This document shows positions 1 through 64,000 of a DNA stretch of 64,000 nt, piece after piece. Source of the stretch: Salinimicrobium xinjiangense DSM 19287 (GTDB lineage Bacteria; Bacteroidota; Bacteroidia; Flavobacteriales; Flavobacteriaceae); contig NZ_AUIG01000002.1 in NCBI RefSeq assembly GCF_000423585.1, positions 124,001 to 188,000 of the forward strand. The letters are read 5' to 3'. Each line of letters starts with the position of its first letter. Within the stretch, counting starts at the first letter, position 1. The notes beneath the pieces are model-generated. The model saw nothing but the letters and a program-made list of their open reading frames with translations, ran no database searches and was not told the DNA's origin. The translations under genes were made by a program, and so were the position numbers.

Positions 1-73
1 CCGGTTCGACGAAAAATCGGCCACAGAATTCATAAAAACAGCAAAAGTAATTGACCGCATCTATGGAAGATAA
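1..73 (+). CDS. 3' end of an upstream gene (partial)
   Basis: Only the last 23 codons are inside the window. Reading from base 2 the frame stays open to a TAA at 71-73 and ends VIDRIYGR. It stops four bases before the ATG at 78, the spacing of cotranscribed genes, so I read it as the tail of another gene in the sugar-transfer cassette. The fragment is too short to name a family. A carbohydrate-active enzyme is likely from context only. Confidence 0.5.
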   Translation, partial: RFDEKSATEFIKTAKVIDRIYGR

Positions 74-77
74 GAAG

Positions 78-1169
78 ATGAAAGTTTTGATGACTACCGA
101 TACGGTAGGCGGAGTTTGGGTATATTCCCTGGAGCTCTGCAGGGCGCTGGAGCAGTATGACGTACAGGTGCATTTAGTAGCAATGGGAGGCTGGCCTTCC
201 CCTGCCCAACAGGTGGAAGCCGAAAAGATCCCGAATGTTACATTTTACAAGAGCGATTATAAGCTGGAGTGGATGAAAGATCCCTGGGAAGATGTGGAGC
301 AATCCCGTAAATGGATAAACTGCATTTACACTACGGTGCAGCCAGATGTGGTGCACCTCAACAACTACGCGCATGTAGAGGAAGAATGGACCGCTCCGGT
401 GGTCACTGTTTTTCATTCCTGCGTGCAAACCTGGTGGCAGGCCGTGAAAGGAAAAGCCGCCCCAGAGGAGTGGGATCAATATACAAGAATTGTGAAGGAA
501 TCGCTGCAGGCCTCAGATATTGTAGTGGGACCCACGCAGGCAATCCTTGACAAAGCTGCAAAAGCCCATCATTTCACTTCGGAAATAAAAGTGATCCACA
601 ACGGCAGAAGTATCAAAACTTCGGAAGCAAAGCCGAAAGAAGAATTTATCCTGTGTATGGGCAGGATGTGGGACGAAGCAAAGAACTTTCCTCTGCTGTC
701 TAACATAGCTGAAAGGCTTCCATGGCCTGTTTACGTGGCAGGCGAATCTGTTAATCCGGACACCGGAAAGGAGTGCAGTCTCAAAAATGTGAAATTCCTG
801 GGAAGATTATCTCCGGCAGAAGTACAGGACTGGATGCAGCGGGCGAGCATTTTCGTGAGCCCCACCCGTTATGAGCCTTTCGGACTCGCCATTTTAGAGG
901 CCGCAGCAAACGGCTGTGCCCTGGTGCTGAGTGATCTGGAAACGCTTCAGGAATTATGGCAGGATGTTGCCCTATTCTTCAATCCCGAAGATGAAGCTGA
1001 AGCTGAAAAAACAGTGACCAGACTAATTGAAAATCCTGAATTCCTTAAGGAGCTTTCAGAAAAGGCCAGAGAAAGAGCCGGAAAATTTTCCGCAGAAAAA
1101 ATGGGAGCCGCATATCACCGGCTGTACCATGAAATAATGGAAAAAGAACAAAAATTGATGAGTATATGA
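78..1169 (+). CDS. GT4-family glycosyltransferase
   Basis: A GT-B fold retaining glycosyltransferase of family GT4, expected to move a sugar from a nucleotide-sugar donor in the cytoplasm. The N-terminus MKVLMTTDTVGGVW is the usual acceptor-domain start, and the donor-binding C-terminal half carries the EX7E motif in EPFGLAILE (about residues 265-273) after the F-V-S-P-T-R-Y-E stretch. The ATG at 78 is preferred over the TTG at 51 and the ATG at 63, because both of those lie inside the tail of the upstream gene that ends at 73. The stop overlaps the next ATG (ATGA at 1166). No membrane segment or signal peptide is visible. Donor and acceptor cannot be told from the sequence. Confidence 0.9.
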   Translation: MKVLMTTDTVGGVWVYSLELCRALEQYDVQVHLVAMGGWPSPAQQVEAEKIPNVTFYKSDYKLEWMKDPWEDVEQSRKWINCIYTTVQPDVVHLNNYAHVEEEWTAPVVTVFHSCVQTWWQAVKGKAAPEEWDQYTRIVKESLQASDIVVGPTQAILDKAAKAHHFTSEIKVIHNGRSIKTSEAKPKEEFILCMGRMWDEAKNFPLLSNIAERLPWPVYVAGESVNPDTGKECSLKNVKFLGRLSPAEVQDWMQRASIFVSPTRYEPFGLAILEAAANGCALVLSDLETLQELWQDVALFFNPEDEAEAEKTVTRLIENPEFLKELSEKARERAGKFSAEKMGAAYHRLYHEIMEKEQKLMSI

Positions 1170-2302
1170 AAATAGTGATGTTTTACCATTCCCTTTATTC
1201 GGACTGGAACCACGGGAATGCGCATTTTTTACGGGGGATCGTCAAGGAACTTCAAAAACGGGGACATGACGTGGATGTCTATGAACCCGAAGGTGGCTGG
1301 AGCCTTCAGAATCTGCTGAAGGATCACGGGGCCGAGCGGCTGGATGAATTCCGGCAGTATTATCCTTCGCTGAATCCGCAGTTCTACAACCCCGAGAAAA
1401 AACTGAACTATCAAAGTATACTTGGAAAAGCCGACCTGGTGATCGTTCACGAATGGAACGACCCTAAACTCATGGCTGAAATAGGAAAGCAAAAAGAAAG
1501 GTTTGGCTATAAATTAATATTTCACGATACCCATCACCGGGCTGTTTCTGCCGAAGAAGAAATGGCAAAATTCGACCTTTCGAACTTTGATGGCGCCCTT
1601 GTATTTGGGGAGGTGATCAAAAAGATCTATCAGGAGAAAAACTGGGTGAAGAATGTGTGGACCTGGCATGAAGCGGCAGATGCCGAATTTTTCAGTCCGA
1701 ACCGCGATGAAGAAAAGGAAGGTGACCTGGTGTGGATTGGCAACTGGGGTGACGGAGAAAGAAAAGAAGAACTGTTTGAATTTTTGATCAATCCCGTGAA
1801 GGAGCTAGGCATAAAGGCGAAGGTTTACGGCGTTCGTTATCCCGAAAAAGCACAAAAAGCACTTGCCGATGCCGGAATTGAATACGGCGGATGGTTACCA
1901 AACTATAAAGTGCCTGAAGTATTTGCGAAATATAAAGTTACAGTACATGTGCCGCGACGGCCTTATGTTCAAATGTTGCCGGGGATCCCTACTATCCGGC
2001 CCTTTGAAGCCTTATCCTGCGGCATCCCATTGATCTGTTCCCCCTGGAATGATGCAGAAAAATTGTTCTCTCCGGGAGAAGATTATCTCATCGCCAAAGA
2101 TGGAAATGACATGGGGTATAAAATTGCCGAAGTGCTCAAGAGTGCACAACTTGCGCAAAGCCTTTCCAAAAATGGACGAAAGACCATTCTGGAAAAACAT
2201 ACCTGCGCACACAGAGTAGACGAACTGGAGAGCATTCTTAGGGAACTGGGGCTGGAAGAAGAAAAACTTTTCCCAATCCAACCTAAAACTATGGAAGCAT
2301 GA
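1166..2302 (+). CDS. CgeB-like glycosyltransferase 1
   Basis: A 378-residue GT-B glycosyltransferase related to the two genes that follow it. All three open with a hydrophobic strand, a W-N/G-N-G-H/A-A-T/H pattern and a K-x-L-G-H-(D/E)-V motif (here HGNAHFLRGIVKELQKRGHD). The donor site near residue 279 reads RPFEALSCGIP, the place where GT4 enzymes carry EX7E. It is the most diverged of the three paralogues. It overlaps its neighbours by ATGA at both ends, so translation is probably coupled. The substrate is unknown; CgeB-type enzymes are little studied outside Bacillus spores. Confidence 0.8.
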   Translation: MKIVMFYHSLYSDWNHGNAHFLRGIVKELQKRGHDVDVYEPEGGWSLQNLLKDHGAERLDEFRQYYPSLNPQFYNPEKKLNYQSILGKADLVIVHEWNDPKLMAEIGKQKERFGYKLIFHDTHHRAVSAEEEMAKFDLSNFDGALVFGEVIKKIYQEKNWVKNVWTWHEAADAEFFSPNRDEEKEGDLVWIGNWGDGERKEELFEFLINPVKELGIKAKVYGVRYPEKAQKALADAGIEYGGWLPNYKVPEVFAKYKVTVHVPRRPYVQMLPGIPTIRPFEALSCGIPLICSPWNDAEKLFSPGEDYLIAKDGNDMGYKIAEVLKSAQLAQSLSKNGRKTILEKHTCAHRVDELESILRELGLEEEKLFPIQPKTMEA

Positions 2303-3402
2303 AAAAGAACCTGAAAATCGCCTTTTTTGGATCCAGTATAGTTTCGGCTTACTGGAATGGTGCTGCCACCTACTACCGCGGAATTGTAAAGGCGCTCTAT
2401 AAAATGGGGCACGAAGTAACCTTTTACGAACCTGATATTTACGAACGTCAAAAACACCGGGACATAGAAGATCCCGAATGGTGCACGGTTAAAGTGTATC
2501 CTGAAGATCAGGTGACATTGAGAGCACTTCTTAGAGAAGCTTCGGAAGCCGATGTGATCATCAAAGCCAGTGGTGTGGGTGCTTTCGACGAGTTCCTTGA
2601 AGATGCCGTGGTACAGCTGAAGAAAGATGACAACCTCATCATTTTCTGGGATGTTGACGCGCCGGCTACTCTTGACAGGATTGAAAATCATCCTTCAGAT
2701 CCTTTTAATGCCCTTGTTCCAAAGTATGACTTCATACTCACCTATGGCGGCGGTCAACCCGTTATAGATGCCTACGAGCGTAACGGGGCAAAAAGATGTA
2801 TCCCGATCTATAATGCCTTAGATACAGACACTCATTTTCCTGTTGAACCTCAGGAAAAATTTGAAGGCACTCTGGCCTTTTTGGGAAACCGCCTGCCCGA
2901 TCGTGAAAAGCGGGTGGAAGAGTTCTTCATCAAGCCTGCAGAAAACCTTCCGGATGAGAAATTCATCCTTGGCGGCAGCGGCTGGGGAGATAAACCGATG
3001 CCGGAGAATATTGAATACGTAGGTCACGTCTACACCAAAGACCATAACGCCTTTAACTGCACGCCTAAGGCGGTTTTGAACATAAGTCGTGACAGTATGG
3101 CCAAATACGGCTTCTCCCCTGCTACAAGGGTCTTTGAAGCCGCCGGTGCGGGTGCCTGTTTGATCACCGACTACTGGAAAGGCATAGAAACCTTCTTCGA
3201 ACCGGGTAAAGAGATCCTGGTAGCCAAAGACGGAAAGGAAGTTCAGGAAATTCTAACCGATCTGACTCCTGAAAAAGCTAAAGAAATAGGCGATGCTGCT
3301 TATAAAAAGGTACTTGCAGAACACACTTACAACCACAGGGCAGAGCTGCTGGAATCGGTCATTTCCGAAAAACTTGAAACTGAAGATAAACCCATTGAAT
3401 AA
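2299..3402 (+). CDS. CgeB-like glycosyltransferase 2
   Basis: A 367-residue soluble GT-B enzyme of the CgeB / Glyco_trans_1_2 type. The N-terminal half holds WNGAATYYRGIVKAL and KHRDIEDPEW, which align by eye with WGNGHATTYRALLKEL and PHRDIPAPDF in the next gene. The C-terminal donor site is RVFEAAGAGACLITDYW (from about residue 276), followed by F-F-E-P-G-K-E. The start overlaps the preceding stop by four bases. The similarity to the next gene indicates tandem duplication followed by specialisation, so the two probably add different sugars or act at successive positions of one glycan. Confidence 0.82.
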   Translation: MKKNLKIAFFGSSIVSAYWNGAATYYRGIVKALYKMGHEVTFYEPDIYERQKHRDIEDPEWCTVKVYPEDQVTLRALLREASEADVIIKASGVGAFDEFLEDAVVQLKKDDNLIIFWDVDAPATLDRIENHPSDPFNALVPKYDFILTYGGGQPVIDAYERNGAKRCIPIYNALDTDTHFPVEPQEKFEGTLAFLGNRLPDREKRVEEFFIKPAENLPDEKFILGGSGWGDKPMPENIEYVGHVYTKDHNAFNCTPKAVLNISRDSMAKYGFSPATRVFEAAGAGACLITDYWKGIETFFEPGKEILVAKDGKEVQEILTDLTPEKAKEIGDAAYKKVLAEHTYNHRAELLESVISEKLETEDKPIE

Positions 3403-3414
3403 AAACAGTAGCTC

Positions 3415-4491
3415 ATGAAATTTGTGATCATAGGACTTTCGGTAACATCCTCCTGGGGGAACGGCCACGCAACCACCTACAGAGCACTTCTTAAAGAACT
3501 CAAGGCGCTTGGTCATGACATCCTGTTCCTGGAGAAAGATGTGCCCTGGTATTCTCCGCACCGTGATATACCTGCACCCGATTTCTGCACACTGGGTCTT
3601 TACAAGACCAATGAGGAACTCAAAGCAGATTATGCAAAACAGGTAGCCGAAGCAGATGTGGTAATTGTCGGCTCTTATGTGCAGCAAGGAGTGGAAGTAG
3701 GCAATTGGGCAATTGAAACTGCCACAGGCGTCACTGCCTTTTACGACATTGATACTCCGGTCACTTTGGCAAAACTGGAGCGGGAAGATTACGAATATCT
3801 TGACCCTGATATCATCTCAAAATATGACCTGTATCTATCATTTTCGGGAGGTCCCATTTTAAAGAATCTCGAGGAACATTATGGTTCTCCTATGGCCAGA
3901 GCTCTCTATTGCTCTGTTGATCCCGACCTCTATTTTCCTGAAGACCGGGAAAAGCAATGGAAGCTGGGATATCTGGGAACTTACAGCGATGACCGCCAAC
4001 CTACGGTAGAAGAATTGCTGAATAAACCCGCAGCTCAATTCCCTTCCGAAAAATTTGTAGTTGCAGGTCCGCAGTATCCCGAAAACTACAACTGGTCAAA
4101 GAACGTGGAGCGTATCAATCACCTTCCTCCCGCAGAACACAGAAATTTTTATAACTCCCAGGAGTTCACATTAAATGTTACCCGACAGGACATGATCAAA
4201 GCCGGTTATTCTCCAAGTGTTCGGCTTTTTGAGGCCGCCGCCTGCGGCGTGCCGATCATTTCAGATTACTGGGATGGAATCCACAGCATTTTTGAACAGA
4301 GAACAGAGATCTTAATTGCCAGAAGCAGTAATGAAGTAGAAGAATATTTCAGAAATATCCCGGAAGAAGAAAGAAGGCAGATCGGGCAAAATGCACGGCA
4401 AAAAGTCCTGAAATCTCACACGGCGAAAGCAAGAGCAAAGGAATTAGTGAATTACGTAAAAGAAGTGCGTCAGCCTTCAGAAAAAATATAG
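3415..4491 (+). CDS. CgeB-like glycosyltransferase 3
   Basis: A 358-residue paralogue of the preceding gene with the same architecture: WGNGHATTYRALLKEL near the N-terminus, a W-Y-S-P-H-R-D-I segment, and the donor-site motif RLFEAAACGVPIISDYW (about residues 269-285). The gap to the upstream stop is 12 bases and to the next gene 2 bases, so the gene lies inside one operon. There is no signal peptide or membrane helix, so action on a cytoplasmic or lipid-linked acceptor at the inner face of the membrane is expected. The glycan product is unknown. Confidence 0.82.
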   Translation: MKFVIIGLSVTSSWGNGHATTYRALLKELKALGHDILFLEKDVPWYSPHRDIPAPDFCTLGLYKTNEELKADYAKQVAEADVVIVGSYVQQGVEVGNWAIETATGVTAFYDIDTPVTLAKLEREDYEYLDPDIISKYDLYLSFSGGPILKNLEEHYGSPMARALYCSVDPDLYFPEDREKQWKLGYLGTYSDDRQPTVEELLNKPAAQFPSEKFVVAGPQYPENYNWSKNVERINHLPPAEHRNFYNSQEFTLNVTRQDMIKAGYSPSVRLFEAAACGVPIISDYWDGIHSIFEQRTEILIARSSNEVEEYFRNIPEEERRQIGQNARQKVLKSHTAKARAKELVNYVKEVRQPSEKI

Positions 4492-4493
4492 AT

Positions 4494-5291
4494 ATGTCCA
4501 CCAAATCAGAAATCAAACAACTCGCTCCCTGGTTTCACAATATCCATCTCCCCGACGGAAGCAGCACAGCACCCGATCATTTTTTGGGCGATTTCCCAAA
4601 ATTCAAATGGGATAAAATAAAAAATTCAATTCCGGAGGATCTGGAAGGCTGGAAAGTCCTTGACATTGGCTGCAATGCCGGATTCTATTCTATAGAATTA
4701 GCGAAGCGAGGAGCAGAGGTACTTGCTATTGATCTTGATGAGCATTATCTGACGCAGGCCCAATGGACAGCTCAACAGTTTGGACTTGACGACAAGATAA
4801 GATTCCAGCAAATGCAGGTATATGACCTGGCACACATTGAGGAAGAATTCGATCTCGTTTGGTTCATGGGAGTATTTTATCACCTGCGATATCCTATGCT
4901 CGCAATGGACATAGTGTCTCAAAAAGTAAAAAAATTGATGGTCTTTCAAACTCTTTCTCTTCCGGGGCAGGATGAGATGAGCATCCCGGAAGATGTGGAA
5001 TTCCACAAGCGCGAGATCATGCAGGAAACCGCCTGGCCAAAAATGGCATTTATCGAAAACAAACTGGCGGGAGATCCAACCAACTGGTGGGCACCAAACC
5101 ACCAGGGAATTCTTTCTATGCTTCGCAGCTGCGGACTCAAAGTAACCGCAATGCCCGAAGATGAAACATACGTCGCCGAAAAAGATCCGGAGCTTTATAC
5201 CAGCGTCAACACCTGGAATTATTCAGAATATCTCGCCGCAGTAGGAAAAGACTGGAAAGAAGAGGTTGACAAAAAAACCCGCAAAGGTTAG
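4494..5291 (+). CDS. SAM-dependent methyltransferase of the glycosyltransferase cassette
   Basis: A class I methyltransferase of 265 residues. Motif I is VLDIGCNAGFYSIELAKRG (about residues 55-73), followed by an acidic ribose-binding strand (VLAIDLDEHYL) and FDLVWFMGVFYHLRYP. The N-terminal part (W-F-H-N-I-H-L-P-D-G, then FPKFKWDKIKNSIP) resembles the CmoB-like tRNA methyltransferase family, but proteins of this length beside CgeB-like glycosyltransferases belong, as far as I recall, to the TIGR04290 (Rta_06860) group of glycan-cluster methyltransferases. It begins two bases after the last glycosyltransferase and ends the operon. It probably methylates a sugar made or transferred by the four upstream enzymes. 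Confidence 0.75.
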   Translation: MSTKSEIKQLAPWFHNIHLPDGSSTAPDHFLGDFPKFKWDKIKNSIPEDLEGWKVLDIGCNAGFYSIELAKRGAEVLAIDLDEHYLTQAQWTAQQFGLDDKIRFQQMQVYDLAHIEEEFDLVWFMGVFYHLRYPMLAMDIVSQKVKKLMVFQTLSLPGQDEMSIPEDVEFHKREIMQETAWPKMAFIENKLAGDPTNWWAPNHQGILSMLRSCGLKVTAMPEDETYVAEKDPELYTSVNTWNYSEYLAAVGKDWKEEVDKKTRKG

Positions 5292-5292
5292 A

Positions 5293-5365
5293 GACGCGAT
5301 TTATCGCGTGTCAGGCGCAATTCGATATAATAATAGAGGCGCGATTAATCGCGCCTCTATTATTA
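5293..5365. repeat. Tandem palindromes (REP-like), one perfect over 38 bp
   Basis: Two palindromes built on the same core follow the methyltransferase stop. The first (5293-5312) has arms ACGCGAT and ATCGCGT. The second (5328-5365) is a perfect 38-bp palindrome centred on GCGCGATTAATCGCGC with outer arms AATAATAGAG and CTCTATTATT. Similar GCGATTAATCGC elements are, to my knowledge, dispersed in flavobacterial intergenic gaps. The position between convergent genes fits a bidirectional transcript end, although no T-run follows. Confidence 0.8.
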
Positions 5366-5370
5366 ACAAA

Positions 5371-5399
5371 ACCTACAAGGTTTTGAAAATCTCGCAGGT
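5371..5399. repeat. Imperfect inverted repeat next to the REP-like palindromes
   Basis: Arms ACCTACAAGGTTTT (5371-5384) and AAAATCTCGCAGGT (5386-5399) pair at 11 of 14 positions around one base. It stops just before the stop codon of the peptidase gene at 5403. It appears to be a decayed copy of a different palindrome family from the one at 5293. Confidence 0.6.
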
Positions 5400-5402
5400 C
5401 GA

Positions 5403-7568
5403 TTATTCTCTCACAGGTTCAATAGCAAAATTTTCAGGTGGTGTAGCCCTTAACAGGTGTTGAACAAAATAATCCCAGCGGCGACGCATCATATAATAGG
5501 AATCTTCTCCAAATCCATGGCGGGCGTTGGGAAAAATGATCAGGTCAAAATCTTTATTAGCTTTAATCAAGGCGTCAACTACTAAGTACGTGTTATAAGG
5601 CGGTACATTATCATCTAGTCCGCCGTGGGCGAGCAGGAGCTTTCCTTTCAGATTTTCTGCATACAACTGGTTAGCCTGCTTGTCGTAGTTATCCACTCCT
5701 TCCGGTCCCATGGTCATCAAACCTATATATCTTTCTCCCCAGTCATCTTCATAATTGCGGTTGTCATGATTTCCCGATTCTGCAATCCCGACTGAATAGA
5801 ATTCTCCATGCCTGAACATAGCCGCAGCTGCTGCAAATCCGCCTCCTGAGTGTCCCCAGATCCCCACCTTTTCAGCGTCGATGTAAGGATATTTATCGGC
5901 CAGCTGGCGAATGCCTGCTTTTTGATCCTCTAATGTATTACCCGAAATATCTCCGTAACAAGCATCGTGAAATGCTTTTGAGCGGCCGGGATTACAGGAG
6001 CCGTCGATAAGAATTACAATGAATCCAAGCTCGGCTAAAGCCTGATGATCTCTTCGTGCCGCCGAGAAATTACGGCTCCCTACACTTCCTCCCTGTGGGC
6101 CGGGATAAACATAGTTCACCACCGGGTAATTCTTGTTCTCATCCAAACGTGTCGGCGTAAACATGAGACCTTTAAGATCCCATTGACCATCTGCCGATTT
6201 CACTGTAATTGATTCCGGCGCCTTCCAGCCGGTGGCTTTAAGTCTTGAAATATCTGCCTTCTCTAAAATGGCAATTTTTCTCCCATTATTATTTCGAAGA
6301 ACGGCCACCGGCGGAGTGGTGGGAGTAGAATAACTGTCCACGAAATATTGATGATCTGGCGAAAAATAGATATTGTGGTTAGCATTTTCAGGAGTAAGAA
6401 CCTTTAAATTCTTTCCACTGAAATCTGCTTTGTATAAATGTGAAAAATAGGGGTCTCTACTTCTTTCCATTCCGTTGGCTTGAAAGTATAAGACTCTGTT
6501 CTTTTCATCCACATGAACAAGTTCGGTGACCACAAAATCTCCTTGTGTTATCTGATGCTTCAGTTTACCTGAGTTCAGATCATACAAGTACAAATGGCCC
6601 CAGCCATCTCTCTCGGAATACCAAATGATCTCATTACTCTTTGGTAAATACCTCCAGTTGATACTTCCCTGCCCCGATTCATACTGAGTTTCAACAACTT
6701 CTTCAAATACTTCTCTCACTTCTCCTGTTTTTGCATCAGCAATTCGAAGCTTTGCCTCCTTATGATCTCTTGAAGTTGAAACAAAAGCGAGCTTTGTGGC
6801 ATCTTCATTCCAGTAATTATCGTCAAATGCTCCGCTACAGGAAATGTCATCGCATAAAGTTCCGCGACGGGGATCGGCTTCTACCTGCAATTCGATGATT
6901 TTTGGCTCATCTACCTCTACGATCACCCGATGGATCTGGATCACTTTTTCATCTTCGGGCAGTGGATATTTCCATTTTTGCAATTTTGGGGCTCCTACTT
7001 TCGTTTCCACCAAATACATATCGCTTATATGCCTCTGATCCTGTTTGAAAGTAGCCAATTTTTTGGAATCGGGAGACCAGAGGACGATCGGCCGATCGCT
7101 CTTTCTCCAGCCTGCGTTATCTGTGGCGTAGCCAAAATTTTCCTCTCCATCTGTGGTGAGTTGTATTTCTTCCCCTGTTTCCAAATTCCGCAGCCAGAGG
7201 TTCCAGTCTTTGATGTACACCACCTTCTTTCTATCGGGAGAAAGTATTTCGTTGCGGGAGACATCCGGAGATTTTTTTTGCTGACTTTTCTTTGGAAGTA
7301 TTTCAGCCAAAGAAGAGCCTGTCCTTTTCTGACCGGTTCCAGGGTATACTAAAACATATTCTGTCCCGCCGGGAGTATTTATCCGATACCAAAATTGCCC
7401 GTCTTCAAGCCATGTGGGGCGAATATTAGCCCTATCTACCAGGCCGTTGGTATTGAAACTTAAGAAATTAGTGGCGCGTTCATAATCTTCAGCAGTGATT
7501 TGCTCCTGAGCCTGTGCTGAAGAACAAATGAAGAGAAGTAGCAAAACGGGAAATGTTATTCTTTTCAT
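5403..7568 (-). CDS. S9 family prolyl dipeptidyl peptidase (DPP IV-like), secreted
   Basis: A 721-residue serine peptidase of clan SC, family S9, that removes N-terminal dipeptides, typically after Pro or Ala. The ATG at 7568 gives a clean signal peptide (MKRITFPVLLLLFICSSAQAQ); the open frame extends 27 codons further upstream without a better start. An N-terminal DPP IV beta-propeller is followed by an alpha/beta hydrolase domain with the nucleophile in GHSGGGFAAA (near residue 572), the acid in GGLDDNVPP (near 649) and the histidine in NARHGFGE (near 681). It should act in the periplasm or at the surface on imported peptides. It is transcribed alone, convergent with the glycosyltransferase operon and divergent from lplA. 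Confidence 0.93.
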   Translation of the reverse strand: MKRITFPVLLLLFICSSAQAQEQITAEDYERATNFLSFNTNGLVDRANIRPTWLEDGQFWYRINTPGGTEYVLVYPGTGQKRTGSSLAEILPKKSQQKKSPDVSRNEILSPDRKKVVYIKDWNLWLRNLETGEEIQLTTDGEENFGYATDNAGWRKSDRPIVLWSPDSKKLATFKQDQRHISDMYLVETKVGAPKLQKWKYPLPEDEKVIQIHRVIVEVDEPKIIELQVEADPRRGTLCDDISCSGAFDDNYWNEDATKLAFVSTSRDHKEAKLRIADAKTGEVREVFEEVVETQYESGQGSINWRYLPKSNEIIWYSERDGWGHLYLYDLNSGKLKHQITQGDFVVTELVHVDEKNRVLYFQANGMERSRDPYFSHLYKADFSGKNLKVLTPENANHNIYFSPDHQYFVDSYSTPTTPPVAVLRNNNGRKIAILEKADISRLKATGWKAPESITVKSADGQWDLKGLMFTPTRLDENKNYPVVNYVYPGPQGGSVGSRNFSAARRDHQALAELGFIVILIDGSCNPGRSKAFHDACYGDISGNTLEDQKAGIRQLADKYPYIDAEKVGIWGHSGGGFAAAAAMFRHGEFYSVGIAESGNHDNRNYEDDWGERYIGLMTMGPEGVDNYDKQANQLYAENLKGKLLLAHGGLDDNVPPYNTYLVVDALIKANKDFDLIIFPNARHGFGEDSYYMMRRRWDYFVQHLLRATPPENFAIEPVRE

Positions 7569-7685
7569 GAAGTGGGGAATTAAGTTTACTTCAGTTAAAA
7601 TAATAAAGTTGACAAGATACATCAAAGATCTGTTTCCTAAGAAAATCAAATAATTTTGCTCGAAAAGATCAATTATTAATGCTCT

Positions 7686-7720
7686 TTTGGGAACTTTCCG
7701 TGTCTGCTTTCTTATTTTTG
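7686..7720 (+). promoter_or_regulatory. Bacteroidetes-type promoter of the lipoate ligase gene
   Basis: A -33 box TTTG (7686-7689), a 23-base spacer and an exact -7 box TATTTTTG (7713-7720, consensus TAnnTTTG) end 18 bases before the lplA ATG. This predicts a leader of roughly a dozen bases. Confidence 0.65.
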
Positions 7721-7738
7721 AAAGAATAAACCGATATC

Positions 7739-8719
7739 ATGCTGTGCATCAAACATCATTCGACAGACGCCTATTTCAATATTGCAACAGATGAGTATAT
7801 CTTCAAACATTTAAAAGAAGATTGTTTTATGCTGTGGCGCAATGACAATGCGATCATTGTAGGAAAACACCAGAATACACTGGCTGAGATCAACCACGAA
7901 TATGTGAAGGAACGTGGGATTAAAGTGGTGCGCAGGCTTTCGGGTGGCGGGGCGGTTTACCACGACCTGGGCAACCTTAATTTTTCCTTTACCCGCACCG
8001 GGGACAGCTACGAGATGATCGACTTTGAACGGTACACCAAACCCATTATTGAAGTTCTGAAACAGCTAGGTGTCAATGCGAAATTCGAGGGCCGGAATGA
8101 TCTGACCATTGATGGAAAGAAATTTTCTGGTAATGCTGAGCATGTTTTTAAAAACAAAATACTGCATCACGGCACATTACTTTTCTCTTCAGAAATGAAG
8201 GATATTAGCGGCGCTTTAAAGATCAATCCGCTTAAGTATAAAGACCGGGGAGTGAAATCTGTTCCCAACAGGGTTACGAACATAAGTGATCATCTTCCGG
8301 AGAAAATCACCCTCGATGAATTCACAGATAAGATCATGGATTATATCACCTCTACTTTCCCCGATGCCCGCAAATATGAATTCACAGAGGAAGATCTTGC
8401 GGCCATTCAGAAGATCCGGGATGAAAAATACAGCACCTGGGAATGGAATTTCGGATATTCTCCAGATTATGATTTTACACAAGGGGCCCGCACTCCGGGG
8501 GGAACTGTCGAGATGAACATGAATGTTTCCAATGGCGTAATTCAGGAGGTAAAGATCACAGGAGACTTTTTCCATATTAGAGACATAGCGCCCATTGAAG
8601 AAGCACTGGAAAATACCAAACATGAAGAAAAAGAGATCAGAAAGATTTTAAGCCGGTTCAATTTAAATGAATATTTTAACAAGATCACAGAAGACGACCT
8701 GATAGCTATTATGTTCTAA
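7739..8719 (+). CDS. lplA: Lipoate-protein ligase A
   Basis: Activates lipoate with ATP to lipoyl-AMP and transfers it to the lipoyl lysine of 2-oxoacid dehydrogenase E2 and GcvH proteins in the cytoplasm. The substrate-binding loop RRLSGGGAVYHDLGNLNFSF (about residues 64-83) and the conserved lysine segment DRGVKSVPNRVTNI (near 170) are intact. At 326 residues it has both the catalytic domain and the small C-terminal accessory domain (from about 235) found in E. coli LplA. It is preceded by a good promoter and followed 25 bases later by an unrelated membrane protein gene. Confidence 0.95.
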   Translation: MLCIKHHSTDAYFNIATDEYIFKHLKEDCFMLWRNDNAIIVGKHQNTLAEINHEYVKERGIKVVRRLSGGGAVYHDLGNLNFSFTRTGDSYEMIDFERYTKPIIEVLKQLGVNAKFEGRNDLTIDGKKFSGNAEHVFKNKILHHGTLLFSSEMKDISGALKINPLKYKDRGVKSVPNRVTNISDHLPEKITLDEFTDKIMDYITSTFPDARKYEFTEEDLAAIQKIRDEKYSTWEWNFGYSPDYDFTQGARTPGGTVEMNMNVSNGVIQEVKITGDFFHIRDIAPIEEALENTKHEEKEIRKILSRFNLNEYFNKITEDDLIAIMF

Positions 8720-8744
8720 AGCTTATACAACCTAAAAATTATAA

Positions 8745-9830
8745 ATGGAATTACTCATTTTATACGCCGTACTGGCAATTTTTTTCTCCTTCATGTGCTC
8801 CATTCTGGAGGCGGCTTTTCTCAGTTTCACCCCATCCTTTTTGAAGATCAAACTAAGGGAAGGAAAAAGCTACGCCCACACTCTTACCAGATTTAAACAG
8901 GATGTGGACAAGCCCCTAATAGCAATTCTTACCATCAATACAATTGCTCACACTGTGGGCGCGATCCTTGTAGGTGTACAGGCAGAAAAAGTTTACGGAG
9001 ACGGTGGAAATGCGGTGGGAATAGTATCGGCAATAATGACTCTGGCCATTTTAATTGTTTCTGAAATCATTCCAAAGACCATTGGCGCCACCTACTGGAA
9101 AAATCTGGGAAATTTCACTGCTAAATCCCTTAAAGCCTTTGTTATTCCGCTGAAGTATACCGGAATTCTTTACCTCATGATGCTCACCACTAAACTAATA
9201 GGAAAATCGGCTCACGTGAGCTCGATGAGCAGGGAAGAATTCATTGCTATAACCGATGTTGCTGAAGAAGAAGGAGTTTTTGAAGAACAGGAGACGACGG
9301 TGATCAAGAACATGCTGATCTTCAAAAGGGTAAAGGCGAAGGACGTAATGACACCATTTTCTGTCGCCGTGACCGAAGATGAAAATACCACCATTGAAAA
9401 ATTCCACAGTGAACATCGCAATCTTAAGTTTTCCCGCATTCCGGTATATAACAAGCGGCAGAATAATATCACCGGATTTGTTTTAAAAGATGACATCCTC
9501 GAGGAAATGCTTGACGAGAAAGGTAAAGAACCATTGAGCGTTTTAAAAAGAGATATTCCCATTACCTCTGAAGATACTCCCATTCCAAAATTATTTGACC
9601 GGTTCATACAGGAAAGAACCCACCTCGCTATGGTTGTAGATGATTACGGGAATACCATTGGCCTGGTCACTATGGAAGACATTATTGAAACTCTAATGGG
9701 GCTGGAGATCATGGATGAAAGTGACAATGTAGAGGACATGCAGGTGCTGGCGCGTCAAAACTGGGAGAAAAGAGCAAAAAAATTAGGACTTTTAAAGCAG
9801 GATCAGGACGGAGAAAAAAATGAAGAGTAA
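8745..9830 (+). CDS. CNNM/HlyC-CorC family membrane protein with CBS pair
   Basis: An inner-membrane protein with an N-terminal DUF21 (CNNM) domain of about four hydrophobic segments (residues 1-150) and two CBS domains (about 200-320; VKAKDVMTPFSVAV and GNTIGLVTMEDIIETLMG). Relatives act in magnesium or cobalt homeostasis; the label hemolysin used for them is historical. No C-terminal CorC_HlyC transporter-associated domain is visible, and the protein ends in a charged tail. The CBS pair probably senses adenine nucleotides. Its last 11 bases overlap the next gene. Confidence 0.88.
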   Translation: MELLILYAVLAIFFSFMCSILEAAFLSFTPSFLKIKLREGKSYAHTLTRFKQDVDKPLIAILTINTIAHTVGAILVGVQAEKVYGDGGNAVGIVSAIMTLAILIVSEIIPKTIGATYWKNLGNFTAKSLKAFVIPLKYTGILYLMMLTTKLIGKSAHVSSMSREEFIAITDVAEEEGVFEEQETTVIKNMLIFKRVKAKDVMTPFSVAVTEDENTTIEKFHSEHRNLKFSRIPVYNKRQNNITGFVLKDDILEEMLDEKGKEPLSVLKRDIPITSEDTPIPKLFDRFIQERTHLAMVVDDYGNTIGLVTMEDIIETLMGLEIMDESDNVEDMQVLARQNWEKRAKKLGLLKQDQDGEKNEE

Positions 9831-10296
9831 AGCTTTCCTAAAAACACCTCTTGGATATGCCCTTTTAGAAGGGGATGCTGCCGGAATTTCCAGGTTTATT
9901 CTTACTGATGAAGATAATTTGCCGAACACTACTCCTGCCCCCGAATTTACAGAAGCCGTAAGTCAGCTAGAGGAATACTTTGTGGGACAGCGAAAGGAAT
10001 TCGACCTGCAGCTGAATCCGCAGGGAACAGAATTTCAAAAGAGGGTATGGCAGGCGCTACAGGACATCCCATATGGGAAAACCACATCTTACATGGAGCT
10101 GTCAAAACAATTAGGTGATCCACTGGCTATTCGTGCCGTAGCCGCGGCAAACGGAAAAAATCCGCTTTGGATCCTTATCCCCTGCCATAGAGTAATTGGC
10201 AGCGACGGATCCTTAACCGGATATGCCGGCGGACTCTGGAGGAAAAAATGGTTGCTGGAGCACGAACAGCAGGAAAAACAACAAAGCCTGTTCTAA
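9820..10296 (+). CDS. ogt: Methylated-DNA--protein-cysteine methyltransferase
   Basis: A suicide DNA-repair protein that takes the alkyl group from O6-alkylguanine onto its own cysteine. The acceptor motif IPCHRVIG (Cys about residue 122), the following D-G-S-L-T-G-Y-A-G-G, and a helix-turn-helix region (F-Q-K-R-V-W-Q-A-L, I-P-Y-G-K-T-T-S-Y) are all present. At 158 residues it is an Ogt-type protein without the Ada regulatory domain. It overlaps the preceding CNNM gene by 11 bases, and its stop overlaps the next start (TAATG), so the three genes are probably cotranscribed. Confidence 0.95.
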   Translation: MKSKAFLKTPLGYALLEGDAAGISRFILTDEDNLPNTTPAPEFTEAVSQLEEYFVGQRKEFDLQLNPQGTEFQKRVWQALQDIPYGKTTSYMELSKQLGDPLAIRAVAAANGKNPLWILIPCHRVIGSDGSLTGYAGGLWRKKWLLEHEQQEKQQSLF

Positions 10297-11480
10297 TGAG
10301 AGGTCTCAAAAAAGCCATTTTAGGCATGCTTCTTTTTCTGGCTTTCGCGGTGATGCTGATCTATCTGTTCAATTTTGATTATATTTTTAAAGGAATCAGA
10401 ACCACCTATTTGCAGGGTTACACCACGGCTCACATTGATGATCATGTGAATTTCGCCAACCGCAAAATTGAAGCAGGAAACCATCAAGCCTGGCCAAATC
10501 ACTCGGAGTTTAACCAGTACGAACTAACACCGGCCCTGCAGGAAAAAAATGAAAAGGCCGGGACTATTGCTTTCCTCATCATCAAAAATGACAGTATCTG
10601 GTATGAGTCCTATGATGAAGATTACGGACCCGATTCGCATACAAATTCGTTTTCCATGGCCAAAAGCATTACTGCAGCACTACTGGGAAAAGCCATTTTT
10701 GACGGGTATGTAAAAAGTCTGGATCAACCGGTGGCCGATTTCTTTCCGCAGTTTGATAAGCGACTTACCTTGAGGCATCTGGTTTCCATGTCTTCGGGAT
10801 TGGACTGGAATGAAAATTATTATAATCCCTTCGGCATGACCGCCAGAGCTTATTTGGGTGAAAATATTCGCGACCTCGTGCTGGATCTTAAGGTTGTGGA
10901 AACACCGGGAGAGGAATTTGAGTATCTCAGCGGGAATACGCAATTACTGGGAATGGTGCTGGAAAAAGCTACAAGAATGAAACTTTCAGATTACCTGAGC
11001 CAAAGCTTCTGGAAACCTTTGGGAATGGAAAATGATGCGTTGTGGCAGCTGGATAGCGAGGAAAGCGGTATGGAGAAAGTCTATTGCTGCATCGCCTCCA
11101 ATGCCCGCGATTTTGCCCGTTTTGGTAAACTTTACAACAACTATGGAAAATGGACCGGAAAACAGGTGCTGGATTCGGCTTATATAGCAGAATCCATTCG
11201 GCCGCAGTTCGAAGATTATCCGCATTACGGCCTCGGAATCTGGCTTCAGGAATTTATGGGGCAGGAAGTATTTTACTTCCGAGGAATTCTGGGGCAGTAT
11301 GTAATTGTGCTTCCGCAGAAAGATGTAATTATAGTTCGGCTTGGAAAGGAAGGAGGCAAAGTTCCCGATGATAAGGAACACCCGAATGATTTTTATTTCT
11401 ATCTTGAGGAGGTGTTAAAAATGCTTCCGCAGGATGATAAAAAAGATTGCCTTAAAGAATCTGCTGTTTCTCGATATTGA
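10296..11480 (+). CDS. Serine hydrolase of the beta-lactamase (class C/EstB-like) family
   Basis: A 394-residue membrane-anchored hydrolase. One helix (about residues 6-28) is followed by a periplasmic beta-lactamase fold with the SxxK nucleophile in SMAK (near residue 120), a tyrosine motif YLSGN (near 209), and a C-terminal region rich in G-L-G-I-W. The start is the ATG overlapping the ogt stop (TAATG at 10294-10298); the longer frame beginning at 10248 lies inside ogt. Relatives include D-aminopeptidases, esterases and 6-aminohexanoate hydrolases, so resistance should not be inferred. The last 47 bases overlap the next gene. Confidence 0.85.
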   Translation: MRGLKKAILGMLLFLAFAVMLIYLFNFDYIFKGIRTTYLQGYTTAHIDDHVNFANRKIEAGNHQAWPNHSEFNQYELTPALQEKNEKAGTIAFLIIKNDSIWYESYDEDYGPDSHTNSFSMAKSITAALLGKAIFDGYVKSLDQPVADFFPQFDKRLTLRHLVSMSSGLDWNENYYNPFGMTARAYLGENIRDLVLDLKVVETPGEEFEYLSGNTQLLGMVLEKATRMKLSDYLSQSFWKPLGMENDALWQLDSEESGMEKVYCCIASNARDFARFGKLYNNYGKWTGKQVLDSAYIAESIRPQFEDYPHYGLGIWLQEFMGQEVFYFRGILGQYVIVLPQKDVIIVRLGKEGGKVPDDKEHPNDFYFYLEEVLKMLPQDDKKDCLKESAVSRY

Positions 11481-12147
11481 AACAGTTCCGGAAAATGCTG
11501 AATTCAGCGAACTATCAGAAGAGAAACAAAAGCTTTGGGAGGCTAAATCCCAATATCAGCGAAAGGAAGATTTCACCGCCGCAGAATTTTATGATCGCGC
11601 GGGAATCTGGGCAGAATTTGGTAAGATCGTCTGCATCTCTGTAGGCCATTTTGCTTATCAGGGTGAAAAAAGAAGCTTTAGAACCACCTCGTTCCATGGG
11701 GAGGAAAGTAAGCTGCTGCTGGAATTCAGGAATTTACTTGACACGCATTTTGGAAGACCTCAGCACCTGCTTTGCGCTCATAACGGGAAGGAATTTGATT
11801 TTCCATACATCGCCAGGCGCATGCTCATCCACAGCATTGAATTGCCTAATAAACTTAATCTTTTTGGTAAAAAGCCCTGGGAAGTACCTCATCTTGACAC
11901 CCTGGAGCTTTGGAAATTTGGTGACTACAAACACTATACTTCTTTAAAACTTCTTTGTAACGTCCTGGGAATACCTTCTCCTAAAGAAGATATTGACGGC
12001 AGTGAAGTTCGCAATGTTTTCTATAATGAGGATGACCTGGATCGTATTGTCCGGTATTGTGAGAGAGATGTGGTTGCCATTGCACAGGTAATTCTCCGGC
12101 TTCGGCAGGAGCCTCTTTTGGAAGAAGATGAGATGCTTTCTGTTTAG
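11434..12147 (+). CDS. DEDD-type 3'-5' exonuclease (PolB-like exonuclease family)
   Basis: A 237-residue predicted exonuclease of the DnaQ-like superfamily (PF10108-type). Exo I is FLDIETVPE (D14, E16), Exo II lies in CAHNGKEFDFPYIARR (Asp about 122), and Exo III in YCERDVVAIAQ (Asp about 211). The spacing and the H-N-G-K-E-F-D sequence match the stand-alone family, which is common in Bacteroidetes. Its target is not known; DNA trimming or repair is the usual inference. The start lies 47 bases inside the preceding gene in another frame; no later ATG keeps Exo I intact. Confidence 0.85.
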   Translation: MIKKIALKNLLFLDIETVPENAEFSELSEEKQKLWEAKSQYQRKEDFTAAEFYDRAGIWAEFGKIVCISVGHFAYQGEKRSFRTTSFHGEESKLLLEFRNLLDTHFGRPQHLLCAHNGKEFDFPYIARRMLIHSIELPNKLNLFGKKPWEVPHLDTLELWKFGDYKHYTSLKLLCNVLGIPSPKEDIDGSEVRNVFYNEDDLDRIVRYCERDVVAIAQVILRLRQEPLLEEDEMLSV

Positions 12148-12212
12148 TTTTCCTTAAGGAATTGTTATTTATCCTGCTGCTTTTCAAAGTTTTAGTATCT
12201 TTAAGAAAGAGT

Positions 12213-12233
12213 TTCAAAAATGTCATTTTTGAA
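12213..12233. repeat. CAAAAATGnCATTTTTG palindrome, copy 1
   Basis: A perfect 10+1+10 palindrome around T12223, with arms TTCAAAAATG and CATTTTTGAA, in the gap before the 120-residue orphan gene. The same core recurs at 22149, 42240 and 47682. With the copy at 47682 the similarity extends into the flank (GAAG, two bases, then CTTATTT). Confidence 0.75.
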
Positions 12234-12268
12234 GCCGCTTATTTATTGTTTAATCTAAACGACCAGGT

Positions 12269-12631
12269 ATGTATTTGTATGTAGAACAGTGGAATGTAAC
12301 TAAAGCTTGGATGGATCTTTCAAAAGAAGATCGGCGGGCTTATATGAACAAAGTTAATGATGCTATTACACAAATGAGTCGTGACGGACTTGAAAATGTG
12401 GGATGGGCAATGAACGATGAACACACTCCATACAGAAGTGATTACAGGTATATGGCGGTTTGGAAATTACCGAATCTTGAAGCGGTTGAAAGCCTGGAAA
12501 AAGGAATTGAAGAAGCAGGTTGGCATAAATATTTTTCACAGGTGAATTCCCGCGGAAAGATATTACCACTACATGAAGCCATCGACTTCCTGGTAAATCT
12601 TGAGAAGCATTCGACTTCTATTTTGGAATAA
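12269..12631 (+). CDS. Small conserved-looking protein, possibly DUF6616
   Basis: A 120-residue soluble protein (MYLYVEQWN...). The alternation of beta strands and amphipathic helices, the aromatic residues, and the pattern YMAVWKLPNLEAVESLEKGIEEAGWHKYF suggest a dimeric alpha-beta barrel like those of small monooxygenase-like or stress proteins. I recall a DUF6616 family of this size but am not certain. No catalytic residues can be assigned. It stands alone, with a palindrome upstream and a hairpin cluster downstream. Confidence 0.6.
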   Translation: MYLYVEQWNVTKAWMDLSKEDRRAYMNKVNDAITQMSRDGLENVGWAMNDEHTPYRSDYRYMAVWKLPNLEAVESLEKGIEEAGWHKYFSQVNSRGKILPLHEAIDFLVNLEKHSTSILE

Positions 12632-12641
12632 TTTTACTGAA

Positions 12642-12747
12642 CCGCTGAAAGGGGTAGGTTTTATCCACCCCTTTCGGCGGCTTAGGGCCCCGAAAGCGGG
12701 TTCCTGTGGAATCAACCGCTTTCAGGGTTAAGAACCGCTGAAAGGTT
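12642..12747. repeat. Cluster of three hairpins between convergent genes
   Basis: The first hairpin pairs CCGCTGAAAGGGGT-A-GG (12642-12658) with CCACCCCTTTCGGCGG (12665-12680): 16 pairs, one G-T and one bulge. The second is CCCG-AAAG-CGGG (12689-12700). The third pairs the 12714-12725 segment with CTGAAAGGTT (12738-12747) with a two-base bulge. The block CCGCTGAAAG occurs twice directly and once inverted, so this is a composite repeat. It lies between convergent genes and probably acts as a bidirectional transcript end, although no T-run follows. Confidence 0.65.
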
Positions 12748-12759
12748 AACTCCTGGTTC

Positions 12760-13413
12760 TTATATCGCCATCTCTGGAATTTCTCCTTCTACGATTAGGG
12801 TTCCTTCTGTTGCTTCTTTGATCTCTTCCACGCTTACTCCCGGAGCTCTTTCCAGTAATTTGAAACCTTTATCGGTTACTTCCAGTACCGCAAGGTTGGT
12901 TACAATTTTTGTCACGCAACCTACTCCTGTTAAAGGTAGAGAACATTTTTTAAGCAGCTTTGATTCCCCTTCGCGGTTGGTGTGCATCATGGCTACAATA
13001 ATATTTTCTGCGCTGGCTACAAGGTCCATGGCGCCTCCCATTCCCTTTACCATCTTTCCGGGAATTTTCCAGTTGGCGATGTCGCCGTTCTCGGCTACTT
13101 CCATAGCTCCCAAAATGGTCAGATCTACATGCTGCCCCCTTATCATTCCAAAGCTCATAGCCGAATCGAAATAACTGGCTCCCGGTAAAGCTGTGATGGT
13201 CTGTTTTCCGGCGTTTATAAGATCGGGGTCTTCCTCTCCTTCAAAAGGAAATGGTCCCATTCCGAGAATTCCGTTTTCACTCTGGAATTCAACTTCTATA
13301 TCGTCGCGGACAAAATTTGCCACCAGAGTCGGTATCCCTATTCCTAGGTTGACATAGTAGCCATCCTTTACTTCCTGTGCGATTCGTTTTGCGATTCCGT
13401 TTTTATCTAACAT
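12760..13413 (-). CDS. scoB: 3-oxoacid CoA-transferase subunit B
   Basis: The catalytic subunit of a type I CoA-transferase that moves CoA between succinyl-CoA and a 3-oxoacid such as acetoacetate. The active-site glutamate sits in the SENG motif (QSENGILGMGPFP, about residue 45). The ATG at 13413 (MLDKNGIAKRIAQEV) matches the family N-terminus; the frame continues 12 codons upstream into an intergenic repeat and is not used. At 217 residues it is full length. It follows scoA after a 44-base gap that contains a hairpin, and the two form the heteromer. Confidence 0.93.
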   Translation of the reverse strand: MLDKNGIAKRIAQEVKDGYYVNLGIGIPTLVANFVRDDIEVEFQSENGILGMGPFPFEGEEDPDLINAGKQTITALPGASYFDSAMSFGMIRGQHVDLTILGAMEVAENGDIANWKIPGKMVKGMGGAMDLVASAENIIVAMMHTNREGESKLLKKCSLPLTGVGCVTKIVTNLAVLEVTDKGFKLLERAPGVSVEEIKEATEGTLIVEGEIPEMAI

Positions 13414-13432
13414 TTTAATGATTTGAAGATTT

Positions 13433-13457
13433 AGCCCCCAAAAACCCAAAGGGGGCT
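13433..13457. repeat. GCCCCC..GGGGGC hairpin in the scoA-scoB gap
   Basis: Arms AGCCCCC (13433-13439) and GGGGGCT (13451-13457) around AAAAACCCAA. It fills the 44-base gap between the two CoA-transferase genes. A second element of this type lies directly after the stop at 47600. In this position it could tune expression of scoB relative to scoA. Confidence 0.65.
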
Positions 13458-14165
13458 TTACAGAGTTTCCTTTTGTCTTACTGTTCGTTGCTCTATTCTT
13501 TTCTCGTAGTTCTTCCCTTGAAAAATCCTTTGAACAAAGATGCCGGGAATGTGGATCTGGTTCGGGTCGAGTTCACCCGGTTCTACCAGTTCCTCCACTT
13601 CGGCTACCGTAATTGTTGCAGCACCACACATCACCGGATTAAAATTTCTTGCTGTGCCTTTAAAAATGAGATTTCCGGCTTTGTCTCCTTTCCAGGCTTT
13701 GACGAAAGCAAAATCGGCTTTGTAGGCTTCTTCAAGCACATACATCTTACCGTTGAACTCGCGGGTTTCTTTTCCCATTGCCACCTCAGTACCGTAACCT
13801 GCCGGGGTGTAAATGGCAGGGAAGCCCTGTTGAGCTGCCTGGCATTTAGCTGCAAGTGTACCCTGAGGAGTTAGTTCGACCTCAAGTTCACCACTTAGCA
13901 TTTGCCGCTCAAATTCGGCATTCTCTCCTACGTAGGAGGAAACCATTTTATCGATCTGTTTCTTTTGTAGAAGTAAGCCTAGTCCGAAATCATCTACTCC
14001 GGCGTTATTTGAGATGCAGGTAAGATTTTTAAGATTGAGGCGCACAAGCTCAGAAATAGCATTTTCGGGAATTCCGCTTAATCCGAAGCCGCCGAGCATA
14101 AAGGTCATGCCATCATGAGCCCCTTCAAGTGCTTCAGAAACATTCCGTACAGTTTTATTGATCAT
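13458..14165 (-). CDS. scoA: 3-oxoacid CoA-transferase subunit A
   Basis: The 235-residue partner of scoB. The glycine-rich CoA-binding start [13 protein letters not shown] (about residues 25-37) and the central P-A-F-Y-T-P-type motif ([10 protein letters not shown]) are typical. The pair lets the cell activate acetoacetate, or recycle CoA, during amino-acid and short-chain-acid breakdown in the cytoplasm. Transcription starts in the gap before 14165. The intrinsic terminator of the pbp1A operon at 14183-14228 separates it from the genes upstream, so scoAB is an independent unit. Confidence 0.93.
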
Positions 14166-14182
14166 TGTTGATGGTTTTATTC

Positions 14183-14228
14183 CGAAAAATACAAAAAAAT
14201 AAAGGCCTTTTGCAATGCAAAAGGCCTT
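14183..14228 (-). terminator. Intrinsic terminator of the ricT-gldH-pbp1A operon
   Basis: On the minus strand a perfect stem (AAGGCCTTTTGCA with its complement, 14202-14228) is followed by a T-rich tract (about 14201 down to 14183). It lies 34 bases past the pbp1A stop. Confidence 0.85.
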
Positions 14229-14261
14229 CTAATATTAATTTCGGAATTAAACCGGAAGATA

Positions 14262-16592
14262 TTAAAAATCCAATTCGTCGGGCAGACTGTCCTCATCGTC
14301 TATTCCACTCCTGCCATAGGTGCTGCAATCGGTTTGAATAGTAACGACTTCAGGCTTTGGAAAAGCGCCTTTAGCAACATTCAACTGCGAATCTGCATAC
14401 ACTTTTTTCATGTATATCCCCCAAATAGGTAGTGCCATAGTAGCTCCCTGTCCATAGGTGATACCGGGAAAATGAACCGCACGGTCTTCGGCGCCTACCC
14501 ATACTCCCGTGGTAAGATTAGGCACCATCCCAATAAACCAGCCGTCACTTTGGTTCTGAGTAGTTCCTGTTTTTCCGGCGATGGGAATTTCATTCCGATC
14601 AAAATCATAAGGGTATCCTGTTACGGCACGCTTATAATGATCGGCATTTACTGCCCAGTTTCCGCGCAAGCGTTGTCCGGATCCATACTGCGTTACCCCT
14701 TCAAGTAGATTTACCGTCACGTATGCAGCTTCTTTGCTAAGCACATCCCGGGTTTCGGGCACATGCTGATAAAGAATAGTTCCATTCTTGTCTTCTATCC
14801 TGGTCACAATTACCGGTTTCACATAAACCCCTTCATTGACAAAAGTACTATAGGCGGAAACCATTTCAAATACACTAAGATCTGCCGTACCCAAAGCAAT
14901 TGAAGGTACTTCAGGTATGTTCCTAGTGTCTACTCCAAGTTTATCAATAAGATCTATTACGGGTTTAGGTCCTGTACGATCAATAAGGCGCGCAGTAACT
15001 GTATTGACAGATTCTGCCAGTCCTCTTTTAAGACTGATCATTCCTGAATATTCCCCGTCACTGTTCTTGGGAGTCCAGTCATTTTGGTTTCCGTGTTTAC
15101 CCGCTTCAATTGTATGAAGGCTTCTGGGAAGCGTATCACATGGTGAAAGATGCAACTGGTCTATAGCTGTTGCATACACAAATGGTTTAAAAGTAGAACC
15201 TACCTGCCTCTTTGCCTGTTTAACATGGTCGTATTTGAAGTGTTTAAAATTTGTCCCTCCTACCCAGGCTTTTACTTCTCCCGTTTGAGGAGTCATAGAC
15301 ATCATTCCTGCCTGTAAAAAGGATTTATAATATACTATCGAGTCCCTTGGGGTCATTATGGTGTCCTTGTTCCCCTGCCAGGTAAAAACCTGCATCCGGG
15401 TCTTGGTATTAAAGGATTCTGCAATCTCCTCATTGGAAAGTCCCTTTTCCTTTAAAATTCTCCAGCGATCACTACGGCGCATAGCATCATTTATTAGCTT
15501 AGTGCGTTCTTCAAGAGAAATATCCCTGAAAGGAGCCGTTTTATTATTTCTATTTTGCCTGTCGAATTCCTTTTGAATATGAGACAAATGCATTTCTACC
15601 GCCTCCTCGGCGTACTTTTGCATACGGCTGTCGATACTGGTGTAGATCTTTAATCCGTCGCGGTAAATGTTGTATTTATCACCGTCTGGTTTAGGATTCT
15701 TTTCAATCCAGTCCTTCATGAATCCCTGAAGATAAACTCTGAAATATGTTGCAATTCCCTCATCATGGCCCTGTGGAGTGAAAGTGATTTCCATTGGTAT
15801 TTGCTGAAGAGAATCTTTTTCTTCTTCAGTTATATAATCATTCTTAGCCATTTGCCCCAGAACAGTATTTCTTCTCTGCTCTACCAACTCCGGTCGCCGC
15901 ACGGGATTATAATATGCTGAATTCACTAGCATTCCCACCAGCACAGCAGATTCTTCAGGTTTGAGATCTTTAGGTTCTTTATCGAAATAAATTTTTGCGG
16001 CAGATCGTATACCTACCGCCTGGTAAATGAAATCATACTTGTTAAAGTACATGGTTATGATCTCCTCCTTAGTGTACTGCCGTTCAAGTCTTGTGGCGAT
16101 GATCCACTCTTTGAATTTTTGCATTACCCTTCCAACAAAACTCTGTGAAACATCCTGTGTGAAAAGTTGTTTTGCAAGCTGTTGAGAGATGGTACTTGCA
16201 CCTCCTCTTTCTCCCAGGTACACAGCGGCACGTATGGTGCCCCGGGCGTCAATTCCCGAATGTTCGTAGAAACGTTCATCCTCGGTAGCTACAAGAGCGT
16301 CTACAAGATGTTGAGGCAGATCCTCATACTTTACCGGAGTACGGTTTTCATTGTAATATTTTCCTAGGGTCTCACCATCTGAAGAAAAGATCTCTGTCGC
16401 CAGGTTGGTTTCAGGATTTTCCAATTCTTCAAAGGTAGGCATGGTTCCAAAAACGCCCCAACTTGCCAATAAAAAAAGGAGAACAATTGCCGATATTCCT
16501 ATTGCAAATATGGTCCAGAACCAGGACTTATAGCGGCTATATTCTTTTCTTTTAGCCGCTTCTTTATTTGCTTTTCCAGATGTTTTTGCCAT
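14262..16592 (-). CDS. pbpA/mrcA: Penicillin-binding protein 1A, bifunctional transglycosylase/transpeptidase
   Basis: Class A PBP of 776 residues that polymerises and cross-links peptidoglycan. After one N-terminal helix (about 27-50) come the GT51 domain with EDERFYEHSGID (near 105) and GGASTISQQLAKQLF, then the transpeptidase with SxxK in STFK (near 465), SxN in SVN, and KTG in AGKTGTTQNQSDGWF (near 672). The charged N-terminus (M-A-K-T-S-G-K-A) is cytoplasmic. It begins just past the gldH stop and is last in the ricT-gldH-pbp1A run, an order I know from other flavobacteria. A terminator follows. Confidence 0.95.
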   Translation of the reverse strand: MAKTSGKANKEAAKRKEYSRYKSWFWTIFAIGISAIVLLFLLASWGVFGTMPTFEELENPETNLATEIFSSDGETLGKYYNENRTPVKYEDLPQHLVDALVATEDERFYEHSGIDARGTIRAAVYLGERGGASTISQQLAKQLFTQDVSQSFVGRVMQKFKEWIIATRLERQYTKEEIITMYFNKYDFIYQAVGIRSAAKIYFDKEPKDLKPEESAVLVGMLVNSAYYNPVRRPELVEQRRNTVLGQMAKNDYITEEEKDSLQQIPMEITFTPQGHDEGIATYFRVYLQGFMKDWIEKNPKPDGDKYNIYRDGLKIYTSIDSRMQKYAEEAVEMHLSHIQKEFDRQNRNNKTAPFRDISLEERTKLINDAMRRSDRWRILKEKGLSNEEIAESFNTKTRMQVFTWQGNKDTIMTPRDSIVYYKSFLQAGMMSMTPQTGEVKAWVGGTNFKHFKYDHVKQAKRQVGSTFKPFVYATAIDQLHLSPCDTLPRSLHTIEAGKHGNQNDWTPKNSDGEYSGMISLKRGLAESVNTVTARLIDRTGPKPVIDLIDKLGVDTRNIPEVPSIALGTADLSVFEMVSAYSTFVNEGVYVKPVIVTRIEDKNGTILYQHVPETRDVLSKEAAYVTVNLLEGVTQYGSGQRLRGNWAVNADHYKRAVTGYPYDFDRNEIPIAGKTGTTQNQSDGWFIGMVPNLTTGVWVGAEDRAVHFPGITYGQGATMALPIWGIYMKKVYADSQLNVAKGAFPKPEVVTIQTDCSTYGRSGIDDEDSLPDELDF

Positions 16593-16595
16593 CTA

Positions 16596-17090
16596 CTATT
16601 CTTGTTGTTTAATGTCTTCTATTCTAAAACCTACTTCGGTGATACCATCAAGGTTTTCAATGCCTTTGATACTGTCCCGCTTTCTCATAGCCTGTTGAAT
16701 GGTAACAGTATATTCCCCTGCTTCGGTAAATCTGATATTTTCCTTATACCAGAGCTTGCTTTCCTTTACATCACCAAAGCCCGTGCCAAGCCATTCTCCG
16801 GAAGGCGCAGCCATCTCATACTGAAGGGTATCGCTAATCACTTTGCCGTGAGGAAAGTTGAGTTCTGTGATCAAATAAAGGTTACTGAAGTTATAATCTG
16901 AATTGTTCCTTAAGTTGATAAACAAATTATAATTGTTAACCGTATCTGGTGCTTCAAAATTAAATTTCACCAGTGAATCCCTGTGCCATTCTCCGGGGAC
17001 TGATTTATAATCATCAAAAACCCGGGTTTCGTCACATGATGCAAAAAATAAAAGTCCCAAAAAGAGGAATAAAACAGCTCCTTTAGTCAT
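16596..17090 (-). CDS. gldH: Gliding motility lipoprotein GldH
   Basis: A 164-residue lipoprotein required for gliding and chitin use in Flavobacterium johnsoniae. The ATG at 17090 gives a typical lipobox (LLFFASC, Cys19); the frame continues 33 codons upstream, but that part is the ricT gene read out of frame. The mature part begins C-D-E-T-R-V-F-D-D-Y and includes W-Y-K-E-N-I-R-F and V-G-F-R-I-E-D, which fit GldH. The start overlaps the ricT stop by eight bases. It is expected to face the periplasm or sit in the outer membrane. The biochemical role is unknown. Confidence 0.92.
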   Translation of the reverse strand: MTKGAVLFLFLGLLFFASCDETRVFDDYKSVPGEWHRDSLVKFNFEAPDTVNNYNLFINLRNNSDYNFSNLYLITELNFPHGKVISDTLQYEMAAPSGEWLGTGFGDVKESKLWYKENIRFTEAGEYTVTIQQAMRKRDSIKGIENLDGITEVGFRIEDIKQQE

Positions 17091-18240
17091 TCTTTTGAGG
17101 TCTTTTCTTTTTGCGTTTGTTCTTGCGTTTCTTCTTGCCTGTGGTTCCCTGTTTATCAAAACGGGTAAGACTATCCTGTCCAACCACATCCTGGTAATCT
17201 TTCTTTGTTTCCTGCTGTAATTCTACGGCATATTCTTCAAGACTGTTAACGGGCTCCTTCTTAGAGTTCGCTGTAATGATCTTGTTAGCCTGCTCCACCG
17301 TCAAGGTATGCCAGTTGCTCCAGTCGCCTTCATATGCGTACCACAATAATCCCTTGAAAATGTCGATTTTCTGGCAGACTGCTGTACCTTTTTTAGTATG
17401 TAATTTGACTTCTGACTTCGGAAAATCCTTCAGAGCGTCGAGGTAAGTGTCCAGTTCATAATTAAGACAGCATTTTAATTTTCCGCACTGTCCTGCAAGC
17501 TTCTGAGGATTCAGGGAAAGCTGCTGATATCTTGCTGCGGAAGTATTCACGCTTCTAAAGTCGGTCAACCAGGTTGAACAGCATAATTCCCTTCCGCAGG
17601 AACCAATTCCTCCAAGACGGGAGGCTTCCTGCCTGAAGCCAATTTGCCGCATTTCAATGCGCGTGTTGAATTCTCTGGCGAATTCTTTGATAAGCTGGCG
17701 AAAATCAACTCTTTCTTCTGCAGTATAGTAGAAAGTTGCTTTTGAAGCATCACCCTGAAATTCAATATCACTAATCTTCATTTGAAGATTTAGCCTTATT
17801 GCAATCTCCCTGGCACGTACTTTCATTTTTTCCTCACGGTCACGAGCTTCCTGCCAGATATCAATATCACGCTGGGTAGCTTTCCGGTAGATCTTGAGTA
17901 CTTCAGCACTATCCTGGCGCACCTTTTTCTTTTTCATTTGAACGCGCACCAGTTCTCCCGCAAGAGAAATCACCCCAACATCATGGCCGGGAGCAGCTTC
18001 TGTGGCTACAACATCTCCTATACTAAGACTAAGATTTTCTGTGTTTTTGAAAAATTGTTTCCGCCCGTTCTTAAAACGAACCTCTACTATATTGAATGGC
18101 TCCATTCCCTGAGGAAGCTCCATATTTGATAACCAGTCGAAAACGGTGAGTTTGTTACAACCGTCGGTCCCACAGGTTCCGTTATTCTTACATCCTTTTG
18201 GCTGACCGTCCTTGCCGGTAGCACAACTACTACATCCCAT
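17083..18240 (-). CDS. ricT: RicT-like PSP1-domain protein with cysteine clusters
   Basis: A 385-residue protein whose PSP1 C-terminal domain spans about residues 105-190, with the signature cysteines CGRELCC and QCGKLKCC (about 215-260). In Bacillus, RicT (YaaT) works with RicA and RicF in an Fe-S complex that matures RNA with RNase Y. This protein has an additional Cys-rich N-terminus (MGCSSCATGKDG, then three more Cys before residue 30), a feature of the Bacteroidetes form. The lysine-rich C-terminus (K-K-K-R-K-N-K-R-K-K-K-R) may bind nucleic acid. It is first in the ricT-gldH-pbp1A operon. Confidence 0.88.
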   Translation of the reverse strand: MGCSSCATGKDGQPKGCKNNGTCGTDGCNKLTVFDWLSNMELPQGMEPFNIVEVRFKNGRKQFFKNTENLSLSIGDVVATEAAPGHDVGVISLAGELVRVQMKKKKVRQDSAEVLKIYRKATQRDIDIWQEARDREEKMKVRAREIAIRLNLQMKISDIEFQGDASKATFYYTAEERVDFRQLIKEFAREFNTRIEMRQIGFRQEASRLGGIGSCGRELCCSTWLTDFRSVNTSAARYQQLSLNPQKLAGQCGKLKCCLNYELDTYLDALKDFPKSEVKLHTKKGTAVCQKIDIFKGLLWYAYEGDWSNWHTLTVEQANKIITANSKKEPVNSLEEYAVELQQETKKDYQDVVGQDSLTRFDKQGTTGKKKRKNKRKKKRPQKND

Positions 18241-18357
18241 ATTTTATATATTGAAATTCTGGGAACAGAAAATCCTGCTCCCGAATTGTGTCTTAATTAA
18301 AAACTATTGAGGTAAATATACCATTATTTATGGAACGCACTCTTGAGAAACTAATTG

Positions 18358-19389
18358 TCAGTTTTTGTATTTAAGTACTTCAGATCTTCCTTTTTTAAAG
18401 ATCTTATTGCTATTGCCTTTACCTTTTCGCAATGCTTTTTGCTCTTCGTATGGCAGCGCTGCAATGTCCTTACATTCGGCTGAACAACATGTATTCATTT
18501 TTTCTGAACATTCCTCACACTGAATAAACAACAGGTGACAGGCTTCATTTGCACAGTTCACATGAGTGTCGCAAGGTTTGCCGCACTGGTGGCAGTTCGA
18601 GACAATATCCTCACTTATGCGCTCTCCCCTTCTATGGTCAAAAACAAAATTTTTCCCCAGAAATTTATTTTCCAGTTTCAGGTTTTGCACCTGTCGGGCA
18701 TACTCAATGATCCCTCCTTCCAGTTGATATACTCTCTTAAAGCCTTTGTGTTTGTAATAGGCGCTGGCTTTTTCACAGCGAATTCCCCCGGTGCAGTACA
18801 TCACAAGATTCTTGTCCTCTTTGTGATCTTTTATGTCTTCTTCAATAATGTCAAGACTGTCTCTAAAGGTGTCTACATCTGGAGTCATCGCTCCCTGGAA
18901 ATGGCCAATCTCGCTCTCGTAATGATTCCTCATGTCCACCAGGATCGTATTTGGATCATCAATAAGCTCATTAAAGGTCTTTGCATCAACATGTACACCT
19001 TTATTGGTCACATCAAAAGTCTCATCGTTAAGACCGTCGGCAAGAATTTTATCCCTAACCTTAATCTTTAGCTTCAGGAAAGATTTAATATCGTGTTCTA
19101 TGGCGATGTTAAGGCGTACGTTCTCCAGAAAATAGATTCCGTCGAGGAATTCTTTGAACTTTCCGAAGTTTTTGGCAGGAACAGAGAGTTGAGCATTAAT
19201 ACCTTCGTGAGCTACATAGATCCTCCCCAGGACTTCCATTTGGTCCCAGGCAATAAAGAGATGATTTCGGAAAAGTTCCGGATTTCCAATTTTGGCATAT
19301 TGATAGAAAGAGAGCGTTAACCGGTCTTCCCCGGCCTCCTCAAGTAATGCTTCCCTTTCTTTAGCGCTTAATTTATTGTACAGTTGCAT
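18358..19389 (-). CDS. trhO: tRNA uridine(34) hydroxylase TrhO (YceA-type rhodanese)
   Basis: Converts U34 of tRNA anticodons to 5-hydroxyuridine using oxygen. Architecture: N-terminal UPF0176 acylphosphatase-like domain, rhodanese domain with active-site cysteine in MYCTGGIRCEKASAYY (near residue 197), and a C-terminal Cys-rich segment (CHQCGKPC, CANEAC, CEEC, CC) that may bind zinc. At 343 residues the length fits the family. It reads away from recA; its promoter lies somewhere in the structured 367-base gap between them. Confidence 0.92.
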   Translation of the reverse strand: MQLYNKLSAKEREALLEEAGEDRLTLSFYQYAKIGNPELFRNHLFIAWDQMEVLGRIYVAHEGINAQLSVPAKNFGKFKEFLDGIYFLENVRLNIAIEHDIKSFLKLKIKVRDKILADGLNDETFDVTNKGVHVDAKTFNELIDDPNTILVDMRNHYESEIGHFQGAMTPDVDTFRDSLDIIEEDIKDHKEDKNLVMYCTGGIRCEKASAYYKHKGFKRVYQLEGGIIEYARQVQNLKLENKFLGKNFVFDHRRGERISEDIVSNCHQCGKPCDTHVNCANEACHLLFIQCEECSEKMNTCCSAECKDIAALPYEEQKALRKGKGNSNKIFKKGRSEVLKYKN

Positions 19390-19447
19390 GCTATACTAAT
19401 CATTTAAGGTTAAAGAATTTTGCGCAAAGATAAGGGATTAAATGAAA

Positions 19448-19481
19448 AAATGCCCGGATGTGATATCGGGGCATTTTTTTT
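19448..19481. terminator. Bidirectional intrinsic terminator upstream of trhO and recA
   Basis: Stem AAATGCCCGGAT (19448-19459) against ATCGGGGCATTT (19465-19476), with one G-G mismatch. Eight T follow on the plus strand (19474-19481) and six T on the minus strand (19450 downward). It is odd because both neighbouring genes start, rather than end, around it. It may end a small RNA or attenuate trhO. Confidence 0.7.
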
Positions 19482-19640
19482 CGAACGGCTAATTCGTTAT
19501 TAATACTTTTAATTCTTCAACTAAAAATAAGAATAACCTTAGCCGCCGTCCATTCGGCAGTTGCAGTTTAGGTTAACCACTGCAGAACTGCCGGAAATAT
19601 TTAAAATAATAGTTCTTTTTAAAAACTTCATAAAAGTTTA
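19482..19640 (-). ncRNA. Candidate structured RNA between trhO and recA
   Basis: The 367-base gap between the divergent starts of trhO and recA has no credible reading frame. It contains a long stem-loop (CGGCAGTTGCAG at 19555-19566 against CTGCAGAACTGCCG at 19580-19593: eight pairs, a two-base bulge, four pairs) with a GGTTAACC palindrome in its loop, then GCCG/CGGC pairing that competes with it. On the minus strand this ends at the terminator at 19448-19481. I see no convincing promoter, so this is a candidate only; the boundaries are approximate. Confidence 0.25.
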
Positions 19641-19756
19641 TAGTTGGTTTACCTAATAGATGCGCAAAAGCATGAAAGGTTGCGTATTAATTTTATGCAC
19701 AATTAAAAACTTATAGTATTTTAGCAGCACTATCATATAAAAAGAAGCCGAATTAA

Positions 19757-20770
19757 ATGAGCAACGAGAAAGAAAGAGAAGCAAAATTAAAAGCCCTGAA
19801 ACTCACCCTTGACAAAATGGATAAAACCTACGGAAAGGGGACCGTAATGAAGATGAGTGACCAGAGTGTTCTGGATGTGGATGTGATCCCGAGTGGATCT
19901 TTAGGTCTTGATCTGGCACTTGGAGTTGGAGGATATCCACGGGGAAGAGTGATTGAAATATACGGGCCCGAATCTTCAGGAAAAACCACTTTAACACTTC
20001 ACGCTATAGCCGAAGCTCAAAAAGCAGGAGGAATTGCTGCATTTATTGATGCAGAACATGCGTTTGACCGTTTTTACGCCGAAAAACTTGGTATTGATCT
20101 GGAAAACCTAATTATATCCCAGCCGGACAATGGAGAGCAGGCACTGGAAATAACAGACAACCTTATTCGTTCGGGAGCTATTGATATTATCGTAATCGAT
20201 TCTGTTGCTGCTTTGACTCCAAAATCTGAGATTGAGGGTGAAATGGGGGATTCAAAAATGGGATTACACGCCCGGCTTATGTCTCAGGCACTGCGAAAGT
20301 TAACAGCTTCTATAAGCAAAACTCATTGTACCGTCATCTTCATTAATCAGTTGAGAGAGAAGATTGGGGTGATGTTCGGTAATCCTGAAACCACAACCGG
20401 TGGTAACGCGCTTAAGTTCTATGCTTCTATTAGACTGGACATTCGTCGTTCTACACAAATTAAGGACAGCAACAGTGAAGTGCAGGGGAATAAGACCAGA
20501 GTTAAAGTTGTAAAGAACAAGGTTGCTCCTCCTTTTAAGACTGCCGAATTTGATATCATGTATGGGGAAGGAGTTTCTAAAATAGGTGAGATCATTGATA
20601 TAGGCGTGGATTACGAGATCATCAAGAAAAGTGGGTCGTGGTTTAGTTATGAAGACACAAAACTAGGACAGGGTCGTGATGCAGTGAAGATGCTGCTCAA
20701 GGATAATCCAGATCTTATGGAAGAGCTCGAAACAAAAATTGTGGCCGCAATGAAGGTCGCAAAAGCATAA
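19757..20770 (+). CDS. recA: Recombinase RecA
   Basis: DNA strand-exchange ATPase of homologous recombination and the SOS response. Walker A is GPESSGKTT (about residues 70-78), Walker B is [14 protein letters not shown], and loop L1/L2 sequences ([44 protein letters not shown]) are intact. Its 337 residues make a full-length protein with the short C-terminal tail usual in flavobacteria. It stands alone: structured non-coding DNA lies upstream, and a strong terminator starts 12 bases after the stop. I found no clear LexA-type operator in front of it. Confidence 0.98.
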
Positions 20771-20782
20771 AATTTTATTAAA

Positions 20783-20808
20783 ATCCCGGAAATCTCCGGG
20801 ATTTTTTC
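20783..20808 (+). terminator. recA: recA intrinsic terminator
   Basis: Perfect stem ATCCCGGA (20783-20790), loop AATC, TCCGGGAT (20795-20802), followed by TTTTTTC. It lies 12 bases past the recA stop. Confidence 0.92.
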
Positions 20809-20936
20809 TTTTTGGGCGCAACCAATCACCACTTTCTGCATCTCTTAATTAAAGACCCCAACTACCAATGCAGTTATGGAAGAACGATGCCTGTTTTTTA
20901 TATCCACAACCTACTGTGGCAGCAGCATTGGAAAAA

Positions 20937-21025
20937 GGGAAAATTTAAAGGCTAATTCCCCCGGAAGTTCGCGATCCTCTCATGGATCCCGAACTTCCTT
21001 TTTTTTTAAAGCCTTTACATTTCCC
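20937..21025. other. Nested long hairpin in the recA-sigma factor gap
   Basis: An inner stem of 15 positions with one mismatch (GGAAGTTCGCGATCC, 20963-20977, against 20984-20998) is followed by nine T (20999-21007). It is enclosed by an outer stem pairing GGGAAA and AAAGGCT (20937-20953) with AGCCTTT and TTTCCC (21010-21025). The inner part alone looks like a strong terminator, yet no coding gene reads into it after the recA terminator. It could end a small RNA from 20810-20960, be a transposable hairpin repeat, or regulate the sigma-factor gene from the DNA level. The 418-base gap otherwise shows only the promoter at 21065. Confidence 0.5.
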
Positions 21026-21064
21026 ACTCAAAAAATGAATAATTTGCTGCAGCAGGAAATGCTT

Positions 21065-21098
21065 TTTGTTGCAGAACCAACTGAAATTCCTATATTTA
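21065..21098 (+). promoter_or_regulatory. Promoter of the ECF sigma factor gene
   Basis: TTTG (21065-21068), a 22-base spacer and TATATTTA (21091-21098; one base off TAnnTTTG). It predicts a transcript start near 21104, which rules out the longest reading frame (from 21066) for the sigma factor. Confidence 0.5.
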
Positions 21099-21188
21099 GA
21101 ATTCCGAAATGCCTTATCTGGCATGAGGATAGCAACAAAAAGGTGGTTTTCCTACCTCCATTTTTTAACAGCACTTAAATATTGGATA

Positions 21189-21731
21189 TTGAGCATCAAA
21201 CAACTCATACAAAAATGTAAAAAGCACGATATTAAAGCTCAGGAAGAGCTTTACAGGATGTTTGCGCACAAGTTATTTCCTGTATGTCTAAAATATTCTT
21301 CAACCTATCAACAGGCAGAAGACAACCTGCAGGACGCATTTTTAATGATTTTCAAAAGTATGCCTCAATATAAAAACAAAGGATCCTTTGAAGGCTGGAT
21401 GAAAAGAATTGTCATTAATACAGCCCTTCAAAAGTACCGGAAACAAACTGTTTTTGAAATCATTAGAGAAGACCATTATAAAGAGCCGGAAATTGAGATT
21501 GACGAAGATGACGTATCTGTTGACTATCTACTGGGAATCATACAGCAACTGCCAGATCGCTACCGGCAGGTGTTCAATCTATATGTACTCGACGGGTTTT
21601 CTCACAGGGAAATTGCCGAGATCATGAATATTACTACCGGTACTTCCAAATCAAATCTTGCCAGGGCAAGAGTAATTTTAAAAGAAAAAATAGAGTCGGG
21701 TCTATATAAAAAAACTGCCAGGTCTGTATAA
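21189..21731 (+). CDS. ECF-type RNA polymerase sigma factor
   Basis: A 180-residue sigma-70 family factor with region 2 (EELYRMFAHKLFPVC through GSFEGWMKRIVINTALQ) and region 4 (LPDRYRQVFNLYVLDGFSHREIAEIMN, helix-turn-helix). I place the start at TTG 21189, giving M-S-I-K-Q-L-I-Q-K-C-K-K-H-D, the usual N-terminus of this flavobacterial subgroup; the predicted promoter ends at 21098, and the only ATG between (21123) would add an unusual 22-residue leader. Its stop overlaps the next ATG (TAATG), so it is cotranscribed with its probable anti-sigma partner. The regulon is unknown; envelope stress is a guess. Confidence 0.85.
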   Translation: MSIKQLIQKCKKHDIKAQEELYRMFAHKLFPVCLKYSSTYQQAEDNLQDAFLMIFKSMPQYKNKGSFEGWMKRIVINTALQKYRKQTVFEIIREDHYKEPEIEIDEDDVSVDYLLGIIQQLPDRYRQVFNLYVLDGFSHREIAEIMNITTGTSKSNLARARVILKEKIESGLYKKTARSV

Positions 21732-23020
21732 TGAAAGAGAAGAAGTACATAGACAGGCTCTATCAGGAGAAGTTTCGGGAATTTGAAGCGGCTCCGAGAG
21801 ATGCTGTATGGAAATCTATTGCAGAAAAGCTTCAGCAGGAAGAACAACGAAGACCGGTTATAGCTCCGCTATGGCCAAGACTTGCCGGAGTTGCTGCTAT
21901 CCTGGCATTTCTGCTACTCATTGGAGAATGGATCCTGCCGGTGCAAAGAGGCACTTCTATAGTAAACCAGGATTCCGAAAGAACCACTACCCCACCTTCT
22001 GTTTCTCCTGCTAATACAAGATTGACGATAGTTCCGTCGGAAGTAGGGCAGAAATCAGAAATATCCATTAGTCTCAGTACAAATTCTATTTCGCAAATAT
22101 CTGAAGAAGAAAGAACACCTGTTAAGATCGCTTCTCTCGAAACAGGTGTCAAAAATGTCATTTTTGATACCCCTTCTCCCATAGCAGGTACAAACCTTCA
22201 AAAGGAAGCAACCTCCACGACGCCTGAAGCCGGTAAGAAATCATTACTCGATGTAATAGCAGAAAACGAAGAAGTTGAAATTGCAGCCACTTCTCCCAAA
22301 ACCAAATTTGAAGTTTCTACTCATGCAGCTCCCATTTACTATGGGAATTTGGGGAGAGGGAACTTTCTCGACCAAAGATTTAACAACAACAGCAGCGAAG
22401 GAGAGATCACTTATTCCTACGGAATTAATCTTGCTTATAATTTGAGTGATAAGATCAAGATACGTTCGGGTGTGAACAAGGTCAATATGAGTTATAACAC
22501 CGGAGGCGTAGCATACCAGGCAGTAGCCGGGGTTTCCGGGGCTGCTCCCCTAAAGAATGTGTCTCTTGAATCTGGGACCACCGTTACAAATGGCGCCGGA
22601 GATAAAATGTCAGGAAGGCAACCTACAGGAGGAACCCTTCGGAATCCTGCCGGCTTCCTCACTCGCGGCAACCTGAACCAGAAAATGGGTTTTATAGAGG
22701 TGCCTCTGGAGCTGGAATACAACCTGTTTGCTCATAAGTTTGAGCTCAACCTTATTGGAGGTGCCAGTACGCTATTCCTCGATGAGAATCAGGTCTCACT
22801 GGAATCTACCGGTATCTCTGCCGAAGGAAGGGCAAACAATATCAACAGCGTAAGCTTTAGTACTAATATAGGTTTTGGACTTGATTATAATCTTTCCAAT
22901 AAGTTTAAACTGAATCTGGAGCCAATGCTGAAATATCAGCTCAATACCTTCGATTCCTCAACCGAAAATGCGAAGCCGTATTACATTGGTGTTTATTCCG
23001 GTTTTAGCTATAAATTTTAG
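21731..23020 (+). CDS. Anti-sigma-like transmembrane protein fused to an outer-membrane beta-barrel domain
   Basis: A 429-residue protein with three parts. Residues 1-42 are soluble and charged (MKEKKYIDRLYQEKFREF) and probably touch the sigma factor. One helix follows (about 50-68, VAAILAFLLLIGEWIL), then a low-complexity Ser/Thr linker. The C-terminal half (from about 195, YYGNLGRGNFLDQRF) has the alternating pattern and terminal aromatic residue (GFSYKF) of a porin-family beta-barrel. One chain that spans both membranes is a layout I know from other flavobacterial sigma/anti-sigma pairs. The last 17 bases overlap plsC convergently, and a CAAAAATGTCATTTTTG palindrome lies inside the linker coding region. 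Confidence 0.75.
   Translation: MKEKKYIDRLYQEKFREFEAAPRDAVWKSIAEKLQQEEQRRPVIAPLWPRLAGVAAILAFLLLIGEWILPVQRGTSIVNQDSERTTTPPSVSPANTRLTIVPSEVGQKSEISISLSTNSISQISEEERTPVKIASLETGVKNVIFDTPSPIAGTNLQKEATSTTPEAGKKSLLDVIAENEEVEIAATSPKTKFEVSTHAAPIYYGNLGRGNFLDQRFNNNSSEGEITYSYGINLAYNLSDKIKIRSGVNKVNMSYNTGGVAYQAVAGVSGAAPLKNVSLESGTTVTNGAGDKMSGRQPTGGTLRNPAGFLTRGNLNQKMGFIEVPLELEYNLFAHKFELNLIGGASTLFLDENQVSLESTGISAEGRANNINSVSFSTNIGFGLDYNLSNKFKLNLEPMLKYQLNTFDSSTENAKPYYIGVYSGFSYKF
22149..22167. repeat. CAAAAATGnCATTTTTG palindrome, copy 2, inside a gene
   Basis: Perfect 9+1+9 palindrome (TCAAAAATG-T-CATTTTTGA) within the linker-coding part of the anti-sigma/beta-barrel gene. It encodes V-K-N-V-I-F-D without breaking the frame. 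Confidence 0.7.
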
Positions 23021-23759
23021 CTGAAGATTTCTCCTGAAGTTCCTGAAGAATTACTTCCCGTGTAGTTTCACGCAGTTCCTTTTTATTCTCCTGTGTCATC
23101 CCCGTTGTGGGAATGAACTCTTTGATCTTAACCCTCATCTTTCCGGGACTCCCTTTGGTGAAGATATATGGAAATCGTTTTTTGTTGTCATAAAATACGA
23201 TAGGAACAATAGGGATCTGGTGATCAATGGCCAGACGAAAAGCTCCGTCTTTAAATGAGTCAAGAATCAGAGAAGTGTCCTCTGGCACGCCACCTTCAGG
23301 AAATATGCAGATGCTTGTACCATTGTTCAGTCTCCGCTGGGCACTTTCGAAAACTTCTTTCCGGCTGCGTTGATTTCCGCGGTCAACCAGTATACAGGTG
23401 CGTTTATAGAAGTATCCAAAAAGGGGAATTTTCACCAGTTCTTTTTTTCCGACGAAAACAAAGGGATTATTAACCACCGCCAGCATGAGCATGATGTCTG
23501 TCATAGAGCTGTGGTTAGCCACCAGCATATAACTTTCACCCTTTACCAGCTTCTGTTCTCTCCTAATCATTGGATAAAACCCCATGCCTGCCAGTATAAA
23601 CATGGCCCACCAACGGGCAATCATGAAAAACTGCGGATAAAACTTTGTGCGGGAGGTAAACAATAATAAAAACGGGAAAAATACCAGAATGGGAATGGCC
23701 ATTAAAATATAGAACCATATTCTCCACAAGACAACCAGGAAAGACCTAAGTATGCGCAT
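23004..23759 (-). CDS. plsC: 1-acyl-sn-glycerol-3-phosphate acyltransferase
   Basis: Inner-membrane enzyme that acylates lysophosphatidic acid to phosphatidic acid in phospholipid synthesis. The HX4D catalytic motif is NHSSMTD (near residue 83) and the acceptor-binding motif is FPEGGVPED. Two hydrophobic N-terminal segments (about 5-28 and 35-60) anchor it. The ATG at 23759 (MRILRSFLVVLW) is used; the open frame runs 20 codons further upstream into the divergent trpS promoter. At 251 residues it is normal length. Its 3' end overlaps the beta-barrel gene by 17 bases. Confidence 0.92.
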   Translation of the reverse strand: MRILRSFLVVLWRIWFYILMAIPILVFFPFLLLFTSRTKFYPQFFMIARWWAMFILAGMGFYPMIRREQKLVKGESYMLVANHSSMTDIMLMLAVVNNPFVFVGKKELVKIPLFGYFYKRTCILVDRGNQRSRKEVFESAQRRLNNGTSICIFPEGGVPEDTSLILDSFKDGAFRLAIDHQIPIVPIVFYDNKKRFPYIFTKGSPGKMRVKIKEFIPTTGMTQENKKELRETTREVILQELQEKSSAKIYS

Positions 23760-23783
23760 ATCGCCCAAAAGTAGTGAATTGAA

Positions 23784-23814
23784 TTGAAGGTCTTCTGTAA
23801 AAAAGATACCTTTG
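23784..23814 (+). promoter_or_regulatory. trpS: Promoter of trpS
   Basis: TTG (23784-23786), a 20-base spacer and an exact -7 box TACCTTTG (23807-23814), 20 bases before the trpS ATG. It overlaps the leader region of divergent plsC. Confidence 0.7.
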
Positions 23815-23834
23815 TGCAAAAATACAGCAAGCTA

Positions 23835-24803
23835 ATGTCCAGAATACTTACGGGAGTACAAAGCACCGGCACTCCGCATCTTGGGAATATTTTAGGAGCT
23901 ATAATTCCGGCTATTGAAATGGCCAATGATCCTGAAAATGATTCCTTTTTATTTATAGCAAATTTACACACCCTAACCCAGATCAAGGATCCAAAAATAC
24001 TAAGGGAAAACACCTTATCTACTGCAGCCACCTGGCTCGCCTTTGGTCTTGATATCAATAAAACCGTTTTTTACCGGCAAAGTGACATTCCACAAGTCAC
24101 CGAATTGACCTGGTACCTCAACTGCTTTTTCCCGTACCAGAGACTTACTCTCGCACATTCTTTTAAGGACAAAGCCGACAGGTTAGAGGATGTGAACGCC
24201 GGACTTTTTGACTACCCGATCCTTATGGCTGCAGATATTCTGCTCTATGATGCAGAGATCGTACCGGTCGGGAAAGACCAGCTGCAGCATTTGGAAATGA
24301 CACGTGATGTGGCATCCCGGTTCCATGCGAAGATGGGAGAAACCTTTGTTATGCCCGATGCTAAAGTATCTGAAGAAACCATGTATGTCCCCGGAACAGA
24401 CGGAGAAAAAATGAGTAAGTCAAAGGGAAATATCGTCAACCTGTTTTTGCCGGACAAGCAGCTTCGGAAGCAGATCATGGCAATTCAAACAGACAGCACT
24501 CCTCTGGAAGATCCAAAAGACCCTGATACAGACAATGTTTTCAACATTTATAAACTAGTAGCGACTAAGGAGCAGACAGCAGAGATGCGCCAGAAATATG
24601 AAGCAGGAGGTTTTGGTTATGGCCATGCGAAACAGGCGCTTTATGAGCTGTTGATTACCAGGTTTGAAAAAGAAAGGGCACAGTACACTTTTTATATGGA
24701 AAACCCGGAAAAAGTTGAAGAAGCTCTTGCTTTTGGCGCAGAAAAAGCAAGAAAAGTGGCAAATAATGTACTTTCCAAAGTTCGTAAAAAATTAGGCTAT
24801 TAA
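23835..24803 (+). CDS. trpS: Tryptophanyl-tRNA synthetase
   Basis: Class I aminoacyl-tRNA synthetase charging tRNA-Trp. The HIGH-type motif appears as TGTPHLGN (residues 11-18) and KMSKS as GEKMSKSKGN (near residue 192). The ATG at 23835 (MSRILTGVQSTGTPH) is the family start and lies just past the promoter; 17 upstream codons of open frame fall in the promoter. The 322-residue length is normal. The stop overlaps the convergent dprA stop by four bases. Confidence 0.97.
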   Translation: MSRILTGVQSTGTPHLGNILGAIIPAIEMANDPENDSFLFIANLHTLTQIKDPKILRENTLSTAATWLAFGLDINKTVFYRQSDIPQVTELTWYLNCFFPYQRLTLAHSFKDKADRLEDVNAGLFDYPILMAADILLYDAEIVPVGKDQLQHLEMTRDVASRFHAKMGETFVMPDAKVSEETMYVPGTDGEKMSKSKGNIVNLFLPDKQLRKQIMAIQTDSTPLEDPKDPDTDNVFNIYKLVATKEQTAEMRQKYEAGGFGYGHAKQALYELLITRFEKERAQYTFYMENPEKVEEALAFGAEKARKVANNVLSKVRKKLGY

Positions 24804-25900
24804 ACAGCCTCAAAAAGTTTCCCAGGTAAAGGCCGCACAACACCCTTAAGCTCCATATTGAGTAAGAGGGTGGCGGCTTTGAATGTGGGTATACTGCAGT
24901 TGAGGGCAATAAGATCCAGTTGTTCCTTTCCTTTATCTTTTAGATAAGCGTACAACATTTCCTCTTCCTCTTCCAGTTCAATAAAAAGCTGTTTTTGAAC
25001 CGGTTTCACTTCATTTGCAGGCTTCCAGTTCAGCATATAAATTAAATCGGCAGCAGAAGTGAGTACATGTGCCTGCTGGGATTTAATTAGCATATTACAG
25101 CCCCTGCTTTGAGAATCTGAAGGTCTTCCCGGCACTGCAAACACTTCCCGATTATAGGAATTAGCAATATCTGCAGTAACTAAAGATCCTCCTTTTTCGG
25201 CACTTTCTATTACTACCGTTGCTTCACTGAGACCTGCAATGATCCTGTTTCTTTTTAGAAAGTTATTGCGGTCAAAAACATCGGTGCTCCAGAAGTCGGT
25301 GAGGAAACCGCCGTTGTTTTCCACATCCTGCACATACTTTTGATGAACCCCGGGATAAATCTGGTTTAAACCGTGAGCGAGACAACCCACTGTTTGCAGA
25401 CCATTTTTAATGGCGGCTCGCTGTGCTGTAATATCCACTCCGTAAGCGAATCCCGAAACCACGACAACATCCAACAATGCAAGATCCTCTACGAACTTTT
25501 CGCAAAAAGCAATTCCGTGCGTAGTGACATTTCGCGTACCTACTATGCTGAGGATCTTCTTGTTAACAAGATCCAGGTTTCCACGTTTGAAAAGCAGGAT
25601 TGGCCCGTCCGGGCAATGCCTTAACTTTTCAGGATAATCAGCATCTAAATAGTAGAAGGTTTGAATATCATTTTGCCAAATAAATTCCAATTCCTGTTCG
25701 GCAGCTTTCAGGTTTTCAGAAGAAAATAGTTCATTGAGCTTATAGTTTCCAATCCCGTCAATCTTAAGAAGTGCAGATTTTTTTTCTTTAAAAACAGCCT
25801 CAGCAGAACCTGCATGACGTATTAGTTTTTTCGCCGAAGCATCCCCCAGATTAGGCACATGCTGAAGCGCCAAAACATACTGTAAATCAGATTCTTTCAT
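24800..25900 (-). CDS. dprA: DNA-processing protein DprA
   Basis: Loads RecA onto incoming single-stranded DNA during natural transformation. The Rossmann-fold DNA-binding core carries GTRNVTTHG, SGFAYGVDITAQRAAI and SAEKGGSLVTADIANSYNRE, followed by the PGRPSD and GCNMLI motifs. An N-terminal SAM-like region (LQHVPNLGDASAKKLI) and a C-terminal winged-helix domain complete a 366-residue full-length form. ATG 25900 is used (MKESDLQYVLALQ); a TTG two codons upstream is possible. Its presence beside trpS says nothing about competence, since dprA is widespread. Confidence 0.95.
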   Translation of the reverse strand: MKESDLQYVLALQHVPNLGDASAKKLIRHAGSAEAVFKEKKSALLKIDGIGNYKLNELFSSENLKAAEQELEFIWQNDIQTFYYLDADYPEKLRHCPDGPILLFKRGNLDLVNKKILSIVGTRNVTTHGIAFCEKFVEDLALLDVVVVSGFAYGVDITAQRAAIKNGLQTVGCLAHGLNQIYPGVHQKYVQDVENNGGFLTDFWSTDVFDRNNFLKRNRIIAGLSEATVVIESAEKGGSLVTADIANSYNREVFAVPGRPSDSQSRGCNMLIKSQQAHVLTSAADLIYMLNWKPANEVKPVQKQLFIELEEEEEMLYAYLKDKGKEQLDLIALNCSIPTFKAATLLLNMELKGVVRPLPGKLFEAV

Positions 25901-25982
25901 CCTCAAAATAAAGCGGGAAAATTAGAATAAAAATTTGTTAATAAAATATGCTGATGCTGTTTTTTCCGAAAATAAAATATTT

Positions 25983-25990
25983 TACATTTG
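25983..25990 (+). promoter_or_regulatory. -7 box directly before the HU/SPOR gene
   Basis: An exact TACATTTG (TAnnTTTG) ends only five bases before the ATG at 25996. A transcript starting the usual five to seven bases downstream would be leaderless. The -33 region is unconvincing. Confidence 0.45.
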
Positions 25991-25995
25991 TTCAT

Positions 25996-26928
25996 ATGGC
26001 AGTAGCAACTTACATCCACGATCTTCTTTACAGGTATGAATGTGTCGTCCTTCCGGGATTTGGAGCTTTCATTACTCAACAACATTCAGCCCGCATTCAT
26101 GAAACCACAAATGAATTTTATCCACCTAAAAAGTCGGTTTCTTTTAACCGGCAACTGGTGAAAAATGACGGTTTACTCGCGAATTATATCGCAGAGGTTG
26201 AAAAGGTAAGTTATGAGTCGGCAGTTGAAAAGATTGAGCAGTTTGTGCAGGATCTGGGGATTGTACTGGAGGAGAACAAGCTGATCAATTTTGAAAATAT
26301 AGGTTCCTTCACCCTGACTGAAGACGATAAACTGCAATTTGAACCTGCCGCACAGACCAATTATTTAAAAGAAGCTTTCGGTTTAAGCCCATTCGCCTCT
26401 ACTGTTATCAACAGGGAAGTATACAAAAAGCAAGCAGTGGAGCTTGAAGAAAAAGCTCCTGTTGCCTTTACTCCGGAGAGAAGATCCGGAGGTCGCTGGC
26501 TTAAATATGCTGCCGTTGGATTACTGGCCATCGGTTTAAGTGGTGCAGCGGGGATCAACATCTACAGCGTTCAGGTAAATGAACACAACCTGGCAGAACA
26601 GCAAAAAGCAGTGTCTAAGCTTGAAAGTCAGATCCAGCAGGCAACATTTGTAATTGACAATCCTCTTCCTGCAGTGACTCTTACAGTCTCAAAACAAACC
26701 GGAAATTACCACATTGTGGCCGGAGCCTTCAGAGAAGAAGAGAATGCTGCCAAGGCAGTTGAGGAATTAAAAGCAGAAGGATTTAAAGCCCGCCAGATTG
26801 GCGCTAACCGTTTTGGACTACATCAGGTGCTCTACAGCAGTCATGAATCGCGTAGAGACGCAATCAATGAGCTCTATCGTGTGAAAAGAATCAATCCAGG
26901 AGCCTGGTTGTTAGTTGAGGAACTGTAG
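25996..26928 (+). CDS. HU-CCDC81 and SPOR domain protein
   Basis: A 310-residue single-span membrane protein. Residues 1-125 form the bacterial HU-like CCDC81 pair (MAVATYIHDLLYRYECVVLP, GFGAF, then E-K-I-E-Q-F-V-Q-D-L), here probably a cytoplasmic interaction module. A helix (about 168-190, YAAVGLLAIGLSGAAG) leads to a short coiled coil and a C-terminal SPOR domain (about 235-310, YHIVAGAFREEENAAKAVEEL) that binds denuded septal peptidoglycan. The ATG at 25996 matches relatives; upstream in-frame codons lie before the -7 box. It may link cytoplasmic structures to division-site cell wall. It is monocistronic. Confidence 0.85.
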   Translation: MAVATYIHDLLYRYECVVLPGFGAFITQQHSARIHETTNEFYPPKKSVSFNRQLVKNDGLLANYIAEVEKVSYESAVEKIEQFVQDLGIVLEENKLINFENIGSFTLTEDDKLQFEPAAQTNYLKEAFGLSPFASTVINREVYKKQAVELEEKAPVAFTPERRSGGRWLKYAAVGLLAIGLSGAAGINIYSVQVNEHNLAEQQKAVSKLESQIQQATFVIDNPLPAVTLTVSKQTGNYHIVAGAFREEENAAKAVEELKAEGFKARQIGANRFGLHQVLYSSHESRRDAINELYRVKRINPGAWLLVEEL

Positions 26929-26934
26929 GTTAAG

Positions 26935-27003
26935 AAATTCCAAGCACCAAATTCCAAATTCCAATCACTTTTCTGATCACTGATCACTGAACACTGATCA
27001 CTA
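26935..27003. repeat. Two dispersed repeat phrases after the HU/SPOR gene
   Basis: 26935-26957 is the exact reverse complement of 47842-47864 (23 bases, beginning AAATTCCAAGCACC). 26973-27003 carries CACTGATCACTGAACACT-type phrases, also seen at 32302-32333. Neither codes for anything visible. Confidence 0.75.
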
Positions 27004-27062
27004 AACTGCCTACTGTCAACTTTTTTTAATAACCTCTTAAGCTTTTTTACAGCTAAGCAGCT

Positions 27063-27070
27063 TACCTTTG
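27063..27070 (+). promoter_or_regulatory. -7 box of the thioesterase gene
   Basis: Exact TACCTTTG (27063-27070) ends 15 bases before the ATG at 27086. No clear -33 TTTG is seen at the expected distance. Confidence 0.5.
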
Positions 27071-27085
27071 CCGAAAATTTAAAAG

Positions 27086-27601
27086 ATGCAAGCCAGAACA
27101 GCCGAAGAATCCAAAACCGTAATGACAGATCTTGTTCTCCCAAGTGAGACCAATCCTTTAAATAACCTTTTTGGAGGGGAATTATTAGCGCGGATGGATC
27201 GTGCGGCCAGTATCGCAGCAAGGCGCCACAGCCGCAGGATCGTGGTTACGGCTTCGGTGAATCACGTGGCTTTTAATAAGGCGGTGCCATTGGGAAGTGT
27301 TGTAACTGTTGAAGCTAAGGTTTCAAGAGCTTTCAAATCTTCAATGGAGATCTATATAGATGTGTGGGTAGAAGACCGCGAAAGCGGGCAACGTTCTAAG
27401 GCCAATGAAGCTATTTATACTTTTGTGGCAGTAGACGAAACCGGAACTCCTGTGAGCATTCCGCCGCTGCAACCCGAGACTGAACTTGAGAAGCAGCGCT
27501 ACGACGCGGCGCTTCGTCGTAAGCAATTAAGTCTTGTGCTTGCCGGAAAAATGAAACCGGCTGATGCTACAGAACTAAAGGCTTTGTTTGTGGATTCGTA
27601 G
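27086..27601 (+). CDS. Acyl-CoA thioesterase, hotdog fold (YciA/BACH type)
   Basis: A 171-residue hotdog thioesterase hydrolysing acyl-CoA to free acid and CoA in the cytoplasm. The acidic catalytic loop is NPLNNLFGGELLARMDRAASIAA (N, G-G and D conserved), followed by VTASVNHVAFNKAVPLGSVV and YTFVAVDETG, as in the YciA family. It is transcribed alone. A hairpin-rich gap follows and separates it from the convergent EnvC-like gene. The physiological substrate cannot be read from the sequence. Confidence 0.9.
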   Translation: MQARTAEESKTVMTDLVLPSETNPLNNLFGGELLARMDRAASIAARRHSRRIVVTASVNHVAFNKAVPLGSVVTVEAKVSRAFKSSMEIYIDVWVEDRESGQRSKANEAIYTFVAVDETGTPVSIPPLQPETELEKQRYDAALRRKQLSLVLAGKMKPADATELKALFVDS

Positions 27602-27639
27602 TTATTCTATAACTTAAGGTAAGGGAGATAGCTTTACAG

Positions 27640-27668
27640 GCGGCATGTTAATGCCGCTCCTACGGAGC
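27640..27668. repeat. Paired REP-like hairpins between convergent genes
   Basis: GCGGCAT-GTTA-ATGCCGC (27640-27657) overlaps GCTCC-TAC-GGAGC (27656-27668). They lie after the thioesterase stop and may end transcription from both sides. Confidence 0.65.
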
Positions 27669-27715
27669 CTGAAGTTCGAGTCTTCTTAAAATAAAAGTTC
27701 CGGGATTACTAAAAA

Positions 27716-27761
27716 GTCTTGGCTCTAAAATCCTGGCTCTAGAAGCAAAGCGATCTTTATT
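27716..27761. repeat. GTCTTGGCTCT...GAAGCAAAGCG element, copy A
   Basis: This stretch shares GTCTTGGCTCT and GAAGCAAAGCGRTCTTTATT with the inverted copy at 34858-34903; the middle differs by small indels. It ends just before the EnvC-like stop codon at 27765. Confidence 0.7.
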
Positions 27762-27764
27762 TTT

Positions 27765-28988
27765 TTACATCTGGTAGATCCACTGCTCTGGATTGAGCTT
27801 GGTGGAGTTTTGATAAAGGAGGAAGTGAAGGGTAGTTTTCCCTGTACTGCTGCTTGTAGCCACTTCTCCCAATTCCTGGCCAATACTTACCTGATCTCCT
27901 TTTCTCACATAGATCTTATCCAGGTTATTATAAATGGAAATGTAATCTCCATGTCTTACCATCACAGCCTTATTCGCTCCCTTAACAGCCTGGACCTCAC
28001 TCACAACCCCACCAAATATGGCTTTGGCTTTACCGTTCGGTTCCGTATCTATTCTAACTCCATTACTGTTAATGGTTATTGACTTAACCACCGGGTGAGG
28101 CTGGTTTCCAAAACGCATGGAAACGGTTCCCGACCTAACCGGCCACGGCAATTTCCCCTTGTTGCTGGCAAAATTAGCCGCCAATGCTTTTGCCTCGGGA
28201 GTCAGTTTGAATATTTCCCGGGAAGTTGAACCTTCTTCTTTATTATTTGCTGCAATAGCTTCGGCAATTATCCTTTCAATTTCCTTGTCAATGGCATTGA
28301 TCTCCTGTTGCTTCTGGCGGAGTTGAGAAGCAAACTGCCCCTCTTTTTTTCTTACTTCAGCAATTAAGCCTGCCTGGGCTTTTCTGTTCTTCTCCAGCTC
28401 GGCTCTTGTTTTCCTATTTTCAGCAATAAGTTGATCCTTGGCTTTTTTCTGCTCAGCAAGACTGTTATTCAGTTTTTGTAATTCTTCGGTGCGGATTTTA
28501 ATTTCTTCTCCCTGCTGGTGCCTGTAATTGGCATATTGCTTCATGTACTGCAAGCGCTTGTAGGCTTGCAGAAAGTTTTCGGAAGATAAAAGGAACATTA
28601 CTCTGCTCTGTTGGGATTTACTTTTATATGACCTGGCGATCATCTTGCTGTAGTCTTCTTTTAACTGCTCCAATTCCTTGCGCAGTTCTCCAATTTTATT
28701 CTGATTATTGTTTATTTCGCGCGTAAGAAGATTTGCCTGTTGATTGGTCACCCGAATCAGGTTCTCTGTTGACCTTATTTGTTGTTGCAGGTCTTCTACT
28801 TCGGTAAGTATAGATTTCTCCTTTTTGAGGTTTGAGGTGCGCAGAGAATTGATCCTGGAAATTTCCTGTTGTAATTCCAACCTGCGTTGCTCAAGCTCTT
28901 CTCTCTTATCTGCTTGAGAAAAAGCCTGCAGGGATATCAACATTATAACTGCAACAAGGCAGTACTTAAACAAAATTCGTGTGCTCAT
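27765..28988 (-). CDS. EnvC-like murein hydrolase activator with degenerate LytM domain
   Basis: A 407-residue exported protein: signal peptide (to about residue 25, ISLQAFSQA), a long coiled coil (about 28-260, rich in E, K, Q and R), and a C-terminal LytM/M23-type domain. The metal ligands are missing: where active enzymes have HxGxD this protein reads S-N-G-V-R-I-D, and where they have HLHFEL it reads TLHFLL. Such proteins, like EnvC and NlpD, activate amidases instead of cutting peptidoglycan. It overlaps the upstream DUF4292 gene by four bases. A catalytically active M23 protein occurs separately at 62624. Confidence 0.85.
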   Translation of the reverse strand: MSTRILFKYCLVAVIMLISLQAFSQADKREELEQRRLELQQEISRINSLRTSNLKKEKSILTEVEDLQQQIRSTENLIRVTNQQANLLTREINNNQNKIGELRKELEQLKEDYSKMIARSYKSKSQQSRVMFLLSSENFLQAYKRLQYMKQYANYRHQQGEEIKIRTEELQKLNNSLAEQKKAKDQLIAENRKTRAELEKNRKAQAGLIAEVRKKEGQFASQLRQKQQEINAIDKEIERIIAEAIAANNKEEGSTSREIFKLTPEAKALAANFASNKGKLPWPVRSGTVSMRFGNQPHPVVKSITINSNGVRIDTEPNGKAKAIFGGVVSEVQAVKGANKAVMVRHGDYISIYNNLDKIYVRKGDQVSIGQELGEVATSSSTGKTTLHFLLYQNSTKLNPEQWIYQM

Positions 28989-29767
28989 TCAATGATAATT
29001 TCTTCGTAGCCCGAAGGTATTGAAAAAGGAAATGAAACCGGAACATTAAATTCCACGTTTCTAAAAGTCATATCTATACGGGTATTTTCAGGCCCGTCAT
29101 TGGCAACTATCTGTATTTGTCCGGGAAATAATTGTCCGCTGATCTTTTGATATTCGGGATAAGTAACGGTCACGCTTCTGTTATCCCGCGGCTGACCCAA
29201 TTGTTGCGCCAGAGCTTTGAAATTCCCTGCATCCAGCAGAAACATCTTTTTCAAAAGAGCTTCTTGCTCTGGTTCCAGTTGATATCCGCGGGTGGATTCT
29301 GTCAATCTGTATCTTTCATCCCTGAGGTCATAAATGGTTTGTCCCAATAGAAGATTCTGCATCTTTTCATAGTCAAGGGGAGTTCCCAGGAGATCACTTA
29401 AGAGTCTGAAATCCCCATCAAAATAGGTACGGGTGATCTTTTCGTAGAATTGAACGGAATTCGGCGTGATCATGACCTTGGCCAGCGGTATTCCCAGTAA
29501 TTGTCCGCTCATCCAGATAGTCTCATCCTTTTTCATCCGGAAAACCACGGTAACACTTTGGCTGCGATCTTCAGTTTGATAATTAAGATTAAGTCTTCCC
29601 TGTAAGGTATTGAAATCCACCTCATTTGCATAGTGACTGGCCACAACGGCTGCTACTGCGGCATCTTCGGGGGCAGTGGTTCCCATTTTAGCTTTTCGGG
29701 CGCTACCGCAAGAAGTTAAAAACACAATTGAAAGTATGATCAGGGGGAAAAAATGTTTGTAGGTCAT
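28985..29767 (-). CDS. DUF4292 lipoprotein
   Basis: A 260-residue lipoprotein with lipobox FLTSC (Cys about 20) and a DUF4292 body (D-F-N-T-L-Q-G-R-L-N-L-N-Y, V-T-V-V-F-R-M-K-K-D-E-T-I-W-M-S-G, L-L-G-I-P-L-A-K-V-M-I-T). The fold prediction for this family resembles LolA/LolB lipid-carrier barrels. The conserved order in flavobacteria, TPR protein, DUF4292, EnvC-like, is also present here, which suggests a shared envelope role. The biochemical function is unknown. Confidence 0.85.
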   Translation of the reverse strand: MTYKHFFPLIILSIVFLTSCGSARKAKMGTTAPEDAAVAAVVASHYANEVDFNTLQGRLNLNYQTEDRSQSVTVVFRMKKDETIWMSGQLLGIPLAKVMITPNSVQFYEKITRTYFDGDFRLLSDLLGTPLDYEKMQNLLLGQTIYDLRDERYRLTESTRGYQLEPEQEALLKKMFLLDAGNFKALAQQLGQPRDNRSVTVTYPEYQKISGQLFPGQIQIVANDGPENTRIDMTFRNVEFNVPVSFPFSIPSGYEEIIIE

Positions 29768-29776
29768 TCAGCAATT

Positions 29777-31141
29777 TTATTGTTTATTATTTTCTGCTTT
29801 CTTCAGTGCTTCCGAAGCCTTTTGAGGTTCGCTTAATCCTTTATAGCTTTCTGCCAGTTGGCGGTAAAATTTTCGTTCCAGTTCAGGATCTTCGATCAAA
29901 TAATCAAGTCCCATGAGCAAATTATCTTCAGCTTTTTTAAACTCCCCGGATGAATTCTGCGCTGTACCCAGCATTAAAAACAACCAGGATTGCGCCGGAA
30001 AAATTTCCAGTGCTCTTTCGCTTAGCACCTTGACCTGCTCATAATTCCCGGCTTCAGCTTCCAGGGTGATCACCTCCCGGAAAAGGCCAAAATCATTTTT
30101 CTCATTTTTAAGGGCCGTGTTGAAATAATCAAGTGCTACCTCCGGATTTCCCTTTTCCAAGAAAAAGGTACCAAGTTGTTTGTAGACCTTTTGATTATTC
30201 TCCTTTTCAGAGAACACCTTTACCAGTCTTATCAAATCTTCTTCCAAAGAAGGATTTTCTGTCACATAAATTAGAAAATCGTTCAACGCCTGATACTTTG
30301 TGACTTCATCGATCTGATCACTTCCTAAAAGCACATCCATGGAATTCACAGCTTCCGCAGAATCATCTTTAGTCATATAGAACTTGTAAAGAGCAAGATG
30401 TACCAGTTCTGAATCGGGATTTATTTCCAGTAATTGCTGCGCAGTTTCAAAAGCCTTATCAACCTGTCCGCTTTCGCTGTAGACAAAAATGAGGTTCAGG
30501 TAATCTTTCTCATCCTGCGGATTCTCACCAATATTCTCCTTCAAATCGCTTATTTGCGCCTCCACATTATTGGTGCGGGCATAGACCTGCCTGCGCAGAC
30601 TTTCGCGATATGTACTGGAGCCTTTGGTTTTGTCCAGGGAATCCAGGAGACTAAGTGCTGCCTCAAATTGCTCGTTTTGTATATATAGATTTACGAGATC
30701 TTCAGAAAATGCTGTATTTATTTTTGCCAGCTCCTTTACTACCGGCAACGCCCGATCGAATTCTTTATTCTGATAATAGGTAGTGTATAACTCTTCCAGC
30801 ATTGCGGCATTCCCGGGGGCTGCTTTTCTTCCTCGTTCAAGGTAAGCCGCCGCTTCGGCGTACTTTTGAAGCGCGTTGTAATTCTTTCCCAGTTCCAGGT
30901 AAACTACAGGTTCTTCGGAATTAAATGCGAGAGCCTGTACCAAAGCATCTATCGCCCGGTCGTAGTTCTCAATTGCCTTTTGCTTTAGTGCCTCAAAAAA
31001 CTTCTCTTGAAAAGCATCTGTCACATTTCCCAGGCTGTCGCCCGCCATTTCCACCACAGGTTTCTCGGGCACCTGCGCGCTCGCCGGATTCCCGGCAAAC
31101 AGTAGTGTCAAAAAAGGGACTATGTAAAGAGTTTTTTTCAT
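29777..31141 (-). CDS. Periplasmic tetratricopeptide-repeat protein
   Basis: A 454-residue protein with a signal peptide (MKKTLYIVPFLTLLFAGNPASAQ) and about ten TPR-like helical repeats throughout (for example AIDALVQALAFNSEEPVVYLE, ALDYFNTALKNEKND). There is no enzymatic motif, so it is likely a scaffold in the periplasm. It lies nine bases upstream of DUF4292 and downstream of a sugar nucleotidyltransferase in one minus-strand run. Binding partners are unknown. Confidence 0.82.
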   Translation of the reverse strand: MKKTLYIVPFLTLLFAGNPASAQVPEKPVVEMAGDSLGNVTDAFQEKFFEALKQKAIENYDRAIDALVQALAFNSEEPVVYLELGKNYNALQKYAEAAAYLERGRKAAPGNAAMLEELYTTYYQNKEFDRALPVVKELAKINTAFSEDLVNLYIQNEQFEAALSLLDSLDKTKGSSTYRESLRRQVYARTNNVEAQISDLKENIGENPQDEKDYLNLIFVYSESGQVDKAFETAQQLLEINPDSELVHLALYKFYMTKDDSAEAVNSMDVLLGSDQIDEVTKYQALNDFLIYVTENPSLEEDLIRLVKVFSEKENNQKVYKQLGTFFLEKGNPEVALDYFNTALKNEKNDFGLFREVITLEAEAGNYEQVKVLSERALEIFPAQSWLFLMLGTAQNSSGEFKKAEDNLLMGLDYLIEDPELERKFYRQLAESYKGLSEPQKASEALKKAENNKQ

Positions 31142-31160
31142 TCGTCTTTTGCAACAAAGG

Positions 31161-32171
31161 TTATTCCAGTACAGAATAGTCTCCTATGCTAATTTCAGTA
31201 AATTTCCCGTTAAACCTGGCGAAGTTCCCTATCATGGCATTATTCAATTCTGCATTCCTTACTTCGGCAAAGGTTTGGATAAGGCTGTTCTTTACTGTTG
31301 AGTCACTTATTTTAGTTCCGTTTCCTACGGAAACATTGGGACCTATTTTAGCATTTTTCAGCACTACATTTTCCCCGATAAAACAGGGCTCAATAATCTC
31401 TGAATTTTCCATTTCCACATTTGAGGCCACCAGATCTTCTCCATCTTCCTGCAGGAAATTCAGCATTCTCGTGTTGGTTTCAACCGTCACCTGTTTGTTT
31501 CCGCAATCCATCCATTCATCGACCTTTCCGGGAACAAATCTGGCACCCTTAGACTTCATCGCCTGTATCCCGTCATTGATCTGGTACTCACCTCCGCGGA
31601 TGATGTTCTTGTCAAGTACTTCCTGTAGTTCATTCTTAAGAACAGCTACATCTCTGAAATAGTAGATCCCAATTACTGCAAGATCTGAAACGAAGTCCTG
31701 AGGCTTTTCTACAAGATCAACTATTTCCCGCTTCTCATTTAACTGCACTACGCCATATGCTGAAGGGTTTTCCACCTGTTTTACCCATATTACGGCATCG
31801 GCTTCTTTATCTAACGTAAAATCGGCCTTAAAAAGTGTATCTGCATAAGCAATTACCGCAGGACCTTCAAGGGAATCCTTTGCACACATAATGGCATGAC
31901 CGGTGCCAAGAGGTTTATCCTGGTAATATATGGTTCCTTTTGCACCCAGGGTTTTGGCGATTTCCTTTAGATCGGTTTCCACCTTTTCTCCAAAATCCTC
32001 ACCAATAATAAAAGCGATCTCATCGATCTTTTCATCGAGCACTTTGGCAATGTCTTCTACCAGCCTGTGCACTATAGGTTTACCTGCTATTGGGATTAAA
32101 GGTTTTGGAACTGTTAATGTATGTGGGCGAAGCCGCGAACCGCGACCCGCCATGGGAACTATGATCTTCAT
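31161..32171 (-). CDS. Sugar-phosphate nucleotidyltransferase
   Basis: A 336-residue GT-A pyrophosphorylase that makes a nucleotide sugar from NTP and sugar-1-phosphate. The N-terminus MKIIVPMAGRGSRLRPHTLT with PKPLIPIAGKPIVH is the signature; the catalytic aspartate lies in AVIAYADTLFKADF. From about residue 245 a left-handed beta-helix follows (ENVVLKNAKIGPNVSVGNGTKI), as in GlmU and mannose-1-phosphate guanylyltransferases. The exact sugar and base are not clear. It is not part of the rml set, which has its own rmlA at 57501. Confidence 0.85.
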   Translation of the reverse strand: MKIIVPMAGRGSRLRPHTLTVPKPLIPIAGKPIVHRLVEDIAKVLDEKIDEIAFIIGEDFGEKVETDLKEIAKTLGAKGTIYYQDKPLGTGHAIMCAKDSLEGPAVIAYADTLFKADFTLDKEADAVIWVKQVENPSAYGVVQLNEKREIVDLVEKPQDFVSDLAVIGIYYFRDVAVLKNELQEVLDKNIIRGGEYQINDGIQAMKSKGARFVPGKVDEWMDCGNKQVTVETNTRMLNFLQEDGEDLVASNVEMENSEIIEPCFIGENVVLKNAKIGPNVSVGNGTKISDSTVKNSLIQTFAEVRNAELNNAMIGNFARFNGKFTEISIGDYSVLE

Positions 32172-32332
32172 TTTGTTAGTATTGAGTATTTAGTAGTGAG
32201 TATTGAGATGCTCACCTATTTGTTTTTAGTTTGTGGTTTGTTGTTTATTCTCTCCCCCGGCGCCTCTCCGAAGGAAAGGGAAGATTTTCGCTTGTGAAAA
32301 ATACTGATCACTGCTCACCGAGCACTGAACAC
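32172..32332. repeat. Repeat-phrase gap between dut and the nucleotidyltransferase
   Basis: Contains TTAGTATTGAGTATT (32176-32190; also found at 47635), a C/G-rich block at 32251-32280, and CACTGAACACT-type phrases at 32302-32333 that run into the dut stop codon. No gene is seen. Confidence 0.7.
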
Positions 32333-32764
32333 TTAAACACCAGTGCTTCCAAAGCCACCTGCACCACGCGTGGTTTCTTCAAGAGTATCCACTTCTTTCC
32401 AGGTGATGTGTTCATGGCGGGAGATCACCATCTGGGCGATCCGTTCCCCATCCTGAATGGTGAATTCTTCATTTGATAAGTTGACCAAAATGACTCCTAC
32501 TTCACCCCTGTAATCGGCATCAACCGTGCCGGGAGAATTGAGGACCGTAATACCTTTCTTGGCAGCCAGTCCGCTTCGGGGTCTCACCTGTGCCTCGTAG
32601 CCTACCGGAAGTTCAATAAAAAGTCCGGTTTTAATAACGGCTCTTTCCAGAGGTTTCAAAGTGACGGGTTCGGAAATATTAGCCCGCAGGTCCATTCCGG
32701 CAGAAGCACCGGTCTCATAAGCCGGCAATTCATGCCGGGATTTGTTGATTATTTTTACGTTCAT
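32333..32764 (-). CDS. dut: dUTP diphosphatase
   Basis: Homotrimeric dUTPase that keeps uracil out of DNA and supplies dUMP. All five motifs are visible in order: [41 protein letters not shown] (catalytic Asp), GERIAQMV and the C-terminal arm [10 protein letters not shown]. Its 143 residues are typical. It sits between the flippase and the nucleotidyltransferase on the minus strand; the 161-base gap after it is filled by repeats, so cotranscription with what follows is uncertain. Confidence 0.97.
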
Positions 32765-32795
32765 TTTCTTTAAATTTTCTTCAGAAGAAACAAAA

Positions 32796-34250
32796 CTATG
32801 ATTTCTTCAGAAGTAGTTTTAACTGATCCTTTTCAGCGTAATAAATAAGGGCAAAAAAGATAAGAATTAATATACTCCCGAGGTAATAATTATTTCTAAA
32901 AAGGTAGAAATAGACAGTGGAAAAACTAATGGAAATAAGCAGATAGCCTCCTATTCGCTTCAGGTCATACGGAATGGGATAGTATTTCCTTCCGAAGTAA
33001 AGGGACAGCAGCATCATACTTCCATAAGCCGCCATAGTTGCAATGGCCGATCCTACATAACTGTAATACGGAATAAGCCAGAAGTTGAGCACCAGGGTTA
33101 CAATCGCTCCAAAAATAGAGATATAACCGGCAAATCTTGTGCGGTCATTCACCTTATACCAAACGGAAAGATTGTGATAGATCCCCAGGAAAAAATTGGC
33201 GATAAGGATCATTGGCACCACTATCATGGCGTCCCAATAGGAGGAATCACGAATAAGCAATAGCTTTAGAAGATCTGCAAAAATGGTTACCGTAACCAGG
33301 ATAACCGCTCCAAAGACAACAAAATATCTGGTGATCAAGGCATAGGTCTTAGTCGCATCTTTTTCTTTTGCATGGCTAAAAAAGAAAGGTTCTATTCCCA
33401 TTCTAAAAGCTGTTGCAAAGAGTGTCATAAACAGCGCCAGGCGATAACATGCGGCGTAGGCACCAACTTCAGATTTTGCTATGTCCTGGGGCAATAGCCA
33501 TCCCAGCAGGATCTTGTCGAACACTTCATTAATTACAAATCCTATTCCCGCAATTAAAATAGGCGCACCGTAATTCAGCATTTTTTTCCAGAGGCTGCTG
33601 TTGAATGTGTATGGTAGCTTGAAATAGAATGGCAGCATAACGAGCAGCGTCAATGCACTTGCAATAAGATTCGCAATGAAGATGTACGCGATCTCAAAAT
33701 TGGGAATATATATGGTCTCAAAAAAGGTGTTTTGAGATGCTATTTTTGGAAGGTATACTATGAAGAAAATATTCAGACCGAGATTGACGGCGACATTCCC
33801 GATTTTAATAATTGCAAAAGTCCCGGGGCGCTCTGTTGCCCGCAACCATGCAAACGGAATGGTAGAAAGCGCATCGAGTGCAAGAATCAATAGTACGTAA
33901 AGGATATAGTGGGAAGCAATGGCAGTGGCAGCCGAGATCTGCTCCATAAATATGAAGCCGAGCATTAAAAAAATAGCTGTCGAACCCATCAGGGAGATGG
34001 CCGAAGTAGCCGTAACCTCTTTAGAATATTTCTCCTGGTGGAAAAACCTGAAAAAAGAGGTTTCCATCCCGTAGGCAAGCAGTACATTAAAAACGGCCAT
34101 CCAGGAGAAAACTATTGCTACCTCTCCAAATCCTTCGGTGGGAAGATATGCCGAATACAGGGGCAGCAACAGGAAGGACAACATCCTGGGCACCACAGTG
34201 GCAACTCCATAAATAAAGGTTTGTTTAAATAGCTTCTGAAAAAGCGCCAA
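32796..34250 (-). CDS. Oligosaccharide flippase (Wzx/MOP family)
   Basis: A 484-residue polytopic membrane protein with about 14 hydrophobic segments. The N-terminal pattern ([34 protein letters not shown]) is that of the polysaccharide biosynthesis protein family, which flips lipid-linked glycans to the periplasmic face. It should serve one of the surface glycans made from the glycosyltransferase and sugar-nucleotide genes here, but no polymerase or ligase lies next to it. The dut gene follows after 31 bases. Confidence 0.88.
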
Positions 34251-34285
34251 TAGTCTTTGGTTGAGATTATCTCACAAATGTACTA

Positions 34286-34798
34286 TTAATGCTGAATGTT
34301 TTGAGGGTTTTTTACTTTGACATCCCCCGAATCTTTTTTCTGAATATCGGTGAGCCTGAAGTATTTTGACTTTCCGTTTTTGGTGTAATGCACTACTGCC
34401 TCTCCTTCTTTAAGCTCAAAAGGTATACGTTCCCTGATAGCCGGGGGTTTATTCCCGTACTCCATCCTAGGGTCTTCATGCATCACAAAATCCCTGTCAT
34501 GTTCGGCAGAAGCGGTTTTGAACCTGGCGACATAAAGGTTTTCATTAGAAGGATCTTTTTCGAGCATTCCCTTTTTTCCGCGGAAGTAAACAGTATCCAG
34601 AACAATCTCTGAACCCTTTTCTACCGGAATAAATAAGTTAAAGCCGGAACCTGCCGCTTTCACTCCTCCGGTCCAGGTAGAATAATATGGCTGCTGAACA
34701 ACTTTTGGAGGATTCTCCTGAAGCTGTTTTCCATTTGCGCAGTTGCTGAAACTAAAGATCACTAAAAGCGCCGAGAATGAGAGTAGAAAAGGTTTCAT
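34286..34798 (-). CDS. Uncharacterised lipoprotein
   Basis: A 170-residue protein with a lipoprotein signal (MKPFLLSFSALLVIFSFSNC, Cys20). ATG 34798 is used; an in-frame TTG lies two codons before it. The mature part is mostly beta (YYSTWTGGVKAAGSGFNLFI, LDTVYFRGKKGML) with many charged residues, and ends K-N-P-Q-N-I-Q-H. I do not recognise the family. It is separated from the flippase by 35 bases and may share its transcript. Confidence 0.7.
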   Translation of the reverse strand: MKPFLLSFSALLVIFSFSNCANGKQLQENPPKVVQQPYYSTWTGGVKAAGSGFNLFIPVEKGSEIVLDTVYFRGKKGMLEKDPSNENLYVARFKTASAEHDRDFVMHEDPRMEYGNKPPAIRERIPFELKEGEAVVHYTKNGKSKYFRLTDIQKKDSGDVKVKNPQNIQH

Positions 34799-34857
34799 GG
34801 CCAAAATTATTTATTGTTCCCTTAATTTACTTCAATTTTGATACCAATTAATTTTTT

Positions 34858-34903
34858 AAGAATAAAGACCGCTTTGCTTCAAGAACCAAGAGCCAAGACC
34901 AGA
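34858..34903. repeat. GAAGCAAAGCG element, copy B (inverted)
   Basis: Read on the minus strand, this stretch contains GGTCTTGGCTCT, GAAGCAAAGCG and GTCTTTATT in the same order as copy A at 27716-27761. The rest of the 232-base gap (34799-35036) holds only the atp terminator. Confidence 0.7.
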
Positions 34904-34973
34904 TTTATAAAAAATAATTTTTAGTAGATCGTAACGTCATCGATAAAAGTGTAATACTCCTGGCAAACTGTTA

Positions 34974-35009
34974 TAAATAAAAAACTCCGCATCGGGTGAT
35001 GCGGAGTTT
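34974..35009 (-). terminator. Intrinsic terminator of the ATP synthase operon
   Basis: Perfect stem AAACTCCGCATC (34982-34993), loop GGGT, GATGCGGAGTTT (34998-35009). On the minus strand it is followed by TTTTTTATTTAT. It lies 27 bases after the atpG stop. Confidence 0.92.
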
Positions 35010-35036
35010 CTAAAAGCTGAACTTCAGCCTTGTAAT

Positions 35037-35897
35037 TTATTTATTTAATGCCTCAGCTCCACCCACGATCTCAAGGATCTCATTGGTAATGGATGCCTGA
35101 CGGGCTTTATTGTATGATAATTTTAATGAGTCTCTAAGTTCTGTTGCATTATCTGTGGCCTTATGCATCGCAGTCATCCGTGCGCCGTGTTCAGAAGCGA
35201 AAGAGTCACGAAGGGCCTTGTAAACCTGCATTTTCAGAGATTTAGGAATTAGTTCCATTACAATCTCTTCCTTAGATGGTTCAAAAATGTAGTCCAAAGT
35301 GACATTCTCATCTCTTTCAACCGGAACAATGGGCAAAAATTGCTCTACCTGTACATTTTGTGTCGCGGCGTTCACAAACTGGTTGTAGACGAGGACGATC
35401 TTGTCGAACTGACCTTCTACAAAGAGCTGCATCAATTCCGTAGCAATAGCTTCAGCATTTTCAAAGCTAAGATCATCGTAAATGGCAGTTTCAGTCTTAT
35501 AGATCTTGTGCGTCTTTTTAAGAATGTCATTTGCCTTTTTACCAATCGTATAGAACTCAACGTTCTTATCGCTGTAATCACGATCTGCCACGTATTTCGA
35601 GCCTTTAACTATATTCGAGTTAAAAGCACCTGCCAATCCGCGGTTGGAAGAAACTGCTACCATAAGCACCTTGTTCACCTCACGCTGCTCAGAATACTTG
35701 CTCGATTGATCACTGTCAAGAGTTGCACTAAGAGACTGAAGTAATTCAGAAAGCTTTTCTGAATACGGCCGCATAGCGGTAATAGCATCCTGCGCCTTGC
35801 TCAACTTTGCAGCCGATACCATTTTCATGGCACTGGTGATCTGCATGGTCGAGGAAACCGAGGTAATCCTGCTTCTTAATTCTTTTAAATTGGCCAT
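35037..35897 (-). CDS. atpG: ATP synthase F1 gamma subunit
   Basis: The rotating central stalk of F1, transmitting proton-driven rotation to the catalytic sites. The N-terminus MANLKELRSRITSVSSTMQITSAMKMVSAAKL and the C-terminus ATDNATELRDSLKLSYNKARQASITNEILEIVGGAEAL are strongly conserved. Its 286 residues are normal. It is last in the operon and is cut off from atpA by a 400-base insert that carries a four-helix-bundle gene. Confidence 0.98.
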   Translation of the reverse strand: MANLKELRSRITSVSSTMQITSAMKMVSAAKLSKAQDAITAMRPYSEKLSELLQSLSATLDSDQSSKYSEQREVNKVLMVAVSSNRGLAGAFNSNIVKGSKYVADRDYSDKNVEFYTIGKKANDILKKTHKIYKTETAIYDDLSFENAEAIATELMQLFVEGQFDKIVLVYNQFVNAATQNVQVEQFLPIVPVERDENVTLDYIFEPSKEEIVMELIPKSLKMQVYKALRDSFASEHGARMTAMHKATDNATELRDSLKLSYNKARQASITNEILEIVGGAEALNK

Positions 35898-35904
35898 TGT
35901 TTAT

Positions 35905-36288
35905 AGTTATGAGTTTTGAGTTAGGAGTTAGGAGTTCTTAATAATAGACACCAATATTCTCATCAACTCTTCACACTTAGCAATTAAAACTTTACAATCA
36001 TTTTCTGATGTTGCTTCGATAAGCTCCAACCAGTATTTGGTTTCATCGGCTTCTTTTAAAGCAATACCAAATTTATTCTTGAAATCTTTTGTGCTTACTC
36101 CCCTTTGTGCTTCTCTAACATTCGCTCCAATGCTCGTTCCACTTTTTAACAGCTGGGAAGCCAGCTCATATTCATTTTGTTTTTTCAAAGACCGGGTGAA
36201 GAAAACTATGTCACAAGCAAACTGAAAACTTTTAATCCTGATTGGGCTTTCTTCCAGTTTGCTCATAACTCATAACTCTTAACTCAGC
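35905..36288 (-). mobile_element. Candidate IVS-like cassette inserted between atpA and atpG
   Basis: A block consisting of one four-helix-bundle gene bracketed by imperfect inverted repeats. The left repeat (35905-35934) is AGTTATGAGTTTTGAG followed by TTAGGAG twice. The right repeat (36262-36288), read on the minus strand, is TGAGTTAAGAGTTATGAG followed by TTATGAG. The stop codon of the gene (35928-35930) lies in the left repeat and its ATG (36264-36266) in the right repeat. Other flavobacteria known to me have atpA and atpG adjacent. Mobility is inferred, not shown. Confidence 0.45.
35928..36266 (-). CDS. Four-helix-bundle protein (23S rRNA intervening-sequence protein type)
   Basis: A 112-residue protein of the S23/IVP family (TIGR02436-like). 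Signatures are F-A-C-D-I-V-F-F-T-R-S-L, QLLKSGTSIGANVREAQRGVSTKDFKNKFGIALKEADETKYWLELI, and a terminal helix. Members are encoded in intervening sequences of 23S rRNA genes and elsewhere in Bacteroidetes; a related fold is the accessory protein Avd of diversity-generating retroelements. The function is unknown; binding of structured nucleic acid is the usual inference. It interrupts the ATP synthase operon on the same strand, so it is probably transcribed with it. Confidence 0.88.
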   Translation of the reverse strand: MSKLEESPIRIKSFQFACDIVFFTRSLKKQNEYELASQLLKSGTSIGANVREAQRGVSTKDFKNKFGIALKEADETKYWLELIEATSENDCKVLIAKCEELMRILVSIIKNS

Positions 36289-36298
36289 ACTTGAAAAA

Positions 36299-37879
36299 CT
36301 ATTTTTTATACTTAGCTGAAATCTCCTTAGCTACGTTTGTCAACGTATCTGTGATCTCGTCGTTGATCTTACCTGTCTTTAGTTGATCAAGTACATCTCT
36401 GTGCTTGGCATCAAGATACTCCAGGTAATCGTTTTCAAATTCTCTTACTTTCTCAACCGGAACATTTCTCAACAGGTTCTTGGAACCGGCATAGATGATC
36501 GCGATCTGCTTTTCAACAGGATAAGGATTGTTTTCTGCCTGTTTAAGGATCTCCACGTTACGCTTACCTTTTTCAATAATGTTAAGGGTCGCAGGATCAA
36601 GATCAGATCCGAATTTTGCGAAAGCTTCAAGTTCACGATATTGAGCCTGGTCAAGCTTCAGGGTACCGGCAACTTTCTTCATGGACTTGATCTGTGCAGC
36701 ACCACCAACACGTGATACAGAAATACCTACGTTAATTGCAGGACGAACCCCCGAGTTAAATAAATCTGAAGTTAAGAAGATCTGCCCATCTGTAATCGAG
36801 ATCACGTTTGTTGGAATATAAGCCGATACGTCACCTGCCTGAGTCTCAATAAGTGGAAGTGCAGTAAGCGATCCACCACCTTTTACCTTATCTTTTAAAA
36901 CATCCGGAAGGTCATTCATACTCGCCGCAATATCATCATCGTTAATGATCTTTGCAGCACGCTCAAGAAGTCTAGAGTGAAGGAAGAAAACGTCTCCAGG
37001 ATATGCCTCACGTCCCGGGGGACGTCTTAGAAGTAAGGAAACCTCACGGTAAGCAACGGCCTGTTTTGAAAGATCATCATAAACGATCAATGCAGGACGT
37101 CCTGTATCCCTGAAATATTCTCCGATCGCAGCACCTGCAAAGGGAGCATAAACCTGCATAGGAGCAGGGTCTGATGCGTTTGCAGCAACAATAGTAGTAT
37201 AGGCAAGAGCTCCCTTATCTTCAAGAGTCTTGGCAATACCGGCCACTGTAGAGGCTTTTTGCCCAATAGCTACATATATACAATACACAGGTTCCCCTGC
37301 ATCATAAAATTCTTTTTGATTAAGAATTGTGTCAATAACCACGGCAGTTTTACCTGTCTGGCGGTCACCGATCACAAGTTCTCTCTGTCCACGACCAATT
37401 GGCACCATAGCATCGATAGATTTGATCCCTGTTTGAAGAGGTTCGGTTACCGGCTGGCGATAAATAACACCCGGCGCCTTTCTTTCAAGTGGCATTTCGA
37501 AAGTCTCACCTTCTATAGGTCCTTTTCCGTCGATTGGAGCTCCTAATGTATCAACAACACGTCCAACAATCCCTTCTCCAACTTTTATAGAAGCAATTCT
37601 CTGAGTTCTTTTAACTGTAGCTCCTTCCTTCACCTGCTTATAAGGCCCTAAAAGTACCACCCCAACGTTATCTTCTAACAGGTTAAGAACGATCCCTTCC
37701 AGTCCACCTTCAAACTCCACCAACTCACCGTATTGTGCATTTGCCAGTCCGTATACGTTGGCGATACCATCCCCTACGTTAAGCACGGTTCCTACTTCGT
37801 CCAGAGAAGCCTTAGCCTCAAAACCGGAAAGCTGTTTTTTTAATATCGCTGATACTTCAGCCGGATTAATTTCTGCCAT
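36299..37879 (-). CDS. atpA: ATP synthase F1 alpha subunit
   Basis: The non-catalytic nucleotide-binding subunit of the F1 hexamer. The P-loop is [10 protein letters not shown] (near residue 172), and the alpha signature [14 protein letters not shown] is intact. At 526 residues the length is typical for Bacteroidetes. It follows atpH by 44 bases. Its catalytic partner atpD is not in the window, as expected in this phylum, where atpD and atpC lie elsewhere. Confidence 0.98.
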
Positions 37880-37923
37880 AATTATTTAGAATAAAATGCT
37901 GCGCCCGGGCGCAACTGTTTTAA

Positions 37924-38478
37924 TTAAATTTTTGAAACGTATGTATTGTTTTGTAATTCTCTTTTCAGGTTTGTAAGCTGGGAGCGGACACTTCCATTAT
38001 ACTGAATATCCCCTACTCTCAAAATAAAACCGCCAATGATGCCTTCATCAATGATGTTCTCTATTTTGGCTTCATTCCCTGTTAGCTCCTTCACTTTCTG
38101 CTGAATTTTCGCCTCAAGTGCAGGCGTAAGAGGAATTGCTGTAGTCACTTTTGCAACCTGCACGCCGTTCATCTCATCATAAAGCCTCTTATAATTAGAG
38201 GCCACCAATGGAAGAATATCAAGTCTATTGTTCTCAATGAGAACCTCAAATACTCCTGAAGTAACGCCATTAACAGATCTAAAGATCTCTAAAAGGGCAT
38301 TTTTCTTCATGTTGTTCTTGATCACAGGGCTCTTTAAAAAGGCTCTAAGGTCACTGCTCTCCTTAATCGTATTATCGATGAGGCTCATATCTTCATTAAC
38401 CTCACGGGTAACGTTCTTATCCTTCGCCAGGCTCAAAAGGGCTTTGGCATATCTTGCGGCTGCTCTGCTTCCGTGCAT
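37924..38478 (-). CDS. atpH: ATP synthase F1 delta subunit
   Basis: Peripheral-stalk subunit (OSCP homologue) joining F1 to the b subunits. The N-terminus (SRAAARYAKALLSLAKDKN) and the C-terminal motif (NIIDEGIIGGFILRVGDIQYNGSVRSQL) are diagnostic. Its 184 residues are normal. It starts four bases after the atpF stop, so translation is probably coupled. Confidence 0.96.
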   Translation of the reverse strand: MHGSRAAARYAKALLSLAKDKNVTREVNEDMSLIDNTIKESSDLRAFLKSPVIKNNMKKNALLEIFRSVNGVTSGVFEVLIENNRLDILPLVASNYKRLYDEMNGVQVAKVTTAIPLTPALEAKIQQKVKELTGNEAKIENIIDEGIIGGFILRVGDIQYNGSVRSQLTNLKRELQNNTYVSKI

Positions 38479-38482
38479 AATA

Positions 38483-38983
38483 TTAGTTTAAGGTAACGTC
38501 ATCAAGCATGTCCTCAACCAGTCTTTCCTGTTTGGCATTGGTTGAAAGCTCTTCCCTTACCACTTTCTCGGCGATCTGAATAGATAATGTTGCTACCTGA
38601 TTCTTAATATCAGCAAGAGCTGCATTTTTTTCAGTCTGAATAGTCGCTTTGGCCTGCTGGATCATTTTCTCTCCTTCTCTCTGGGCATCTTCCTTAGCTT
38701 CTGCAATCATTTTCTCTTTGATCTGCCTTGCTTCCTTGATCATACTGTCACGCTCCATACGAGCTTCCTGTAACAACTTTTCGTTATCTGCCTGAAGATT
38801 CTGCATTTCCTTACGGGCATTCTCTGCAGATTCAAGCGCATCCTGAATCCCCTGCTCTCTTGCATTAAGAGCATCTAAAATGGGTTTCCATGCAAGTTTT
38901 TTAAGCAAAATTACCAGAACCACCAAAATGATGATCTGCCAGAAAAACAATCCAAAAGAAAAATCGTTGACTAACTTTTCCAT
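38483..38983 (-). CDS. atpF: ATP synthase Fo b subunit
   Basis: Peripheral stalk: one membrane helix (about 10-28, GLFFWQIIILVVLVILLKKL) followed by a long charged helix (K-P-I-L-D-A-L-N-A-R-E-Q-G-I, A-E-N-A-R-K-E-M-Q) that dimerises and meets the delta subunit. The 166-residue length is typical. The 89-base gap to atpE contains a perfect 14-bp stem-loop that may set relative expression of the two genes. Confidence 0.97.
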   Translation of the reverse strand: MEKLVNDFSFGLFFWQIIILVVLVILLKKLAWKPILDALNAREQGIQDALESAENARKEMQNLQADNEKLLQEARMERDSMIKEARQIKEKMIAEAKEDAQREGEKMIQQAKATIQTEKNAALADIKNQVATLSIQIAEKVVREELSTNAKQERLVEDMLDDVTLN

Positions 38984-39022
38984 ATTCTATCTAATTTCTT
39001 CTATTGTTTAATTTTTTAATAA

Positions 39023-39057
39023 TTCAAGCTTTGCAGCCAACCGCTGCAAAGCTTGAA
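39023..39057 (-). promoter_or_regulatory. Perfect stem-loop between atpE and atpF
   Basis: TTCAAGCTTTGCAG (39023-39036), loop CCAACCG, CTGCAAAGCTTGAA (39044-39057): 14 uninterrupted pairs. No T-run follows on the minus strand (TTATTAAAAAATT), so it should protect the 3' end of atpE mRNA or slow readthrough rather than end the operon. The c subunit is needed in more copies than b. Confidence 0.7.
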
Positions 39058-39072
39058 ATTCTTTCTGATTAC

Positions 39073-39270
39073 TTATACCGCGAAAAGAGCAGCAAAAGCA
39101 ACACCTTCCAAAAGTGCAGCGATAATAATCATTGCAGTTTGGATTTTACCGGCAGCTTCTGGCTGACGTGCAATTCCTTCCATTGCAGCGCTACCAATCT
39201 TACCAAGACCAAAACCGGCTCCAATAATAATTAAACCAGCTCCAATCAAATCTAAATTTAAGGCTTCCAT
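39073..39270 (-). CDS. atpE: ATP synthase Fo c subunit
   Basis: A 65-residue two-helix proteolipid that forms the rotor ring. The ion-binding carboxylate is Glu55 (AALLEGVAF), and the polar loop is ARQPEAAGKI. No glutamine is seen in helix 1 and glycine follows Glu55, so the sodium-binding pattern is absent and proton coupling is likely. It is followed by the stem-loop at 39023. Confidence 0.97.
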   Translation of the reverse strand: MEALNLDLIGAGLIIIGAGFGLGKIGSAAMEGIARQPEAAGKIQTAMIIIAALLEGVAFAALFAV

Positions 39271-39317
39271 ACTTATTTATTAAAAATTAAACTTACTCTT
39301 AAAAACGTTATATATTA

Positions 39318-40430
39318 TTATAATACAGGAATGTCTTCGTTGTCGGCAGGATGGTGGTCATCGTGCTCCTCAACCGCCATCCCAATGTAAAGGGCACTAA
39401 GCAGTGTGAAGATATAAGCCTGAAGAAATGCTACAAGTAATTCTATAATTGAAATGAAAATTGTAAATCCAAAGAAAGCAGGACCTGCGATCCAGTTTTG
39501 GAAAACCACGATCAATCCTAATAAAGTCATAATGATCACGTGACCGGCAGTCATGTTCGCGAAAAGACGTATCATAAGCGCAAATGGCTTTGTGAACATT
39601 CCAAGCACTTCAATAGGAGCCAGAATGATCTTCATAGGCACGGGTACTCCCGGCATCCAGAAGATGTGTTTCCAGTAGTCTTTAGTCCCGCTAAACTGAA
39701 CAATAAAGAAAGTGATGAGGGCCAGCGCCATAGTCACGGCTATATTTCCGGTTACGTTTACTCCCAGCGGTGTCATACCCAGAAGGTTGAGGATCCAGAT
39801 AAAGAAGAAAACAGTTAAAAGGAATCCGGTATATTTTCTATAGTTCTTACCAATGTTTGGTTTTGCAATCTCATCCCGCACATATAAAACAAGAGGTTCC
39901 AATACTCTTCCTGAACCTTTAGGGATGTTCCGATTTTTATATTGTCTGGCCAACCCGCCAAACACAAGAAGCATTAAAATGCTTACTACAAGCATGTAAA
40001 GCACATTCTTGGTTATAGAGAAATCCAGAGGCCGTTCATTGGCAGGGAAACCATTTTCATTATATGTAATGGTTCCTTCGGCATCTGTTTTATAAATCTT
40101 ACTGTGGTAATATCTGTAATGCTGCCCGTCAATTTCAACCAGGTCTTCTCCATGATGGAACCTTCCGGAAGAAAAAACTTTTAATCCGTCATCCCAGATG
40201 ATCACCGGAAGCGGAAAGCCATAATGAGCTCCGGTTTCCCCGTCAGAAAAGAAATTTACATAATGGGAATCTGCAAGGTGATGATCAATATATTCCTTAA
40301 TTTCTTCTTCGGTATTGACCTTTGCGTCGCCTCCTTCCTGAGGCTCTTTTGCAGTAAATGCCTGTGAATTAAAGCTCACAAACATTAAAAGACAAGCTAA
40401 TAAAAAATTCGCAACGTTTTCCTTTTGCAT
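39318..40430 (-). CDS. atpB: ATP synthase Fo a subunit with long N-terminal extension
   Basis: The proton-channel subunit. The C-terminal 230 residues carry the a-subunit helices, including the essential arginine in MIRLFANMTAGHVI and the L-L-V-A-F-L-Q-A-Y-I-F motif. Before them lie a signal-peptide-like segment (LLACLLMFVSFNSQA) and about 110 soluble residues (YIDHHLADSHYVNFFSDG, H-H-G-E-D-L-V-E-I-D-G-Q-H-Y), making 370 residues against about 270 in E. coli. Such extensions occur in Bacteroidetes and should face the periplasm. The role of the extension is unknown. Confidence 0.96.
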   Translation of the reverse strand: MQKENVANFLLACLLMFVSFNSQAFTAKEPQEGGDAKVNTEEEIKEYIDHHLADSHYVNFFSDGETGAHYGFPLPVIIWDDGLKVFSSGRFHHGEDLVEIDGQHYRYYHSKIYKTDAEGTITYNENGFPANERPLDFSITKNVLYMLVVSILMLLVFGGLARQYKNRNIPKGSGRVLEPLVLYVRDEIAKPNIGKNYRKYTGFLLTVFFFIWILNLLGMTPLGVNVTGNIAVTMALALITFFIVQFSGTKDYWKHIFWMPGVPVPMKIILAPIEVLGMFTKPFALMIRLFANMTAGHVIIMTLLGLIVVFQNWIAGPAFFGFTIFISIIELLVAFLQAYIFTLLSALYIGMAVEEHDDHHPADNEDIPVL

Positions 40431-40536
40431 TTTCAGGTGAATTACAGTCCTTTAATTTGGCTGCAAATGTACATAATTATATAAAAATAATTAGCCTAAG
40501 CCTTTGAATTGTTTTTTTAGTGAGAAACCGCTGTAA

Positions 40537-40941
40537 TTAGCTGTCATTGCTGAAGTTAGTGCGGTTCAGAATCTTGATGATATAAAAAATTTCCACTATC
40601 ATACACACTACATAAGGAGCAAAAAAATGCAGGAACACAGATTTTTCAAGAGAAAAATCTGAAGTTTTAATCAGGTAAATAAAGATAGCCAGTTTTACAA
40701 ATCCACTAATGAGAAAAATGAAACCCAGCTGCTCCTTGAGATGTTCACTGGCTAAGATGATGGTGCTGGTAAAAAGTAATGTGATGCCAATATTGAATTT
40801 GTAGGCAAAGTTGATTAGATCCAGGGTTTCGCCGGGATTTAGATATATAAACACCCCATAGTGAATCCCATAACTGGCACCCGCTGCCAGAAACAGTAGG
40901 AAACTGAACTTTACAAGATCATTTAATAGTAGGGGATTCAA
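40537..40941 (-). CDS. DUF6168 membrane protein of the ATP synthase operon
   Basis: A 134-residue protein with four hydrophobic helices (for example FSFLLFLAAGASYGIHYGVF, FGITLLFTS-type segment, AIFIYLIKTS, YVVCMIVEIFYIIKIL). Position and topology match the DUF6168 family of flavobacteria, which replaces AtpI (UncI) in this place. It overlaps atpZ by four bases and precedes atpB, so an assembly role for the c ring is a reasonable inference, not an established fact. Confidence 0.8.
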   Translation of the reverse strand: MNPLLLNDLVKFSFLLFLAAGASYGIHYGVFIYLNPGETLDLINFAYKFNIGITLLFTSTIILASEHLKEQLGFIFLISGFVKLAIFIYLIKTSDFSLEKSVFLHFFAPYVVCMIVEIFYIIKILNRTNFSNDS

Positions 40942-41171
40942 TTATTATAGCGTTTAAGCTGTTTTAGAACCACATAGACCGAAGCGACAAGTCCAAATAG
41001 AACAAAGCCAATTGTGAACCAGTTCTTCTCCATAGGATAACGCTCATCGAGCTTTTTACCAATCCAGGCACACAGAAAAATAGTTGCGCCCATTTGGAAT
41101 GCAATGCCCGAAAAGATAGCCCAGTTCTTAAGCTGACTTTTCTTGTTGTCGTTTTCCTTCTCCTTTTTCAT
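40938..41171 (-). CDS. atpZ: AtpZ/AtpI-like membrane protein
   Basis: A 77-residue protein with two helices (AIFSGIAFQMGATIFLCAWIG and WFTIGFVLFGLVASVYVVLK) and the signature G-K-K-L-D-E-R-Y-P between them, as in the AtpZ/F0F1-ATPase subunit family, which forms a magnesium/calcium channel with AtpI or aids assembly. Its charged start (MKKEKENDNKKSQ) is encoded inside the 3' end of the bactofilin gene: the two overlap by 44 bases in different frames. Confidence 0.88.
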   Translation of the reverse strand: MKKEKENDNKKSQLKNWAIFSGIAFQMGATIFLCAWIGKKLDERYPMEKNWFTIGFVLFGLVASVYVVLKQLKRYNN

Positions 41172-41547
41172 TGTGGATCGTTTTCACTCCACCCCGCATT
41201 TCACAGGTTGCATTGAAGGTGGCGCCTGGTTCAACTGCCAGTTTGGAAACAGTGGCGTCTCCTTCTATTAAAGCAGTGCTTCTCAAACTTAAGGTGCCTG
41301 ATATCTTTAAGGTCCCTGTAAATTTTCCTTCAATATCTGCGTTCTCACATTCGAGCTCGCCTTTGACAAATCCTTCTTTGCCAATGACTATTTTTCCCGG
41401 AGTTTTTACAGAGCCTTCGATACAACCATCTATCCGAAAGCCGCCTTTAGCCTCGATATTTCCTGTGATCTTTGTACCGGGAGCAATTTTGTTTTGTTCT
41501 TTGCTTATTTCTGCTGTAGACTTTGCCTTTTTTTCCTGATTAAACAT
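41128..41547 (-). CDS. Bactofilin
   Basis: A 139-residue polymer-forming cytoskeletal protein. The core is a right-handed beta-helix of short repeats (I-A-P-G-T-K-I-T-G-N-I-E-A-K-G-G-F-R-I-D-G, E-G-F-V-K-G-E-L-E-C-E-N-A-D-I-E-G) flanked by charged tails. Bactofilins assemble into membrane-associated filaments that place cell-wall enzymes. It lies three bases after sprE/porW and overlaps atpZ by 44 bases. In flavobacteria this neighbourhood is conserved, as far as I recall. Confidence 0.9.
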   Translation of the reverse strand: MFNQEKKAKSTAEISKEQNKIAPGTKITGNIEAKGGFRIDGCIEGSVKTPGKIVIGKEGFVKGELECENADIEGKFTGTLKISGTLSLRSTALIEGDATVSKLAVEPGATFNATCEMRGGVKTIHNEKGEGKRQQEKSA

Positions 41548-41550
41548 TTG

Positions 41551-44076
41551 TTAGGGGGTGTTTAATGAATTTAAGTAGGTTTCTATGTTCTTGTGGATCT
41601 GGGCGATCCGGTAGTTTGGGGTCGAAATATAAAAATAATTTTTGGTAACAGGCTGTTTTTTATTCTTTACAAGATTTTCTGCGAAACCTTTAGCCCTTTG
41701 TGCCGATGTAAATCCATGCACTACAACAAAATCCTGATCCTCATTATAAACATCCACCGAAACCTCCTGTGACTCACCCTGTTCTGTGATTATTTCTGAA
41801 ATTTGCTTTTTCAGTTCAGTGGCATCCTCACGTGCGGCTTTCTCAAACGGAAAAACCAGTTTGAAAGAGGTTACAATAGAATCTGCAGTAAATTCTGAAG
41901 CCGAAAGAGAAGGCAGGGCTTTGGTTAATAATTCCTGGGCTTTTTTACCCTCTGAAGCCTGAGGGTAATTTAAAGCTACATAATTTAAACTTTCCCGGTA
42001 CTTTTCAAATCCGTATAATCTTCCCTCGGCCATAGCTTTGAGCAGTTCGAGCTTTGGCACGATCTCATCTCCTGTGAATTGATTGATCATTTCACTGCTT
42101 TCGGTTATTACCGCCTGGTATTCCTGATTTTCATACTTCCTGTAAAGTTCTTCGTAAAGGGCAGTAGGATTATTTTCATCCCGCATAAAACTCTCCGGAT
42201 TTTCAAGAATTGCTGCGTACCGCGATTCCGGATATCTTACTAAAATGTCATTTTTGAGAGACAGTGCTTTAGCTGTCATTCCCAGCTCATCATAAATCTT
42301 ATACAAATTGTACTTCGCCGGAATTAACAGGCGTTCCTCCGGATTGTTGTCTAAAAGAAATTCCAGGCGTTCGGCCGCTAATTCGTTCTCTCCAAATTTT
42401 TCACGATAAATAAGCCCTAACTGATAGGTAGCAAAATTAAGGTCGCTTTGCAGACTGTCAATCGCAGCCTTATCTTTTGGAAGAGTCGTTAAGTAAGTTT
42501 GAGGATCAAATCTTGGATCATTATCAAGGACCTCCGCGACTCCTATTTTATCCAGAGCTGCGCCCTGCCCTGCTGTTCTGCGGGTTCGCCAGTTATCTGC
42601 AAGTTCTCTGTCACCCCACCGCCGGAAGAATTCCTGTTTTCCATAAGCCACGGCCGTAGCGTTATAGAAGTAGAATGAAGAGCCGGGATTGGGAACACCG
42701 GGCATAGCAGGACGTTTATTTTCAAAGAAATTCTCGGCAGCTGCCTGTTGTGTGGGTTTTTCAGCCTCACTGCTTGCTTTTTCCCTCAGTTTATCTGTAT
42801 AATCTGTAAAATATGCCAACTGCTTTTCTTCAGGAAGAGAGGCGAGATACAGGATACTATCTGCTTCCCTGGCCATATTTTCATAATAGATCACGTCTTC
42901 CAGGTTATCCCTCTTTCTTTTAATCAGCCTGTACTCCCGGGAATTGGTCGACAGTTTTGTAAGCGTACTATCGTAATAGGCTCCCGCAACTTCATAATTG
43001 GCTGCATCAAAATTAATGTTTCCAAGGGTTTCATAATCCAGGGACTGTAGATATGCATTATTGGAAGGTGTGCGCAGGGAACGGTTATAATAATCAACAG
43101 CGAGACGTATGGAATCCTGCCGGTAATGAAATTCGGCCAGCTGGAAATATATCTTGTCAAGATAAGGTCGGTTCTCACGATCTCCTGCAAGAGAATTCAA
43201 CTGTTCCAGTACTTCAGCTTTTTTGTCTGAAGTAGCATCCATAAATTCGATTTGCCTGACCATGGCATTGACTAAATAGATTCGCGGTATCTTTCTATTA
43301 AGATCAATTACCTGGTCAAAGGCATAAGAAGCACTATCCGGTTTGCCTAACACATCATAAAGTTGGCCGGTAATATACCAGTAGCGTCCTTTTTTATTAT
43401 TGACTTCAGTAAGTTCTGCAGCCTTTTTAATATGTGCAAGAGAACTGTCCTGGGCGCCAATGTTGAGATAAGCCTGTGCTAACATGGCCGAAGCCTCTGC
43501 CCTGTCGGCCTTGTCAAGCCGCTCTGCTTGCAGGATCTTTTTGAGATTTCTGATAGCTACCTCATCAAATTCCAGGCGCATATTTGTTTTTTCACGCCAT
43601 ATTCTTGCCTCATTGATAGTATTGCTCAGTGGATATTTATGCAGGATATAATTGAAAGCTTCAAGCGCCGGGACAAATCTTTGATCATAATATCTTGCTT
43701 TTCCCAGGAGAAGGTACGCCTCGTCGATCTGCGGATTCTTTTCACTTCCTTCTATTAACATGGAGTGCCTCTGGATAGCCTTCACGGCTTTTTCCTCGGC
43801 CACCAGAAAATTAGGATTGATGTTCTCCCCGGGAGCCATCACCTGTTCCCTAATTTCCATACGTTCTACCGGTAAGATGTCCCAGTAGTTATCAAGGTAA
43901 CGATCATTAAGCGCCTCGATTCCCAGTTCAAGAGCCAGATTTCCGTTATACAGGGTATTATATTCGGCGGTCACAGCATGCCAGTTACGATTAAGAAAAG
44001 TATTCTTCTTTCTCGAACAGCCTGTTATAGCAATCAACAGGAATAAAATGGCAGTAGTTTTTATAAATACTTTCAA
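41551..44076 (-). CDS. porW: Type IX secretion lipoprotein SprE/PorW
   Basis: An 841-residue TPR lipoprotein (lipobox LLIAITGCS, Cys20) that begins SRKKNTFLNRNWHAVTAEYN, the hallmark of SprE/PorW. Many TPR-like helix pairs fill residues 60-700 (EAYLLLGKARYYDQRFVPAL, AFNYILHKYP). SprE is needed for gliding and for type IX protein secretion in F. johnsoniae; PorW has that role in Porphyromonas. It should be an inner-leaflet outer-membrane lipoprotein in the periplasm. It is first in a minus-strand run that leads into bactofilin and the ATP synthase genes. Confidence 0.9.
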   Translation of the reverse strand: MKVFIKTTAILFLLIAITGCSRKKNTFLNRNWHAVTAEYNTLYNGNLALELGIEALNDRYLDNYWDILPVERMEIREQVMAPGENINPNFLVAEEKAVKAIQRHSMLIEGSEKNPQIDEAYLLLGKARYYDQRFVPALEAFNYILHKYPLSNTINEARIWREKTNMRLEFDEVAIRNLKKILQAERLDKADRAEASAMLAQAYLNIGAQDSSLAHIKKAAELTEVNNKKGRYWYITGQLYDVLGKPDSASYAFDQVIDLNRKIPRIYLVNAMVRQIEFMDATSDKKAEVLEQLNSLAGDRENRPYLDKIYFQLAEFHYRQDSIRLAVDYYNRSLRTPSNNAYLQSLDYETLGNINFDAANYEVAGAYYDSTLTKLSTNSREYRLIKRKRDNLEDVIYYENMAREADSILYLASLPEEKQLAYFTDYTDKLREKASSEAEKPTQQAAAENFFENKRPAMPGVPNPGSSFYFYNATAVAYGKQEFFRRWGDRELADNWRTRRTAGQGAALDKIGVAEVLDNDPRFDPQTYLTTLPKDKAAIDSLQSDLNFATYQLGLIYREKFGENELAAERLEFLLDNNPEERLLIPAKYNLYKIYDELGMTAKALSLKNDILVRYPESRYAAILENPESFMRDENNPTALYEELYRKYENQEYQAVITESSEMINQFTGDEIVPKLELLKAMAEGRLYGFEKYRESLNYVALNYPQASEGKKAQELLTKALPSLSASEFTADSIVTSFKLVFPFEKAAREDATELKKQISEIITEQGESQEVSVDVYNEDQDFVVVHGFTSAQRAKGFAENLVKNKKQPVTKNYFYISTPNYRIAQIHKNIETYLNSLNTP
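42240..42257. repeat. CAAAAATGnCATTTTTG palindrome, copy 3 (one mismatch), inside a gene
   Basis: CTAAAATG-T-CATTTTTG lies within the sprE/porW coding region. One base departs from the palindrome seen at 12213 and 22149, so it could be chance. Confidence 0.4.
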
Positions 44077-44218
44077 ATCAGCTGATTCTTCTTATTAGCA
44101 ATAACTTATATGCGTCGCAATTATTATTGCAGTAGGTAAAAATAGTTAAATTTTCCGGGCTGTGGAGAGGTGGGAAATGAATCTGTTTCTGAAGGTTCTT
44201 ATTGCAATCAAATACGAC

Positions 44219-44968
44219 TTATACCTGCTTCTGAGGTACATCCTCCTCAAGGGTATTCTCTTCTTTTCCTGCTGCCCCGGCAAAATACTGCTCGAGTTCT
44301 TTTAGAGTTGCTTCAGAAGTCCTGATATCGTTTACAATTCGCCCTTTGTCCAGTACCACTATTCGCTCACAGACTTCGGTCACGTGAATAAGATCATGAC
44401 TGGAAATGAGAATAGTCATTTCAGAATTCTCTAAAAGCTCACGGATTAAGGCTTTTAGCCGAATTTGGGTGGTGGGATCGAGATTCGCAAAAGGTTCATC
44501 AAGAATAACAACTTCGGGCTCACCTATCAAAGCAGCAACGATTCCAACCTTCTTTTGATTTCCCTTGGAAAGATCACGCAAATACTTCTTCCTGCCAAGA
44601 ATTTCTCCATTGAAGAATTCCTCAAAATTTTGAAGGAATTTGGTCACATCGCCACTATTCCGGTTGCGAAGCTCCCCTACAAATTTGAAATACTCCTCGG
44701 GTGTGAGATAACCAATCAGGAAGCTTTCATCAATAAAAGAAGCTGTAAAAGGTTTCCATTCCTCGCTCTGACTAACGGTAATTTCATTGTTAAATACATT
44801 CCCCGTGGTTGGTTGAATAAGATCCAGTAAAAGGCTGAAAAAAGTAGTTTTCCCTGCACCATTATTCCCCACTAATCCAAAACTCTGCCCCTTCGGGATT
44901 TCAAGATGCTCAATATTGAGAACCTGAGTCCCGCTGTAAACCTTTGAAAGATTGGTAACTGTTATCAT
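44219..44968 (-). CDS. ABC transporter ATP-binding protein
   Basis: A 249-residue ABC ATPase: Walker A GLVGNNGAGKTTFF, signature L-S-K-G-N-Q-K-K-V-G (a variant of LSGGQ), Walker B EVVILDEPFANLDP and a switch histidine in ISSHDLIHV. The start at ATG 44968 follows an AGGAG about nine bases upstream and lies two bases past the permease stop; the ATG at 44995 lies inside that gene. It works with the DUF5687 permease, probably as an exporter. The 142-base gap after it shows nothing clear. Confidence 0.92.
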   Translation of the reverse strand: MITVTNLSKVYSGTQVLNIEHLEIPKGQSFGLVGNNGAGKTTFFSLLLDLIQPTTGNVFNNEITVSQSEEWKPFTASFIDESFLIGYLTPEEYFKFVGELRNRNSGDVTKFLQNFEEFFNGEILGRKKYLRDLSKGNQKKVGIVAALIGEPEVVILDEPFANLDPTTQIRLKALIRELLENSEMTILISSHDLIHVTEVCERIVVLDKGRIVNDIRTSEATLKELEQYFAGAAGKEENTLEEDVPQKQV

Positions 44969-44969
44969 C

Positions 44970-46454
44970 CTATTCTCCTGTTTGTTTAAAGCCATTGATC
45001 ATGGCATATTTGTTTTTCCTATACGATTCCACAACCATATCCATAATTGCACTTCTCAGAATTATACCTAATAATCCCAAACCTGCCAATACGATCACTC
45101 CTACTTCAAAGGATACAAATTTATTCAGGATCCAGAATAGCAGAATAGGGATGATCATTAAAGGCAAACCTACCAGCCATTGTGCTGCGCCTGTACCCTG
45201 GTAATTCATAAATGGACTTTTCTCCAGGTCAATTCTTTTACGGTTAAAAGAGCCGGAAAACAGCAACACCGGAACATTAATCCCAATATTATATACAGCA
45301 CAGGCGATATTAATGATCAGTATCTTCCACCCAAAGAATGCATAAGGAGTAGTAAGTATGGTCAACACTATTACACTAAAACTAAGTAAGGCTGCTTTTG
45401 AAGCCAGATACTGTTTTAATGGAATATTTTGCGCCATCATCATGGAATAATAGGAAGAATCCCAGGCCGGAATGAATTGCCCGTAATTGATCATGAAAAT
45501 TCCTGTCATGAAAATACCAACAAAGACGAAGATGGCAGGCATATTCTGATATGTTTCCTCCGGATAAAAGATCATTCCATAGCCCATTATAAGGAGGGAG
45601 ATAAAAATGAGCGTTTTTGGTCTTTTATTCCTCCAGATGAGTTTAAGGTCCAGCTGAAGGAAAGGTGCAATGTCTCCAAATTTCCGTAACCATTGAAAAT
45701 CCTGTGACCTGGCTTCTTTAGTTTTTCCTTTTAAGGATTCATCCAGATAGAACCTGCTTTCGAGTACTTTTTGATTCCACTTGAAAAGAACAAAAACCAA
45801 TAAAACCGGAAGCAGTGCCAAAAACGGCATTTCCAGTACAGCATTCATACCCCCGGCAAAGCTTTCAGTTATACTCCAAAAACCTAGTCTCTCCAGGCTG
45901 TAGAATAGAAGCACCACTAACAAGTATGGTAGCAGAGCCTTAAGATCATCAGCGAATTTCTTCTTCAGCAAAAAGTTGATATAATTCACATTTAGTACAA
46001 GCGCATATACTGCAACAGTCCATCCAAGCATGGAAATTATCGAAATCCCTGTTCTATGTTGGGTGAAAACGGCAAATGGAATTATTAAAAGAAGAGGCAA
46101 AAAGTTGAAAAAGGAGAAAAGCGATCTTAGAAGAACGTAATTTACCACTTTGCGCTTTGCAATTGGTAAGGAAAGTAAAGGCTTAATACTCATAACCGGC
46201 AAGGATTGCAGCATGAACCTCATCACCAGTTCCAGCGCCAGGTATATCAGGATCCACCTGTTAACAATGTTCAAAGGCTCCCCGCCGGGAAAAACTTCTT
46301 CCAGGATGGGGTAAAGACCTATTCCCAGAAAAAGAAAAACAATGGAAAAATAAATGGCAATAAAGGCCATAAAGATCTTTAACCCCAGACTTTTCCCAAA
46401 ACTGGCAGAGCGGGTAAAAGCATTCCACTGCAGAGAAAGGAAATGTTTGAACAT
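44970..46454 (-). CDS. DUF5687 ABC-2-type permease
   Basis: A 494-residue membrane protein with about 12 hydrophobic segments (GLKIFMAFIAIYFSIVFLFL, LIFISLLIMGYGMIF, FVFVGIFMTGIFMINYG). It matches the DUF5687 family, a Bacteroidetes relative of ABC-2 permeases, and is directly followed by its ATPase. The substrate is not known. It is divergent from the reductase gene at 46548 and shares the 93-base gap with it. Confidence 0.85.
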   Translation of the reverse strand: MFKHFLSLQWNAFTRSASFGKSLGLKIFMAFIAIYFSIVFLFLGIGLYPILEEVFPGGEPLNIVNRWILIYLALELVMRFMLQSLPVMSIKPLLSLPIAKRKVVNYVLLRSLFSFFNFLPLLLIIPFAVFTQHRTGISIISMLGWTVAVYALVLNVNYINFLLKKKFADDLKALLPYLLVVLLFYSLERLGFWSITESFAGGMNAVLEMPFLALLPVLLVFVLFKWNQKVLESRFYLDESLKGKTKEARSQDFQWLRKFGDIAPFLQLDLKLIWRNKRPKTLIFISLLIMGYGMIFYPEETYQNMPAIFVFVGIFMTGIFMINYGQFIPAWDSSYYSMMMAQNIPLKQYLASKAALLSFSVIVLTILTTPYAFFGWKILIINIACAVYNIGINVPVLLFSGSFNRKRIDLEKSPFMNYQGTGAAQWLVGLPLMIIPILLFWILNKFVSFEVGVIVLAGLGLLGIILRSAIMDMVVESYRKNKYAMINGFKQTGE

Positions 46455-46491
46455 AATATTGCTTTATACTACAAGTGTGGAAATTTACAAC

Positions 46492-46529
46492 TTTGTTACA
46501 GAATTAAATTTTGATACTTTGTATTTTTG
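46492..46529 (+). promoter_or_regulatory. Promoter of the PaaE-type reductase gene
   Basis: An exact -7 box TATTTTTG (46522-46529) lies 18 bases before the ATG at 46548. The nearest TTTG (46492-46495) is 26 bases upstream of it, somewhat far for a -33 box. Confidence 0.5.
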
Positions 46530-46547
46530 CGCTCAAATACCTAAAAA

Positions 46548-47600
46548 ATGAGCAAATTCTTTCCGCTAAGGATCAAAAATATTATTAGGGAAACAGAGGA
46601 GGCAGTAAGTCTCGAATTTGAAATACCACAGGAATTAAAATCCCAATTCAGCTTTAAAGCCGGCCAGTATGTTACTGTCAAGACAGAAATAGACGGCCAG
46701 GAAGTACGTCGTGCGTATTCTCTGTGCACCCCTCCTACAGATGAAACCTTTAAGGTGACGGTAAAGGAAGTAAAAGGTGGAACTTTTTCGGTCCTCGCCA
46801 ATAATAAACTGAAGGTCGGTGATGTGCTCGAAGTGCATCCTCCCGAAGGAAAATTTATTTTCGAGCCCGTGCAGGATGGCCATCCTCATTCCTATGCCGC
46901 CTTTGCTGCCGGAAGCGGGATCACTCCGGTACTATCAATCCTGAAAACGGTTCTTCAACAGGAAAAACACAGCCGCTTCGTATTGATCTATGGAAACCGG
47001 ACACCAGATGAAACCATCTTCTTCAAAGAACTACTCGAACTCCAAATGGAGCACCCGGACAGGTTGTTCATCGAATTTGTTTACAGCCGTACCAAAGAAG
47101 AGGATTCTCACTACGGAAGAATTGATGAAAGCACCGTAAATTATGTGCTTAAAAACCGTTTTAAAGACACTGCTTTTACCAAATTCTACCTTTGCGGACC
47201 AGAGGAGATGATCAATAAAGTTTCTGAAGTACTTCAAAAGAATGATATCAAAAAGGAGCAGGTACTTTTTGAACTTTTCAATACCGAAGTTGAGGGAGAA
47301 GTAAAATCTGATCTTAAAGGAGATACAAACCTTACGATCAAGGTTGATGATGAAGAAGTGGTATTGTCTATGCCAAAGAATAAAACTGTCCTGCAGGTAG
47401 CACTTGAACACGGGCTGGATGTTCCCTATTCCTGCCAGGGGGGTATCTGCAGCAGCTGCGTCGCCCGGATTGTAGAAGGAACGGCCGAAATGGAAAAAAA
47501 TTCCATTCTTGTAGATAGCGAAATTGAAGAAGGTCTTGTTCTCACCTGTCAGGCACACCCAACCTCAGCAACTCTCAAGGTGGATTATGATGATGTCTAA
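46548..47600 (+). CDS. Ferredoxin--NAD(P)H oxidoreductase (PaaE/HCP reductase type)
   Basis: A 350-residue three-domain flavo-iron-sulfur protein. The FAD domain has RRAYSLCTPP (near residue 55), the NAD(P) domain has AAGSGITPVLSILKTV and IYGNRTPDE, and the C-terminal plant-type 2Fe-2S domain has PYSCQGGICSSCVARI with a fourth Cys in LTCQAHP. It resembles PaaE, the reductase of phenylacetyl-CoA epoxidase, but no paaABCD genes are nearby, so it probably serves another oxygenase or acts as a general ferredoxin reductase. Confidence 0.92.
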   Translation: MSKFFPLRIKNIIRETEEAVSLEFEIPQELKSQFSFKAGQYVTVKTEIDGQEVRRAYSLCTPPTDETFKVTVKEVKGGTFSVLANNKLKVGDVLEVHPPEGKFIFEPVQDGHPHSYAAFAAGSGITPVLSILKTVLQQEKHSRFVLIYGNRTPDETIFFKELLELQMEHPDRLFIEFVYSRTKEEDSHYGRIDESTVNYVLKNRFKDTAFTKFYLCGPEEMINKVSEVLQKNDIKKEQVLFELFNTEVEGEVKSDLKGDTNLTIKVDDEEVVLSMPKNKTVLQVALEHGLDVPYSCQGGICSSCVARIVEGTAEMEKNSILVDSEIEEGLVLTCQAHPTSATLKVDYDDV

Positions 47601-47869
47601 GCCCCCAACCCCCAAAAGGGGGAGTATTGAGAAGTTAGTATTGAGTATTGAGATCTTGGATCTTATAAAAAGGACAGGCTCCAAAAATGCCATTTTTGAA
47701 GTCTCTTATTTTAAGGTTTCTTGTTGACCTCCCTGTTAACTATTAACTTATAACTATTAACCAAATTGGAATTTGGCCCTCCTTCGCTCCTCTGCCTCAA
47801 AAATCTTATTGATGATCATTAAAGTTACGGAGGGTATATGCTTGGAATTTGGTGCTTGGAATTTATTTC
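47601..47869. repeat. Intergenic block made of several dispersed repeat phrases
   Basis: In order: a GCCCCC/CCCCCAAAAGGGGG hairpin (47601-47622; compare 13433), GAGTATTGAG phrases (47621-47652; compare 32176), the palindrome CAAAAATG-C-CATTTTTG (47682-47698; compare 12213), TTAACTATTAACTTATAACT phrases (about 47735-47760), an AAATTGGAATTTGG copy (47763-47776), and the 23-mer at 47842-47864 that is the exact reverse complement of 26935-26957. No gene is present. The gap lies between convergent genes. Confidence 0.75.
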
Positions 47870-48907
47870 CTAACCCAATACTTCCTTTACTTTCTCTACC
47901 ACTTTTTGTGGATCTATGCTTCTCATCACCTCTTCATATCCCTGCGGAATATCTTTTCCATAGATCGAAGTTGGAATAGCGGGATACTTCTGAAGATCGG
48001 GCAGCAGAAAGTTTGCATCCGGCTGCCTGAAAGGCGCGAAACCGGTATAAGGATGGGTCAAGCCCCAAAGGCTGATCACAGGAAGACCGTAGTTCGCGGC
48101 TAAATGTCCGTTACCACTGTCCATGGAAAGCATGGCATCAAGATTGGATATGAGGGCGAGTTCTTCTTCAAAATCCAGTTTCCCCGCCACAGAAATAACA
48201 TTGGGGAAATCTTTTTCCCAGGCCGCAAGTTTGCCTGTCTCCTCCTTTCCTCCTCCAAACAAAAATATCTTCAGATTTTGCTCTTTTTGGAGCTCCTGTA
48301 GCACCTTTTTCATAAGATCTTCAGGATAGGCCTTGGAAGCATGTTGCGCAAAAGGTGCAATTCCCAGCCATTTTTCAGTTCCGCTTCCGGTAACTTGTCT
48401 CACTTTTTCCGGAAGCTTTTGCTTCGGAAGCAATTCTACTCTCTCAAGATTTATTGGATAGCCCAGCTTCTCAAACACTTCGGCATACCGTTGATGGGTC
48501 GGCTTTAGCTGAACAAATATTTTATTTTCTTTCCGGGTGAGTGCTTTTTTTTCTTTCCGGCCTTTATCCAGTTGCTTTACAGGAAGACCCTTCAGCTTAA
48601 AAAATACCCTCAGAACATTTGATCTCAGAACATTGTGAAGATCAGCTACCGCGTCAATTTTGAGGTCAAGCAATTCAGAAGAAAGTTTCTTTAATCCGCT
48701 AACTCCCTTGTGCCTTCCGTTTACTTCAGCTTCAAAAACGCTGACATTCCGCAGTTCTTTAAACATTGGTGCAAAGAAGCTACGGGTAAGCAGAGTAATT
48801 TTTACATCTGGATATTTTTCGGTAAAAGCTTTAAGGACCGGTACCATCATAGCCACATCTCCCATTGCCGAAAGACGGATGACTAAAATATGTTCCGGTC
48901 TCTTCAT
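47870..48907 (-). CDS. GT9 glycosyltransferase (heptosyltransferase-like)
   Basis: A 345-residue GT-B enzyme of family GT9. The N-terminus HILVIRLSAMGDVAMMVPVLKAF is the ADP-heptose transferase signature, and the donor half has MLSMDSGNGHLAANYGLPVISLWGLTHP. Members add heptose or a related sugar to the lipopolysaccharide inner core at the cytoplasmic face. Whether this organism uses heptose is not shown here. It is followed downstream by repeats and preceded by DUF4254, a pairing seen in other flavobacteria. Confidence 0.9.
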   Translation of the reverse strand: MKRPEHILVIRLSAMGDVAMMVPVLKAFTEKYPDVKITLLTRSFFAPMFKELRNVSVFEAEVNGRHKGVSGLKKLSSELLDLKIDAVADLHNVLRSNVLRVFFKLKGLPVKQLDKGRKEKKALTRKENKIFVQLKPTHQRYAEVFEKLGYPINLERVELLPKQKLPEKVRQVTGSGTEKWLGIAPFAQHASKAYPEDLMKKVLQELQKEQNLKIFLFGGGKEETGKLAAWEKDFPNVISVAGKLDFEEELALISNLDAMLSMDSGNGHLAANYGLPVISLWGLTHPYTGFAPFRQPDANFLLPDLQKYPAIPTSIYGKDIPQGYEEVMRSIDPQKVVEKVKEVLG

Positions 48908-48917
48908 CCCAAAAAAG

Positions 48918-49529
48918 CTATTTTTTTGAACCTCTTAAAACAGGATTCAGCTCATCATCGTTATACATCTTCATTTGCCTGTACACCTTCATGTACTTAT
49001 CTCCGTTTGCAATATCTTCCAGCAACTGGTTTATAGCGGTGGAAAGATCGACACGTTGTTCGAGCAGCACATCAAGTTTCGCCTGACATTTGATCATATG
49101 CTCCTGCCCGGCCTCTACACGGTTTGCTTCTTCGTTCATGTGATAGATCTTGAGAGCGAGAATAGAGAGACGGTCAATTGCCCAGGCGGGACTTTCGGAA
49201 TTTATAGTCGCATCCGGCTTTGGTTCTACATCCTTGAACTTGTCGAGAAAATAACTGTCAATATATTCCACCATGTCTGTACGGTCCTGGTTGGAGGCAT
49301 CAATTTGCCGCTTAAGCTTAAGCGCAGCAACGGGGTCAATTTTAGGATCACGTATAATGTCTTCATAATGCCATTGAACGGTATCTATCCAGCATTTCCT
49401 ATATAACAGGTGCTCGATAAGTTGTTCCTTATCATCATATGGATTATGGAACTCCTGTCCCACAGTATTTATCTCGTGGTATTTTTCTATTACTTCCTGG
49501 AAGATGTGATTGGCTTTATCTGAAAACAT
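48918..49529 (-). CDS. DUF4254 protein
   Basis: A 203-residue, all-helical soluble protein of the DUF4254 family (MFSDKANHIFQEVIEKYHE; LLYRKCWIDTVQWHYEDIIRDP; AWAIDRLSILALKIYHM). The invariant C-W-x-D-x-x-Q-W-H-Y-E-D-I-I-R-D stretch looks like a functional site, but no reaction is known. It ends ten bases before the GT9 gene, so a role in lipopolysaccharide-core synthesis is inferred from linkage. Confidence 0.85.
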   Translation of the reverse strand: MFSDKANHIFQEVIEKYHEINTVGQEFHNPYDDKEQLIEHLLYRKCWIDTVQWHYEDIIRDPKIDPVAALKLKRQIDASNQDRTDMVEYIDSYFLDKFKDVEPKPDATINSESPAWAIDRLSILALKIYHMNEEANRVEAGQEHMIKCQAKLDVLLEQRVDLSTAINQLLEDIANGDKYMKVYRQMKMYNDDELNPVLRGSKK

Positions 49530-49617
49530 ATGCTTTACTTTTATGGGATAAAATGAAACCCCGATTACTTTTTGGCAAAGGTACCGGATTTTTAGCTTTT
49601 TAAAGAATTCCGCTTAC

Positions 49618-50541
49618 CTAAAACAGGGACAAAAGCAGCACTGGCAGCAGGACAACGAGTACAAGAAGGGTTTCCTTAAACCATTTGTCTTCCATATTCT
49701 GAAAGTAATTGGTCACAATAATTGCCAGGGGAGCAAAGAAAAAAAGCAATTCACTTCCGTTCTTGTTTGGTGCCAAAACTCCGACTGTTATTGCTACTCC
49801 TGCACATAACAAGATAAGGAATAATGAAGCTTTGGCATTTGCACTTGCTTTTTGAATGATCAACATATAAAAAAAGGATGACCAGAGCGTGAGTGCAAAA
49901 AGAAAAGCAACAGGAATAAGCAGGGCAGACTGCCTGTAATTCTCAAAGTTAAAATTACTCTGCTGATACCAATCTGAGAAAGTATAAAAAGTATCTGTGA
50001 TGAGCAGGTCGACACTTGTGACTATGGACAAAAGTGAGAGTAGGGAAACCAGGGGGACAAGCCAATTCTTGAACCTGTGACCCACATGCACCAGTACTCC
50101 AAAATAGACCACAAACAGGAAAAGTATACTCCAAAAATAGAACAGGGAAGCCACCCCTACCCAAAAAGTAGCATCAAATATTTTCTTTACTATATCTTTT
50201 TGGGATTTTAAAGAAAGAATACGACGTAAGGCAAGCAAAATAAACAGATTGGCAAGGATAACATCATTATTTTGAAGCGCTGCAGAAAACATGCAAAGAA
50301 AACCCGCAAACAAGATACTCTTATAAGCATTCCTGCCGGTAAGCTCATTCCTGCCCGAAATAAAATTCAAAATAAACACGCTTAAAATAAGCACAAGCAG
50401 TATTCCAACTTCCTGTAAGATACCCCAGAAAGAAGAGGATAGGAAGACATTAAAATTAGCAGCAATGTAAAATAAGACGATGAAAACGGCCACAATAATG
50501 AAGTTAATAGGCCGGGAATTGCTAAAAAAGCTTGTTAGCAT
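49618..50541 (-). CDS. DUF6427 polytopic membrane protein
   Basis: A 307-residue protein with about nine or ten hydrophobic helices and hardly any soluble part. It begins MLTSFFSNSRPINFIIVAVF and contains S-G-R-N-E-L-T-G-R-N-A-Y-K-S-I-L-F-A-G-F, a pattern of the DUF6427 family near purD in flavobacteria. The overall look is of a glycosyltransferase- or ligase-like membrane fold, without identifiable catalytic residues. It is divergent from the small DUF6341 gene. Confidence 0.75.
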   Translation of the reverse strand: MLTSFFSNSRPINFIIVAVFIVLFYIAANFNVFLSSSFWGILQEVGILLVLILSVFILNFISGRNELTGRNAYKSILFAGFLCMFSAALQNNDVILANLFILLALRRILSLKSQKDIVKKIFDATFWVGVASLFYFWSILFLFVVYFGVLVHVGHRFKNWLVPLVSLLSLLSIVTSVDLLITDTFYTFSDWYQQSNFNFENYRQSALLIPVAFLFALTLWSSFFYMLIIQKASANAKASLFLILLCAGVAITVGVLAPNKNGSELLFFFAPLAIIVTNYFQNMEDKWFKETLLVLVVLLPVLLLSLF

Positions 50542-50561
50542 TAGGGTTTTTTATATTTTTG
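50532..50561 (+). promoter_or_regulatory. Promoter of the DUF6341 gene
   Basis: TTG (50532-50534), a 19-base spacer and an exact -7 box TATTTTTG (50554-50561), 20 bases before the ATG at 50582. It overlaps the 5' end of the divergent DUF6427 gene. Confidence 0.7.
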
Positions 50562-50581
50562 CGAAGTTAAATATAATTACT

Positions 50582-50812
50582 ATGAGGGATTTTTTCGAAG
50601 GGATACAGACGATTTTTGAAGATTATCTGTTCGCACCATTCAATGAACTGGCCAATATGGAACTCAACAACTGGTGGCTTGCGAACCTTGTTAACTGGAT
50701 CTTTATCATCATTGCCTTTGCTGCTTTTATTTACTGGATGAAGCAATTAAAGAAAGTCAACGACCGTAACGAAGAAAAACGCGAAACCTCTGCTCACTCT
50801 TTCCTGAACTAG
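50582..50812 (+). CDS. DUF6341 small membrane protein
   Basis: A 76-residue protein with one strongly hydrophobic helix (LVNWIFIIIAFAAFIYWM, about residues 37-56), an amphipathic N-terminus (MRDFFEGIQTIFEDYLFAPF) and a charged tail. The ATG at 50582 sits just past a good promoter; the open frame extends upstream through it. It matches the DUF6341 family, sometimes mislabelled uracil phosphoribosyltransferase because it neighbours upp in related genomes. Its stop overlaps the convergent purD stop by four bases. Confidence 0.82.
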   Translation: MRDFFEGIQTIFEDYLFAPFNELANMELNNWWLANLVNWIFIIIAFAAFIYWMKQLKKVNDRNEEKRETSAHSFLN

Positions 50813-52080
50813 AGGTCAAAGCCGATATCTCTTCTATAATACATCTTATCAAAGTGAAGTTTTTCTGCATTTTGGTAAGATTTTTTTATGGCCTCTCTGA
50901 AATCCTTTCCGAAAGAGGTAATAGCCAATACTCTTCCGCCATTTGTGACAACAGTACCATTTTCTTCGGAAGTTCCCGCATGAAAAACGATAGAATCCTG
51001 CACCTCTTCCAAACCTGAAATTTCTTTGCCTTTTTCATAAGCTTCGGGATATCCGCCTGAAACCAGCATTAAAGTTGCAGCAGCCTCTGCAGTTACCTCC
51101 AGATTCACCTCATCGAGGTTTCCGTCAGAAACTTTCTGAAATACCTCAACCAGATCTGATTTAATTCTTGGCAGCACCACCTCTGTCTCGGGATCACCCA
51201 TTCTTACATTGTATTCTATGACATAAGGCTCCTCTCCTACTTTGATAAGACCTATAAAAACAAAACCTTTATAATCTATCTCTTCGGCTTCAAGTCCCTG
51301 GATGGTAGGCTTTACAATTCTCTCCTCCACTTTTTTCATGAATGCCTCATCTGCAAAAGGAACCGGGGAAATTGCTCCCATTCCGCCGGTATTCAGCCCT
51401 GTGTCTCCCTCACCAATACGCTTGTAATCTTTGGCTGTAGGCAGGATCTTATAATTTTTTCCGTCGGTAAGCACAAAAACACTTAGTTCAATGCCGTCAA
51501 GAAATTCTTCAATTACTACAGTATTCCCGGCTTCCCCAAATTTATTCTGGGTGAGCATATTCTCCAGCTCTGCCTGCGCTTCTTCCAGGGAGTGGATGAT
51601 AAGAACTCCTTTGCCGGCAGCCAGCCCGTCAGCTTTAAGCACATAAGGAGGTTGGAGAGTGGTAAGAAATTCTTTTCCGGCTTCCAGGCTTTCGGCTTTA
51701 AAGCTTTCATAAGCAGCTGTAGGAATCTTGTATAGCGCCATAAATTCCTTGGCTCTTTCCTTACTCCCTTCCAGCAATGCACCACGTCTTGAAGGTCCTA
51801 TAATTGCCAGCTTCTTTAACTCCTCATCCTGCCGGAAGAAATCCACTATTCCCTGCACCAGTGGATCTTCAGGTCCCACAACTACCATTTCAATTCTCTC
51901 TCTGAGCACAAGCTCCTTAACTGCGTCGAAATTGGTGACACTAAGTGCAACATTTGTTGCTATTTTTGCTGTACCGGCATTACCCGGAGCAACAAATAAT
52001 TTGTCGCATTGAGCGCTTTGAGAGATCTGATGTGCAAAGGTATGTTCGCGGCCGCCCGCGCCAAGGATAAGAATATTCAT
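50809..52080 (-). CDS. purD: Phosphoribosylamine--glycine ligase
   Basis: ATP-grasp enzyme of step two of purine synthesis, joining glycine to phosphoribosylamine. The N-terminus MNILILGAGGREHTFAHQI, the central VLKADGLAAGKGVLI and GEEPYVIEYNVRMGDPETEVVLPR are diagnostic. ATG 52080 is used; the reading frame continues 48 codons upstream into the promoter region and the divergent gene. At 423 residues it is full length. It is transcribed from the promoter at 52104-52135 and stands alone. Confidence 0.97.
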   Translation of the reverse strand: MNILILGAGGREHTFAHQISQSAQCDKLFVAPGNAGTAKIATNVALSVTNFDAVKELVLRERIEMVVVGPEDPLVQGIVDFFRQDEELKKLAIIGPSRRGALLEGSKERAKEFMALYKIPTAAYESFKAESLEAGKEFLTTLQPPYVLKADGLAAGKGVLIIHSLEEAQAELENMLTQNKFGEAGNTVVIEEFLDGIELSVFVLTDGKNYKILPTAKDYKRIGEGDTGLNTGGMGAISPVPFADEAFMKKVEERIVKPTIQGLEAEEIDYKGFVFIGLIKVGEEPYVIEYNVRMGDPETEVVLPRIKSDLVEVFQKVSDGNLDEVNLEVTAEAAATLMLVSGGYPEAYEKGKEISGLEEVQDSIVFHAGTSEENGTVVTNGGRVLAITSFGKDFREAIKKSYQNAEKLHFDKMYYRRDIGFDL

Positions 52081-52103
52081 AGTTAGTGTTTTCTTTCTTG
52101 CCT

Positions 52104-52135
52104 CAAAAATAATTGTTTGTAAATTGAAGCACCAA
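52104..52135 (-). promoter_or_regulatory. purD: Promoter of purD
   Basis: On the minus strand: TTG (52135-52133), a 21-base spacer and an exact -7 box TATTTTTG (52111-52104), 23 bases before the purD ATG. Confidence 0.72.
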
Positions 52136-52168
52136 CTAATTGACATAAAAAACATATTTATTTGACTC

Positions 52169-53476
52169 TTGAACTGGTTTAGCCTCTCATTACAACTTAA
52201 CCGTTTCCCCATTAAAAAGGCCAAAAATGTCCTGGAGGAGATAAAAGCTATTCCCGAAAAGGAATATGCAGCCTATGTAGAGAAAAAGAAGCAGGAAATA
52301 GTCGAATATCATTTAAAAAACACCCCATTCTACCGCGATTTTTTTGGAAGTGATCAATACACCGGCTGGGACTCGGTACCCGTAATGCAAAAATCTGATC
52401 TGCAAATACCTCTGGAACAGCGTTTCAGCAAAGGATATCACTCCAAGAACAGCTATGTCGGGAAAACTTCGGGGTCTAGCGGACATCCCTTTATTTTTGC
52501 CAAAGACCGTTTTTGTCATGCTCTTTCATGGGCCGAGTTTAATGATCGTTATCGCTGGTATGGTATTGACCTTGATCGTTCTGTGCAGGCAAGGTTTTAC
52601 GGAATCCCTCTCGATCGCTTTGGGTATTTTAAGGAACGAATCAAAGACAGGTTTGGCTTTAGGTACAGATTTCCCATTTTTGACCTCAGCGAAAGCAAAA
52701 TGGAAGAATTTCTTGAGGATTTTGAGAAGAAAGATTTTGATTATATTAATGGATATACGAGCTCTATCGTCCTCTTTGCAAAATTTCTGAAAAAGAAAGG
52801 GATAGTTCTTAAGGAAATTTGTCCTCACCTACGCCTTTGTATAGTGACCAGCGAAATGTTCTTTGAAGAAGATAAGTTGTTGCTGGAAGAAACCTTTGGG
52901 GTGCCGGTAGTCAATGAATATGGAGCAAGTGAACTGGGGCTTCTGGCTTTTCAAGATCCCAAAGGAGAATGGGTTCTTAACAGTGAGACCATGTTTGTGG
53001 AAGTTCTTGATGAGGCGGGGAAGACAGTATCCCCGGGACAGGAAGGAAGAATTGTAGTCACCTCGCTTTACAACCGCGCAAATCCATTCATAAGATATGA
53101 CATAGGCGATACGGGTTCACTTACAGAAAACTGCAGTCCCAAAAAACCGGTTTTAAAGCGCCTTCTAGGAAGAACTAATGATGTCGCTGTGTTACCCAGT
53201 GGAAAAGTGGTGCCAGGACTTACCTTTTATTATGTAACGAAAAGCATAATTGAAAACGACGGACTAATTAAAGAATTCATTGTTCAGCAAACAGAACCCG
53301 GAGCTTTCAGGATAGTTTATGTTTCTGAAACAGAACTTAATCCTGACAAAAAACAGAAAATAAAAGATGCTATGGCTGTCTACCTGGAAAAGGGGTTGAA
53401 AGTAAAATTTGAGCACAAGAAATTCCTTAACCGAAGCAAACGAGGCAAACTGAAGCAATTCGAATCACTTATTTAA
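52169..53476 (+). CDS. CapK/phenylacetate-CoA ligase-like adenylate-forming enzyme
   Basis: A 435-residue member of the CapK/PaaK superfamily, which activates a carboxylate as an adenylate. The P-loop-like motif is GKTSGSSGHPFIF (near residue 97), the Y-G-A-S-E motif is VVNEYGASELGLLAF, and NPFIRYDIGDTGSL follows. A TGA six bases upstream and the absence of an in-frame ATG before residue 73 force the TTG start at 52169 (M-N-W-F-S-L). CapK-type proteins occur in capsule and polysaccharide clusters; here a GT2 enzyme and a sugar-nucleotide decarboxylase follow. The last 12 bases overlap the convergent GT2 gene. Confidence 0.82.
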   Translation: MNWFSLSLQLNRFPIKKAKNVLEEIKAIPEKEYAAYVEKKKQEIVEYHLKNTPFYRDFFGSDQYTGWDSVPVMQKSDLQIPLEQRFSKGYHSKNSYVGKTSGSSGHPFIFAKDRFCHALSWAEFNDRYRWYGIDLDRSVQARFYGIPLDRFGYFKERIKDRFGFRYRFPIFDLSESKMEEFLEDFEKKDFDYINGYTSSIVLFAKFLKKKGIVLKEICPHLRLCIVTSEMFFEEDKLLLEETFGVPVVNEYGASELGLLAFQDPKGEWVLNSETMFVEVLDEAGKTVSPGQEGRIVVTSLYNRANPFIRYDIGDTGSLTENCSPKKPVLKRLLGRTNDVAVLPSGKVVPGLTFYYVTKSIIENDGLIKEFIVQQTEPGAFRIVYVSETELNPDKKQKIKDAMAVYLEKGLKVKFEHKKFLNRSKRGKLKQFESLI

Positions 53477-54244
53477 GCTAAGCTTCTGTCGTCGTTTCAC
53501 TCCAAGTTGCTCCCATAAAAATAAGAGCATCCAAAAAAGGCTTTTTAGAGAGTTATAACCCAACACTTTTCTGTAGACCTGGTAATTATATTTAAGCATT
53601 TCCACTTTATTCCCCGAGATGGAATTCCGTCGCTCCCGGTAAATGGCCAGTGGCTCCTGAATCGCCCTTGCACCACCTGCTTTTTCAACTGCCAGCAACC
53701 ATAAACCCCAGTCCTGTCTTTTTCTTATTAATGGACAATAGATCTTTCCAAGTTTGGAAGCATTATAAATTCCGGTGAGATTCCCTATATAATTCGCTTT
53801 TCTCAGCTTAGTAAAAGAAAGTGTTTCAAGAGCCCTTATCTGCTTATTCAAGCTCTTTCCCTCTTCATTCATTAGCTCATAACTACTGTAGCAAACATCC
53901 ACCTGTTCCCCTTGCATCAATTGGAGCTGTTCCTCAAGCTTATTAGGCTTCCACAAGTCATCTGCATCCAGGAAACTGATGAACTCTCCTGTAGCGGCTT
54001 TGATCCCGATGTTTCTCGCGAAACCTGCTCCCTGATTAGCCGGAAGTCCGTGTAGCCTTATCCGTTTATCCTCTGCCATTATCGCCTCTACCACTTTCGA
54101 AGTACCATCAATTGAAGCATCATCAATTACCAGCAATTCCCAATGAGGATAGGTTTGCTGCTGTACAGAACTAATGCTTTCAGCAATAAAAGCTGCCGAA
54201 TTATATGCCGGCATTATTACAGATACCAAAGGTTGTTGCTTCAT
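53465..54244 (-). CDS. GT2-family glycosyltransferase
   Basis: A 259-residue GT-A inverting glycosyltransferase. MKQQPLVSVIMPAYNSAAFIAESI starts the nucleotide-binding fold; the metal-binding DxD is in EFISFLDADDLWKPNKLE (near residue 95), and the acceptor side has RKRQDWGLWLLAVEKAGGA. No membrane helix is present apart from a hydrophobic C-terminal segment (SLFWMLLFLWEQ). It should add a sugar to a lipid-linked glycan. It is 44 bases downstream of the UDP-glucuronate decarboxylase on the same strand. Confidence 0.9.
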   Translation of the reverse strand: MKQQPLVSVIMPAYNSAAFIAESISSVQQQTYPHWELLVIDDASIDGTSKVVEAIMAEDKRIRLHGLPANQGAGFARNIGIKAATGEFISFLDADDLWKPNKLEEQLQLMQGEQVDVCYSSYELMNEEGKSLNKQIRALETLSFTKLRKANYIGNLTGIYNASKLGKIYCPLIRKRQDWGLWLLAVEKAGGARAIQEPLAIYRERRNSISGNKVEMLKYNYQVYRKVLGYNSLKSLFWMLLFLWEQLGVKRRQKLSLNK

Positions 54245-54288
54245 AGAGGTATTATAAAAAATCCTTTAGAAGGATCAAAACCTTAAGA

Positions 54289-55287
54289 CTAATAATCTGC
54301 TTTTCTTATATGTTGTGAGAAATCCTTGTGTTCACTTCTGTAAAGCTCTTCTTCACTAAGACTTTTAAAGTAATCATAGGTCTTCTTCATCCCTTCGCTC
54401 CTGGATACGTTTGGTTCCCAGCCTAACAACTCCCTGGCACGGGTAATATCCGGCTGCCGTTGCATGGGGTCATCTGCAGGCAAAGGTTTATAGACGATCT
54501 GTTGATCTGTTCCTGTAAGCTTTATGATCTCTTCTGCGAAATCCTTTATAGTGATCTCATGTGGATTACCAATATTAACAGGATAAGCATAATCACTTAA
54601 TAATAACCTGTATATCCCTTCAACCTGATCATCGACATAACAGAAGGACCTGGTTTGAGATCCGTCTCCAAATACTGTAAGATCCTCACCTCTCAATGCC
54701 TGTCCAATAAAAGCCGGAATAACCCGTCCGTCATTAAGCCGCATCCGTGGTCCATAGGTATTAAAGATCCTTACAATTCGAGTTTCGAGACCATGAAAAC
54801 GATGGTAAGCCATGGTTATGGATTCCTGAAAACGTTTTGCTTCATCATAAACTCCACGGGGGCCAATGGTATTTACGTTGCCGTAATAATCTTCGTTCTG
54901 AGGGTGCACTAAAGGATCTCCATAGACTTCAGAGGTGGAAGCGATAAGTATGCGTGCTTTTTTCACCATGGCAAGTCCCAGTAAATTATGGGTTCCCAAA
55001 GAACCGACTTTTAAAGTCTGAATAGGGATCTTGAGGTAATCGATAGGACTTGCGGGAGAAGCAAAATGCAGGATATAATCAAGATTTCCCGGTACGTGCA
55101 CAAAGGTAGTAACATCATGATGATAGAATTCAAAATTTTCGAGCTTAAACAGATGTTCAATATTGCCTTTATCTCCTGTAATGAGGTTGTCCATTCCAAT
55201 CACGTGATACCCCTCATTAATAAATTTATCGCAGAGATGTGAACCGAGAAAACCGGCAGCTCCTGTAATTAAAATTCTTTTCTTCAT
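54289..55287 (-). CDS. UDP-glucuronate decarboxylase (UDP-xylose synthase type)
   Basis: A short-chain dehydrogenase of 332 residues that converts UDP-glucuronate to UDP-xylose or a 4-keto pentose. It has the NAD-binding [14 protein letters not shown], the catalytic Y-x-x-x-K in [12 protein letters not shown], and the UXS-type segments [34 protein letters not shown] and [21 protein letters not shown] 55287 ([12 protein letters not shown]) is used; 26 upstream in-frame codons have no family similarity. It is likely to feed pentose to a surface glycan through the adjacent GT2 enzyme. Confidence 0.9.
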
Positions 55288-55425
55288 TGGTAGGTTTTGT
55301 ACCCGAAAGTAATAAAATAAAGATTGCCAGCCGTTCCTCATGAAACGTGCTGCTGCTGTTTCCACTGCTTTTAAGAATATTTTAACCCAATTTAAGCAAA
55401 ACAGAAACTATGCTTTGACTTCAAT

Positions 55426-56124
55426 ATGACTAAATTGAACTGGAATACAGAAAATCAGAACTCTATGAGAAATTTGTTACGTCACATATATGTCAACGTG
55501 AGTCCTGCAGAAAGAGGAGCATCTTTACTGGCCGGGGCTTATTTTCTTTATGACGCTTTGGCAAAGGAGAAGAAAAGTAGTCTGGAAGCTATACTTGCCG
55601 GTTACCTGCTATACCGGGGAGCATCAGGCAATTGTTTTCTTTACAATGCTATTGGAAAAACAAAACCCGACAACCGCAGCCGCAACGTAAATATTCAACT
55701 TAAGATGTTGGTAAATAAGCCAAGGGAAGAAGTCTATACTTTTTGGCGTAACCTGGAAAACCTGCCGTTGTTCATGGAGCATCTTGAAAGCGTGGAAAGT
55801 CTTAACGACAGCATTTCTGTTTGGGAAGCAAGTCTTCCGGGTCATGTAGGAACGATAAGATGGAAAAGCGAAATAGTAAAAGAGCGGCCCAATGAATTGC
55901 TCGGCTGGCAATCATTACCCGGATCTTCGCTGGAAAACGCAGGAAAGGTCGAATTTAAAGATGTACCAGGAGGAACAGAGCTACATGTGGTCATCTCTTA
56001 TCATGCTCCCGGAGGAATTCCCGGAGAAAGTGCTGCACGGCTCCTCAACCCTATGTTTGAGGATATAGTAGAAGAGGATGTGAGAAATTTTAAATGGTTT
56101 ATTGAAAGGGGATATAACCTCTAA
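55426..56124 (+). CDS. SRPBCC-family protein with hydrophobic N-terminal part
   Basis: A 232-residue protein of two parts. Residues 15-65 include two weakly hydrophobic, glycine-rich helices (GASLLAGAYFLYDALA; AILAGYLLYRGASG), like the DUF2892 type. Residues 80-232 form a START/SRPBCC-like ligand-binding domain of the cyclase/dehydrase subgroup (VNKPREEVYTFWRNLENLPLF; GTIRWKSEIVKERPNELLGW). It probably binds a lipid or hydrophobic ligand at the membrane; the function is unknown. The stop overlaps the convergent rmlD stop by four bases. Confidence 0.82.
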   Translation: MTKLNWNTENQNSMRNLLRHIYVNVSPAERGASLLAGAYFLYDALAKEKKSSLEAILAGYLLYRGASGNCFLYNAIGKTKPDNRSRNVNIQLKMLVNKPREEVYTFWRNLENLPLFMEHLESVESLNDSISVWEASLPGHVGTIRWKSEIVKERPNELLGWQSLPGSSLENAGKVEFKDVPGGTELHVVISYHAPGGIPGESAARLLNPMFEDIVEEDVRNFKWFIERGYNL

Positions 56125-56954
56125 AAAAGCTGCTTAAGGCTTTCCTTCCAGTGAAGGATAGGAATACCAAATGCAGACTCAGCTTTTTCTTGGCTCAGCA
56201 CGCTGTAAGCTGGTCTTGTTGCCAGGGTTTGGAAGTCATTATTGATATTTAATTCAGTTTCTGAATTCATTAACCTGAGGATCTCTTTTGCAAAATCATA
56301 CCAGCTTGCTTCTCCTATGTTGCTGTAGTGGTAAATACCGAATTTAATCTTTTTTGTGCTGATAATCTTCAGGATAAATGCAGCCAGATCATAAGCGTTC
56401 GTCGGGGTACCCGTTTGTGTGGTAGTAATGTTAAGAGGTTCTCCCGCTTCAGCTTTTGATTTAATGGTGTTGAAAAAGTTCTTTCCGATATCTGAATACA
56501 ACCAGGAAGTCCTGAAGATGAGATAGCGTTCTGTAGCCTGCTGTATATATTCCTCTCCCAATAACTTTGAAGCCCCATAAACATTTATTGGGTCTGTAGT
56601 ATCTTCCTCGGTGTAAGGTGTAATCTTTTCTCCGTTAAACACATAATCTGTTGAGATGTGGACCAGGACACAACCGGTATCTTCACAGTCTTTTGCCAGA
56701 TTCCTAACGCTTTCGGCATTGGTAAGATAAGCCATTTCCTGCTCCTTCTCTGCCTGTTCCACGTTGGTATAGGCAGCACAATTGATACAGAAATCAAATT
56801 TTTCCCGCCGTAGATAGGCTCCTACTACTGCAAATTGTGACAGGTCCAGGTCTTCTGAAGTTGTGAATGTAATATCAAGATCAGGATAATTCCGGGCAAC
56901 TTTTTTAAAGCATTTACCCAACTGTCCTCCGGCTCCTGTAATTAAGATCTTCAT
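56121..56954 (-). CDS. rmlD: dTDP-4-dehydrorhamnose reductase
   Basis: The last step of dTDP-L-rhamnose synthesis: NADPH-dependent reduction of the 4-keto sugar. It has GAGGQLGKCF at the N-terminus, STDYVFNGE, and the catalytic Y-x-x-x-K in NVYGASKLLGEE. Its 277 residues are typical. It is the last gene of the operon and overlaps rmlC by four bases. Confidence 0.96.
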   Translation of the reverse strand: MKILITGAGGQLGKCFKKVARNYPDLDITFTTSEDLDLSQFAVVGAYLRREKFDFCINCAAYTNVEQAEKEQEMAYLTNAESVRNLAKDCEDTGCVLVHISTDYVFNGEKITPYTEEDTTDPINVYGASKLLGEEYIQQATERYLIFRTSWLYSDIGKNFFNTIKSKAEAGEPLNITTTQTGTPTNAYDLAAFILKIISTKKIKFGIYHYSNIGEASWYDFAKEILRLMNSETELNINNDFQTLATRPAYSVLSQEKAESAFGIPILHWKESLKQLF

Positions 56955-57499
56955 AGATTCAGTGCTTCAAAAGTGGGAAGATTGGCATCTTTTTCTGAAA
57001 GAATGAGTTCCTCTTCAGGAAACTCCCAATCTATATTCAGAACCGGATCTTTATAGTAAACTCCGGCATCAGATTCCTTGTGGAAATACTGATCACATTT
57101 ATATGCAAAAACCGATCTTTCTGAAAGCGTGAGAAAGCCGTGAGCAAATCCCGCGGGCACAAAGAGCTGATGGTGATTTTCATCGCTTAGAACAGCTTTA
57201 AATGACTTTTTAAAGGTGGGGGAATCAGGTCTTAAGTCTACCACTACGTCCAGAACCTTTCCCATTACTGTTCTTACCAGCTTTGCCTGGGCAAATTTTC
57301 CCTTCTGAAAATGCAGTCCTCTTAGAACTCCTTTGGTTGAAGTTGATTGATTATCCTGAACAAAACTGATTTTAAGCCCCGTCACTTCTTCAAATCTCCG
57401 CTGACTGAAACTTTCAATAAAAGTACCACGGTGATCTTTGAAGACCGAAGGCTTTAGTAAAAAACAATCTTTTAAAGGAGTTGATTCTAGTTCCAGCAT
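56951..57499 (-). CDS. rmlC: dTDP-4-dehydrorhamnose 3,5-epimerase
   Basis: A cupin epimerase, third enzyme of the dTDP-rhamnose pathway. FKDHRGTFIESFSQRRF, KGVLRGLHFQ (catalytic His) and LFVPAGFAHGFLTLSE are all present. ATG 57499 (MLELESTPLKDCFLLKP) gives 182 residues, and it lies one base past the rmlA stop; the open frame runs 21 codons upstream inside rmlA. The start overlaps rmlD at the other end by four bases. Confidence 0.96.
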   Translation of the reverse strand: MLELESTPLKDCFLLKPSVFKDHRGTFIESFSQRRFEEVTGLKISFVQDNQSTSTKGVLRGLHFQKGKFAQAKLVRTVMGKVLDVVVDLRPDSPTFKKSFKAVLSDENHHQLFVPAGFAHGFLTLSERSVFAYKCDQYFHKESDAGVYYKDPVLNIDWEFPEEELILSEKDANLPTFEALNL

Positions 57500-57500
57500 T

Positions 57501-58358
57501 TTATTTGAGTTGTAAAAGATATTCCCCATAACCGCTTTTAAGCAGGGGTTGAGCCAGCTCATGCAGCTCCTCTTTTGTTATATAGCCCATGTTAAAGGCA
57601 GTTTCTTCTATAGCACCTATTTTAAGTCCCTGACGCTCTTCGATCACCTGCACAAATTGTGAGGCTTTCATAAGGGAATCAAAGGTCCCTGTGTCCAGCC
57701 AGGCAGTCCCTTTGTCCAGGATACTAACCTGCAGTTTCCTTTTTTCGAGGTAAACATTATTCACATCGGTGATCTCCAGTTCCTGTCGTGCTGATGGTTT
57801 TACATGCTTCGCAATGTGGACCACCTCATTGTCGTAAAAATAAATTCCGGGAACAGCAAAATTTGATTTTGGTGCCATTGGCTTCTCCTCGATGGAAATT
57901 ACTTTTCCAGAGTTGTCAAAATCAACAACTCCATATCTTTGAGGGTCATGTACGTGATAGGCGAAGATCATTCCCCCGTCGGGGTTATTATTCTTTTGGA
58001 GCAAAAGATCTAATCCGGAACCGTAAAAAATATTATCTCCAAGTATAAGTGCTACATTATCCTCACCTATAAAATCGGCTCCAATGATAAAAGCCTCGGC
58101 CAGTCCTCTTGGTTCAGCCTGTACTGCAAATTCGAAACGACAACCATAGCGGCTTCCATCACCCAGCAATTCCTTAAACAAAGGCAGGTCTTTAGGTGTG
58201 GAAATAATAAGGATCTCTCTTATCCCGGCCATCATAAGAGTGGAGAGGGGATAATAGATCATGGGTTTGTCATACACCGGCATCAACTGCTTGCTCACCG
58301 CCAGCGTTAATGGGTGCAGCCTGGTACCCGATCCTCCTGCCAGGATTATTCCTTTCAT
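57501..58358 (-). CDS. rmlA: Glucose-1-phosphate thymidylyltransferase
   Basis: First step of the pathway: dTTP plus glucose-1-phosphate to dTDP-glucose. [42 protein letters not shown] is the complete signature in sequence (read as consecutive motifs [22 protein letters not shown] and IYYPLSTLM), and the feedback-site region [18 protein letters not shown] follows. Its 285 residues are normal. It overlaps rmlB by four bases (ATGA). Confidence 0.97.
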
Positions 58359-59374
58359 GCTTTATACTTTTTCAGGTACCATTGTACCGTCTTCTCTATA
58401 CCCGATTCAAAATTCTCGTCGGCTTTCCAGCCCAGCTCATTTTCCAGCTTGGTAGCGTCAATAGCGTATCTCTGGTCATGCCCCGGACGGTCTTTCACAA
58501 AAGTGATAAGCTCGGTATAGCTCTTTCCATCTTTGCGAGGTTCTAATCTATCTAAAATTTGAGAAATTTTTTGAGCAATGTAAATGTTTTCCCGCTCATT
58601 GCGTCCGCCAATATTGTAAGTTTCTCCAAATCTTCCATTATTAAGCACCAACTTTATTCCTTTACAATGATCTGAAACAAATAGCCAATCCCGCACGTTT
58701 TTGCCATCCCCGTAAATAGGAATGGGTTGTTTTTTCAAGGCAGTGCGGATTATTGTAGGAATAAGCTTTTCGTCGTGCTGATTAGGACCATAGTTGTTAG
58801 AGCAGTTAGTGGTTAAGACAGGTAATCCATACGTATGAAAATAGCTTCGCACAAGGAAATCTGAAGCCGCTTTTGATGCAGAATAAGGACTGTTTGGCGC
58901 GTATGGAGTTTCTTCGGTGAATAAACCTTCAGCCCCCAAAGTACCATAGACCTCATCTGTGGAAACATGAAGGAATTTTGCATTACTGAATTCATCTTTC
59001 AGCTCAAAGGGCCCGTTCATCCACAGCGAGTAAGCATTCTGCAGTAAATTGAAGGTGCCGTTGACATTTGTTTCTACAAAAGCCTCAGGATTTTTAATGG
59101 AATTATCTACGTGAGATTCGGCTGCAAAGTTGATGACCTCTGTAAATTGATATTTTTCAAATAGCTCTCTTACCAAACCTTTATCTCTAATATCCCCCTT
59201 AACAAAAGTATAATTATCAAGGCCGTTCACATGTAGGTTCTCAAGATTTCCTGCATATGTTAGCAGGTCGAGATTAACAATGTGAGTATTTTGTTCCTCT
59301 ATGTACAGGTTGATATAGTTTGACCCGATAAAACCCGCACCTCCTGTCACGAGTATAAACTTCTTATCCTTCAT
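58355..59374 (-). CDS. rmlB: dTDP-glucose 4,6-dehydratase
   Basis: Second step of dTDP-rhamnose synthesis. It has [15 protein letters not shown], the D-E-V motif in [12 protein letters not shown], the catalytic Y-x-x-x-K in [12 protein letters not shown] and [17 protein letters not shown]. At 339 residues it is full length. Its start lies 11 bases inside the preceding DUF6909 gene, so all genes from DUF6909 to rmlD overlap or nearly touch and must form one transcript. Confidence 0.97.
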
Positions 59375-61112
59375 TTACAGTTGCTTTTGATTTTTTCTCT
59401 TTTCCCGTTTCCTCTTTTTTTGAAACTTCAAAAATTTGTTCCAGGATCTTTTCTGTTATTAAGTAAGTGGGTTTTACACCCGTAGTACCCAATCCACCCG
59501 ATGCCAAAGTGCTTCCGGTTTCCAGCGGATTATCTGAAGCGTAGTATGCATAACGCACCTTCACGTCTTCACTGATATTCCCTCGTAACCTGGAAGCTGC
59601 CTGTATGGCTTTTTGGTAATGAGCACCTTCCATTTCAAGACCTACAACATTCCAGGTTGATTCATGGAAGAATTTCAATATATCCTTGTTTTGCAGGGAA
59701 GTTCCCAAAACCGTTACCATCGAACCGTCACTAACCTGAATACCCTGACCGTCAAGATCGGCTTTGGAAAGTTCATTTTTAAACGGGTAATTATCTGCCG
59801 TTCCTTCAAACAAATGGGCTGTTGGGATCATGATATCGCCTTTCCCTCCAACCAGGATTCCGGCTTTTCCCATAATGGAAATTGAAGCAACATTGAGATG
59901 AATATTACCCTGCTCACTTTGATAAGGCTTCAGCATTTCATCCATGGTCTCATATGCCTGTTCTCCAAATGCATAATCCATCACCATGATCACCGGTTTT
60001 TCCTCAACTTTAATCTTGTTGCTCAATTTGAACAATGGATTTACATCCTTCATTTTGGCAGAATCAAATATCTGGACGTCAATATTGGCTCCACTGGTAT
60101 CTTCAATAAAGACCATTCCCTCGTTAAGAGCACTTTTCATTATTTTGGTTCGAAGATTTCCGTTAGCGTTATTGCTTAGATCCTCATAAACTCCAAACAG
60201 AGATTTTTTCTTAAGCTCCGGTTTAAGCGCTTCCGAAGCATAAAGAATATTCATTACGCTGTGCATGTTAGCACTAATTATGTGCAAAGGGCGGTTCATG
60301 AGATTGTTCTCCAAAAGTACCTTCTTGATTTTGTTCGCCCATATCTCACCGTGAATGTGATGACCCAGGCGCTCCCTTAATACAGGACTAAAAGTTACAA
60401 TTCTCTTGTTGTTATTGACAACTTCATCTATTGCCAGTTTACCCAGATAATAAATTATGTGCAGAAACCGCTCCTGATTCTTTCCAATAGCGAAAAGAGG
60501 ATAAATGGTGGTGACTTCCCTGAACGTGCGTCCCAATATGTTGGCAGTATGTGTAAGAGCTACTTCCCGCTCTGCCTGTGTAAGAGGCTCCTGCTGGAGT
60601 ACGGCTCTTTCAAGCTTTTCCCAATCTCTTGAAACTTCCCCTTCCTCATCTATTAGAATCCGCCTCATAATCTTGTGAGATTCAATGAAAAGGAAAGTAA
60701 GGTGAGTTAAAATATCATAGATCTCAGAGCGGCCGCGGGTGATCTCAATATTCATTTGCTCCTCATCAATGCGGTAACAATTTCTTCTTCTTTTTGGAGG
60801 CACAATAGGTTTAAAATGAGAATTGCCATAACCCTCATCACTCGTAAGATTTATAAAGCGGCATTCTTCTATTCCCAATGGCAGCCTGTCCATAACGTAG
60901 AGAAGACCGTTGAGTTCCACTTTTTCTTCGGCGACAGATCCATATATCTCCGGGCGAAGTATCAAAAGAGCTTCCCGAAGCGTCTCTCCCGAAACTCCCA
61001 TAGGTTTGTAAAATCCGCGATTAAAAAGGTGACGCATTGTAATGTACATGCGTTCTATTGCATTAGAGCTCTCTTGTGCACGAGTGCGTCCCTGTAACTT
61101 TAAATTACTCAT
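59364..61112 (-). CDS. DUF6909 protein with a nucleoside-phosphorylase-like C-terminal region
   Basis: A 582-residue soluble protein. The N-terminal part (RTRAQESSNAIERMYITMRHL; VMDRLPLGIEECRFINLTSDE) matches the DUF6909 family of Bacteroidetes as I remember it. The region from about residue 390 (GKAGILVGGKGDIMIPTAH, TVLGTSLQNKD, NVVGLEMEGAHYQKAIQAA, YYASDNPLE) follows the order of motifs in purine nucleoside phosphorylase/nucleosidase enzymes, including the E-M-E-G-A substrate motif. It overlaps rmlB by 11 bases and follows the GH3 gene by three. No function is established. Confidence 0.75.
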   Translation of the reverse strand: MSNLKLQGRTRAQESSNAIERMYITMRHLFNRGFYKPMGVSGETLREALLILRPEIYGSVAEEKVELNGLLYVMDRLPLGIEECRFINLTSDEGYGNSHFKPIVPPKRRRNCYRIDEEQMNIEITRGRSEIYDILTHLTFLFIESHKIMRRILIDEEGEVSRDWEKLERAVLQQEPLTQAEREVALTHTANILGRTFREVTTIYPLFAIGKNQERFLHIIYYLGKLAIDEVVNNNKRIVTFSPVLRERLGHHIHGEIWANKIKKVLLENNLMNRPLHIISANMHSVMNILYASEALKPELKKKSLFGVYEDLSNNANGNLRTKIMKSALNEGMVFIEDTSGANIDVQIFDSAKMKDVNPLFKLSNKIKVEEKPVIMVMDYAFGEQAYETMDEMLKPYQSEQGNIHLNVASISIMGKAGILVGGKGDIMIPTAHLFEGTADNYPFKNELSKADLDGQGIQVSDGSMVTVLGTSLQNKDILKFFHESTWNVVGLEMEGAHYQKAIQAASRLRGNISEDVKVRYAYYASDNPLETGSTLASGGLGTTGVKPTYLITEKILEQIFEVSKKEETGKEKKSKATVNEG

Positions 61113-61115
61113 ATA

Positions 61116-62618
61116 TTATTTCTCAATTATAATTTTTTCTAATGCTTCTGCGATCTTCCGGTCGTTTGATAGCCTTGGTAGTTTGTTTTGCCCTCCTAAT
61201 TTTCCTATTGATTTCATATACTCCTGAAAACCGTTTGCGGGCACTTTTGTTATTTTTAATTGCTGAAGGATCTTACCCTCAATCAAATCCAGATAATAAG
61301 AATTTTGCTGCTGAAGGGATTTGTCTAAAGCTGAAGCAAAAGTACTTAAATCTTCAGGCTCTTCCTCGAATTCTATAAACCATTCATGGAAAGGCAGCTG
61401 TTCTCCCTGGGGTGTAATTTGAGGAGCCACCGTAAATTCTGAAATCTGAATGCCGGTTCCGGCGGTTGCCTCCTGCATTGCCTGCTCCACTTCCTTCGCG
61501 ATAACATGTTCTCCAAAAGCCGAAATAAAGTGTTTGATCCTCCCGGAGACTATTACACGGTAAGGTTTAAGAGAAGTGAATTGAATAGTATCCCCAATAT
61601 TATACGCCCAAAGGCCCGCAGAAGTAGAAATGATCATTACATAATTCACTCCCAATTCCACATCCCCAATGGTAAGGCGCTTAGGATTCTCACTGTAGAA
61701 TTCCTCTGCCTTTATAAATTCATAGAAGATCCCCGAATCCAGCAAGAGCAACATTCCCTTTTCATTTTGCTTATCCTGAAAGGCAAAAAATCCTTCGGAC
61801 GCAGGGAATAGTTCAATGCTGTCCACCCTTCTGCCAATCAGGCTTTCAAATTTTGCCCTGTAAGGTTCAAAATTTACTCCGCCGTAGATGAAGAGATTAA
61901 AATTAGGAAAGATCTCTCCCACTTTTTTCCCTGTCCTTACCTGTAATCTTTCAAAGTACATTTGGACCCAGGAGGGAATCCCGCTTATGACGGTCATATC
62001 TTCCTTCACTGTCTCATCAACAACGGCTTCTACCTTTGTCTCCCAGTCTTCAATAGTATTTGTATCCCAGGACGGCATCCTGTTACGCTGCAGGTAACCC
62101 GGCACGTAATGAGCTGCAATTCCCGACAGCCTGCCCAGCTTGATCCCGTTCTTCTCATCAAGCTCAGGACTGCCTTGTAAAAAGATCATTTTTCCGTCAA
62201 CAAAATCTGCATTTCCCGTATCATTGATGTAGCACAAAATTGCGTTGCGGGCAGCATCAATATGTGTAGGCATGGATTCCTTTGTTAGCGGAATATACTT
62301 AGCACCACTTGTAGTACCTGAAGTTTTCGCAAAGTAGATAGGCTTTCCAGGCCACAAAACATCCTTTTCGCCCGCTACTACCTTTTCTACATAAGGTTTT
62401 AGTTCTTCATAATCCCGTACCGGCACGCGGGCCGCATATTCTCTATACCCTGAGATATTTTCGAAACCATGATCTCTTCCAAACTCAGTTTTTGCTGCTT
62501 TCTTTAGTAGATGCTCAAAAACTTTTTTCTGGGTTTCCACAGGTTTGGAAGCCCAGGAATTGATCTGGCGCTGAATATAGGCTGCGAAAATTTTGGCTGC
62601 AAATGACTTTACTGACAT
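61116..62618 (-). CDS. GH3-family adenylate-forming enzyme
   Basis: A 500-residue member of the GH3 (auxin-responsive promoter) family. In plants these enzymes activate a carboxylic acid with ATP and couple it to an amino acid. The ATP motif is FAKTSGTTSGAKYIPLT (near residue 95), followed by FPASEGFFAFQ and WAYNIGDTIQFTSLKPYRVIVSGRIKHFISAFGEHV, the canonical later motifs. Bacterial GH3 proteins have no known substrate. It lies between an M23 peptidase and DUF6909 with gaps of five and three bases. Confidence 0.9.
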   Translation of the reverse strand: MSVKSFAAKIFAAYIQRQINSWASKPVETQKKVFEHLLKKAAKTEFGRDHGFENISGYREYAARVPVRDYEELKPYVEKVVAGEKDVLWPGKPIYFAKTSGTTSGAKYIPLTKESMPTHIDAARNAILCYINDTGNADFVDGKMIFLQGSPELDEKNGIKLGRLSGIAAHYVPGYLQRNRMPSWDTNTIEDWETKVEAVVDETVKEDMTVISGIPSWVQMYFERLQVRTGKKVGEIFPNFNLFIYGGVNFEPYRAKFESLIGRRVDSIELFPASEGFFAFQDKQNEKGMLLLLDSGIFYEFIKAEEFYSENPKRLTIGDVELGVNYVMIISTSAGLWAYNIGDTIQFTSLKPYRVIVSGRIKHFISAFGEHVIAKEVEQAMQEATAGTGIQISEFTVAPQITPQGEQLPFHEWFIEFEEEPEDLSTFASALDKSLQQQNSYYLDLIEGKILQQLKITKVPANGFQEYMKSIGKLGGQNKLPRLSNDRKIAEALEKIIIEK

Positions 62619-62623
62619 AATAA

Positions 62624-63493
62624 TTATTCAAAATCAATGAAATCTGTGGGGTTAACCGGCTGCCCTTCACTCCACAATTCAAAATGCAGATGAGGCCCGG
62701 TAGAGTACTCTCCGGTCGAACCGGCTGTGGCAATAACTTCGCCTCTCAGAACCCTTTCTCCCTGCTCTTTTGTGAGGGAGGAATTGTGTTTGTAAATGGA
62801 AATAAGTCCATAACTGTGCTCTATAATAATAACATTGCCCGTCTCTGCCGTCCAGGCAGCAAAGATCACAGTGCCGTCTGCCACAGATTTTACCGGAGCA
62901 TTATGGGAAGCTACTATGTCCACACCAAAATGTTTAGCCTTGATATTATAGCCTTCAGAAAAAGGACCTTTTAAAGGAGGAAAAAGTGCGTAATTCGCTC
63001 TGGAGGTAGCAGTTTCCAAAAAGTTATATTTATCCTCCTGTACCACCATTTCCCGTAGTAGGGTATCTTCCCGGGAAGGATTTAGATTAACTTCATCGGG
63101 ATTTAGTCTATTGGCTTCCATGAGAGAATCTCTGTTAAATTGAGCAGGTTTGACATCTCCCGATAAAACTCTTTTTATAGAATTAAGATATTGATTGTTA
63201 AGCTCAACGACAGTCTGAAGGGAATCCGTTTGATAAGCCAGATTTAGTGCTCTCTGCTGAAGTTCTGTTGAAGAGTACCCGGGGATATATTCTCTTAATC
63301 CGGTAAATGCGATTAAAACAGTAGTGCCGGCAATTAAAAGTATTGCCGAAAGCGTAACCACCACAAACACGTTGAGCCTTGTAAGTCTAAAAGATAATTT
63401 TTCCTCAAAAGTGTCTTCATTTAAAATGACCAACCTGTATTTGTGAAGGAGTTTCTGAGCAAAATTTCTTTTATGTTCTGTGTTTTCTGTCAT
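62624..63493 (-). CDS. M23 family peptidoglycan endopeptidase, membrane-anchored
   Basis: A 289-residue bitopic protein: cytoplasmic N-terminus, a helix (about 43-65, VFVVVTLSAILLIAGTTVLIAF), a short coiled region, then a LytM domain with all ligands: HFGVD (His and Asp), and HLHFELWSEG (HxH). It should cut peptide cross-links of the cell wall in the periplasm. ATG 63493 (MTENTEHKRNF) is used; a TTG six codons earlier is possible. It starts the long run M23-GH3-DUF6909-rmlBACD. Unlike the EnvC-like protein at 27765 its active site is complete. Confidence 0.92.
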   Translation of the reverse strand: MTENTEHKRNFAQKLLHKYRLVILNEDTFEEKLSFRLTRLNVFVVVTLSAILLIAGTTVLIAFTGLREYIPGYSSTELQQRALNLAYQTDSLQTVVELNNQYLNSIKRVLSGDVKPAQFNRDSLMEANRLNPDEVNLNPSREDTLLREMVVQEDKYNFLETATSRANYALFPPLKGPFSEGYNIKAKHFGVDIVASHNAPVKSVADGTVIFAAWTAETGNVIIIEHSYGLISIYKHNSSLTKEQGERVLRGEVIATAGSTGEYSTGPHLHFELWSEGQPVNPTDFIDFE

Positions 63494-63547
63494 TTTTAAA
63501 TCCTTGGGCAAAGATATGATAAAGATATTTTAAACTGCTTTTATCTC

Positions 63548-63586
63548 TTTGGAAACAGATCAATTAAAGTTTTATTATTAACTTTG
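63548..63586 (+). promoter_or_regulatory. tatA: Promoter of tatA
   Basis: An exact -7 box TAACTTTG (63579-63586) lies 19 bases before the ATG at 63606. A TTTG at 63548-63551 lies 27 bases upstream of it, longer than the usual spacer. Confidence 0.5.
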
Positions 63587-63605
63587 CTGCATTAAATTGA
63601 TTATT

Positions 63606-63803
63606 ATGAGTGCAGTACTTTTACCATTACAGATTGGAGCACCACAAATCATCTTAATTGTGATCGTTGTGTTGTTGTTGTTCGGAGGAAGAAAGATCCC
63701 TGAACTTATGAGAGGATTGGGTAGCGGAATCAAAGAATTTAAGGACGCTTCCAAAGATGATGCTCCTTCGGCCAAGACAGAAGAAGATAAAAAGAGATTA
63801 TAA
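63606..63803 (+). CDS. tatA: Twin-arginine translocase subunit TatA
   Basis: A 65-residue protein that forms the protein-conducting assembly of the Tat pathway. One helix (about 10-27, PQIILIVIVVLLLFGGRKIPEL) is followed by the F-G-x-x-K-I-P-E-L hinge and an amphipathic helix (MRGLGSGIKEFKDASKD) and a charged tail. ATG 63606 is used; an in-frame TTG lies three codons upstream. The tatC gene is not adjacent. A terminator follows. Confidence 0.96.
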   Translation: MSAVLLPLQIGAPQIILIVIVVLLLFGGRKIPELMRGLGSGIKEFKDASKDDAPSAKTEEDKKRL

Positions 63804-63832
63804 TATTTAATCTTTAAAATAGAATTTTTTAA

Positions 63833-63857
63833 AACCCAACTTGCGTTGGGTTTTTTT
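63833..63857 (+). terminator. tatA: tatA intrinsic terminator
   Basis: AACCCAAC (63833-63840), loop TTGC, GTTGGGTT (63845-63852), then T to 63857. It lies 29 bases after the tatA stop and just before the convergent DUF4837 stop. Confidence 0.9.
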
Positions 63858-63864
63858 GTGCTCC

Positions 63865-64000
63865 TTATTTTATTTTTGCCGATTTAAGTATGGCTTCTAA
63901 CTCGAGCATATTCTCACGCTTACGGGCCGACGGAGCAAAAGCAAAACCTTCAAGCACTACGATCCTTTCATTTTCTTCATCAATAACTGCATAATTAAGA
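63865..64000 (-). CDS. DUF4837 lipoprotein, C-terminal part (partial)
   Basis: The minus strand is open from the window edge to a TAA at 63867-63865, giving about 45 codons. The readable part (NYAVIDEENERIVVLEGFAF, then APSARKRENMLELEAIL) agrees with the C-terminus of DUF4837 proteins as I remember it, which neighbour M23 and tatA genes in flavobacteria. The 5' end and any lipoprotein signal lie outside the window. Confidence 0.75.
   Translation of the reverse strand, partial: LNYAVIDEENERIVVLEGFAFAPSARKRENMLELEAILKSAKIK

Follow-up and report, generated by a model that had tools for sequence, protein, structure and literature searches.

Inverted heptamer arms around IVP genes of Salinimicrobium and other bacteria: a proposed REPtron-like relative of the S23p intervening sequences

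Results

The locus between atpA and atpG

The window, as we call the whole stretch of 64,000 nucleotides that was analysed, comes from the 3.76-Mb genome of Salinimicrobium xinjiangense DSM 19287 (contig NZ_AUIG01000002.1, positions 124,001 to 188,000). On its minus strand, atpA and atpG, two genes whose names are our reading of the proteins and not an annotation, are separated by the following features.

36299..37879, minus strand: atpA, co-directional upstream neighbour (name read from sequence)
36262..36291, minus strand: upstream arm, reading on the coding strand as the degenerate heptamers GAGTTAA GAGTTAT GAGTTAT and containing the ATG
35928..36266, minus strand: IVP (S23p, four-helix-bundle) gene, 112 aa (open reading frame list; PF05635 and TIGR02436 profile matches)
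35905..35936, minus strand: downstream arm, inverted GAGTTAT-like heptamers, containing the TAA
35037..35897, minus strand: atpG, co-directional downstream neighbour (name read from sequence; matched in 31 of 31 genomes)

The IVP product scores 79.7 bits against PF05635 (curated cut-off 33.8), the only match in a Pfam scan, and 97.7 bits against TIGR02436 (cut-off 24), and a profile built from 20 IVPs finds the PDB relatives 2gsc and 2rld. Spacers of 32 nt and 30 nt separate the gene from atpA and atpG, respectively, and the arms, which are period-7 arrays of GAGTTAT-like words, occupy so much of these spacers that the exact ends of the cassette cannot be set. The arms are inverted and 84-87% complementary over 22-25 nt, and they enclose the S23p reading frame as arms do in 23S rRNA intervening sequences. 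Purifying selection acts on the gene (dN/dS 0.03-0.09 among five intact orthologs at the atp site; 0.02-0.09 is the range over all IVP genes tested). At the gathering score, Rfam has no match within the window. Viral contigs yielded two relatives of the window IVP, and phages gave no match for XCC0516 of Xanthomonas.

The arm score was obtained by aligning the upstream flank with the reverse complement of the downstream flank, for own and for swapped partners. At the window locus it is 19, compared with a mean of 10.1 (s.d. 2.2) for 350 control ORFs from a 400-kb stretch of the same genome, a set that includes two IVP genes; two of these controls scored at least 19, one being a GxxExxY gene. 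At lag 7 the two flanks match themselves at 0.71 and 0.79, where the controls average 0.43, and two of the 350 controls reach at least 0.6 on both sides. The coordinates (ATG at 36264-36266, TAA at 35928-35930) and the arm score above controls therefore confirm what the earlier note had described, a single IVP gene bounded by inverted repeats that hold its start and stop codons.

Arms of other IVP genes

The genome contains 12 PF05635 matches, and their flanks carry short tandem repeats, mostly inverted between the two sides, whose words differ: GAGTTAT (window), CTAGAGT, CAGTGGT, AAGTTTA, TTAGAAGT/ACGAAGT, AACCGAC, AGCAATT, TAATGTA and others. The mean score of own pairs is 19.2 and that of swapped pairs 9.4 (s.d. 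2.7), with the own partner unbeaten by any swapped partner in 10 of the 12 rows. Two-sided lag-7 matches of at least 0.6 occur at nine of the 12 genes; the exceptions (L002, L006, L010) have another or a mixed repeat period, or heptamers on one side. Because the words differ between loci, a mobile element with conserved terminal inverted repeats, as in an insertion sequence, was rejected. For the same reason, the earlier proposal that the particular repeats of the atp locus define the unit is not supported; other IVP copies do lack these letters, but most have arms of the same architecture built from another word.

This architecture extends to a set of 120 loci that combines the own genome with relatives (of 121 loci fetched, L108 was left out because it lies at a contig edge; 80 of the relatives' loci were chosen by hand among the matches listed). 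The own arm score is 17.4 and the swapped score 10.2. The mean best match on the two sides is 0.654/0.649 at lag 7, 0.586/0.605 at lag 14 and 0.516/0.515 at lag 21, with 0.40-0.47 at the remaining lags, whereas control genes have a lag-7 match of 0.43 and no periodicity peak. A lag-7 match of at least 0.6 is found on at least one side in 97 of these loci, on both in 64 and on neither in 23, which leaves 56 of 120 short of the two-sided value. A sample of 80 named loci, biased in that it takes the top hits in GTDB genomes for a single type of query (79 usable), gives an own score of 18.5 against 11.8 swapped, with peaks at lags 7, 14 and 21 and lag-7 arrays on at least one side in 67/79 and on both in 43/79. 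These named loci span Bacteroidota and records titled Ignavibacteriae and Melioribacteraceae; the fadJ-fadA records titled Limnohabitans and Rickettsiales are probably mis-binned. Many loci in these sets are orthologous, so that their counts are not independent. L100 (same-genus genome G008) and L291 (Salinimicrobium sediminilitoris) do not differ in the IVP gene or in the 60 nt that flank it on either side.

IVP genes also occur on plasmids, and in the 11 plasmid loci read from 27 plasmid records the own score is 22.1 against 10.4 swapped. Clear inverted heptamer arms flank the plasmid genes of Nostoc (3), Geminocystis, Calothrix brevissima and Azospirillum; those of Picosynechococcus and Gemmatirosa have period-8 or period-16 repeats on at least one side, that of Stanieria has weak arms, that of Pseudanabaena has heptamers running in the same direction on both sides, and in one of the 11, from Calothrix PCC 7716, arms are absent. 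On cyanobacterial plasmids, L330 lies between cas6 and cas4, and L332 between cas10 and a cmr3-family gene. This placement among cas genes may explain why the legend of a figure on domains linked to CRISPR names the 23S rRNA IVP (PMC10910872).

Up to 16 IVP copies per genome were found among the matches listed. Among 198 loci, fadJ-fadA is the junction in 47 (a biased sample), and sucB-lpd, sufA-sufB, ffh-folD and others recur. The earlier suggestion that the repeats supply translation signals is not supported as a general rule, since codons lie inside arrays in a minority of loci: of 133 loci with an upstream array, 12 have one that extends beyond the start codon, and of 147 with a downstream array, 27 have one that starts no later than the stop codon.

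Heptamer words and protein lineage

In the 198 distinct loci, pairs at different junctions were used to relate arm similarity to IVP protein identity. Similarity rises from 8.50 at 30-40% identity (5821 pairs) through 9.86 at 50-55% and 10.80 at 60-70% to 16.95 at 70% or more (83 pairs). The observed difference of 1.64 compares with a maximum of 0.53 in 2000 label shuffles, and in a family-level sample 2.46 was observed against a shuffled maximum of 0.66. Unclassified neighbours could hide orthologs, and the test was therefore repeated with all four neighbours classified and different, which gave 8.50, 9.14, 10.15, 11.26 and 18.43 (38 pairs) from 30-40% up to at least 70%. Judged from these alignments, related IVPs share words even at unrelated junctions, the 83 closest pairs at different junctions amounting to 11 protein groups and hence to few independent cases.

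A heptamer made of a fixed core and free positions was considered and rejected, the excess being modest in tidied units (chi-square 7.8 vs 5.4) and not clear in the untidied set. The tidied units vary mostly by transversion (ts/tv 0.55, compared with 1.26 at fourfold sites of atpG), which is not what ordinary decay of copies would give. The downstream arms of four members of the CTAGAGT group (L001, L103, L104, L113) are alike over some 40 nt save for one dinucleotide, which, judged by eye, differs in all four genomes.

Presence, absence and exchange of cassettes at junctions

Six of 12 same-genus genomes carry the IVP gene between atpA and atpG (G000, G002, G003, G007, G010, G011), as does one genome of another genus (G017), a total of seven among 28 readable junctions from 30 loci fetched; the copies of G010 and G017 are broken. 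In G005, G006 and G008 a gene-free hairpin of the heptamer GTATTGA takes the place of the IVP gene. There is no clear breakpoint at the arms, and the divergence of the IVP gene resembles that of atpA. A cassette-specific exchange at this site was suggested by dS but rejected, because in a wider alignment the atpA end behaves alike.

At fadJ-fadA, all 11 same-genus genomes with a readable ortholog have an IVP gene; the twelfth congener, G001, was left out (74% complete, distant match only). These genes form, by eye, four groups with the words CTAGAGT, GTATAAT, GAGATTT and GTATTGA, both copies of the GAGATTT group having an internal stop codon. The groups are 38-67% identical, whereas fadA is 79-98% identical to the query. 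On the host tree from fadA and atpG, the four groups need at least six changes (minimum 3, shuffled mean 6.2), and still six if the two closest groups are merged; moreover, the well-supported sister pairs G006/G008 and G003/G010 hold different groups. Instead of insertion, this swapping could reflect allelic exchange, with homologous recombination in the conserved genes on either side. At fadA-fadE, 4/11 genomes have an IVP gene, and the other seven have, by eye, a short inverted-heptamer stretch.

The earlier note's picture of a self-contained cassette with inverted bounding repeats, on the same strand within an essential operon, is supported, and its proposal of a mobile unit agrees with an atp junction that carries the gene in six and lacks it in six of the 12 same-genus genomes and with the swapping of cassettes at the second junction.

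Gene-free heptamer arrays

The window also contains heptamer arrays that are not associated with an IVP gene.

26965..27004, plus strand: CACTGAT-like gene-free array; nearest own-genome IVP arms, L003
32175..32208, plus strand: gene-free array, word GTATTGA
32302..32337, plus strand: CACTGAN-like gene-free array, nearest arms L003; overlaps the stop codon of the ORF at 32333-32764 (minus strand)
47622..47653, plus strand: gene-free array, word GTATTGA

In 864 kb of the own genome, noncoding sequence holds 40 lag-7 arrays. At lag 8 there are 12; lags 6 and 13 have a single array each, and lags 5, 9, 10, 11 and 12 have none. For the 37 lag-7 arrays that are not beside an IVP gene, comparison with the arms of the 12 resident IVP genes gives a score of 22.5, and comparison with those of 12 random distant IVPs gives 15.0 (14.4-15.8, ten draws). 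Some GTATTGA arrays have no matching resident IVP and, by eye, resemble the arms of congeners. Within 60 nt of a gene end, 22 gene-free arrays have the orientation of an upstream arm and two the opposite; near gene starts the numbers are five and four, and nine arrays are near neither (an array near two genes was counted twice). One of the 37 lies between divergent genes, and a separate survey found none in 56 divergent spacers.

The IVP family is common in bacteria, PF05635 having a match in 116 of 148 sampled Bacteroidota genomes. In coordinate-picked stretches of 15 IVP-free Bacteroidota genomes (772,016 nt, 102,611 noncoding) no lag-7 array was found, whereas those of 15 IVP-rich genomes (800,000 nt, 102,493 noncoding) contain 18, spread over 10 genomes (Fisher p = 0.0002); the two sets overlap only partly in family, and 10 of the 15 IVP-rich genomes were sampled on contigs known to carry IVPs. 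Five of the 15 IVP-rich genomes have no array in their sampled stretches. Sixteen of the 18 lie more than 700 nt from any IVP hit. Several look plainly AT-rich, and without the three genomes that rest on such arrays the comparison is 7/15 against 0/15 (p = 0.006).

Discussion

The earlier note saw a real thing but took the cassette for a single unit with fixed repeats. The IVP cassettes are better described as a family whose members have cognate heptamer arms, specific to the lineage, and derivatives that lack the gene. With a probability of about 0.6, we consider these cassettes to be a two-part selfish system, similar to a REPtron and consisting of the IVP and its cognate heptamers, which is related to the S23p rRNA intervening sequences. 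Its first part would be the IVP gene, kept intact under purifying selection where this was tested, and its second part a degenerate heptamer family specific to the IVP lineage, in the form of inverted arms at the gene and of gene-free arrays and hairpins elsewhere, most of these arrays standing at gene ends, where they share one orientation. An IVP oligomer would bind its own heptamer word in DNA and might recruit host enzymes of replication or repair, by which arms and cassettes would be extended, copied and inserted at the ends of genes. The evidence for this reading comes from sequence comparison and comprises the inverted period-7 arms, the link between word and lineage, repeated replacement of cassettes, the resemblance of arrays to arms and the absence of arrays from the sampled IVP-free stretches. 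A reverse transcriptase or a Y1 transposase acting as partner in trans was considered and rejected, neither being matched in G013 (6 IVPs among the matches listed) or G019 (5), genomes whose cassettes could be relics.

According to one alternative, the cassette is an intervening sequence at the RNA level: pairing between the arms in the operon mRNA would let RNase III excise the cassette, which is why the cell tolerates it, and the same pairing would keep the arms alike. The Coxiella element has a comparable anatomy (an S23p reading frame, 28-bp terminal inverted repeats, excision by RNase III and tandem heptamers before the start, as described in PMC4990558), in 37 of 40 loci the IVP gene points the same way as the genes on both sides, and predicted RNA folds contain at least 10 expected arm pairs in 142 of 196 loci, compared with 60 of 196 when arms are swapped. 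However, in loci with an arm score of at least 15, arm transitions that preserve G.U pairing in the mRNA are outnumbered by the mirror kind, in which G.U is kept solely in the RNA of the opposite strand (188 vs 261, p = 0.0007), a ratio that strand-biased mutation could also shape. Furthermore, gene-free arrays with no visible partner are common, and pairing alone leaves unexplained both the specificity of words to lineages and the lack of arrays in the sampled IVP-free genomes. The G.U deficit and the common single arrays favour a process at the DNA level, and we regard excision from RNA as an unlikely account of the cassettes.

It could also be that the arrays came first, the host making them by slippage and IVP genes merely landing in them. 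Gene-free arrays and hairpins do stand at the same junctions in relatives without the IVP gene, and heptamer arrays have been described in several groups with the IVP unmentioned in the texts available (PMC4679880, PMC4692102). Nevertheless, the contrast between no arrays in the stretches of 15 IVP-free genomes and 18 in those of 15 IVP-rich genomes argues against this order of events, as does the word that follows the IVP lineage at unrelated sites, and plain slippage would not predict that the other lags from 5 to 13 are rarer than lag 7; we rate this origin as quite improbable. That the IVP gene is a resident host gene, such as an operon regulator, with immobile regulatory repeats at its sides agrees with its strong purifying selection and with its presence at the atp site in two genera. 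Such a gene would hardly be present and absent at one junction among congeners, be replaced at another by members of four divergent groups, recur at many unrelated junctions and on plasmids, and be broken in some species, and we therefore give this possibility very little weight.

The preferred reading, a selfish pair of IVP and cognate heptamers, invites a broader proposal that we put forward tentatively and think somewhat less probable than its negation: that IVP/S23p proteins are sequence-specific makers of heptamer repeats and the common source of scattered arrays in Bacteroidota and cyanobacteria and probably in Xanthomonas, Beggiatoaceae and the Coxiella IVS, that they act with no known nuclease, polymerase or transposase of their own, and that the IVP ring is the ruler that sets the number seven. 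A solved IVP relative is reported to be a ring of five four-helix bundles, and the same paper describes IVP/S23p as having no known function (PMC4990558, as far as its accessible text goes). In titles and the opening parts of abstracts, within a coverage that leaves out most subscription journals, the link between IVP and heptamers is unreported, the Coxiella rRNA element aside; the precedents for the heptamers, in Coxiella, Xanthomonas and Beggiatoaceae, are fragmentary.

Bacterial heptamer arrays have so far been described piecemeal and without a maker, and the IVP link gives both the arrays and the protein a testable explanation. If it is correct, a selfish system would have as its basis a protein in which no enzyme domain is known, with a repeat word that evolves with the protein. 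It might explain why IVP genes lie inside unrelated operons, CRISPR loci included, without belonging to them. Such a system would be an overlooked kind of genomic parasite and may account for several puzzling seven-letter repeats of bacteria.

Other genes with flanking repeats

Two further gene families were compared with the IVP genes. GIY-YIG genes were rejected as the same kind of element, because their flanks are direct and not inverted (direct 16.4, inverted 9.0; of 13 loci, eight were scored and five left out for their length). In G000, several small GIY-YIG genes, L052-L055 among them, have such direct repeats at their sides, that of L055 copying the start of the neighbouring gene, and perhaps represent another homing-like element. 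Both GxxExxY genes (PF13366; L064 and L065, G000:C13:105507 and C1:219515) have strongly inverted flanks, with a score of 21. Their words resemble CGCAGATT and ATTACGCGG, and a period of 7 is absent; they are possibly a second gene family of the same life style. A region of about 14 kb (G000:C1:206000-220000) contains two GIY-YIG genes, two IVP genes and one GxxExxY gene. The top inverted-flank score of the 400-kb stretch (28, 150-nt flanks) belongs to a Y1 transposase-like gene (G000:C1:305403-305876), a candidate REPtron.

Comparison with known systems

The published heptamers TAACTGA (Beggiatoaceae, Cyanobacteria, Bacteroidetes), GGGAATC (Xanthomonas) and GGGGA(C/T)T (Nostoc) are, like those described here, degenerate, tandem and intergenic (PMC4679880, PMC4692102). 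The same two papers report 70 and 75 cases of paired convergent repeats in Xanthomonas and further heptamers in intergenic regions of Gramella forsetii and a relative. Their main texts contain neither "S23" nor "intervening sequence", and the IVP link proposed here rests on other records, the 79 named and the 11 plasmid loci.

PF05635 is described as resembling Avd of the diversity-generating retroelements and is the most common family in the DGR data of the paper concerned (PMC10053308, in the part available). Avd works with a reverse transcriptase, whereas several IVP-rich genomes here have no PF00078 match, e.g., G002 (16 IVPs among the matches listed) and G008 and G017 (11 each); the own genome has two PF00078 matches, on contigs with no IVP match.

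In the REPtron or RAYT (TnpA-REP) system, according to the accessible text of PMC6006769, the gene is flanked by copies of the repeat, often as inverted pairs, the repeat is dispersed gene-free between genes, and each protein has its own repeat family; likewise, the repeats that flank IVP genes are dispersed gene-free and their type follows the protein lineage. Unlike the RAYT protein, the IVP is a four-helix bundle that lacks the Y1 HUH transposase domain, and in G005 (11 IVPs among the matches listed), as in G013 and G019, Y1_Tnp has no match. Moreover, REP and REPIN repeats are palindromes with a tetranucleotide foot, whereas the IVP repeats are degenerate heptamer arrays.

With the 23S rRNA intervening sequences of Leptospira and Coxiella, the cassettes share the protein family and a reading frame enclosed by complementary arms, and the Coxiella element has two or three tandem heptamers GACAGAT before its start codon (PMC4990558, in the portion available). 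In contrast, the cassettes described here reside in protein-coding operons, in many copies, with lineage-specific words and gene-free derivatives, and the window locus, between atpA and atpG, lies outside any rRNA gene. The Coxiella element is excised by RNase III, whereas here arm pairing is a prediction of folding and the G.U test speaks against selection for pairing in RNA. The element therefore resembles a REPtron in its working and an S23p intervening sequence in its anatomy, and departs from each in one defining feature; with no Y1 domain and a place outside rRNA, it is rated a member of neither and a variant of the S23p-element kind.
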